Virus record (IMG/VR): IMGVR_UViG_3300025914_000473
Location: 1-33,652 of that record
Length of the DNA: 33,652 nucleotides
Origin: a virus
Direction: 5' to 3' (one strand)
Numbering within the stretch: the first letter of the stretch is position 1; every line of letters starts with the position of its first letter. This document shows, piece by piece, positions 1-33,652 of the stretch. Both the position numbers and the translations under genes were made by a program. The notes beneath the pieces were generated by a model, which saw only the letters and a list, made by a program, of their open reading frames with translations, searched no databases and was not told where the DNA came from.

Positions 1-306
1 GGGGCCCGAAATTTTATTCAGGTATTTTTGTACGGCACCGGGCGGGCAAGTGCATTCTTTTTCGGGGTGATTATAAAAACCGCAGGGGCAGGGGTTCATG
101 CTGGCAATTAGCATAAAACTGGCAGGAAAATCCAATGCTACCCTCGCCCTGCTGATAGTTACTTTTCTCTCTTCCATGGGCTGGCGCATCACTTCCAGCG
201 CGGTTCTTTTGAATTCAGGCAATTCGTCTAAAAATAATACGCCATTATGTGCCAGTGAAATTTCCCCCGGTTGCGGGGTGCTGCCGCCACCAACCAAAGC
301 CGCATC
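1..306 (-). pseudogene. comM: comM/yifB Mg-chelatase-like ATPase, internal fragment truncated at its upstream side
   Basis: The minus strand reads without a stop as the central AAA+ part of ComM (YifB), a hexameric helicase that promotes branch migration during natural transformation. Visible motifs are DAALVGGG, the Walker B stretch LFLDELPEF, and the conserved [12 protein letters not shown] followed by a Cys pair (ECTCPP), ending in KISGP at the window edge, so the C-terminal part lies outside. The usual upstream residues (Walker A and FRAPHHTIS) are absent: just before GDAALV the frame meets a stop (319-321) and the sequence no longer resembles ComM. About 200 N-terminal residues are therefore missing here. 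The gene is broken by an insertion, deletion or element boundary. Identity is very secure; the cause of truncation is inferred. Confidence 0.9.
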
Positions 307-435
307 CCCAGCGGCATTTTAGTGGGGGGTGGTGAAACTGGCGTTGAAACCCGCTACAGATAAGGGTTTAGCTAATAAAATATTTTGGCTGTTTTTCTTA
401 AATTTAGGTGTTCATAAACCTAAAATCCTTGAAAT
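307..435. other. Non-coding junction between broken comM and the accessory region
   Basis: ComM homology stops between about 306 and 322. The following ~110 bases encode nothing recognisable. They contain an inverted repeat, TTTAGGT (403-409) and ACCTAAA (418-424), separated by 8 bases. This is the natural place to look for an attachment site, but no matching copy was found elsewhere in the window by eye. Confidence 0.4.
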
Positions 436-741
436 ATGGTAAAATCTCTTACGCCTGAAATGCAGATTGGCTACTTCAATTCATTCCTAAAAACGCACTA
501 TAACCGGCAATTTATTTACGACTTCAGCATAATCCCTGCCAACTTGGAGAACCATTTTAAGCATTGCAGGGTAATTGAAATGGCATCCTTTAAAGAGGTT
601 TATACTTTGATAAAAAAATTAACCCTGCCAGATAAGAGCAATGCCGAGAGAATAGAGAAGCTGAAAGACCTAATAAAGAGACATAAGATTGAAGACAAGG
701 AGCCGCTGTATCTTCACTTGATAAAGTATTATCTATATTAG
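436..741 (+). CDS. Hypothetical protein, 101 aa
   Basis: This is an open frame of 101 codons starting at ATG 436 and ending 6 bases before the 3' end of the convergent secreted-protein gene. The product is Lys-rich and mostly helical in appearance, with no signal peptide, membrane segment or motif that I recognise. It is the first complete gene after the broken comM, so it may be the first gene of the inserted element or a remnant of host DNA. Codon use looks ordinary. There is no clear ribosome binding site, which is normal in Bacteroidota. Function unknown. Confidence 0.5.
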   Translation: MVKSLTPEMQIGYFNSFLKTHYNRQFIYDFSIIPANLENHFKHCRVIEMASFKEVYTLIKKLTLPDKSNAERIEKLKDLIKRHKIEDKEPLYLHLIKYYLY

Positions 742-747
742 ATTAAA

Positions 748-1173
748 CTATTCGTCTTTGTATCTATATACCATAGCAATGTTCCCATAATCTATTTTTA
801 TAAAAGACTGAAATCCTTCATTTTCGTTTTTCAAGGTTATAAAACTGGCAGCACATTCTCGTCCCTTTTTATCAATCACTTTCAATTTAAACACGATGTC
901 TCCATTATCTGTTTTTTGCATTTTTTCAGCCCTAATTATATCAAAATCACCATCTAAAGCATCACTTGAAGTATAAATTTTGAGCTTTTTGTTTTCTGGG
1001 TCAAATACTGCAAGGTAATCTACAGGCTTCCAATCCTTGTGATATAAATAGTCTCCATCATTGTCCTTGTAAATTATCATCATGCCCTTCAATTTAAACT
1101 TGTCAGGAAGACTTTGCGCGGAACATAATGACAGATAAAATAAGCAGAAAAGGATTGAAGTGATTTTAAGCAT
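748..1173 (-). CDS. Small secreted protein of unknown function
   Basis: The 141-aa product begins with a typical signal peptide: Lys near the start, a hydrophobic core (residues 4-17) and a likely signal peptidase I site after CSA at residues 17-19, with no lipobox Cys placed for lipidation. The mature part is a small beta-rich protein (many K/D/Y residues, motifs such as DGDYLYHK and GNIAMVYRYKDE). It is expected in the periplasm or outside the cell. A good promoter and a short inverted repeat precede it (separate entry). It is not part of the virion operon and could be a lysogenic-conversion gene or a host gene. No family recognised. Confidence 0.65.
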   Translation of the reverse strand: MLKITSILFCLFYLSLCSAQSLPDKFKLKGMMIIYKDNDGDYLYHKDWKPVDYLAVFDPENKKLKIYTSSDALDGDFDIIRAEKMQKTDNGDIVFKLKVIDKKGRECAASFITLKNENEGFQSFIKIDYGNIAMVYRYKDE

Positions 1174-1179
1174 GATAAA

Positions 1180-1201
1180 GGTTTAGGTTAAACCAAATAT
1201 A
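1180..1201 (-). promoter_or_regulatory. Bacteroidota-type promoter element plus inverted repeat
   Basis: On the minus strand TATATTTG (1201-1194) matches the Bacteroidota -7 element TAnnTTTG and lies about 20 bases upstream of the ATG at 1173. Between them is a perfect inverted repeat, GGTTTA-ggt-TAAACC (1180-1194), that touches the -7 element and covers the expected start of transcription, a position suited to a repressor. Confidence 0.55.
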
Positions 1202-1250
1202 AAATTATTTACCCGAAAAACGACTTTTGGCATACCGTCTACATATTTAT

Positions 1251-1273
1251 ATACAGTAAACCAAATACTGTAT
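1251..1273. promoter_or_regulatory. 23-bp inverted repeat (operator candidate) overlapping the HNH gene start codon
   Basis: ATACAGTA (1251-1258) and TACTGTAT (1266-1273) are perfect 8-base arms around a 7-base spacer. The right arm covers the first two bases of the ATG at 1272. A dimeric regulator bound here would block transcription or initiation of the HNH/sigma-like operon; in RNA the same arms could form a hairpin that hides the start codon. Confidence 0.6.
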
Positions 1274-1919
1274 GAATGAACAAACCGTGACCCTGACACT
1301 TGACGAATTCCAAAAACTAAAGAATCCAAAACCAAGCCTTCCAAAATTCCAACCTGTGAATCCTATCGAGGGGGAGATATGGAGAATAGTCCCAAATACC
1401 AATGACCTTTATTCTATCTCCAACCTTGGCCGTCTCCGTAAAACCTTCACTTCAAAATTTGGCATTGAAAGGGATTACCTCCTAAGTAATAAGGTAAGAA
1501 CAGCCGGTTGCACTGTTAAGCTATCAGTTAGCCCGACCTATCACATAAACACCTACATACATAAACTGGTTCTTGAAACCTTCAGTCCCTTACCTGAAGG
1601 GTCTGGAAAAATGGCAATAATCCACCTTGATTGTGATACGGGAAATAACCATTTGGATAACCTGAAGTATGGCACACATGGCGAAGCTCTAGCCCACAAG
1701 AGGAATTGCGGCATCATTAAACCCAAACTGAAAACCCGCGAATACATCACCAAGCGGGGAAAGAAAAGGATTAAGCAGGTCTGGTTTAGCCAAGGAGATA
1801 TCCAAGCAATGAGAAGGCTAAACGCTGAAGGTGTATCACAAGCCGGAATAGCAGCACAATTTCAATGCAGCCAAACCTTCATTAGCAAAGTGATAAATCA
1901 AAAATTGCGTGTTGATTAA
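1272..1919 (+). CDS. NUMOD4/HNH homing-type endonuclease with C-terminal HTH
   Basis: The 215-aa product has three parts. Residues 36-56 (EIWRIVPNTNDLYSISNLGR) match the NUMOD4 motif found in phage HNH endonucleases. Residues about 96-135 form an HNH_3-like core: IHKLV, then IIHLD with His118 in the place of the usual NHIDG His, and Asn125-Asn126 before LDNLKYGT. Residues 173-210 are a helix-turn-helix (GVSQAGIAAQFQCSQTFISKV) likely to read DNA sequence. It is free-standing, not inside an intron or intein that I can see. It overlaps the next gene by one base pair pattern (TAATG) and so is translationally coupled to it. An inverted repeat sits over its start codon. The enzyme probably nicks or cuts DNA at a phage-specific site. 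Confidence 0.85.
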   Translation: MNEQTVTLTLDEFQKLKNPKPSLPKFQPVNPIEGEIWRIVPNTNDLYSISNLGRLRKTFTSKFGIERDYLLSNKVRTAGCTVKLSVSPTYHINTYIHKLVLETFSPLPEGSGKMAIIHLDCDTGNNHLDNLKYGTHGEALAHKRNCGIIKPKLKTREYITKRGKKRIKQVWFSQGDIQAMRRLNAEGVSQAGIAAQFQCSQTFISKVINQKLRVD

Positions 1920-2512
1920 TGGTAGTTCTTAATGATGTCCATATTATCCCAAATGCAACAAAAGCCGATATTCTTAACCAACTAGCTAGTAGAGAGGATG
2001 TCAGGTGTTATATTAATGATATAACCAAGAATGAATACTTGCAGGAAGAATTATATCAGGAATTAATTCTTGCAATGTGTGAAGTTAAACCGGATAAATT
2101 AATCAGCATTTATAAGGCAGATGAATTAAATGAATACATTCTTGGTATCCTTTATAAGATGTCCAAGACAAACACAACATCTTTTTATAGGAAGATAAAG
2201 CGAACGGAAATGAAGAATCAGTCTATTGATAAAGACAATGATTTATTTGAAATTCTATTGGGGGAGAATATAACAGATAATCAGTCAAAGCACATGTATT
2301 TGCAGGAATTAGACAACGCAATTAATAAGCTGCATTTTTACGATAAAAATATTCTTAAGGATTATATGAATCTTAATTTCAGTATAAAGAATGTAAGTAA
2401 TAAACAACGGATTCATAAACATGCCATAAGTCAAAGCCTCAACGCCACAAAAAAACACTTAAAAGAAGCCGTTCTTCAAGCGGTTAAGAATATTGAAGAC
2501 AACAAAATCTAA
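1919..2512 (+). CDS. Sigma-70-like transcription factor (phage, ECF-type)
   Basis: The 197-aa product resembles the small sigma-like proteins of Bacteroidota phages. Residues about 40-95 look like sigma region 2: an acidic helix (LQEELYQELILAM), then ELNEYILGILYKMSKTN and TSFYRKIKR, close to the SPFYRKYR signature of these proteins. Residues about 130-185 could be region 4: a short helix pair followed by NVSNKQRIHKHAISQSLNAT, helix-turn-helix-like. The start codon overlaps the stop codon of the HNH gene (TAATG). The likely role is to direct host RNA polymerase to phage promoters, perhaps late ones. Region 4 is weak, so it might instead be a sigma-derived DNA-binding regulator. Confidence 0.55.
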   Translation: MVVLNDVHIIPNATKADILNQLASREDVRCYINDITKNEYLQEELYQELILAMCEVKPDKLISIYKADELNEYILGILYKMSKTNTTSFYRKIKRTEMKNQSIDKDNDLFEILLGENITDNQSKHMYLQELDNAINKLHFYDKNILKDYMNLNFSIKNVSNKQRIHKHAISQSLNATKKHLKEAVLQAVKNIEDNKI

Positions 2513-2517
2513 CCTCA

Positions 2518-2811
2518 ATGCTTTACTTAACCCTATTCCTATTTATACCCCTTGCAACAAATTACCTTACTGAATGGTCTGGATTGGTTGACAGTTTTAA
2601 ATTCTGGCTATTCTATCGAAAATACACGAGGAAGACCGCTTACCGATACTATAGGCTCAAGCCCTTCGATTGCGGGCTTTGCTTGTCTGTTCATATCAGT
2701 TGGATTTACCTTTTGTGTACAGGTGGCGTAAGCTGGTTTCCTGTAATAATTTATAGTCTCTCTGCTGGTTCAATAACCCTTATTATCAATAAAATTGTAA
2801 ACAGGCTTTAA
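2518..2811 (+). CDS. Small membrane protein with CxxC, phage-associated
   Basis: The 97-aa product has hydrophobic segments at about residues 1-16 and 60-90 (the latter probably two short helices, WIYLLCTGGV and WFPVIIYSLSAGSI) and a conserved-looking PFDCGLCLSV with a Cys pair between them. Proteins of this shape are common in Bacteroidota phages, usually unannotated. It begins 5 bases after the sigma-like gene and ends 2 bases from the convergent holin candidate, so it is the last gene of the plus-strand operon. It presumably acts in the inner membrane; function unknown. Confidence 0.6.
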   Translation: MLYLTLFLFIPLATNYLTEWSGLVDSFKFWLFYRKYTRKTAYRYYRLKPFDCGLCLSVHISWIYLLCTGGVSWFPVIIYSLSAGSITLIINKIVNRL

Positions 2812-2813
2812 TA

Positions 2814-3008
2814 TTATTTATTGTTTTTTAGATTTTGCCTTTTCTCCTTTATTGCATAGTAGTAATATCTTGAGGCAAAGAAGCCTGTAACTATTGATAC
2901 CAGTGCAGTAATGATTTTTGTAATTGAATCGCCATTGGTTGAGAACCATGTTAAAGAACCTGTCATAAAGCTAAGTGTTGCACTAAGGTTTGCTATGTGT
3001 TTATCCAT
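2814..3008 (-). CDS. Holin-like small membrane protein
   Basis: The 64-aa product has two hydrophobic stretches (about residues 8-23 and 29-45, ITKIITALVSIVTGFFASRYYY) and a charged C-terminal tail (KEKRQNLKNNK), the size and layout of a class II holin. It is the last gene of the virion operon, downstream of the tail-fibre genes, where lysis genes are often found. No endolysin was recognised beside it, which weakens the assignment. It might be another small phage membrane protein. Confidence 0.5.
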   Translation of the reverse strand: MDKHIANLSATLSFMTGSLTWFSTNGDSITKIITALVSIVTGFFASRYYYYAIKEKRQNLKNNK

Positions 3009-3051
3009 TTGTTGAAATTGTTAATCTTAATATTATTTAAAGTGAAACATT

Positions 3052-3684
3052 TTACATTATTATATAATCGACGCCATCCCAAACGAGGTTATATGCCACA
3101 CCCGGATTGACCGTCATTGTGCTTACTTGTGAAATTGTGTAAAAGGTTTGGCCTCCGCTGGGAACAAGTGTTATTATACCAGCACTGGATTTATTTTTCA
3201 TCATTATGGTATCACCAACCCTAGGGGTTGACGGTAACGTCCAAGTGGCATCACCAAGGCCATAGTAAGAATATTGTGTATGTCCTGTATTTATTGTTAG
3301 CGTTGAGGCTGATGTTAGTAATAAACCCAGATTAAGTGCATTGCTATTTATACTATCACTTGTGATTGTTGTTGCGCTGATAATCGCACCATATAGCGGG
3401 GCCGTTAATGTACCACCGCTAAATAAGCCAGTTCCACCGGAAAAATATTGTATTACTGTTGTACCTGAACCACTGAAAGCCAAAGAAGCTAAATCAACCG
3501 TAACCTGTGTGTCATCATTTTTTACCAATATCAGTTGGTCACCTGTCGTGAAGCCTGATTTGATGTTTTGTGACTTTAAGAAAATAAAGTTACTATCAAT
3601 GTCCTGATGTGTAAGTACACTATTAACCGTTATATCTCCGTAAGGGCTCGTAAGGGTTCGTAATACTAAGTGATTATTATACAT
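3052..3684 (-). CDS. Tail fibre/tip protein, shorter paralogue
   Basis: I chose ATG 3684 (210 aa) rather than the upstream start at 3720 because the latter overlaps the preceding gene by 25 bases, while ATG 3684 follows an AT-rich leader typical of Bacteroidota. The product is beta-rich, low in charge, and rich in Gly, Ser and Thr. Its C-terminal ~85 residues (DATWTLPSTPRVGDTIMMKN ... GQTFYTIS ... YNLVWDGVDYIIM) resemble the C-terminal domain of the 944-aa fibre upstream, with the same order of TLTLP-like strand, K-N turn and final W-x-x-I strand. The two genes are adjacent in one operon. It is probably a structural part of the tail tip or fibre that contacts the host surface. Confidence 0.7.
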   Translation of the reverse strand: MYNNHLVLRTLTSPYGDITVNSVLTHQDIDSNFIFLKSQNIKSGFTTGDQLILVKNDDTQVTVDLASLAFSGSGTTVIQYFSGGTGLFSGGTLTAPLYGAIISATTITSDSINSNALNLGLLLTSASTLTINTGHTQYSYYGLGDATWTLPSTPRVGDTIMMKNKSSAGIITLVPSGGQTFYTISQVSTMTVNPGVAYNLVWDGVDYIIM

Positions 3685-3695
3685 TTTATTTATAA

Positions 3696-6530
3696 TTAAT
3701 TTTGACCGATTATATACCACTGTACACCATTAGATTGAACTGCTACGTATTTATAAATTGTACTTAACGAATAGGTACTGGCAGAATCTATTAAGGTATT
3801 CGCGCTTACAGTAACCGTGTTGCCTGTATTTATTTTTTTGATTAAATATTCTACGCCACTTGTAGTTGTTGCATTAGGTAAAGTAAGTGTAAAAGTTCCC
3901 CCGCTTGCATTGCAAAGGATTGTGGAATCTAATGTCGTCGCAGTATATGCTGCAAGTTTTGTTACAATTGGCGTGCTAAAGCTTCCGTTTATTGTAATTG
4001 ATGGCAGGGTTGTGCTTTTATGTACAATACCCGTACTGTCAATTGTCAATACCCCTGTATCCGTTGTTGATGCAGTTAATCCAACAATCTGTAATGGTGT
4101 TGATGAACCACTAAATACAGTATTTCCAATATGTGTAATCTGTGCAGTGGTTGAGGCACTTGATAATAAATCAACCCTCAATGCATCTGCCCTTTGTCCT
4201 GTACCCAATCCGGTACCAATAATTGCAATACAGTTAGGTGTATTACCCGTAATATTATATCTACCACTTACATGCATATAATCTCTATCTGCAATAGTTC
4301 CTAACCCCTCAGAATGAGATGCAACACCAACAGTATTTGTCTGATACCCCTCAGCATGGCTATAGCTAGCATTCGTTGTACTTTGTACACCCTCCGCATG
4401 ACTGGTATAACCATTTGCTTGAGACTGATAGCCTTCAGCATGGCAACCCTGTGCATTGGTTGTTGTCTGTACACCCTCAGCATGTGAAGATTGACCATTA
4501 GCAGTTGACTTTGTACTTTCACCCTCAGCATGTGAATAAATAGCATTCGTTTGTGTTAACCATCCTTCGACGTGTGACCCAAACGTCAATGCACTGGTCG
4601 CAAGACCTTCACTATGGGTATAGTTTGCACTTGCAGTAGTTCCTGAGCCTTCGGCATGTGAATATTGCCCCAACGCCTGTGTTAACGAACCCTCAGCATG
4701 GGAATATTGACCTGAGGCAGTAACACCGACACCCGCTTCAAAGGCTTCATAAACACTAAATTTATTTGAACCAGAACCACTACCAGAAAATATAATATTG
4801 AATGATGATTGGTTAACAATTCTATTACCTGCCAATGTGCCATCAGCATTGTAAATTGTTGCACCGGTTGCACCGCCTGTTGTTCCTGTGATAAGTGTAA
4901 GTAACATCTTGTGTACGTTACCATTTGCATCAATACTTAATAAGCTGCTGTCAGTACTTGAATTGGCTGACAATGCACCAAGATTAAGACTTGTTGCTGA
5001 TACGGTTGCTGCACTTATTGAACCATTTACCGTTAACCCTGTAAAATTGTTTATGATAGTAGATACCGTACCACCAGAATTATTTGTAAGGGTAAGTGTA
5101 TTGTTTGCGAATGTGCCACCAGTTGTATAGGTATTATTTATACCTGTCAAATTGCTACCATTGCCGAATAAAGTACCACCTGAAATTGTTGAAGCGGAAA
5201 TTATTCCATTTACAGTAAGAGCTGTGAAGCTATTTTCAACGACACTTACTGTACCACCAGTATTGTTAGTAAGGTTCAATGTATTATTCAAGAATGTGCC
5301 TCCAGTAATAATAACACTTGGAAAACTTGTTGGTAAACCTGTGATATTAGTAATTGCACCTGTTCCACTAACTGTTATAATTCCGTTTGAGTAACTACCA
5401 CCCGTAATTGCATTTACAGTTGAATTGACGGTTGAACCAGTTGAATTTTTAACAGTTAAAACATTCCCTGATAGGGTCGTTGCAGACAAATACAAACCAC
5501 TAAAAGGAGTACTAGCAGAATATTGAACACCATTGATAAACAAAGTACCAATTGATAGCGTTGAAGCTGATACAGAACCATTAACTGTTAGCCCTGAAAA
5601 GCTGTTAAGCAACACCGAAACAGTACCACCTGTATTATTTGTAAGTGTCAATAAATTATTTACAAATGTTCCTCCAGTTATCTTGGTATCAAATGAACTA
5701 GCACCAGATATAGTACCCCAACTTGCATTACCATTAGCATCAGAAAAAAGCACTTTACCAGCAGACTGATTGCCGTCAATCATTTGAAAGCTTGGTGTTT
5801 GAATATAACTTCCACCAGAATCATCAGCTAATCCACCAAAAATTGCATGTGCATTAGTGCCCTTCAATACCAAAGCATTTGCCCCGCCTACATTTTGGAA
5901 CAATAAACTATTGCTACCATCAACTTTAATAATATAGCGATTAGGAGCATAATTTGCATAGGCAAAGGCGAGGTATGCCAAACCAGTACCATCAACCCCC
6001 ATATTCATAGTACCAAGGCCGTTATCAATTAAATAATTACCGCTTGTTATTACACTGCCATTTACAGTTAAACCAGAGAAATTATTTATTAAGGTAGAAA
6101 CAGTGCCACCACTATTATCAGCCAAAACAAGGTTATTATTTGTAAAGGTTGAACCAGTGATATATCTATTATTATCAATGTTTACAATACCCGTCAAGTG
6201 CGAACCATCACCATAGAACGTAGTTCCTGATAGAGCACCTGTAAGCGTACCACCCGATAAAGGCAAATATGCACCTGTAAGAGAAGCCGAAGAACCACTT
6301 ATATATAAGCCATCAGATAGCATGAATGCTGCGTTGCCACCTTGATGAGAGATATTTAAATTGGCATACAGAGGGTCACACACGCTACCATTGCCGCTAA
6401 ATGAAATGCTAGCTGTATTGCCAGTATAGACAGCAGGACGGCAAGGTGAAGGCTCATCATTGCTGTAGTATTCATTAGGCGCTGGGTTGCCGCTAAAGTT
6501 CCAATCCACTATATAATTAAAATTCTCCAT
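3696..6530 (-). CDS. Tail fibre / receptor-binding protein with YadA-head-like SHAEG repeats
   Basis: The 944-aa product has the composition of a trimeric beta fibre (very rich in G, S, T, N). Residues 90-116 carry the fibre motif LSGGTLTGALSGTTFYGDGS. At least four copies of a ~40-residue module follow (starting near residues 124, 285, 410 and 470; core TGGTFxNNxLxLTNNxGGTVS, then FxGLTVNGSxSA). Residues about 608-745 hold nine or more SHAEG motifs every 14 residues or so, the pattern of a YadA-like left-handed beta-roll. The last ~85 residues are a separate beta domain shared with the next gene. The protein likely trimerises and binds the host surface. Repeats at the DNA level could let domain number change by recombination. 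Confidence 0.85.
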   Translation of the reverse strand: MENFNYIVDWNFSGNPAPNEYYSNDEPSPCRPAVYTGNTASISFSGNGSVCDPLYANLNISHQGGNAAFMLSDGLYISGSSASLTGAYLPLSGGTLTGALSGTTFYGDGSHLTGIVNIDNNRYITGSTFTNNNLVLADNSGGTVSTLINNFSGLTVNGSVITSGNYLIDNGLGTMNMGVDGTGLAYLAFAYANYAPNRYIIKVDGSNSLLFQNVGGANALVLKGTNAHAIFGGLADDSGGSYIQTPSFQMIDGNQSAGKVLFSDANGNASWGTISGASSFDTKITGGTFVNNLLTLTNNTGGTVSVLLNSFSGLTVNGSVSASTLSIGTLFINGVQYSASTPFSGLYLSATTLSGNVLTVKNSTGSTVNSTVNAITGGSYSNGIITVSGTGAITNITGLPTSFPSVIITGGTFLNNTLNLTNNTGGTVSVVENSFTALTVNGIISASTISGGTLFGNGSNLTGINNTYTTGGTFANNTLTLTNNSGGTVSTIINNFTGLTVNGSISAATVSATSLNLGALSANSSTDSSLLSIDANGNVHKMLLTLITGTTGGATGATIYNADGTLAGNRIVNQSSFNIIFSGSGSGSNKFSVYEAFEAGVGVTASGQYSHAEGSLTQALGQYSHAEGSGTTASANYTHSEGLATSALTFGSHVEGWLTQTNAIYSHAEGESTKSTANGQSSHAEGVQTTTNAQGCHAEGYQSQANGYTSHAEGVQSTTNASYSHAEGYQTNTVGVASHSEGLGTIADRDYMHVSGRYNITGNTPNCIAIIGTGLGTGQRADALRVDLLSSASTTAQITHIGNTVFSGSSTPLQIVGLTASTTDTGVLTIDSTGIVHKSTTLPSITINGSFSTPIVTKLAAYTATTLDSTILCNASGGTFTLTLPNATTTSGVEYLIKKINTGNTVTVSANTLIDSASTYSLSTIYKYVAVQSNGVQWYIIGQN
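4300..4713 (-). repeat. SHAEG repeat block inside the tail fibre gene
   Basis: This stretch encodes a run of SHAEG, SHSEG or SHVEG motifs about 14 residues (42 bases) apart, separated by variable segments such as VQTTTNAQGC and YQTNTVGVA. On the plus strand the words cctcagcatg and cttcagcatg recur. The array is imperfect, so it looks conserved for structure and not newly amplified. Confidence 0.8.
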
Positions 6531-6539
6531 TAATATATT

Positions 6540-6986
6540 TTATTTTAGGGGTACATCGCAGTTAGTGTATGTTCTTGGTGTTTCTATTGCTATATCCATA
6601 TACCAACCGGCTACAACGTCATCCAATGATTCTTCAAGTGGGGTTGCTTGGTTATATGTAATTGATAAATCAAAGTTTCTGTCTAACAACTGAGGGATAT
6701 CCCACATTACGGAAAGCATATCAGATTTAACTTCAACCTCATTTTTTTGGTCTGGATAAACCAAATCCATACAATATAGGCGGAAGTTATATGTCAGTGT
6801 TTGTAATGCTAGATTAGCCGGAAGGATGGTGACAGCAAGCAAAGGATAATTTTCTTTAACCTTCGTTGTGATATCCCAAACCTCGCCCTGATAGAATGAA
6901 TTTAGCTGGCTATGATTAGTAGCTATAAGATTGAAAGTATCAACCAATTGTTCTAGTGAGGCGTTAAAGCCCATTGCGCTTGCCAT
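6540..6986 (-). CDS. Putative neck/tail-terminator protein
   Basis: The 148-aa product starts MASAMGFNASLEQLVDTFNLI and has alternating hydrophobic strands (YPLLAVTILPANL, LTYNFRLYCMDLVYPDQ, NFDLSITYNQATPLEES) with a final VAGWYMDIAIETPRTYTNCDVP. The composition and length suit a tail terminator or other head-tail joining protein, and related proteins follow the portal/connector genes in other Bacteroidota siphoviruses. It is placed 2 bases after the connector candidate and 9 bases before the fibre gene, in one operon. No diagnostic motif is visible, so the role is inferred from context. Confidence 0.5.
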   Translation of the reverse strand: MASAMGFNASLEQLVDTFNLIATNHSQLNSFYQGEVWDITTKVKENYPLLAVTILPANLALQTLTYNFRLYCMDLVYPDQKNEVEVKSDMLSVMWDIPQLLDRNFDLSITYNQATPLEESLDDVVAGWYMDIAIETPRTYTNCDVPLK

Positions 6987-6988
6987 TG

Positions 6989-7558
6989 TTATCTATATCT
7001 TATATAATTGCAGTAGTCGTTATTGCTTCTCGCATTGCCTAATGCAATTCTGCTTCTATAGCCTGTTCTTCTGGGAAACTTGTCATCAATGTTTTGAATG
7101 CCGTTGAAGTATGCAGGGTATTTAGACTGATTAGCTGTCAAGTACCTGATAAGTCTGTCAGCATAAAAGCCATATTTTGATTCTGCTTTGTCGGCTAACA
7201 TTTCCAATTCATCTTTCCCGGCTGGTTGGCTATTGTCTGAAGACATTTTTTCGATTCCCTTACCAGCATGTTTGTAGGTCATATACGTTGGAGCTTCTTT
7301 CATAATACCCCAAATCATGCATGGTTGAACGTATGCCTGAAGCAAAAACAATTCGTCGGTGGTTACTGCGCTGGCAGTAATACTGTTTTGAAGCTGAACA
7401 AATAGAGCAGTACCCAATAATCCTTCCATTGTATCATTAACCAATTGAATTATAGGGGTTAAAATATGCATATCAACGTTATCATTGATGACGCTGTTAT
7501 CTTTTAATGTTTGTTCACTTATAAAAAGTGAATCATAACTATTTGGGTTAAGTGGCAT
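6989..7558 (-). CDS. Putative head-tail connector protein
   Basis: The 189-aa product is mainly helical, with a long N-terminal region (FISEQTLKDNSVINDNVDMHILTP, LLGTALFVQL), a middle helical pair (FLLQAYVQPCMIWGIMKEAP) and a C-terminal ADRLIRYLTANQSKYPAYF helix. Helical proteins of this size directly after the portal are commonly head completion or connector proteins (gp6/gp15-like). It begins 6 bases after the portal stop codon. The family name is not certain from sequence alone; context is the main support. Confidence 0.55.
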   Translation of the reverse strand: MPLNPNSYDSLFISEQTLKDNSVINDNVDMHILTPIIQLVNDTMEGLLGTALFVQLQNSITASAVTTDELFLLQAYVQPCMIWGIMKEAPTYMTYKHAGKGIEKMSSDNSQPAGKDELEMLADKAESKYGFYADRLIRYLTANQSKYPAYFNGIQNIDDKFPRRTGYRSRIALGNARSNNDYCNYIRYR

Positions 7559-7564
7559 GGGTAA

Positions 7565-8893
7565 TTATTTAATTATTGTATCAGGATTATTTATGATATC
7601 ATCTTCAACGGTCGGCATTACATTGTCAGGACTGACTTTTGTAATAATCTTTTCACTTGCTGCTTCACCAATTGTTTTAACACCATCAGGAATAGAGATG
7701 TCAGTAATGAATCCTTCTTTCTTCAATTTGATTCTAACTTCCTCTTGCGTCATGCTGTTTGTAATGATTTGTTCGTTGGTAAATACTGTATCCAATGGGT
7801 CGCTATCTTTTACATCAATATCACAATTTGGAAAGTTTGTCGAAAGGATTTTATTGAAGATTTTCAACAGAATTTTTCTTGCTGGCTTTACATAAGTCTT
7901 CATAAAGGTTTGTACCCCTTGGTTAAATTCATTGGTATTGCCAAGCTTTGCAGCACTGGTTACACCAAAAATATTTGGTGCTGAAATCCTGTGACCAACA
8001 AAAATGCTATCTCTTACACTGTCAGCTAAGACCGTAAACATTTTGTCGAGGTCTGGTTGCTGTATTGGCGTAATTACAGGTGAATCATTGTCGCTATCGG
8101 AAAATGTTATTAATGCCCTTCCTGTATTTGAGCTACCACCGAATTTTGAATTTATTTTTTCCTCAATCTCAATTTCTTCATCTTCAGTTTCTGGTTGTCC
8201 GTTGCGAAAATTTATCATCAAGCTTGGAAACATTCCGTTTTTAATATTAGCTCTATTGAAGTTTTGAATTTCAATATTGGTTTCAATTGCTTGCAATGAC
8301 CCAACATAGCCGGGAACAGGGTATGTATCTCGTGTAAGTGTTCCCCTGTAATAAAATATCTTGGTTCCCGTCTTGTCAGCTTCAGTATATAAATCATATT
8401 CGATAACCTTTATTTTACTGTTAGTTCTTGGATTCCAGTCTCTTGAATATTTTAGTTTGCTTTGTGTTAAGTCAAATCTGAATTTAGGAATTGATACATA
8501 ATATATACCTGCAATCTCTCCGCCTAGTTTTGTATATACTATCTGCAATGCGAACCCCCCAAATATTTCAACGTCTTGGGCACATTTTCGGAATATTTCT
8601 TCGAGGCTGTCACCTTGGGGGTTGCAGCTTTCAATGAATGATTCAATTTCTTTGTTGTCTGATTTGCTTATCAATGCTTCTCCACAAATGAAATTTGTCT
8701 TCCCAATAATTAGAGAATTGTTTACTGAACTATTCGTAAAGCAATTCCATAGGTATTCTGGATAAAGATTGTCATCGCCATAAGTTAAGTAGCCGCCTTT
8801 GTCTTTATTTTCTCTTACAAGCGGAACAGCATAGTTAGGCTGGTTGATGGCAAGCAATGTGCTTTTAAATCTTGTTGGGTTGTCAATTGGCAT
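7565..8893 (-). CDS. Portal protein
   Basis: The 442-aa product fits the phage portal family: N-terminal NYAVPLVRENKDKGGYLTYG with a Y-P-E-Y-L segment, a central alpha/beta region (EEIFRKCAQDVEIFGGFALQIVY, then IYYVSIPKFRFDL), an acidic crown-like segment (TEDEEIEIEEKI), FGGSSNTGRALIT, and the stem-like helices DKMFTVLADSVRDSIFVGHRI followed by IFGVTSA. Twelve copies would form the DNA channel at the capsid vertex and dock TerL. Its position is unusual: it lies after the tail, protease, scaffold and capsid genes rather than directly after TerL. Confidence 0.85.
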   Translation of the reverse strand: MPIDNPTRFKSTLLAINQPNYAVPLVRENKDKGGYLTYGDDNLYPEYLWNCFTNSSVNNSLIIGKTNFICGEALISKSDNKEIESFIESCNPQGDSLEEIFRKCAQDVEIFGGFALQIVYTKLGGEIAGIYYVSIPKFRFDLTQSKLKYSRDWNPRTNSKIKVIEYDLYTEADKTGTKIFYYRGTLTRDTYPVPGYVGSLQAIETNIEIQNFNRANIKNGMFPSLMINFRNGQPETEDEEIEIEEKINSKFGGSSNTGRALITFSDSDNDSPVITPIQQPDLDKMFTVLADSVRDSIFVGHRISAPNIFGVTSAAKLGNTNEFNQGVQTFMKTYVKPARKILLKIFNKILSTNFPNCDIDVKDSDPLDTVFTNEQIITNSMTQEEVRIKLKKEGFITDISIPDGVKTIGEAASEKIITKVSPDNVMPTVEDDIINNPDTIIK

Positions 8894-8899
8894 AGGGTT

Positions 8900-9310
8900 T
8901 TAGGAATTATAATCTGAAGGTGAAAACACCTTTTTAGTTTTGTTGGTTGGTGTAAAGTTTATTGCGACCTTTTTGCTGCCAATACATTTCATTTTGCCGG
9001 TCTCAACGAGATTTAAACCATCGGGAAGCAAAACGCCATTTGGGTTTTCATAAACTGAATAGTTGTAAAAACCTTCAAGATGCATATTCACTTCACCTGC
9101 CATTGGGTCAACTGTTCCAAACTTGTGAGATATGCAAAACTTGTTGTATCTATATTGGCTTGTTGATACATCTGTAACCACACAATAGAATGATACTTTG
9201 CTTACTTCATTTGTAAATACCAATAAGTATTTGTTAGTTATATTTCTTTTCTTTTCAGCAAGCGTTACAACTATGTTTTGATTAAGGGTATCTTGAAATA
9301 TTAATATCAT
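8900..9310 (-). CDS. Hypothetical virion-associated protein of Bacteroidota phages
   Basis: The 136-aa product starts with a beta-rich segment (MILIFQDTLNQNIVVTLAEK) and then NKYLLVFTNEVSKVSFYCVV, a pattern I associate with small structural proteins found near portal or tail genes in Bacteroidota phages: a strand pair, an F-T-N turn, a YRYNKF segment, and a GFYNYSVYENPNG near the end. It lies 6 bases upstream of the portal gene. The hairpin terminator just upstream (9328-9358) means it is probably transcribed partly from read-through. Exact role unknown. Confidence 0.6.
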   Translation of the reverse strand: MILIFQDTLNQNIVVTLAEKKRNITNKYLLVFTNEVSKVSFYCVVTDVSTSQYRYNKFCISHKFGTVDPMAGEVNMHLEGFYNYSVYENPNGVLLPDGLNLVETGKMKCIGSKKVAINFTPTNKTKKVFSPSDYNS

Positions 9311-9327
9311 TATGGTCTAGGTTTATC

Positions 9328-9358
9328 AAAAAAGCCTCTGCCAATAGGCAAAGGCTTT
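9328..9358 (-). terminator. Rho-independent terminator after the tail tube gene
   Basis: On the minus strand the RNA would form GCCTTTGCC (9355-9347), loop TATT, GGCAGAGGC (9342-9334), with one G-U pair, followed by six T residues (9333-9328). It lies 30 bases beyond the stop codon of the 9388-9918 gene and before the 8900-9310 gene. It would reduce transcription of portal and downstream genes relative to capsid and tail tube. Confidence 0.8.
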
Positions 9359-9387
9359 AGTCTTATTTCGTTTTAGTTATTTAATAA

Positions 9388-9918
9388 TTATGGAGCAATG
9401 ATTGCACTAGTCATCAAACTAGCAGGAACTTCGAGCGCCAAATCTGGTTCTTCACCTGACAGGGTAAACTTATAACCGTTAAAATCTCCAAAGGCTTTAC
9501 CAGCTTCAGCACCACCGGCACTAAGGGTTAAACCATTACCTGAACCAACCAGCCAATATTTACCAGCGTTTGTTAAAACGATAGCACAAGTATCAGTTTG
9601 AGAAAGAGATTTAAATTGATTTCTCTTTGTTACCTCAAGTTTTGAGAACTGCAAGGCAATTTCTGGCTTGTAATACACGGTGTTGTTATCAGTGCTAACT
9701 TGAGATTGTTCAGTAAATGAGCCACTGTGTTTAATAAATGAATATGTATAGAATAATCCACCGGGAACCATTGTGATTCCGCTAACTGTTCCTCCGGTAA
9801 CGGAGACGGTTACAGCAGATAGCGCTTTGTATTCCGCAACGTAAACGGCTTTTATACCGCCCGGCTGCTTATCGGTGCAATCTATAGTGATGTTTGTAAA
9901 AGTGCTACATAGAGCCAT
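9388..9918 (-). CDS. Putative major tail tube protein
   Basis: The 176-aa product starts MALCSTFTNITIDCTDKQPGGI and is a compact alternating beta protein: KAVYVAEYKAL, a GGTVSGIT turn, LFYTYSFIKHSGSFTEQSQV, a charged helix around residues 87-100 (LQFSKLEVTKRNQFKSL), then GKYWLVGSGNGLTL and FGDFNGYKFTLSGEEPDLALEV. This is the arrangement of a tail tube or other abundant structural subunit in Bacteroidota siphoviruses. It directly follows the major capsid gene and is followed by a strong terminator, consistent with high expression of these two genes. A head decoration protein is the main alternative. Confidence 0.6.
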   Translation of the reverse strand: MALCSTFTNITIDCTDKQPGGIKAVYVAEYKALSAVTVSVTGGTVSGITMVPGGLFYTYSFIKHSGSFTEQSQVSTDNNTVYYKPEIALQFSKLEVTKRNQFKSLSQTDTCAIVLTNAGKYWLVGSGNGLTLSAGGAEAGKAFGDFNGYKFTLSGEEPDLALEVPASLMTSAIIAP

Positions 9919-9940
9919 AGGGTAAAGGATTTATAAATAT

Positions 9941-9962
9941 GAAAGGGGAATGAACCCCTTTC
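9941..9962. other. Perfect 8-bp stem-loop between capsid and tail tube genes
   Basis: GAAAGGGG (9941-9948) and CCCCTTTC (9955-9962) flank a 6-base loop. Neither side has a T-run of the usual length, so this is more likely an mRNA-stabilising or processing hairpin, or a weak attenuator, than a full terminator. Confidence 0.5.
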
Positions 9963-9981
9963 AATTTGTTATTAGTTTTGA

Positions 9982-10935
9982 TTAGTGGAAATAAACTACT
10001 TCAGTTGGGAATTTAACCTGTGTACCTGCTTTGAAGTCGATGTTAAGTCTTACAGTTCTTTGGTCTTGTGAACCCCAGATTTCAATTTTGTCTTCCTCGT
10101 CACTATTATCGGTTCCAAAAAATAAATTTGAAGTTCTTCCGGCAATTATACTTGCACCTATGATAGTGTTTGTATTTGATTGGATTGTGCTGTTAAGACC
10201 CGGCAAAGCCACGACCTGAACACTTGTACCCGGAATATAGATTGTATAATCAGCAGACATTGAAGGGTCAATGTGATAGTTATTTGCACTAAGCAATGCT
10301 TGTACATATAATCTATAAACATCCATGCCAACGAAGATTTTAAAATCATCTTTGTCAATTACTGTGAAAGGAGCCGCCATATAAACACCTGTGATTGCAC
10401 TTACAACATTTGATGAAGTAATAGCGGTAATACCATAAGTGTTACCAGTAGCGTAGCTGCCTGATGTACCACTGATAATTTTAATAAGACCATCCCATTT
10501 ATTGGTATCTGCGTTTGTGTTACCTGTGAAAGTATCACCCTGCCAAATAGCGGTTTCAATCTTAGCAGCCATTTGAGCTGATAAGTTATCAGTAAAGATT
10601 TTTTCAAAAGGCAAATCCAAAGTGTTCCCCGGCTTCAATTGATATTGGGTATATTTTGCGTTAAGTGCTTTAGGACATAATTCTTCTTGAACTACAACTT
10701 CTTTAACAACTAAATTTCTCTGCCCAAAAGAAACAGTACCAGCAGCATTGAAACCGCAGTTTGTACCATCTTGGAAAGTGAATGAATTATCAAAGGTGTT
10801 AAGTGCATAAGATGATTTAATACCCTGAAGGATAGTTAAATATTTAAGGCTTCTTGCACCTAAAACGGTTTTCGCCATTAGGTCGTCTTGTGTTTGATTT
10901 ACGAAATCTGTAAGGGCTGCTACATTATATGCCAT
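9982..10935 (-). CDS. Major capsid protein (HK97 fold, Bacteroidota phage type)
   Basis: The 317-aa product starts MAYNVAALTDFVNQTQDDLMAK. It has a run FDNSFTFQDGTNCGFNAAG, then FGQRNLVVKEVVVQEELCP, a helical LPFEKIFTDNLSAQMAAKIETAIWQGD (spine helix and following WDGL), a TVIDKDDFKIFVGMDVYRLY segment resembling the A domain, and a closing NIDFKAGTQVKFPTEVV. These match the capsid-type proteins of Bacteroidota siphoviruses. It lies after the scaffold-like gene and before the tail tube candidate. No separate N-terminal delta domain is apparent, consistent with the separate scaffold gene upstream. Confidence 0.8.
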   Translation of the reverse strand: MAYNVAALTDFVNQTQDDLMAKTVLGARSLKYLTILQGIKSSYALNTFDNSFTFQDGTNCGFNAAGTVSFGQRNLVVKEVVVQEELCPKALNAKYTQYQLKPGNTLDLPFEKIFTDNLSAQMAAKIETAIWQGDTFTGNTNADTNKWDGLIKIISGTSGSYATGNTYGITAITSSNVVSAITGVYMAAPFTVIDKDDFKIFVGMDVYRLYVQALLSANNYHIDPSMSADYTIYIPGTSVQVVALPGLNSTIQSNTNTIIGASIIAGRTSNLFFGTDNSDEEDKIEIWGSQDQRTVRLNIDFKAGTQVKFPTEVVYFH

Positions 10936-10977
10936 AGGATTAGGATTTTTTGTTTTATAGGGTTAGCTATATTTTTT

Positions 10978-11715
10978 TTAGCTAATGTTATTTTGTTTAT
11001 TAAAAGCTTGAGCCATACGGTAAGCTTTTGTGTTAGTTAATTCAGGTGGAACTGGTTTTCTAAAAGATGTTATTTCAGTTTCAATTGGTGACCCAGCCGG
11101 TTGTTTAGATAATTTTGTTACGGTTTGAGCAATTTGATTGACTGCTTCAAGTGTTTCCTTATGTGATTGGAAAAAGGCTGGATAGCCAAGAATAGCTGCT
11201 TGAATATCTTCAATAGCTTTCCAAACAGGTCTTAGTTTTAAGTCAATGAGAGCTGAATCTTCTGCTATTTCAGCAGCGTCTTCTGCAATCTCATCAGCGG
11301 GGGTTTCTGTTGCTTCCTCCGCTAGACTTCCTTCAGGCGCTGTTGTTGCAGATTGCTTTACTTCAGTTTCTGAAGATTGGGTTGTTCCAGTTGCTGTGTC
11401 GCCACTGGTTGCAGGTTCATCTGCTTTTGCTTGAGCTTGTGGAATTGGGTTATCAGTTGAGGCTGGCTTTTGAACCGCTGAATCATCAACGCTTGCAAAT
11501 ACGCCATTTGCAATTGTGAATTTTAAGCCGCTTTTGGTTTTGTATTCACCATTTGCAAGGAGGGAAGAATTCCCAGCGGCATCAAGTAAGACGATATCAG
11601 CACCAACTTTTAATTCAGAATATTCTATCAAGGAGCCGTCTAAGAGGGGTTCATTTGTCAACTTTACAGAGCTTGTCAGTTGTATAGCCCTTTTTATTTT
11701 CTGTATAAAATTCAT
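10978..11715 (-). CDS. Putative capsid scaffolding protein
   Basis: The 245-aa product has an N-terminal beta region (LLDGSLIEYSELKVGADIVL ... NGEYKTKSGLKFTIANGVFAS) seen in proteins next to capsid genes of Bacteroidota phages. It is followed by a long disordered, Ala/Thr/Pro/Glu-rich linker (about residues 85-155) and a helical segment (LKLRPVWKAIEDIQAAILGY, then HKETLEAVNQIAQTVTKL), ending in a basic tail. An extended acidic linker with C-terminal helices is usual for scaffolds, and the gene sits immediately upstream of the major capsid gene. It starts at a divergent region shared with the HEPN-like gene. Confidence 0.65.
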   Translation of the reverse strand: MNFIQKIKRAIQLTSSVKLTNEPLLDGSLIEYSELKVGADIVLLDAAGNSSLLANGEYKTKSGLKFTIANGVFASVDDSAVQKPASTDNPIPQAQAKADEPATSGDTATGTTQSSETEVKQSATTAPEGSLAEEATETPADEIAEDAAEIAEDSALIDLKLRPVWKAIEDIQAAILGYPAFFQSHKETLEAVNQIAQTVTKLSKQPAGSPIETEITSFRKPVPPELTNTKAYRMAQAFNKQNNIS

Positions 11716-11848
11716 AGAAATATAGAATGAGCATTAGCTCACTATATACTATATATGGGGTCGGACATTTATTTGTCATAACCCTGAATCTTAGGGCATT
11801 TGGTTATTAGAATTATTTACTGGAACTTTGAATTTAAATCTGGAAAAA
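11716..11848. promoter_or_regulatory. Divergent control region between scaffold gene and HEPN cassette
   Basis: These 133 bases separate two divergent genes. They contain the inverted repeats TGAGC-ATTA-GCTCA (11728-11741) and CCCTGA-atc-TTAGGG (11782-11796, one mismatch). TATATA-type runs occur at 11742-11756. Plus-strand TTTG words at 11773 and 11800 are possible -33 elements, but no exact TAnnTTTG stands at the right distance, so I do not name a promoter. Confidence 0.4.
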
Positions 11849-12538
11849 ATGGAGAATCCAAGTGACAGTAAGATTACTTTGAACGAAAAACTTAAGATGC
11901 AGTTTGAAGAACTTGATATTGCAAAGAGAAATCTTGTTGAGGGGGTTGATAAAAATATTTTGGCAGTTGAGGAGGATATATATGAAAATAGAAGCTTTTA
12001 CGAGAAAATGAGAAATCACGGAATAAGAAGATTTGATGTTTTATTTAATATTGTTTTAAATTCATCGATAGTAAGTGCAGACCTTGTTTTGTTGTCATCT
12101 CAGATTCGCCTAAGTAACCGAAGGTTCGAAAAGGTTTTATATGCGCGAATGTTAGCAATGATTGTAATTGAATTCTTAAATGACATAAGTACACCTCTTG
12201 GGCGGGACTTAGTACGAGAACTTAAACAAAATAACTACATAGAGCACGTGGAGGCTATAAACAACATAAATAAAGAATTTGCGGAAATAAGGAAGAAGCA
12301 TCAGTCTGTGCTTACGTCAATAAGAAATAATATAGCCGCCCATAAAACAAAAGACGGCTTGAATCTCATCAATCAGATATTCAGTTTAGACCCAAATGAT
12401 ATAGTTGCATTGACGATTGATGTAATGAATGTCAATACTAAATTAAACAAAGAAACTACAGCTATTTATTATCTTATGCTTGAGGAAGCCAAGTTAAAAA
12501 AGGCCAACGACCCCAATTTTAAACCAGAATCTAAATAG
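11849..12538 (+). CDS. HEPN-like protein, first gene of a reversed two-gene cassette
   Basis: I chose ATG 11849 (229 aa); the longer frame would need a TTG at 11828. The product is almost all helical and soluble. Residues 157-166 read SIRNNIAAHK, giving the R-x5-H pattern (Arg159, His165) typical of HEPN RNase domains, at the start of a helix after a long amphipathic helix pair (HVEAINNINKEFAEIRKKHQS). Many HEPN proteins are RNA-cutting toxins of defence or toxin-antitoxin systems. It is transcribed against the surrounding virion operon, 7 bases upstream of a DUF2806 gene. HEPN assignment rests on the motif and helical layout, not on a search. It could instead be a non-catalytic HEPN partner. 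Confidence 0.6.
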   Translation: MENPSDSKITLNEKLKMQFEELDIAKRNLVEGVDKNILAVEEDIYENRSFYEKMRNHGIRRFDVLFNIVLNSSIVSADLVLLSSQIRLSNRRFEKVLYARMLAMIVIEFLNDISTPLGRDLVRELKQNNYIEHVEAINNINKEFAEIRKKHQSVLTSIRNNIAAHKTKDGLNLINQIFSLDPNDIVALTIDVMNVNTKLNKETTAIYYLMLEEAKLKKANDPNFKPESK

Positions 12539-12545
12539 GCTTGAA

Positions 12546-13586
12546 ATGGATATTAAAGCAGATATATCAACAGAAGTAAAAATACCGTTCATAGAGAAAT
12601 TTTTGGACCTCGTGGGTAAGTATTTCGGTAAAAAAACGAAGCAAAAATACGATAAACAGGATATTGACACGGAGGTATATAGGAGGGAAATGTTAGGTAA
12701 CCCTTCAGCAGATGAGATTAAACAGATTTCAAATGCAATAAAGGAAAATGGATTAGAAATTTCATCATTAGATTATAAGGATGGGAAAGTGCAAATTTCT
12801 GCCGCAAAACCTCTAAATGCAATTGATGTCAATTTAGAGCATTCGGTTAATTTGCTTAATAGAACCCAAGAACGTGTGTTAACGCAACAATTGAAAAAGC
12901 AAAGCAATCTTGAAAGTATTTTAGATGCTACGGTAGCAGAGCTACAGAATGAGCCTGATGTGAGCAGCGAGCCGGTAGCGGATGAATGGATGGCTGAATA
13001 TATGGATTTTGCTGGAGATGTCACAGACAAGGACATGCAAAATATTTGGGCTAAAATTTTAGCGGGCGAGATTAAAAGACCTAAGACTTATTCGTTAAGA
13101 ACACTGGAAGTTCTGAGAAAGTTATCCAAGGAAGAGGCTGAAATAGTCCTTAGGATTGCCAGTTTTGCAATAAGGAATAATAAAGAATATTTTCTTGCCA
13201 ATCTTTATGCGGGTTATCCAGAAACAATAGGATTTGGCTTTTTGGAGATTTCAAGTTTAGTCGAATCGGGAATATTACAGGAAAGAACGGATGGCCGATA
13301 TTTTATAAGCGCAAATCAAACTGGCTTGGTAAAGTTTATTTTAGGTGATGTAGTTATGATTGTACAGAACAAAACCGGCCAAGAAATTATTATTCCAATC
13401 ATTGCATTTACACGGGCGGGGTCTGAAATTTTGAGATTAATCACGGCTGTTCCTAATTTGCCATATTTTTATGAAGTTATGGGTACTATTAAAAGACCAG
13501 ATGTGGTGATTCAACTGGCAAAAATTATAACCAATGATGGAATTAATATCACGCACGAAAATCCTGTTGAAGCTTTTGACAATTAA
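12546..13586 (+). CDS. DUF2806-like protein, second gene of the reversed cassette
   Basis: The 346-aa product has a charged N-terminal region (residues 1-60) with a short helix bundle, a middle segment (about 95-135) that looks coiled, and a clear DUF2806-type core at about residues 143-210: DEWMAEYMDFAGDVTDKDMQ, then IWAKILAGEI, RPKTYSLRTLEVLRKLS, EEAEIV. The rest is alpha/beta with two hydrophobic stretches (LVKFILGDVVMIVQ, IIIPIIAFTRAG). DUF2806 has no assigned reaction; the core resembles the motif shared with abortive-infection alpha and related families. The start is 7 bases after the HEPN-like gene, so the two are surely co-transcribed. The 3' end overlaps the convergent protease gene by 38 bases. 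Confidence 0.75.
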   Translation: MDIKADISTEVKIPFIEKFLDLVGKYFGKKTKQKYDKQDIDTEVYRREMLGNPSADEIKQISNAIKENGLEISSLDYKDGKVQISAAKPLNAIDVNLEHSVNLLNRTQERVLTQQLKKQSNLESILDATVAELQNEPDVSSEPVADEWMAEYMDFAGDVTDKDMQNIWAKILAGEIKRPKTYSLRTLEVLRKLSKEEAEIVLRIASFAIRNNKEYFLANLYAGYPETIGFGFLEISSLVESGILQERTDGRYFISANQTGLVKFILGDVVMIVQNKTGQEIIIPIIAFTRAGSEILRLITAVPNLPYFYEVMGTIKRPDVVIQLAKIITNDGINITHENPVEAFDN

Positions 13587-14187
13587 AGTCGTGAAGCAAG
13601 TCATACAATTCATTTAGTATTTCCTGATTTGATTTTTCTTTCAATGGTGCCACTTCTGCCATATTGAATAAGCCGGATATGCTAAACCCGTTAAAGATTC
13701 CTGCTTTACATTGCTCCCAAATAGAATTGTCTTCTACGTAGTATGAGCCATACCAATCACCTTCAGATAGTGGTTCTGCTTCTGTTGTTGGCGTTAATAT
13801 TCCTCTTGATGAATCGATTTGGAAATTTTCAAACAATGTAATGCCATTCAATAGAATGCCATTGTGTTCAGTATCTACATTCTGTGCTTTGTGATTTCTT
13901 TGAAACTTAATCATTGCTTTAAAAATATCTTCTTTGGTTGCAAAAGTTAAGTATTCAAAACCATCGTCATTCCTGTAAATCATTTTGTTTGCAGCCATAA
14001 TAACGCCGCTTACAATTCTCCTTTCATGGTCTTGAATCCTGAAGTCCAATTTCTTAATATCCTTATTGAATTTTAAAAATGTCTTTTCGGTTGCAGGTGA
14101 TTCCACAAAAGAAATGCTGAATACCCCTGTTGAATCTTCTTGGTTTTCGTCTACTATCATTTGATAGATTGGTAATTGTTTGGTCAT
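13549..14187 (-). CDS. XkdF-like prohead maturation protease
   Basis: The 212-aa product resembles the phage serine protease XkdF family (Peptidase_S78_2). It has IYQMIVDENQEDSTGVFSIS and FVESPATEK at the N-terminus, RRIVSGVIMAANKMIYRNDD, the FEYLTFATKEDI segment, NVDTEHNG (His108) followed by LFENFQID (Glu120), and IFNGFSISGLF with Ser169. His108 and Ser169 are candidate catalytic residues. It would cut the scaffold and/or capsid during head maturation. It lies between the tape measure and the scaffold, with the HEPN/DUF2806 cassette inserted just after it; the last 12 codons or so overlap the DUF2806 gene on the other strand, so its C-terminus may have been altered by that insertion. Confidence 0.7.
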   Translation of the reverse strand: MTKQLPIYQMIVDENQEDSTGVFSISFVESPATEKTFLKFNKDIKKLDFRIQDHERRIVSGVIMAANKMIYRNDDGFEYLTFATKEDIFKAMIKFQRNHKAQNVDTEHNGILLNGITLFENFQIDSSRGILTPTTEAEPLSEGDWYGSYYVEDNSIWEQCKAGIFNGFSISGLFNMAEVAPLKEKSNQEILNELYDLLHDFNCQKLQQDFRA

Positions 14188-14199
14188 AGTATTTGTTTT

Positions 14200-16560
14200 T
14201 TAATTATTGTTGTTATATCCGCCAAGGCTTCCTTGTTCCTGATATCCTTTTATTCTTTGTTGGGTTGAACTTATATCACTTTCCACAACATAGGTTCTTA
14301 CAGGTGTATTGGTTCTGCTATTGATGGCATCCAAAGAATTGCCGGATAGGTTTGTTACACTTGATGCAGCGCTTATGGTAGGGGCTGTATAGCCAGCGCT
14401 TCCACCGGGAACGCTTCCACTACTGCCACCATTTGCACCGGGAACGGGGACTGCTAATATCTTTTTAATATTGGCATAACCGCTAGCTAATGCACCTGCA
14501 GCCGCTATAGCTCCTAAAGCAGGGCCTACAATTGGAATTGAAGACAAACTATTAAATGAAGAAACGGCTGATTGTATTGCGGCTATTGTTGCCTGAGCTA
14601 CTGCCAATGCCTTACCCGCTGCTGTCTGCTTACCTGCTATATCTGCCAGTGTTCCTAAAGCATTACCAATATCTCCCAGCAAGGCAACCCTAGCATCTTT
14701 TTCTTTTTGCGCCAAAGCAATCTTTGCTTCAGTCACATCACTTTCAAATTTTACTGTTTCATCGCCCTTGGCTATTGCATCATCCAATAATCTTTGATTC
14801 TTGTCCAATTCAATTTGTGCCAACTGAACCTGATAGGTATTTTCATCAATTAGATTCTTCTGCCTTTGGTCATCTAAGGCCGTTTTGCTTGTAAGTGCGT
14901 CATTATTTATTGCCTCAACCTTTAAAGCATTGTATTCCTGAACCTGTTTCAATTGAGATTCAAGAAGGTCTTTTGTTATAAGCCTTCTTGCTTCGCTGGT
15001 TAAAGAATCACTTTCCAATAATTTTTGGTCATTGGCTATTTTTTCTTTTAAGGCTATCTGGTCGTATTGTCTTTGATTGATGTCGTTAGCAGCCAAATTT
15101 GCCAACAATTGTTCCTGCTGTAGTTGGAAAGCATCTTGGTTTGCCTTTAAATAATCATCACTTATTTTTTTCTGTGCAGCTTTTTCTTCCTCCGTTTTAG
15201 CCTTGAGGTAAACTTTATCAATGTTTAATAGCTGAAGGTTATAAGTTTGTTGAACGGTAGCAACGTCCTGATTATATTGAAACGTTGAGATTATTTTGTC
15301 TCGTTGATATTGCTTAAGCTGCTGAAGGTCTTTGTCCCTTCCTGCTTGCGCATCAGCCAGCGCTTTATCTCTTGAGGAACCAGCATTGTTGCCTGAAGTC
15401 AATGCTTCAGCATCAGCCAGTTTTTTTGCAAGGTCTTGGGCTAAGGCAATTCTTTTATCTCCGTCTTCCTTTCCTTTCTGTAACGCAGCCTTGGCAGCTT
15501 CACCGGCTTTTTGGCTTTCTGCGCTCGCATTGTCATCAATAAGCGCTTGTTTTTTGGCTTCAGCATCTTTAAGGGCTGTTAACTGTTCAACAGTGTTTCC
15601 GTCTGTGGCATTTTTGGTTTCAGCAATATTTCTTTTGAGCGCATCAATTCTCCTTTGTGCAAAATCTTGCTGAATCCCTGCCAGTTCCTTTTCTGATGTA
15701 GCGGCTTGCTTTGCAATTTCAGCGTCACTTGCACCGCGTTTTTGTAAGGCTTCAACCGCATTTGCAGCACGTCTTTTTGCTGCTGCTGTTTGTAATTCTT
15801 CTTGTCTCTCTAGTGCAGCCTGTTCACCTTTCAAACCGATTTCAGAAAACTTGACGGTTTCTTCATTTAGTTTTTTGGTTGCTTCAGCGGCTTCAGTAAT
15901 CTTTGTATTATATGAGCTAACTATTGCAACCAGTGAAGCAATGGCTGCTATCACCAAACCAATACCGATTGCTTTTAATGCAGCTCCAAAAGATTGTGTT
16001 GCAACTGTTGCAGTTTCTGTTGCCACCGTTTCTGCAACAATTGCCCCTGTGGTTTCTGTAGTTGAAGCCGCTGCCAATTGTTGTGCAGCAGCCTGTTCAT
16101 TGGTTACAGCAGCATTTACTTTTGCCGTTGCATTCATTGCACCCAGCAATACAGTAGCTTTCTTTAAACCATCTTGTAATGATTGGAAGCCCTCTAATAA
16201 GGCGAGAGAAGCGTTTACTTTCAATAAGGATTTTTCTAAATCTTCGTTCCCGGCTCCAAATAACGCGATTGCACCTGTTGCAGCGGCAAAGCCACCAATC
16301 AATGATTTAACAGCACCGCCAACCGCTTTAAATTGTTCTTGAGGGTCGAGGGCTTTGATTTCATCCTTTAAATCCTTGATTTCTCCCTTAGCAGCACCCA
16401 GCTTATTTAAGATTGAATAATATTCTTCAGAACCTTTAACGGTATTGCTTAGCTCTTTGTTAAGGTCTTTGAATTCTTGCTTAATAGCACCAACCGTTTG
16501 AGAACCGTTGGTTATATCATAGTCTATTTGTGTTACTATTTTATTTTGTGCATCTGCCAT
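14200..16560 (-). CDS. Tail tape measure protein
   Basis: The 786-aa product has long helical, Ala/Lys/Gln/Glu-rich segments with heptad-like spacing (for example residues 235-330 and 360-620). Hydrophobic segments lie near residues 83-103 (SLIGGFAAATGAIALFGAG), 195-218 (IGIGLVIAAIASLVAIVSSY) and in the C-terminal part (PIVGPALGAIAAAGALASGY). This is the usual layout of a tape measure protein, which sets tail length and helps DNA entry. The phage lambda tape measure is 853 aa for a tail of about 135 nm, so a tail a little above 100 nm is a reasonable inference. It starts 2 bases after the glycosyltransferase-like gene. Confidence 0.85.
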   Translation of the reverse strand: MADAQNKIVTQIDYDITNGSQTVGAIKQEFKDLNKELSNTVKGSEEYYSILNKLGAAKGEIKDLKDEIKALDPQEQFKAVGGAVKSLIGGFAAATGAIALFGAGNEDLEKSLLKVNASLALLEGFQSLQDGLKKATVLLGAMNATAKVNAAVTNEQAAAQQLAAASTTETTGAIVAETVATETATVATQSFGAALKAIGIGLVIAAIASLVAIVSSYNTKITEAAEATKKLNEETVKFSEIGLKGEQAALERQEELQTAAAKRRAANAVEALQKRGASDAEIAKQAATSEKELAGIQQDFAQRRIDALKRNIAETKNATDGNTVEQLTALKDAEAKKQALIDDNASAESQKAGEAAKAALQKGKEDGDKRIALAQDLAKKLADAEALTSGNNAGSSRDKALADAQAGRDKDLQQLKQYQRDKIISTFQYNQDVATVQQTYNLQLLNIDKVYLKAKTEEEKAAQKKISDDYLKANQDAFQLQQEQLLANLAANDINQRQYDQIALKEKIANDQKLLESDSLTSEARRLITKDLLESQLKQVQEYNALKVEAINNDALTSKTALDDQRQKNLIDENTYQVQLAQIELDKNQRLLDDAIAKGDETVKFESDVTEAKIALAQKEKDARVALLGDIGNALGTLADIAGKQTAAGKALAVAQATIAAIQSAVSSFNSLSSIPIVGPALGAIAAAGALASGYANIKKILAVPVPGANGGSSGSVPGGSAGYTAPTISAASSVTNLSGNSLDAINSRTNTPVRTYVVESDISSTQQRIKGYQEQGSLGGYNNNN

Positions 16561-16562
16561 TG

Positions 16563-17582
16563 TTAATTGAGGTTATTAAATATTGTTTTCTTAGGTCTTG
16601 CTTTGATTATCTGCTGAACATACCAGCTAGCAGCCGTATCAGTTCTGTAATCATCTTTTTTTATGTTCCAAGGCTCCTTATGTGAGAATGAATGCTTGTT
16701 AAATGATGTTATATCACCACACCAACCGGCATCATGGTATATTGAAAACCTTTTTATGTCATCAATACCGCTTGTATTCCATGCAAAATCGAATTCTTCA
16801 GGGCATTCCGTCTTTATTTTGTTCTTCCACAGCCCCCATAATAGGCCGTTCATATCGCTTATAGCCCAAGTTTGAAAGCCTGCATTTTCATTTTCAAAGA
16901 ATTTAGCGTTTATTCCACCCTTGGAATGATGAAAAAATTCGTAAAGCTTAATGCAATTGTTGAATAATTCAACAAAAAATACCCAATCAACGCCCTTTAA
17001 GAGGCTTTGCGCCCCGCCTGAATTGTCAAAATTTACTTCACAAACCTTCCTATCAATACCAATGAGCTTTGCCGCCTCGTTTAATACATCAATTTTCATG
17101 TAGTCTTCTTTACATTCTGGTTTTACGTCCCTTATTTTGCTGTCAAAGTATTCTGAACCTATGTACCATTTGCAGTCGGATTGATAAACTATATCATCAG
17201 TTAAATATTTATCGAAATCAATCTTCTTTGTAAACAAGCAATCAGGGTCAGTATAAAAAATAGCCTTATCTTCCAATTGAGGCAGTGAAACAAAGTGATT
17301 ACTTAATAAATATGGTCTGATAAGCGGAAAGTATCCAAGTGGTTCAATAACCCGTGAAAAGATGTCTTCATTATCGAGATAAAAAAATATTTCGACCTCT
17401 GGATAATCTCTTTGTATTTCCTGCCACTGATTAAGCGCTTTTTCGTTCAATTTCACAAAAACCAATACCTGTAGCTTGTCAGATAGTTTATGTTCCCTAT
17501 AATTGAAACACAATACCCTTACCTGCCATGTATACAGCAGCTTGTTTTCACAACATGTTATCATTTGAAGTTCTCTTTTCAT
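16563..17582 (-). CDS. Glycosyltransferase-like protein in the tail module
   Basis: The 339-aa product looks like a GT-A-type nucleotide-sugar transferase. It has an N-terminal beta strand series (LLYTWQVRVLCFNYREH, LQVLVFVKL, VEIFFYLD), the segment KAIFYTDPDCLF with a DxD motif (Asp112, Asp114), and FDNSGGAQSLLKGVDWVFF near residue 185. A late YHDAGWCGDITSFNKHSF is possibly part of the acceptor site. No signal peptide or membrane helix is visible, so it acts in the cytoplasm. It lies between a large tail protein and the tape measure with 4- and 2-base gaps. It might glycosylate a tail or fibre protein, host surface glycan, or DNA; no evidence distinguishes these. The fold assignment is by motif, not search. 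Confidence 0.6.
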   Translation of the reverse strand: MKRELQMITCCENKLLYTWQVRVLCFNYREHKLSDKLQVLVFVKLNEKALNQWQEIQRDYPEVEIFFYLDNEDIFSRVIEPLGYFPLIRPYLLSNHFVSLPQLEDKAIFYTDPDCLFTKKIDFDKYLTDDIVYQSDCKWYIGSEYFDSKIRDVKPECKEDYMKIDVLNEAAKLIGIDRKVCEVNFDNSGGAQSLLKGVDWVFFVELFNNCIKLYEFFHHSKGGINAKFFENENAGFQTWAISDMNGLLWGLWKNKIKTECPEEFDFAWNTSGIDDIKRFSIYHDAGWCGDITSFNKHSFSHKEPWNIKKDDYRTDTAASWYVQQIIKARPKKTIFNNLN

Positions 17583-17586
17583 TGTT

Positions 17587-20500
17587 TTAACAACTTATGC
17601 CAGTACTGCTTCCTACCTGACCTGTGGAATTATTATAATGGAACTGGTTACCACTGCTATCAGATACATTACCACCACCCGAATTATAGACTGCACCACC
17701 TGTTGGGCCTAAGTACAGGAATGCGCCTGTTACAACATCTGTATATGGCGGGTCTACGTATACCGTTTGGCCATTGCAAAGCATAAACACTGCATTCCTT
17801 GGCGCGTGCGTGGTTGTTGTACTTGTCGTCGTAGTAGTTGTACCTGTTGTCGTTGTGGTGGTTGTGGTAGTTCCTGTGGTAGTTGTCGTGGTTGTTCCTG
17901 TTGTGGTGGTTGTTGTAGTTGTCGTGGTGGTCGTTGAGGATAGCGCTTCAATTTTCACAGGTGTTACACCATCCAGTGCAACATTTGGAAAGAACCAAGT
18001 GCCGCTTGATGTTTGGGAAATACTTGTATTAAATGTGCCATTGCTGTCAGTTACACGTATATAATGTGAGCCACCACTTATTGAATAATTCACATAGACC
18101 GGCCAAGTGCCTTGCTGATATTTACCATATCTGTTAGTGCTGCTATAAGGAACAGGTGTGCCACCGAAAATTAACAGGTTAGTACCGTTGATGTTTACCT
18201 TATCAATCGTTAAGCCGCTTGACTGCTGGTTATAAATATTAATTCTTCCCGGTGAAGCTGTTGTAGTGTTGGGATAGACAGGACTGTTGATAACATTTTG
18301 AAAAGGCTTACGTATAAATTCGCATTGCGTAGTAAGTGAACGGTCGGCCTTAAAATCTATAATCTGATTAATGCGATAAATGGTGCCATCAATGAAAACG
18401 GTGTCATTCATTCCCATATTGCTAACATCAATTGCATTCAATTTCATATTTGCTCTAACCAGTTTTGCTTCACCATCTAGTATTTCATTTACCGTGTTTT
18501 TCCAATACCCTGTGTACAGATTGAAATCTGGGTATTGGTCATTGTAATTAAAAAATAATTGTTTGGGCTGATTGAATAGTAAATCATGGGTTGCCCCGCT
18601 GGGTGCGTTTAAATGACTTACATACGGATATGTAGTTAGGTAATGTATATTCTGAGGTTGGCCTACTGTAAGTGTATCCTGAATTACGTATTGATTACAT
18701 TGAATAGTCCCGGCATAATATAAAATTCGTGGATTAACTTTTAGGGGTTTCCTAGTTGCGTTGTCATCTGATGTACTATATATAGCCGGAATGACCTTAT
18801 CATTATTGGTTACATACGAGAATGTGTCAAATTTTGCATAGAATGTGCCATCAATTGCCCCTGCCGGTCTGATGATTTGAGGCGACACACTGAATTGAAA
18901 CGGAGAAGTAACCGCTGTTATCGTGTATAGTAAACCCATGTAGTTTATTTGAGCCCCTGTTCTTGCCTTATCAAAACCTCCTTTATCTGGCAAAGTACCC
19001 GAACTTTGTACTTGCTGATTAAAGCCAGATGTTTGAACAACAGTTTTTGCACTTAACATTATCTCGCAGGTTACTTCACACGCATATTCAACATTGACAT
19101 ATTGAATAGGTGGGGTAGGTGAGAAGATATTGCCATCCAAAACCTTTTTTGTATCCCTGCTAAAGCCATAATCAGAATTAAGTACTAGGTTACCATAAAT
19201 ATTACCTTTCAGCGATGAATATTGCAGGTTCCAATAATCCTTGTCTTCTTTATAGCTAAATAGGAAATTCTTTGCATCAAGGTTTGGAATTGGAACAACG
19301 TCAATATCGGAATTCATGTCAATTTTAGCCGTCCAATTTTTATAATTGCCTTGCTGATAAAATTCATCGTGGGTTAGAATATTAAAGTGGCGTGGCTGGT
19401 CTTTATCAGGAACGACAAATAAATTAAATAGCTTAACAATGCTGCTGATATAATCGGCACATCTTAGTGATTTAGGTACGAATTCCTGATAAGTAATTTG
19501 ATAATCTGAATAGGTTGCCGCTTTACTAAGTGTGACAAAGGGTAAAGAACCTAGTCTGGGTTCAATATTGAACGTTGTGCTTCCACTTACATAGGTGATT
19601 GGTGTGCTACGCGGCCCGTATATAAACATATGTGCATTGATACCAGCACTTGCTTTTAGGCTGAACTTCAAATAATAACCAGCCTGTAAAAACACACTGA
19701 CATTATTCATTACAAGATTATTCACTGCACTTATAAAGTGGGTGCCTGAAAAATTGATTTCATCAGCAGTGAATTTGCTAAAGCCGATTGGTATTCTTTC
19801 AATAAATGCATTATCACTTGTCCGATACCTGTTGTAACTTAATTCCAGTTCAATCAACCCGTTATTCCTGATTGGCCCGGGTGCTGTGGCTGCAAAGCAT
19901 TCAACCCTGAACGGTATATTAAAACTTAAAAGGTAGTTATCATCTGTTGTTATTGACAAGTGCTGTGTAACAGGATTCCAGTGTCCGTTGAGGTCGTTAA
20001 CCGCTGTGGTAAACACTGTATCTATTGTCGTTCCTCCGCTAATAGCAGGGATAATAATTGATGTAGTGGCAGATACGGCGCGGCTAACAGATGTTGTATC
20101 ACCCACCCTTACTATTGTGCCATCGCTAAAGGGTATAATAATGCGTTTGAAGAAATCTGTATTTAAAAAGCCTGAGGTATAAGTGTAATCAAAACTTGAA
20201 AATATTAAATCCCAATAGGTTTTTGCATACAGGCATGGACGCAAATTGTCTTTATAGAAATTGGTTGCATTAAGCGTCTCAAATTGGCCGTAATCGATGA
20301 GCGGATAAAATACACCTTGGCCGGGTGTACCTGTCCAGCTATTCAAAACATTTTGTACACTGAAGGTATGCGTATAAGCGCTGGTCAATTCAGGAACCAG
20401 TGAATCCAAATCTTCAAGCTTTGAATCTGCAAGGTCACTTATGAACCCGCCAAGTTCGGAAGTTACCTGTATATTATATGTTGTTTGGCCGTTACGGGTG

Positions 20501-20841
20501 GTAGCATTTTGCAACTTCGCATATCCTTGCATTACTACCTGATTATCCTGAAGGATATAGCAACGGGCTTTTCTTTTGAAATTATAATTATACCCAATGT
20601 TCGGTTTGTTTTCGTCAATGGTAGATTGCTCGCCTGTAGATTTTATTTCGTAGATAAAATTGAAAAGTTGATTATTCCTTTTTGTCCCCGGAATAGTAAT
20701 AGACTTCGTATAATTTGAAGTCGTTCTGGAAATGTCCTGTACCTGTGCGATAGTATAAGTCGTTGCAATATCAATAGAATCTGACAGGTCTACATTGTAT
20801 CCTTCAATATAAAGTTGTATGTTAAATAATGAATCAGCCAT
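17587..20841 (-). CDS. Large tail protein with a poly-threonine linker
   Basis: The 1084-aa product begins MADSLFNIQLYIEGYNVDLSDSIDIA and has many YxITxT-type beta strands, consistent with a tail tip, distal tail or baseplate protein. The domains include FNFIYEIKSTGE and KAKLQNATTRNGQTTYNIQVTSELGG near the N-terminus, and a segment resembling a tail-hub insert around residues 440-560 (FVPKSLRCADYISSIVKLFNLFVVPD). Residues about 968-1012 are almost pure Thr broken by single Gly residues. A small C-terminal domain follows (residues 1013-1084, NAVFMLCNGQTVYVDPPY ... SSTGISC), presumably exposed. Such poly-Thr linkers are recurrent in Bacteroidota phage tail proteins. Function beyond tail structure is not known. 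Confidence 0.7.
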   Translation of the reverse strand: MADSLFNIQLYIEGYNVDLSDSIDIATTYTIAQVQDISRTTSNYTKSITIPGTKRNNQLFNFIYEIKSTGEQSTIDENKPNIGYNYNFKRKARCYILQDNQVVMQGYAKLQNATTRNGQTTYNIQVTSELGGFISDLADSKLEDLDSLVPELTSAYTHTFSVQNVLNSWTGTPGQGVFYPLIDYGQFETLNATNFYKDNLRPCLYAKTYWDLIFSSFDYTYTSGFLNTDFFKRIIIPFSDGTIVRVGDTTSVSRAVSATTSIIIPAISGGTTIDTVFTTAVNDLNGHWNPVTQHLSITTDDNYLLSFNIPFRVECFAATAPGPIRNNGLIELELSYNRYRTSDNAFIERIPIGFSKFTADEINFSGTHFISAVNNLVMNNVSVFLQAGYYLKFSLKASAGINAHMFIYGPRSTPITYVSGSTTFNIEPRLGSLPFVTLSKAATYSDYQITYQEFVPKSLRCADYISSIVKLFNLFVVPDKDQPRHFNILTHDEFYQQGNYKNWTAKIDMNSDIDVVPIPNLDAKNFLFSYKEDKDYWNLQYSSLKGNIYGNLVLNSDYGFSRDTKKVLDGNIFSPTPPIQYVNVEYACEVTCEIMLSAKTVVQTSGFNQQVQSSGTLPDKGGFDKARTGAQINYMGLLYTITAVTSPFQFSVSPQIIRPAGAIDGTFYAKFDTFSYVTNNDKVIPAIYSTSDDNATRKPLKVNPRILYYAGTIQCNQYVIQDTLTVGQPQNIHYLTTYPYVSHLNAPSGATHDLLFNQPKQLFFNYNDQYPDFNLYTGYWKNTVNEILDGEAKLVRANMKLNAIDVSNMGMNDTVFIDGTIYRINQIIDFKADRSLTTQCEFIRKPFQNVINSPVYPNTTTASPGRINIYNQQSSGLTIDKVNINGTNLLIFGGTPVPYSSTNRYGKYQQGTWPVYVNYSISGGSHYIRVTDSNGTFNTSISQTSSGTWFFPNVALDGVTPVKIEALSSTTTTTTTTTTTTGTTTTTTTGTTTTTTTTTGTTTTTTSTTTTHAPRNAVFMLCNGQTVYVDPPYTDVVTGAFLYLGPTGGAVYNSGGGNVSDSSGNQFHYNNSTGQVGSSTGISC
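17811..17937 (-). repeat. ACN-codon repeat encoding the poly-threonine linker
   Basis: The minus strand is a run of ACA/ACC/ACG/ACT codons interrupted by GGA, GGC or GGT about every 7-12 codons and one AGC-type Ser codon. The codons are mixed, so the DNA repeat is imperfect, but triplet-register slippage would change linker length without breaking the frame. Confidence 0.8.
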
Positions 20842-20844
20842 CGG

Positions 20845-22152
20845 TTATCCTAATTGTCTAAAGTCGTTGTATGCTAATTTGAAATTTACTGTCAATGAAT
20901 AAATTCTTTGATTAACCCTTTTAGTTAATGTGTAATCGTTATCGGTAATCGTTGTGCCCACTACCTGCCAATACGTGCCATCTAAATCTTCGAGATAAAT
21001 GGAAGGACTTACAAACATTTCTTTCAGATATAATACTTCAGCATCAGTTAAAAAGTCTGTGGTTAGCGTTACAGTGTTTTCAATACTGGTATAGTATGTT
21101 TGGGCATTCCTGTCGTAACTATTTACAACATAATTACCATTGATATCTAGCCCCCCATAGACTTTTTTAAATTGAGATTGTGTCTTAGTGGCTTTCTCAA
21201 CACTTTTTTTATCAAACCTCCATGCCGCATAGTTACCGTATTGGGTAAGCCAGTAGACATTCCATCTTTTAAAGCGGTCGCATGACTGCCTGACCTGATA
21301 ATTTGCATAAGGTGTTAACAGGCTTCCCGGTGAAGTATTCTTTAACCTGATATTGTAGGAAGCAACTGAGCTATTCATTATTTGCGTTCCACCTGATAGG
21401 GTAGTGTATGCAGTTGCAGCAAGGTTATCTAGCTGGCTATATCCACAAGCCACATACCTTAGCCCCTTATTGCCGCTTGGGAAAGTAGTTCCCGTTGCAA
21501 TGGTTTGATACTTGCCAAGCAATTGCCCGGCTCCATCGTAGGTCGTAATAACAGCACTTAGATTATATGAATTGGATTCATTCAACCAGAAATATTGAAA
21601 GCTTCTTTGTTCAGGCCAAGTTGGGTACTTTCCGGAATCGAAGATGGGATTGAATGACCCGAGGAAATACCCGGCGGTGAAACCACTAGGGTATAACTGG
21701 TAAACCCTGTAGTAATCCAAATTGCTTTGGTCGAGAAAGTCTACACTGGCATTGATGTAGTTTACAATATTGCTTTGCATGATGTCTCTCGTTGAGGTAA
21801 ACACCCCAAGGTTTAAATATTCTTCACCGAAAGAGAGGAATACTTCAGCACTGCCATTATCCACTTCGCCAAAAAGGGTTGTTAGCTGTGTATAAAAGTA
21901 GTCTACACTAAAATCAATAGATGAATCGACAAACGATGATATGATGTTCTTTAAATTGAATACACCAACATTGATATTAGGGTCAGGAAACGTTTTTAAC
22001 GTGGTTTGTAGTTCGTTATTTACGTAAACATCACATATATATTTGTAGTCTGTAACCCCTGTTAAGCTGCTGGTAATGGCACTTACTGTAAAATATGAAT
22101 CATTCCCCGCTGCCTGAAGACTATCTGCAACAGGTTGCTGTATTATTATCAT
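20845..22152 (-). CDS. Tail-associated structural protein
   Basis: The 435-aa product starts MIIIQQPVADSLQAAGNDSY and is rich in aromatic residues and beta strands (YKYICDVYVNNELQTTLKTF, FNLKNIISSFVDSSIDF, YFWLNESNSYNLSAVITTYD). C-terminal segments such as LTTDFLTDAEVLYLKEMFVS and YWQVVGTTITDNDYTLTKR resemble parts of tail tip or baseplate proteins. It lies between the gp10-like gene and the 1084-aa tail protein with tiny gaps on each side, so it is in the tail part of the operon. No catalytic motif was seen. The specific role is not clear. Confidence 0.6.
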   Translation of the reverse strand: MIIIQQPVADSLQAAGNDSYFTVSAITSSLTGVTDYKYICDVYVNNELQTTLKTFPDPNINVGVFNLKNIISSFVDSSIDFSVDYFYTQLTTLFGEVDNGSAEVFLSFGEEYLNLGVFTSTRDIMQSNIVNYINASVDFLDQSNLDYYRVYQLYPSGFTAGYFLGSFNPIFDSGKYPTWPEQRSFQYFWLNESNSYNLSAVITTYDGAGQLLGKYQTIATGTTFPSGNKGLRYVACGYSQLDNLAATAYTTLSGGTQIMNSSVASYNIRLKNTSPGSLLTPYANYQVRQSCDRFKRWNVYWLTQYGNYAAWRFDKKSVEKATKTQSQFKKVYGGLDINGNYVVNSYDRNAQTYYTSIENTVTLTTDFLTDAEVLYLKEMFVSPSIYLEDLDGTYWQVVGTTITDNDYTLTKRVNQRIYSLTVNFKLAYNDFRQLG

Positions 22153-22704
22153 TTAAAAGTTTGTTTTAATCCGGATTTTCTTATTGGCTATCTCATTTAC
22201 AGCAGCCGCGAATTCATCACCAATCAATTTTTTAGTTGACATAACAACTGCTTTGCCTATTTCAATATTAAAGGCGTGCGTAGTTTGGTCAAGTGCTGGT
22301 TGCAATACCGGCTTTTTCTTTATTCCGTATTCTTTAATGCTCTTGGCAATGGCAAATGCACTTCTTTTCTGTTGCTTGAATAAGGATGTTGTGTTCTTAG
22401 GAGGCAGACCCCTTGGCCTGATGCCCTTCGCCTTAACCCATTTTAAAATTTCAGCTATTGGCGGGAACTTACCTTTGCTTCGCCCCAGCTCAACCCATTG
22501 GAGATAATCAGCCGCACCTATTTGTAAAGAGATAATAGTATCAAACTTTTTGATTTGAAAGGTTATGCTTCCCAATAAATTGCCGGTGGCCACCTTGCCT
22601 TGCTTCAATATCTGTTCTTTGATAGCATCAGTAACAGCAATACCATACAAGGTTAATGTCTCTTGTATGCTGTTAAGTATTTTATCTGTTGTTGTATCCG
22701 CCAT
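22153..22704 (-). CDS. HK97 gp10-like head-tail joining/tail completion protein
   Basis: I chose ATG 22704 (183 aa): it follows the stop codon of the upstream frame by one base. An upstream ATG at 22725 would overlap that gene. The product matches the HK97 gp10 type: helix with KEQILKQGKVATGNLLGSI, then FQIKKFDTIISLQIG, YLQWVELGRSKGKFPP, ILKWVKAKGIRPRG, SAFAIAKSIKEYGIKKKPVL and a final ALDQTTHAFNIEI. This family connects head and tail. It directly follows the tail chaperone genes. Confidence 0.8.
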   Translation of the reverse strand: MADTTTDKILNSIQETLTLYGIAVTDAIKEQILKQGKVATGNLLGSITFQIKKFDTIISLQIGAADYLQWVELGRSKGKFPPIAEILKWVKAKGIRPRGLPPKNTTSLFKQQKRSAFAIAKSIKEYGIKKKPVLQPALDQTTHAFNIEIGKAVVMSTKKLIGDEFAAAVNEIANKKIRIKTNF

Positions 22705-22705
22705 T

Positions 22706-23035
22706 TTATTTTTTATATTTAGCAAGCATCTTATCGTATTCCTGTTTATTGAATTCTGATTTGTCTTTTTTGAATGATATGATGTTTAGAAAATCGATTA
22801 CCGGTAATTTGAACATGTATTCCCAATTCAAAACATTTCCCTCAACTACATTATCAATCGTCGCTACCCAATTCCATTTTGACTGAAACCAGTTTCCGCT
22901 TTCTCCAGTATTTTCGCCATCATCGATTTCTCCTGTGCTGTCTTCAACATCGGAGAAATCAACTTCAATTGTTTCATCGTTTCCGATTCCAAACAGGCTT
23001 GAATATGATTGATAAAGCTGTTGGAGAGAAGGCAA
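22706..23035 (-). CDS. Tail chaperone frameshift extension (T-like part of a G/GT pair)
   Basis: The 109-codon frame has no ATG near its start (its first codon is TTG 23035) and overlaps the 3' part of the tail chaperone gene by 172 bases in another frame. It begins exactly at a run of nine T residues, so a -1 slip there joins 198 codons of the upstream frame to these 109, giving a ~307-aa fusion. The product has an acidic stretch (VDFSDVEDSTGEIDDGENTG), then WFQSKWNWVATIDNVVEGNV, LNWEYMFKLPVIDFLNIISF and a basic tail, resembling the T extension of lambda-like chaperones, which binds tail tube protein while the G part binds the tape measure. I annotate it as an extension, not an independent gene. 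Confidence 0.7.
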   Translation of the reverse strand: MPSLQQLYQSYSSLFGIGNDETIEVDFSDVEDSTGEIDDGENTGESGNWFQSKWNWVATIDNVVEGNVLNWEYMFKLPVIDFLNIISFKKDKSEFNKQEYDKMLAKYKK

Positions 23036-23628
23036 AAAAAAACTGATATGCCCAAGGCATCGCTTATCATCATACGGTTGAAAATATTTTCTTCAGTCTC
23101 CTGAATTGGGGTTTCCATATATGTTTCCGTTGGTTCGGTGAAGACCTTAATACCTTGCTTTCTTAAGTGACTTTGAAATTTTTTGTTCTTTATGCCACTG
23201 ATAACCTTATTCAATAACCTTTTCTTTAAAGGAATAGACTTCACAGGAAGCAATAACACGGCACATATCTTATCAATATTCTCCAAAACCAAATCAGGGT
23301 CTTTGGTATAGCTTGACAGGTCAATGAATTGAGCTGCATTCAGGTCTTTAACCTGTTTGATAAGCTTATATTTTCTTTCTCCAATGATGTAATAGTCTTG
23401 AATATTGCCTTTAGGCTCTGTATAAATCCAGTCTATTTGTTTGAATAGCTTATGTACTTCACTGATAGGATAGTCATTGAAAGCAGATTCCTCCACCCCT
23501 GCAAGTACTGCAAGAATATGTATCTTCTTTTCCAGCTCGTTTACGGAGCTGTCATTAATAGCACTGGTAATCTGCATAAAATCTTCAATGGTTACCTGTT
23601 CCCAACCTGTCTTTATTTGTAGTGTCAT
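22864..23628 (-). CDS. Tail assembly chaperone candidate (G-like, 0 frame)
   Basis: The unshifted product is 254 aa. It begins MTLQIKTGWEQVTIEDFMQI and has a helical domain with LEKKIHILAVLAGVEESAFN, a KQIDWIYTEP segment, YYIIGERKYKLIKQVKDLNAAQFIDL and ENIDKICAVLLLPVK, typical of small phage proteins that precede a tail chaperone frameshift. Residues 193-199 are encoded around the T9 run. After that, the 0 frame continues through LLSNSFINHIQACLESETM. Position after TerL and ahead of the gp10-like and tail genes fits. The alternative is a structural protein with a sequencing error in the homopolymer. Confidence 0.6.
   Translation of the reverse strand: MTLQIKTGWEQVTIEDFMQITSAINDSSVNELEKKIHILAVLAGVEESAFNDYPISEVHKLFKQIDWIYTEPKGNIQDYYIIGERKYKLIKQVKDLNAAQFIDLSSYTKDPDLVLENIDKICAVLLLPVKSIPLKKRLLNKVISGIKNKKFQSHLRKQGIKVFTEPTETYMETPIQETEENIFNRMMISDALGISVFFCLLSNSFINHIQACLESETMKQLKLISPMLKTAQEKSMMAKILEKAETGFSQNGIG
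23035..23041 (-). promoter_or_regulatory. Slippery heptamer T TTT TTT for -1 programmed frameshifting
   Basis: Minus-strand bases 23042-23034 are nine T residues preceded by G (23043) and followed by GCC. In the 0 frame the codons are GTT TTT TTT TGC, so bases 23041-23035 form the X XXY YYZ heptamer T TTT TTT. A one-base slip back gives TTG CCT TCT and the T-like frame. Confidence 0.7.
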
Positions 23629-23679
23629 ATCTAATTATATATATCCCTTGCCTTCATTATTTGTATTACGACAGGATTT

Positions 23680-25425
23680 TTATCTCAACTTATATTTCCC
23701 GTAATTTTTAGACTTCATTAGCTTATCCTGAATCGCAGCCGTCCAACAGTCACGTATATCATCATGATTAGGTTCATCTATGGTAACTTCGCTTAGCAGC
23801 AAAGAATTCCAACCACCATAAACCAATACAACCTTTCCGGCTTCAACTTTGGGAGCAACAGCGTTTAACCTTTCAAATTTTGAACTGGTTGGAATCCTTC
23901 CCTCCATTATATTCAATGGGGATTGTGTTTTCAAATAGGAAACAATGTCCTTGCCGCTTGCTTTCGGTTCCACATATATCTTGCTGCGATGGGTGTACCC
24001 GTTGTTTTCAGTCCATTGCTGAATAAACCTTATCAGCTTTGGAAATTCCATCCTTACTTGAGCTACGTTCAGGATATATAAAATTTCCCCAATAAGTGTA
24101 CAGGCTAGAATTGCTGAAGGGTCGTTCTTGCTTTCCTTGGTATAAGCTGTATCAGCATAAAAATCAATGATGGGTGTTTTACCCTGAATCAATAATTGGT
24201 ATTCAGTGAAAGGAACAATAGGTATCCATTTTTCCTGAATGATATTGTCAGATGTATCCACCGGTTGTTGCAACATCTGGGCATTGTATGCTTTTTGCCT
24301 AAGTTCAATAAGCTTTGTACTTAAAACTTCCCTGCTTAACCTTACAGGGTCAAATAATCCGTCGATATAGTGTTCAGCCAATGAAGCCGGTTGAAGTGAT
24401 TTATTTAGTTCAGCCGGTAGACAAATGTGTTTAAACTGGATACCACTGTTAAGCAGGTACGAGGTTAAATCATGTGGGTGCAATCGCTGTTGCACATGTA
24501 TGGTAAGGGTTGATTCAGCACTGATTTTTCTGCTTGATAATGTTCCTGTAATCCACTGATTGGTTTTTTCTCTTTCTATTTCCGAATTAACTAAACGTAA
24601 ATCCTGTATATCATCGGAAATTATAAAATGAGCATGGAAACCAATAATGGTGCCACCAACCGTAGTGCCTATCCTAGAACCGCCTCTTGTGGTAGCGAAG
24701 TTTGATTTTACATCTTGGTCTTCCCTTAATGAAACGTTAGGAAAATATCTTAAGTACTTTTCTGATTTTACAATGTCCCTTGTTTTGGTGGCATTCTGTT
24801 GAACGAGCTTATCAGTTGCTGAAGCAGCAATTACTTTTATCGTTGGGTCAACACACCATAACCATGCATTAAACATTTGGCTTATTACCGTGCTTTTGGT
24901 TTGGCCGGGTGGCATGTTTACCAGTATATCACTTTCTTTTTTTTCACGTCTGATTACCCGCCAGCCTGCTTCTTGTAATTCAGAACACAAAAATTTGATA
25001 TGCCAATTATAACGGGGTATTTCAGCACTTACATTTTCCCAGAATTCCTGAAGGAAGAAATAAAAACTGCGCTTACACAGTTCAGCTTTTGCTTTATCAA
25101 TATCCAAGCTTTCTAATATCTGCTTGAGGGTTTCGGGTTCTGTAATATTTCCATCTGAATTTTTTACAGATTTTTCAGTCAATCTGGAATCCGCTGATTC
25201 ATTTTTGGGCTGTTGCATAAATTGGTCGGATACCGTTTTGGAAGCTGACTTGGTAGAAATTTTTTCAGTACTGGAAATAGTTGCAGAAGCAACAGTCTCA
25301 TTGTGTACCAATGCCGTATTGGCTTGCTTCCTTGGTCTTCCACGTCTGGCAGTTGGGGTAGGGGTTGGGATTATTATATCTGTACTTTCAATAGGATTTG
25401 AAAATTGTATGGTGTCCGCTGACAT
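23680..25425 (-). CDS. terL: Terminase large subunit
   Basis: The 581-aa product has an ATPase and a nuclease domain. The Walker A region is NMPPGQTKST (residues 170-179), the Walker B region HFIISDDIQD (266-275), and the coupling segment LTIHVQQRL is near 307-315. The nuclease acidic residues fit FYADTAY (Asp425), YVEPKASG (Glu486) and HDDIRDCWTAAI (Asp556/Asp559). It packages phage DNA through the portal. Residues 1-115 form an unusual extension: disordered, Ser/Thr/Lys-rich, with a RRGRPRK AT-hook-like motif at residues 27-33. The gene is separated from TerS by a 395-base non-coding gap. Confidence 0.93.
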   Translation of the reverse strand: MSADTIQFSNPIESTDIIIPTPTPTARRGRPRKQANTALVHNETVASATISSTEKISTKSASKTVSDQFMQQPKNESADSRLTEKSVKNSDGNITEPETLKQILESLDIDKAKAELCKRSFYFFLQEFWENVSAEIPRYNWHIKFLCSELQEAGWRVIRREKKESDILVNMPPGQTKSTVISQMFNAWLWCVDPTIKVIAASATDKLVQQNATKTRDIVKSEKYLRYFPNVSLREDQDVKSNFATTRGGSRIGTTVGGTIIGFHAHFIISDDIQDLRLVNSEIEREKTNQWITGTLSSRKISAESTLTIHVQQRLHPHDLTSYLLNSGIQFKHICLPAELNKSLQPASLAEHYIDGLFDPVRLSREVLSTKLIELRQKAYNAQMLQQPVDTSDNIIQEKWIPIVPFTEYQLLIQGKTPIIDFYADTAYTKESKNDPSAILACTLIGEILYILNVAQVRMEFPKLIRFIQQWTENNGYTHRSKIYVEPKASGKDIVSYLKTQSPLNIMEGRIPTSSKFERLNAVAPKVEAGKVVLVYGGWNSLLLSEVTIDEPNHDDIRDCWTAAIQDKLMKSKNYGKYKLR

Positions 25426-25820
25426 TTGGTCTGTATGTTATAATGTCGTATCTTTAATCATTGTTAATCAATACGTTATGTTAGTGGGTCAAACCCTGAA
25501 TTCTGAACTTCTTAAACGGAATCAGCGTAATTACGCTGATTATTATAGGCTTCCGATATGCTATAATAGTCGTCTGATATCTCTCTATAACTGGCCTATT
25601 ATCAGTATATTATGCGGTGGTAAAATTGATAGTTGCATAGGCAACCAGTCTATTTAACATAAGACCAGCTATAGGAAAAATGTCACTTCTTAAATGCCCG
25701 TTTTACCCTAGTGGGAATCTACCCGGTATTATATGCCTCCTACCAACCTAAAGTGGGAATTAGGACACATCGTCGCTTGGTGTTTAAACATTAAAGCCTT
25801 CTAAGGTCTCATTTATAAGG
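25426..25820. other. 395-base non-coding gap between terS and terL with palindromes
   Basis: No frame of useful length runs through this gap on the operon strand. It holds a perfect 22-base palindrome with half-site AATCAGCGTAA (25520-25541), an inverted repeat TATTATAG (25541-25548) with CTATAATA (25561-25568), a long-range complement (CTGATTATTATAGGC at 25537-25551 with GCCTATTATCAG at 25593-25604), and GTTGC-ATAG-GCAAC near 25632-25645. The word AGTGGGAAT occurs at 25710 and 25754. Candidates are a packaging (pac/cos) site, an operator and promoter for terL, or a structured RNA. Confidence 0.5.
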
Positions 25821-26378
25821 CTATCCGCTGCCCAATTTTGCCCTGTCTGCTAAGGCTATAAGGGTTGCCAACTGGGTATCATTGAGCAGCGTTACATCAT
25901 ATTGATGCTGTATCGTTACCATCTGCTGATTCTTTATTCTTCCCTTGAGGTTATTGTATTCCTTAACGGCAAGGCTCTTGGCTTTCAGGTCTGCATTCTG
26001 GGTCATTAGATAAAGCAATTGCTTATCAGCAAACGAATCGTTCAAGCCTTCACCATCCAATAGAATATCTATCAACGTTAGTACCGTGGCATGCCTTAGC
26101 ATTGCGCTTGCCCCGCTTGAGCATTGAGCTGATTCACTTTTGTTATTCAGGTCAAGATTATAAGCTAAGGCATATGCAGCCTTACCATTGCCGAAAATCT
26201 CACTGCTGCAATAATATATGGCAAAGCTTATTTGGTTCGCTGTGAGCTTTAATTCCCTTCCTACATCATGTATGGATACTTCACCCTTGGCAAGCTGTTG
26301 AGATTTCTGTTTTACCAATTCCATTTTCGTTATTGGTGTTGCTGGGGGAAGCCATTGTAGCTGTGTAGTTGCTGTCAT
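25821..26378 (-). CDS. terS: Terminase small subunit
   Basis: I chose ATG 26378 (185 aa), which overlaps the stop of the preceding gene (TAATG); a longer frame to 26459 would run through that gene. Residues about 32-60 are a helix-turn-helix (GEVSIHDVGRELKLTANQIS) for recognising the packaging site. A helical core follows (ALAYNLDLNN, MLRHATVLTLIDILLDGEGL, DKQLLYLMTQNADLKAKSLAVKEYNNLKGRI), the typical oligomerisation core of Bacteroidota phage small terminases. It lies upstream of TerL as expected. It should form a ring that binds phage DNA and hands it to TerL. Confidence 0.8.
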   Translation of the reverse strand: MTATTQLQWLPPATPITKMELVKQKSQQLAKGEVSIHDVGRELKLTANQISFAIYYCSSEIFGNGKAAYALAYNLDLNNKSESAQCSSGASAMLRHATVLTLIDILLDGEGLNDSFADKQLLYLMTQNADLKAKSLAVKEYNNLKGRIKNQQMVTIQHQYDVTLLNDTQLATLIALADRAKLGSG

Positions 26379-26617
26379 TATTCTATGGTGGTGTTTGTTT
26401 GGTATTGTGTTATGAGGTTCGCCATGCGTTGCATTGCACCTCGAACACATGCACCACAACTGAACCTGATGGATTCATTTGGGAACAACTGTTTATGCAG
26501 TTCTGCAAACTTTGCCAACCAATCATGGGGCAAGCCGTGATAGCTACCTGTAGAGGCAAGGGAGGCGAAATTTTGGCTTTGTTCCATTAGGAAGTTATAT
26601 TGTTCATCGTTTAACAT
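26378..26617 (-). CDS. Small hypothetical protein at the head of the packaging operon
   Basis: The 79-aa product is mostly helical, with MEQSQNFASLASTGSYHGLP and a C-terminal SIRFSCGACVRGAMQRMANL containing a Cys pair. It overlaps the small terminase start by one base, so they are translationally coupled. It is the first gene of the minus-strand virion operon. No family is recognised; similar small proteins precede the small terminase in related phages. Function unknown. Confidence 0.6.
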   Translation of the reverse strand: MLNDEQYNFLMEQSQNFASLASTGSYHGLPHDWLAKFAELHKQLFPNESIRFSCGACVRGAMQRMANLITQYQTNTTIE

Positions 26618-26619
26618 AG

Positions 26620-26639
26620 GGCTTTAAAAGGCTTTAAAA
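26620..26639. repeat. Two exact tandem 10-mers before the virion operon
   Basis: GGCTTTAAAA occurs twice without a gap (26620-26629 and 26630-26639), directly upstream of ATG 26617 on the minus strand. A 10-base period places both copies on one face of the helix, suited to a regulator, or they could affect ribosome access in the mRNA leader. Confidence 0.5.
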
Positions 26640-26812
26640 TCGTTCGATTATATTTTGATAAAAAAAATGAAAATCGCAAGTGTTATCGTTAGTTATTGGT
26701 GTATAATAGTTATGTGTTGCTGTCATACTTAAATAAATATCTCGTTGTTCTCGAAAAGTTTCTTTTTTACAATTCATTTGTTTTAGATAGTATTACAAAA
26801 AATAAAATACTG

Positions 26813-27013
26813 ATGGAAGAAAACGGATGGTTGAAGGCTGCAAAAATTTTACGAGCAGACCCTGATGGGCAGGTTTTATGTCCTGATTGCAAAAAGGGTT
26901 TTCTTCATGCGAAAGATGAGATTTGGCCTAATGGTGAGAAGTGCGACCGGTATTTGATTTGCGACAATTGCAAAGCATATAACGTAATAACTTTTAATTT
27001 AGATAAACCTTAA
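26813..27013 (+). CDS. Small zinc-ribbon protein
   Basis: I chose ATG 26813 (66 aa); the longer frame to 26696 would add a hydrophobic segment with no other support. The product has CPDC (Cys23, Cys26), a Cys44 and CDNC (Cys50, Cys53), the layout of a zinc ribbon, with a linker LHAKDEIWPNGEKCDRYLI. It is likely to bind zinc and perhaps nucleic acid. It lies alone on the plus strand between two minus-strand operons and ends 13 bases from the convergent 55-aa gene. It resembles small zinc-ribbon proteins found outside phages as well. Confidence 0.65.
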   Translation: MEENGWLKAAKILRADPDGQVLCPDCKKGFLHAKDEIWPNGEKCDRYLICDNCKAYNVITFNLDKP

Positions 27014-27026
27014 ACATTTCATTTAT

Positions 27027-27194
27027 TCAGTTTTGGTTGGGTCTGGTCGGTGTTTTGGTATTTTTATCATACGCAGAAGTTGTAGTGCTAGTTGAATCGG
27101 TTGTTCGGTTATCCTTTTTAATGATTTTGGCTAGTACGTATATAAAAACACCAATTCCTGTTGCTATCATTAAGTATTTAAAAATTGTTTCCAT
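27027..27194 (-). CDS. Small single-span membrane protein, 55 aa
   Basis: The minus-strand frame begins at ATG 27194, 14 bases after the 71-aa gene, and ends at TGA 27027. The product METIFKYLMIATGIGVFIYV... has one membrane segment (about residues 4-23), a basic stop-transfer (KIIKKDNR), and a Ser/Thr-rich tail (TTDSTSTTTSAY). This is the layout of a single-span protein with its tail on the cytoplasmic side. It is part of the operon that starts at 29119. It is too short for many gene finders. Function unknown; there is no lipobox or partner frame to suggest a spanin. Confidence 0.55.
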   Translation of the reverse strand: METIFKYLMIATGIGVFIYVLAKIIKKDNRTTDSTSTTTSAYDKNTKTPTRPNQN

Positions 27195-27208
27195 AGTAGT
27201 TTGTTTTT

Positions 27209-27424
27209 TTATAGTTGATGATATGTCAGTCTGTAAACATATTTTTTAAGAAGAAAAAGTTCGTGGTTGAGGCTGGTTATTAGGTTGTCGTCTTTTGGGT
27301 CGGCGGCATTAGCTTCAGCCAATTGAGCTGAAAGCTTTTCACATTCAGCTTTTCCATGAGCAACTAATTCTTCAGTTGTGACCTGATTCGGTCTTTGTGC
27401 GTTAAGTTCAGCAAGGGTATTCAT
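27209..27424 (-). CDS. Hypothetical coiled-coil protein, 71 aa
   Basis: The product is helical and charged, with a likely coiled coil from about residue 15 to 40 (TEELVAHGKAECEKLSAQLA) and a second helix (LITSLNHELFLLKKYVYRL). It starts 16 bases after the nuclease stop codon and ends 14 bases before the 55-aa membrane gene, so it belongs to the same minus-strand operon. No family recognised. Confidence 0.55.
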   Translation of the reverse strand: MNTLAELNAQRPNQVTTEELVAHGKAECEKLSAQLAEANAADPKDDNLITSLNHELFLLKKYVYRLTYHQL

Positions 27425-27440
27425 TGGGTTGTGGTTTTTC

Positions 27441-27923
27441 TTATATTACTATCATTTTTGATAAAAGGAAAGGCTTATCGAATATTGCCAGAAGATATCC
27501 GTTTCTATCTGTCAGCAGTTTTTTCTGTTTCAGTTTGGGGTCAAAGCAGAGCCTTTTAAGGTCGGTTGTGCTAATGATATGGAAAGCATCAGACCCTTCG
27601 AGAACAAAGCCGTAATAGTCAGCAGTAGTAAGTGAGAGCCCACTATCAACCCTTTGGCCGTCTAGTGTTTTGCTTAGCTCAATTACGATAGTTCCATTTT
27701 TAAAATCAAGGTCTTTATTATAAGCAGCGTTCCATTTTACCTCATATTTTAATATGGTTCCTGTGGTTGCTGTCGTGCTCAGGTCATATCCGGGAAAATA
27801 GCCTTCCGCGTAACTTGATTCTGTATTACAGGTATATTCGACCCTTAAATAATTTTCAAATAATCTCTCTGCTTCTCGTCCTTTTTTAAAATCCCGTTTG
27901 AATTCGTGGTTTGTGCTTGCCAT
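27441..27923 (-). CDS. PD-(D/E)XK nuclease-like protein
   Basis: The 160-aa product has an N-terminal helix GREAERLFENYLR (Glu18), then GYFPGYDLS with Asp47, and ILKYEVKWN with Glu61 and Lys63, the D...ExK pattern of the PD-(D/E)XK fold. A later GTIVIEL (Glu82) fits the next core strand. Size and order match compact phage recombination or restriction-type nucleases. It lies between the sigma-like gene (62-base gap, with a 12-base AT palindrome at 27926-27937) and the 71-aa gene. Its job may be recombination, DNA processing or host DNA breakdown; context does not decide. Confidence 0.6.
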   Translation of the reverse strand: MASTNHEFKRDFKKGREAERLFENYLRVEYTCNTESSYAEGYFPGYDLSTTATTGTILKYEVKWNAAYNKDLDFKNGTIVIELSKTLDGQRVDSGLSLTTADYYGFVLEGSDAFHIISTTDLKRLCFDPKLKQKKLLTDRNGYLLAIFDKPFLLSKMIVI

Positions 27924-27985
27924 ATAGATATATATCTGCGGATAACGAAATACCCGGTATGCTGGTCAATTTTTCCAAGATATTT

Positions 27986-29119
27986 TTACTGTTTTATTCT
28001 GGCTTGTTTTTTACCCAATACTTTTATCAGCGTAGACATTTTGCATTTTAGTTGAAGAGCGATATCGAGCCTTTTCATTCCCTCAGATTCCAATATTGAA
28101 GCGCGAAGTTTTATCTCTTCATAGCGTTTTGGTTTTGTTTGGGGCTTCCTTTTTCCCAATAATTTAATAATTGTACGGTAATCACATTTAAGCATTTTAG
28201 TTACTTCAGTCCTCGTTTTTCCTTGTGCAATTAATTGTTCAGCTTGAATTTTTATTTCTGCATTCCGTATTTTCCTTTTTTCTGCTGGTTTTGGTTTGCG
28301 AATTGCAGGGGTAGTGGTAATTCTTATTTTTTTGGGTGGAGCGCCAATATACCTTGTCACACTGTCGTAACTGGTTTGCATTATTTCTGCTATTTCTGAA
28401 TGGGAATAGCCTTGCGCTTTCAATTCAGAAGCCAGTTCCTTTTTCTCCGTGATTGTTATGCTCGTTTTTTTTATTTTAATTGTTTTTTTGACTGGTTTTG
28501 TTTTGAGAATTATTCTCAATTGCTGTCTGGCGCTATCGAGAGCTCTTTTATTTAAGCCTATATCATTATATGTTTCATCTGGGTTTTTCGATAGTGACTT
28601 CTCAATAGCTTCCCGTTGTTCAGGTGCTAGTTTCTTTATAGCGTCGAATAGCAGGTTCATTTTATTTTGTTGGTCATCTTGGGCTTCTGATTCGCTTATA
28701 GGGTCAACGAACAATTTATCCTGATAGTGGTCTATCTCAAGACTATTGTCAGTTATTTTATTGGACATAGTGAGAGGTCTTTTTATTTCGGTTAGAAACT
28801 GGTTATGTAAGCCACGATACAGATAACTTTTAAAATCTTCATGTGTTAAATCCTTATGTTTTTTTCCTGCAATTTGACCATTGAGCATTTTATTATATAA
28901 GCCGGTTACAGCATCGTGAATAGCAGTTTGTTTTTGTTCAGGGGTTAAGAATCTCGCCTCAATCATATTTTTTGAAAGGAATATGCAATGAGCAATGAGC
29001 TGTTCAGGGGTTACACCAGTATTGGGATTGATATCCGTAATAAGCCTTTCTTTGGTTATATGGGTGTTTTCCTCAAGTCTGGGACGGTCTTTTTTATAAT
29101 GGGTTTTGTAGTTGGACAT
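27986..29119 (-). CDS. Sigma-like protein with three C-terminal HTH units
   Basis: I chose ATG 29119 (377 aa); the longer frame starts with TTG 29173. Residues about 35-120 are helical (VTPEQLIAHCIFLSKNM, TPEQKQTAIHDAVTGLYNKM, SYLYRGLHNQFLTEIKRPL), resembling sigma region 2. Residues about 155-205 look like region 4 (AIKKLAPEQREAIEKSLSKN, DIGLNKRALDSARQQL). The C-terminal half carries three similar helix-turn-helix units (near residues 229-259, 292-322, 338-370), each of the type G-[YKM]-[ST]-R-x-[ED]-[VI]-A-x-x-[LM] followed by a recognition helix ending LLGK or VLGK, joined by Lys/Pro-rich linkers. It heads the minus-strand operon and probably controls phage transcription at repeated operator sites. 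Confidence 0.55.
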   Translation of the reverse strand: MSNYKTHYKKDRPRLEENTHITKERLITDINPNTGVTPEQLIAHCIFLSKNMIEARFLTPEQKQTAIHDAVTGLYNKMLNGQIAGKKHKDLTHEDFKSYLYRGLHNQFLTEIKRPLTMSNKITDNSLEIDHYQDKLFVDPISESEAQDDQQNKMNLLFDAIKKLAPEQREAIEKSLSKNPDETYNDIGLNKRALDSARQQLRIILKTKPVKKTIKIKKTSITITEKKELASELKAQGYSHSEIAEIMQTSYDSVTRYIGAPPKKIRITTTPAIRKPKPAEKRKIRNAEIKIQAEQLIAQGKTRTEVTKMLKCDYRTIIKLLGKRKPQTKPKRYEEIKLRASILESEGMKRLDIALQLKCKMSTLIKVLGKKQARIKQ

Positions 29120-29198
29120 AGGGTACTTCTTATTACTATATATATCCAGTAATTGCTGAAAGTGTAGGTTCAATCGATATTTCTTTTGGACGGTGGTG

Positions 29199-29220
29199 GG
29201 TTTCTTATTGGTGAGAAACC
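29199..29220. promoter_or_regulatory. Inverted repeat upstream of the sigma-like gene
   Basis: GGTTTCT (29199-29205) and AGAAACC (29214-29220) are perfect 7-base arms around 8 bases. They lie about 80 bases upstream of ATG 29119 on the minus strand, in the expected promoter region, and may be an operator or a leader hairpin. Confidence 0.45.
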
Positions 29221-29282
29221 TGAAACTGCGTCAGAAGAAGAAGCAACTAAAAAATAGGGGGGCGGGGCGCAACGGGGGGTTA

Positions 29283-29300
29283 CTTGGCGGTTGCGCCAAG
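29283..29300. promoter_or_regulatory. GC-rich hairpin CTTGGCG-gttg-CGCCAAG
   Basis: Perfect 7-base arms (29283-29289 and 29294-29300) lie within an unusually G-rich stretch (29258-29280 is almost all G with few breaks). It stands out from the AT-rich surroundings. On the plus strand, T-rich DNA begins about 25 bases later; too far for a standard terminator. Confidence 0.45.
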
Positions 29301-29492
29301 GTGTATGCGGCTGCGCCTCTTGAGGTTTTGTTTTTTTCTTTGGCTTACCAGCCTATATAATATAGCAAAGGTGGATTGACAGTAGGCTTCGCCTTGGTTG
29401 ATGGTATGTTTTATCTGATTGGCGTACCGCCTCCATATCAAGAAAGATTTGAAAATACTTCTCCGAAGGTATCTGAATCAAAATTTTTGGGT

Positions 29493-29552
29493 ATTCTGAT
29501 AGAGATTCTAATATCTATTTTTATAAGGATTCTTATATGTATTCTTATATGT
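29493..29552. other. Five tandem AT-rich 12-mers (DNA-unwinding element candidate)
   Basis: Five 12-base units follow without gaps: 29493-29504, 29505-29516, 29517-29528, 29529-29540 and 29541-29552. All begin ATT; the last two are identical (ATTCTTATATGT). They abut the iteron array on its left side, the arrangement of the AT-rich melting repeats beside iterons in plasmid and phage origins. Confidence 0.65.
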
Positions 29553-29561
29553 ACGCAATAG

Positions 29562-29669
29562 TTGCAGGTACAACGTGCAAGAATTGCAGGTACAACGTGC
29601 AAAAATTGCAGGGTCTACGTGCAATAGTTGCAGGTACAACGTGCAAGAATTGCAGGTAGGGTAGCAAAA
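29562..29669. repeat. 22-bp iteron array (candidate replication origin)
   Basis: The 19-base unit TTGCAGGTACAACGTGCAA recurs with a 22-base period at 29562, 29584, 29606 (GGTCT variant) and 29628, with 3-base spacers, followed by a degenerate fifth copy at 29650. A half copy precedes the array at 29552-29561. Each unit has TTGCA/TGCAA arms. A related palindrome TGCAAC-gat-GTTGCA lies at 29687-29701. Period of two helical turns puts all sites on one face, as expected for initiator binding. Confidence 0.8.
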
Positions 29670-29791
29670 CCACCTCAAGGGCTATATGCAACGATGTTGC
29701 AAAAGTATTTGGCCGAAACACTGGACTTATTCCGGATTTAGAAGTACAATAAGGCAGGTCAACATATTTATTTGAAAGGATAAAATCTTTC

Positions 29792-29833
29792 CCGGTAGCC
29801 AAGGGGGTAGCTCCCCCTTGGTCTGCGTACCGG
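29792..29833. other. Strong two-level hairpin before the initiator-like gene
   Basis: CCAAGGGGG (29799-29807) and CCCCCTTGG (29813-29821) pair with a 5-base loop, and an outer pair CCGGTA (29792-29797) with TACCGG (29828-29833) extends it. It lies 44 bases upstream of ATG 29877, in the mRNA leader or origin flank. Confidence 0.6.
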
Positions 29834-29837
29834 CCCA

Positions 29838-29872
29838 AAAACGCAGATAACAATATTTTAAAACGCAGATAA
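29838..29872. promoter_or_regulatory. Two direct repeats AAAACGCAGATAA with 22-base period
   Basis: Exact 13-base copies lie at 29838-29850 and 29860-29872, the second ending 4 bases before ATG 29877. The core ACGCAGA also occurs inverted (TCTGCGT at 29822-29828). Position and spacing suit an autoregulatory operator of the downstream gene. Confidence 0.55.
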
Positions 29873-29876
29873 ACCC

Positions 29877-30509
29877 ATGCAAAATGAAACAACGGTAAGA
29901 AACTTTGATAAGTCGTTCCATGACATCAAGAGAAGCAAGAGCCTAACCCCGTTCTTGAAACAACTAATACACCACATCTACAGTTATAATGATACTGAAT
30001 ACGGCTGTTGCCAGACCAACACAACGCTGGCTGATTTGAACGGCATGAGCTTAAGACAAATTTCTTATTCCCTTCAACGTCTGGCTGATGCCAAGATTCT
30101 AATCTCAGAAACAAAAGAAGGAAGAACCGCCAAATTATCAATTGATATGGATAGGGTTCTATTTCTAATTTCCATTGAGCACTTGCCGGAAGAAGAACAA
30201 AACAAGCTTAAGAATTTCCAAGTTATCTCTCAAGTGTCAACGCCACCTGAATCGCCCGTGACAAAAGAGATAGCAAAGCCGGTTGCCCCGGTACCGGCCA
30301 AGAGCAACGCAGTATCTATTGCTGATATAAAAGCCCACGTTAAGACATACGCCGAAGAAAGAGGACTACACCCTCAACACAAGGTCTGTTCTGAATTTAT
30401 TACCAAATATCAGCAAAGGATAAGTAGGGGCGAAGATATTGGAGACTTTGAGAAAGATTTGATTGAAGTGTTTGAGAAGTTCTTCCCAATAGCGGCAGCG
30501 GCTGCATAA
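29877..30509 (+). CDS. Winged-helix DNA-binding protein, probable replication initiator
   Basis: The 210-aa product has an N-terminal winged-helix domain at about residues 18-95: SLTPFLKQLIHHIYSYNDTE, CCQTNTTLADLNGMSLRQIS (HTH), YSLQRLADAKILISE and a wing EGRTAKLSID. This is the HTH_36-type arrangement common in phage and plasmid replication proteins. A Pro/Val/Ala linker (residues about 120-145) joins it to a C-terminal helical domain (IADIKAHVKTYAEERGL ... FEKDLIEVFEKFF). It lies directly downstream of the iteron array and the direct repeats, which supports an initiator role like lambda O. A transcription regulator that only happens to sit beside the origin is the alternative. Confidence 0.6.
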   Translation: MQNETTVRNFDKSFHDIKRSKSLTPFLKQLIHHIYSYNDTEYGCCQTNTTLADLNGMSLRQISYSLQRLADAKILISETKEGRTAKLSIDMDRVLFLISIEHLPEEEQNKLKNFQVISQVSTPPESPVTKEIAKPVAPVPAKSNAVSIADIKAHVKTYAEERGLHPQHKVCSEFITKYQQRISRGEDIGDFEKDLIEVFEKFFPIAAAAA

Positions 30510-30575
30510 AAATAAATTTGAACGGATTTGGCCTTTTACTATCCGTGCGATGTATTTATATAAACGAACCTAGCT

Positions 30576-30869
30576 ATGAAAAAAGAAAACGACATAAACG
30601 AACTTCTGAATGATGAAATAACCAGCTTTCTCATCCAAGCTCACCTTGACCTGTTCAACGCCGAAGAAGACAATGATGCTGAAGAATGTGGTAAAATCAA
30701 GTTGGCTATAATGTTTGCATTGAATCAAGGAGCGGAGATATTCGCAGCAACAACCGGTACCAATATGAACATTGCGTTGGAATTACTGAACAAGATGAAT
30801 GATGAAGTTTACCACCAATTGAGAGGCAGAGCCGTTATTGATTTGGTGTTCGCTAATCAGCAAAACTAA
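30576..30869 (+). CDS. Hypothetical protein, 97 aa
   Basis: The product is acidic and helical (MKKENDINELLNDEITSFLI, then AEEDNDAEECGKIKLAIMFA and TTGTNMNIALELLNKMNDEV). It follows the winged-helix gene by 66 bases in the same direction and may be in its operon, where small replication accessory proteins often sit. No motif, membrane segment or family recognised. Confidence 0.55.
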   Translation: MKKENDINELLNDEITSFLIQAHLDLFNAEEDNDAEECGKIKLAIMFALNQGAEIFAATTGTNMNIALELLNKMNDEVYHQLRGRAVIDLVFANQQN

Positions 30870-30925
30870 AACTTTATCCTATTGCCAGTCAGGATACCAA
30901 GTGAGATTGAGCCATTTTATTTTTT

Positions 30926-30962
30926 TTATTTCTATGGTTACGGCCTCTTGTTCTCAAGGGGC
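30926..30962. repeat. Dispersed imperfect repeat, copy A
   Basis: TTATTTCTAT (30926-30935) followed by 12 bases and TTGTTCTCAAGGGGC (30948-30962). The same pair of words occurs at 32606-32643. It lies just beyond the 3' end of the minus-strand gene at 30983. Confidence 0.5.
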
Positions 30963-30982
30963 TTCGCCATTTATTCAGCTTA

Positions 30983-31342
30983 TCAATCATCTATGTCAAG
31001 TTCATATTCATAATCGCTTTCAGCATCTTTAAGCTTCTTATTAATGCTACCCATAGCCATCATATAGTTAAGTAATTCCTTATATCTGGTCCCTGTTCCC
31101 TTAATTTCGTTATACTTACCCCTAGCCAGTGTTGGTAACCCAGCCCTTACTTCAGCAGCACTAAACACCAGACTATACTTAATAATACAAATATCATTCT
31201 CAAAATATGGATTGAAATGATAACGGTCTAAGGTGAATTTGGATACACCCAAATCAGCATTATCACCAAACACCGCACTTAACGAATTATAGTATCTGTC
31301 TTCACCTGTTGCCTTATAATGAACATGGTACAATTTAGTCAT
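30983..31342 (-). CDS. Hypothetical protein with its own promoter, 119 aa
   Basis: I chose ATG 31342 because a perfect -7 element lies just upstream; the longer frame (to 31399) would run through the promoter. The product begins MTKLYHVHYKATGEDRYYNS and includes LSAVFGDNADLGVSKFTLDR and a C-terminal acidic tail (DAESDYEYELDIDD). No family is recognised. The leader would be only a few bases, so the mRNA may be nearly leaderless. It is divergent from the 31526 gene, with overlapping control regions. Confidence 0.65.
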   Translation of the reverse strand: MTKLYHVHYKATGEDRYYNSLSAVFGDNADLGVSKFTLDRYHFNPYFENDICIIKYSLVFSAAEVRAGLPTLARGKYNEIKGTGTRYKELLNYMMAMGSINKKLKDAESDYEYELDIDD

Positions 31343-31346
31343 GGTG

Positions 31347-31354
31347 CAAATATA
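31347..31354 (-). promoter_or_regulatory. Bacteroidota -7 promoter element for the 31342 gene
   Basis: On the minus strand TATATTTG is followed by CACC and the ATG at 31342, so transcription should start within a few bases of the start codon. No clean TTTG -33 element stands at the usual distance; one TTTG is nearer than normal. Confidence 0.6.
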
Positions 31355-31448
31355 CAAATCTTTTCCGCAAATACTTGTATTTTTAATCAATTGATACAAA
31401 AGACATTACGTATTACTTTAAATTAAATACAACTTTTATCTGAATATA

Positions 31449-31481
31449 TTTGTATTTCTGGAATGTTTAACCCTATATTTG
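31449..31481 (+). promoter_or_regulatory. Bacteroidota promoter (TTTG ... TATATTTG) for the 31526 gene
   Basis: TTTG (31449-31452) and TATATTTG (31474-31481) are 21 bases apart, close to the consensus -33/-7 pair of Bacteroidota. The expected transcript starts near 31485 and has a ~40-base A-rich leader before ATG 31526. Confidence 0.75.
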
Positions 31482-31525
31482 CACCCGAAACAACAAATAC
31501 TTAAACAATCAAAAAATCAACTAAA

Positions 31526-31948
31526 ATGAAAGCAACATTCACCGTCCACAACGATGCAACTACCCTTCCTGAACACATTAAACTGATAGTATTAAATGAC
31601 TTTGCAGCAAGCTACTGGACAAAAAAGCGCCTAAAGGCTTTGCAAAAAAAACTGGAGTATTTAAATTATGCAATTTTAGAAACAGGCGACAAGGAATTTA
31701 TTAATGGTCTATTATCTGATTTCAAAATGACTGAAGTATTTTCTGCTGTGGATTTTATGAATGTTGCTAATAAAGAATTTTTTTCACCTGTCGTGGCAGA
31801 ATATATTAGCAATTATTTTGATTGCTGTATTATGTATAATTTTCCAATTGTTGAACATGGTGTTAACATTGGTCTTTGGCCGAAATCATATTTAAAAAAA
31901 TCAATTGCATTTATAAAAGAAATGCCAGCGGAAAAGAAGGCTGCATAA
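31526..31948 (+). CDS. Hypothetical protein, 140 aa
   Basis: The product begins MKATFTVHNDATTLPEHIKL and is mixed alpha/beta with WTKKRLKALQKKLEYLNYAI and FFSPVVAEYISNYFDCCIMY segments, ending EMPAEKKAA. No signal peptide, membrane helix or known motif. It has a good promoter upstream and two hairpin terminators downstream, so it is a self-contained expression unit, typical of cargo (moron) genes. Function unknown. Confidence 0.7.
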   Translation: MKATFTVHNDATTLPEHIKLIVLNDFAASYWTKKRLKALQKKLEYLNYAILETGDKEFINGLLSDFKMTEVFSAVDFMNVANKEFFSPVVAEYISNYFDCCIMYNFPIVEHGVNIGLWPKSYLKKSIAFIKEMPAEKKAA

Positions 31949-31980
31949 AATAAGGTTTCATTTTGGATTTGTTTTAGACT

Positions 31981-32008
31981 GGCTGCAATTTCTATTGCGG
32001 CCTTTTTT
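31981..32008 (+). terminator. Rho-independent terminator of the 31526 gene
   Basis: GGCTGCAAT (31981-31989) pairs with ATTGCGGCC (31994-32002), one G-U pair, loop TTCT, followed by TTTTTT (32003-32008). It begins 32 bases after the stop codon. Confidence 0.85.
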
Positions 32009-32022
32009 ATTTTGGCTGTACT

Positions 32023-32044
32023 TGGCGGGAGGTCCGCCATTTTT
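32023..32044 (+). terminator. Second hairpin terminator
   Basis: TGGCGG (32023-32028) pairs with CCGCCA (32034-32039), loop GAGGT, followed by five T residues (32040-32044). It overlaps the 3' end of the convergent gene at 32043 and adds to the first terminator. Confidence 0.6.
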
Positions 32045-32267
32045 ATTGGGGTAAATGAATTTGACAATATTCTAGGTAATATCTCCTTAAATCAACCTCG
32101 CTGTCTAAAGCGCTGGTCCAAGCCATTGGTTGATTTGATTCAATGTTAGTTGGAACTAAGCCTGTAACATCAAATTTCAGACAGTATTTCTTGTAGCAGT
32201 AAACGATTCCATCGTGTATTTTCCTTTTTCGAAAACCTAATTGTAAAAGTCTTTTTTCAGTTAGCAT
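32043..32267 (-). CDS. Small hypothetical protein, 74 aa
   Basis: The product begins MLTEKRLLQLGFRKRKIHDG and continues VYCYKKYCLKFDVTGLVPTN, with a C-terminal VDLRRYYLEYCQIH. This is a compact, Arg/Lys/Tyr-rich small protein of a kind common in Bacteroidota accessory DNA. It lies 13 bases after the 87-aa gene and ends within the terminator region of the convergent gene. Function unknown. Confidence 0.55.
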   Translation of the reverse strand: MLTEKRLLQLGFRKRKIHDGIVYCYKKYCLKFDVTGLVPTNIESNQPMAWTSALDSEVDLRRYYLEYCQIHLPQ

Positions 32268-32280
32268 AGTAAGTAGATTC

Positions 32281-32544
32281 TTATTTGAATGGTTTCATTT
32301 TACCTTTGTGTATCCAAAGTAAGGCTGTAGTAAGTGGAAGTTCTTGTCCAGCCATCAATCGCGCCCCTTCAATATGGGCTGTTGCTTCTTTACCGCTGTA
32401 TATTATCGGTTCTGTATAAGGATAATTAAATTCAATATACGGAGGCTGTTCAGTAACCTTTATAAGTTCAACGTCAGGATTCACTTTCTCATGAAGACCC
32501 TTGATAAATTGTTCTATCTCTAAGATTTCTTCTTTGATAGCCAT
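32281..32544 (-). CDS. Small hypothetical protein, 87 aa
   Basis: The product begins with a helix (MAIKEEILEIEQFIKGLHEK) then a beta-rich part (VELIKVTEQPPYIEFNYPYT, PIIYSGKEATAHIEGARLMA). It is followed by the 74-aa gene after 13 bases, so both are probably one unit. There is no signal peptide or membrane segment, and no recognised family. Confidence 0.55.
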   Translation of the reverse strand: MAIKEEILEIEQFIKGLHEKVNPDVELIKVTEQPPYIEFNYPYTEPIIYSGKEATAHIEGARLMAGQELPLTTALLWIHKGKMKPFK

Positions 32545-32605
32545 TATAGATAAAGTTTAGCGTGGTTAATATTTAACTGAATGTAAGCAATTTTTTTTGT
32601 TTGGC

Positions 32606-32643
32606 TTATTTCTATACTTCGCAGTTTTTTGTTTTCAAGGGGC
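32606..32643. repeat. Dispersed imperfect repeat, copy B
   Basis: TTATTTCTAT (32606-32615) followed by 13 bases and TTGTTTTCAAGGGGC (32629-32643), matching copy A at 30926-30962 apart from the spacer and one base. It lies just beyond the 3' end of the 32654 gene. Confidence 0.5.
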
Positions 32644-32653
32644 CCCATGTTTT

Positions 32654-33652
32654 CTAGCCAAGTTCCTGTTTGCCAAATATAAGTTTATTAAAGAAGTCAT
32701 TTAATAAGTCATCAGTTTTAGTTGTGAATAATTGACTGTCATTGACGATGACATTTGTTAGGGTAACACGGAGAATAGAATCTAATTCTATAGCGCAATC
32801 TTGTAAACTTTTTGTTTCGCCCTTTCCTTTATCTTGTTTTTGTCCATGAAAAAACTTAGACCTAACACCATAGGCCTGTTTCATAAATTTATATAAATCT
32901 ATCCGGTTTTCATAATCGCCTCCAATGTAAAGGCTAAGGCGTTCAGAAATCTTGTGGACAATCTCTCCCACGTCAGTGGTGAATAAAGATTCAAGAACAG
33001 AAATATATAAGGAGATTTTTAAAGGTAGAAAAGATGTGGCTCTTGCCATAAACAAAAAGCTCAGCGCCCTTTCAATCCTATTTGTCTTGCTGTGATTTCG
33101 GTAATGATAAGCAGAATCAATTACCGCTGGGTCTTTTGTCGTTTTAATTTCTGGGCGATTAATTTTTTCATCTTGCTGTAGTCCAGCAATAGCACAATAG
33201 ATTTTTGTGGCGGTGTGTAAATCATCAACGGTAAAAACAGTTGTTTGAAAAGTACCGTCTGCCTTGCTAAATCCAGCACCATGGCCAATTTGGTAAATTT
33301 TTCCCGCTATCGATGGAACATAAGCAATCACGTCAGAAACACTACTGCTATTATCCTTTAAAAACCACAGATAATTAATAAGTTGATTATATATAGTTTT
33401 TCTTGACAAAAGTGTCTTAATCCATACATTTTCATTCAATGGAGCATCCAATTCTTCAGTGTGAAAAAAATATGGCCGGTTTACGAAATAATGTTGAATT
33501 TTGATAGTGCCGACCTGATGTAGAAAATCAATATCAAAAATTGACCGATTAAGCTTTTCATCTTGCCTTAATTCGGCATCATTTATAGTATAAGGCTTAT
33601 CTATTTTTTCGATTTTGAAATGCTGAATCGCGCAAAATGTTCTTGATTCCAT
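32654..33652 (-). CDS. HEPN/ApeA-like protein, possibly incomplete at the window edge
   Basis: The frame's first ATG coincides with the last base of the window, so the start is uncertain. The 332 visible residues have a C-terminal helical domain with PLKISLYISVLESLFTTD, IVHKISERLSLYIGGDYENR and YGVRSKFFHGQKQ. The R-x4-H (Arg264, His269) in RSKFFH is the HEPN RNase pattern and the surroundings resemble the ApeA-like HEPN group. The N-terminal ~200 residues (FCAIQHFKIEKID, then VNRPYFFHTEEL) may be a sensor or partner domain. Many such proteins act in phage defence by cutting RNA. No partner gene is visible within the window. Confidence 0.6.
   Translation of the reverse strand: MESRTFCAIQHFKIEKIDKPYTINDAELRQDEKLNRSIFDIDFLHQVGTIKIQHYFVNRPYFFHTEELDAPLNENVWIKTLLSRKTIYNQLINYLWFLKDNSSSVSDVIAYVPSIAGKIYQIGHGAGFSKADGTFQTTVFTVDDLHTATKIYCAIAGLQQDEKINRPEIKTTKDPAVIDSAYHYRNHSKTNRIERALSFLFMARATSFLPLKISLYISVLESLFTTDVGEIVHKISERLSLYIGGDYENRIDLYKFMKQAYGVRSKFFHGQKQDKGKGETKSLQDCAIELDSILRVTLTNVIVNDSQLFTTKTDDLLNDFFNKLIFGKQELG

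Follow-up and report, generated by a model that had tools for sequence, protein, structure and literature searches.

A backward two-gene cassette in a phage capsid module: a candidate anti-phage moron with a DUF2806 protein and a probable HEPN protein

Two plus-strand genes interrupt the minus-strand head and tail genes of a phage, and the best reading of this cassette is a defence moron built from two Abi-type proteins acting jointly or independently. The second gene encodes a DUF2806 (PF10987) protein, a family which profile comparison identifies as a remote homologue of Abi-alpha (DUF4393). The first gene probably encodes a divergent HEPN protein. For the more specific form of this reading, an anti-phage (superinfection-blocking) moron which combines an Abi-alpha-like DUF2806 core with a divergent AbiU2-type HEPN protein, the chances appear to be about even. 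The DNA analysed, called the window here, is an entire IMG/VR virus record of 33652 bases, possibly itself a fragment. As it is a single complete record, no host genome is attached to it.

The features of the locus are collected in Table 1. The large genes on either side of the cassette, from 25425 down to 3052, all lie on the minus strand. This run (~25.4 to 3.1 kb) includes a terminase (PHROG, 5e-81) and a portal-like protein (PF04860, 1.3e-5, under its cut-off). Gene 1 and gene 2 are separated by a spacer of 7 bp (12539-12545). At its 3′ end, gene 2 shares 38 bp with the 3′ end of the protease gene, tail to tail. An alternative start of gene 1 is possible at the TTG at 11828. The initial annotation had described a backward unit of two genes, and the two plus-strand frames, the gap and the minus-strand surroundings are all confirmed. 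Its prohead protease is likewise borne out, whereas its scaffold has no family match in Pfam or PHROG and bears the name by position only. A virion role for the cassette was set aside given its opposite strand and the location of its relatives outside virion operons. At the left end of the window, a small group of plus-strand genes includes a homing-endonuclease-like protein (HNH_3/NUMOD4, 1272-1919, +) just under the Pfam cut-offs.

Table 1. The cassette and its flanking features, in window positions
Feature	Position	Strand	Details
Virion structural protein	9982-10935	-	PHROG 5.4e-7; next after 10978-11715
245-aa gene preceding the capsid protein gene	10978-11715	-	"scaffold" by position only
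Possible Bacteroidota-type promoter	11800-11830	+	TTG 11800-11802, 20 bp, then GAACTTTG 11823-11830
Gene 1	11849-12538	+	229 aa, ATG start at 11849
Gene 1 motifs			E146-x3-K150 and R159-N-N-I-A-A-H165 (EIRKK...RNNIAAH); all-helical predicted protein
Gene 2	12546-13586	+	346 aa, DUF2806 protein
XkdF-type (Peptidase_S78_2) head-maturation protease	13549-14187	-	Pfam E 1.9e-10; PHROG head maturation protease 7.2e-11

Co-transcription of the two genes is likely, judging from the 7-bp gap; the earlier statement that they must be co-transcribed is too strong. Bacteroidota-type promoters follow the consensus TAnnTTTG. The element GAACTTTG differs from it by one mismatch and ends 18 bp ahead of the gene 1 ATG, but such one-mismatch sites occur at ~0.85 per kb across the window and the promoter is therefore weak evidence. 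Together with the orientation, this weak promoter-like site suggests that the cassette may be expressed independently of the late genes. Neither G+C nor third-position G+C marks the cassette as foreign to the phage, and no convincing target-site repeats flank it. The capsid protein revealed no related phages in viral contigs and gave remote matches (22-26% identity) in only 1 of 297 Bacteroidota genomes. With no close phage relatives found in this way, it was not possible to demonstrate an unoccupied insertion site. The initial annotation also had the cassette defend a lysogen; lysogeny is unproven, since no integrase was found among the window proteins scanned.

The assignment of gene 2 to DUF2806 was right. 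The protein matches PF10987 at 3.4e-35 (122.3 bits, cut-off 24.5), and the alignment of residues 105-309 with positions 1-218 of 221 in the profile makes it a full member. To TIGR03899 in NCBIfam it is related as a non-member (97.2 bits, cut-off 155.65), and PADLOC contains no match. The core reads D-K-D-M-Q-x-I-W-A-K-I-L-A-G-E-I ... S-L-R-T-L, and W148, W168, L172 and E175 are invariant; it is reminiscent of Abi-alpha/DUF4393. An AlphaFold2 model from 86 sequences (mean pLDDT 84, pTM 0.78) found no Foldseek hit in the PDB, where no solved structure resembles DUF2806. Among viral models it found a single match, A0A291AUV8, which is probably p58 of Sinorhizobium phage phi3LM21 and has the same length.

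The closest relatives of gene 2 are full-length Bacteroidota proteins with 33-37% identity. Further DUF2806 relatives occur in 2 annotated phages, on 47 viral contigs, on 308 plasmids (mostly conjugative enterobacterial, IncX4 among them) and in bacterial and archaeal genomes, with 336 confirmed matches of which 80 loci were retrieved. In an even sample, the family was detected above cut-off in 11 of 396 Bacteroidota genomes (~3%) and in 3 of 399 genomes from the phylum which includes the clostridial relatives. The distribution is thus sporadic, with many prophage occurrences. One IncX4 plasmid carries its DUF2806 gene at 3318-4169 (L004); in six isolates, mcr-1.1-pap2 was inserted into such an IncX4 gene (PMC8221240).

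In the initial annotation, DUF2806 was a family without an assigned function. This is formally true but misses a published link, as Abi-alpha "shares similarity with PF10987" according to its authors (PMC6356687). Abi-alpha is a single gene, mostly prophage-borne, and that of prophage 6 in E. faecalis V583 causes abortive infection via premature lysis (PMC6356687). Ten proteins of the Abi-alpha family were gathered for a profile-profile comparison. By hhalign, DUF2806 matched Abi-alpha/DUF4393 with a probability of 92.6% (P 4.6e-7) over 141 columns, beginning at the LWAKILAGE helix and ending at the LT-x-x-G strand of the C-terminus; an unrelated alignment used as control gave 0.1%. Gene 2 itself has no direct match to PF14337 in Pfam at E up to 1. 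Searches of PDB sequences with the DUF2806 and Abi-alpha profiles returned nothing, not even the 3H35 similarity which PMC6356687 mentions. The Abi-alpha gene lies opposite in strand to both flanking genes in 6 of 9 Firmicutes phage records inspected (L160, L161, L163, L165, L167, L168). Simple longest-ORF calling identified both flanks in 39 viral DUF2806 loci, of which 30 have at least one opposite-strand flanking gene. Several opposite-strand Abi-alpha/DUF4393 genes adjoin replication or small early genes.

Restriction, Abi and toxin-antitoxin genes neighbour relatives of both cassette proteins. Among the 99 genes directly adjacent to DUF2806 in genomes, 6 encode HsdS and 3 encode HsdR-like proteins (raw counts), and the HsdR-like proteins carry an N-terminal DUF4145. 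Several clostridial loci have DUF2806 after hsdS or before hsdR with a gap of <40 bp. It follows hsdS directly in L097, L100, L114, L124 and L129 and directly precedes hsdR in L082, L100 and L101. This recurrence within or next to operons for type I restriction, mostly clostridial, suggests an accessory role of DUF2806 in restriction-linked defence. Furthermore, an AbiJ_NTD4 protein whose C-terminus is HEPN-like occurs twice as a neighbour (L058, L131), and DUF4145 is found near DUF2806 in L073 as well as inside the HsdR of L082, L100 and L101. OLD nuclease, CAP12-TIR, ThsA macro, FRG and DpnII occur as single cases. R-x-H motifs matched by regular expression are not enriched beside DUF2806 relative to more distant genes (0.79 vs 0.74 per 1000 aa), so the trend towards HEPN neighbours is one of the named families only. 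Many DUF2806 genes adjoin housekeeping genes (enolase, Hsp70, ArgJ), as solitary insertions would. A possible membrane partner is encoded in two Bacteroidota loci (L071 and L074, 3230-3832): a protein of 200 aa, apparently with membrane helices near its N-terminus, whose end coincides exactly with the start of DUF2806. The defence moron that had been proposed thus receives strong, if indirect, support from the remote homology to Abi-alpha and from the defence-rich neighbourhoods.

For gene 1, the R-x5-H motif with Arg159 and His165 is present as first reported. HEPN signatures consist of R-x4-6-H with a polar residue after the arginine, plus E-x3-[KR] (PMC3710099), and gene 1 fits this definition with E-x3-K followed by the arginine-histidine motif. 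The pattern R[NDH]x3-5H appears in 11% of gene 1 shuffles and is weak by itself; in combination with an upstream E-x3-[KR] the rate falls to 1.5%. The motif is more than chance because it is conserved in two remote relatives. When 396 Bacteroidota genomes were searched with a sensitive method, a single relative was convincing over the full length (P0007, 26% identity); it retains R159, N161, H165, H151 and E146. A profile of gene 1 and P0007 then recovered a second remote relative, P0010. Both keep K142, R159, H165 and D169, and one of the two keeps E-x3-K; R159, H165 and D169 are invariant in gene 1 (P0001), P0007 and P0010, a set of only three very divergent sequences. P0010 matches HEPN_AbiU2 (PF18734) over profile positions 69-169 with E 0.0019 and 18.1 bits, under the cut-off of 26.8.

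Gene 1 itself does not match PF18734, nor does it have a direct family or HEPN profile match in Pfam, NCBIfam, PADLOC or PHROGs. Searches of phages and plasmids by tblastn, with the whole protein or a 78-aa core, gave nothing useful, and contigs of viruses and genomes yielded no relatives when scanned with gene 1, by itself or in an alignment. Its single-sequence model is all-helical with low confidence (pLDDT 63) and has no significant Foldseek hit; coiled-coil and rhodopsin matches were discarded as noise. The profile searches settle gene 2 as DUF2806 and leave gene 1 without a direct HEPN match. The HEPN claim draws on the conserved arginine and histidine, the E-x3-K of one relative and the transitive link to AbiU2; as this link is sub-threshold, the identity is likely, not proven. 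P0007 resides in a toxin-antitoxin-like island (L158 1996-9585) in which Pfam detects a RiboL-PSP-HEPN-like gene (under cut-off) and a PIN gene, and in which Fic, MNT, HEPN and DUF433-like genes were recognised by eye from translations. No DUF2806 gene lies alongside P0007.

In the defence moron that we favour, the backward position among capsid genes would let the cassette be transcribed from a promoter of its own, whether or not the late genes are active. Its core would be the Abi-alpha-like DUF2806 protein, which would sense a rival phage as it replicates and abort the infection. As a divergent AbiU2-type HEPN, the protein encoded upstream would add metal-independent RNA cleavage via R159/H165. 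We infer the RNase activity of gene 1, a single pathway shared by both proteins and abortive infection as the outcome. The initial annotation went further, to a fixed system with a HEPN effector and DUF2806 as partner or sensor. Such an obligate system lacks comparative support because the pair appears in no other DUF2806 locus: homologues of gene 1 beside DUF2806 number 0 in 47 viral and 0 in 80 genomic loci (>130 DUF2806 loci overall), and at E<0.01 none was found within 20 Bacteroidota genomes that carry DUF2806. A HEPN-like neighbour is missing from most DUF2806 genes, whether the locus is viral or bacterial, and the parallel with Abi-alpha suggests that DUF2806 can be active alone. The claim of a fixed system thus goes half-way towards the refutation which the annotation had itself set out. 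Another pairing is possibly seen in phi3LM21, where a DUF5677-like gene (L003 252-1043; 0.0087, under cut-off) lies 118 bp upstream of DUF2806; beyond one short match it shows no detectable homology to gene 1.

The same data bear on the alternatives. Two adjacent but independent Abi modules, with DUF2806 acting alone in the manner of Abi-alpha and the HEPN-like gene as a separate passenger, would account for the many DUF2806 loci without a HEPN-like neighbour, for the activity of Abi-alpha as a single gene (PMC6356687) and for P0007 without an adjacent DUF2806. The 7-bp spacing, the shared orientation and the single insertion suggest joint expression instead, and HEPN-type genes do recur near DUF2806 in the AbiJ and DUF4145 loci listed above, so that we consider independence possible, if on the unlikely side. 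Somewhat more doubtful is a novel abortive-infection system of two components, with the HEPN RNase under the control of DUF2806. DUF2806 would then be a switch acting at the membrane or an infection sensor of the Abi-alpha kind, and would recruit effectors that can replace one another: HEPN RNases in this cassette, AbiJ-HEPN or subunits of type I restriction in other loci. A toxin-antitoxin pair, in which DUF2806 restrains an RNase toxin encoded by gene 1 until infection, is improbable. The layout resembles that of HEPN/MNT pairs (PMC7641770) and the island around P0007 is toxin-antitoxin-like, but neither a nucleotidyltransferase nor any other known family of antitoxins appears in a Pfam scan of the DUF2806 protein. 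Moreover, DUF2806 mostly lacks an accompanying toxin gene, and Abi-alpha, to which it is remotely homologous, itself triggers early lysis (PMC6356687). Lastly, gene 1 could be a non-catalytic helical partner of a DUF2806 protein working in receptor- or entry-level exclusion, given the missing direct HEPN match, the chance rate of R-x-H alone and the low-confidence model without a HEPN fold match. The invariance of R159, H165 and D169 across very divergent relatives and the sub-threshold AbiU2 match of P0010 speak against this reading, which is improbable as well.

Read as a phage-borne Abi moron, the cassette is composed of parts of known kinds in a pairing seen in none of the other DUF2806 loci retrieved. 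What makes it valuable above all is the Abi-alpha link, which provides a testable role for DUF2806, a family spread over hundreds of genomes, many prophages and the IncX4 plasmids in which mcr-1 cassettes were found inserted. From this link, anti-phage activity is predicted for DUF2806, and the recurrence of the family next to subunits of type I restriction systems strengthens the prediction. With its two genes, the phage cassette is a compact construct for trying it.

Four known families and systems come closest to this arrangement. DUF2806 genes are usually solitary or beside restriction genes, whereas here the gene is the second of a phage cassette. HEPN/MNT toxin-antitoxin systems (HepT/MntA, PMC7641770) likewise consist of two genes of which one is HEPN-like, but their partner is a nucleotidyltransferase and not DUF2806. 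AbiU2-type HEPN proteins (PF18734) have R-N-x4-H and an upstream E-x3-K as gene 1 does, while the link to them is transitive via P0010 and below cut-off. Abi-alpha (PF14337/DUF4393; EF2833, PMC6356687) resembles gene 2 in similar size, in remote homology over the core and the C-terminal part, in prophage location and in a frequent orientation opposite to both flanking genes. DUF2806 differs from it by a longer N-terminal region and another core signature (W-A-K-I-L-A-G-E), and stays under Pfam membership of that family. Furthermore, Abi-alpha is described as a single gene, whereas here the DUF2806 gene comes after a HEPN-like gene.
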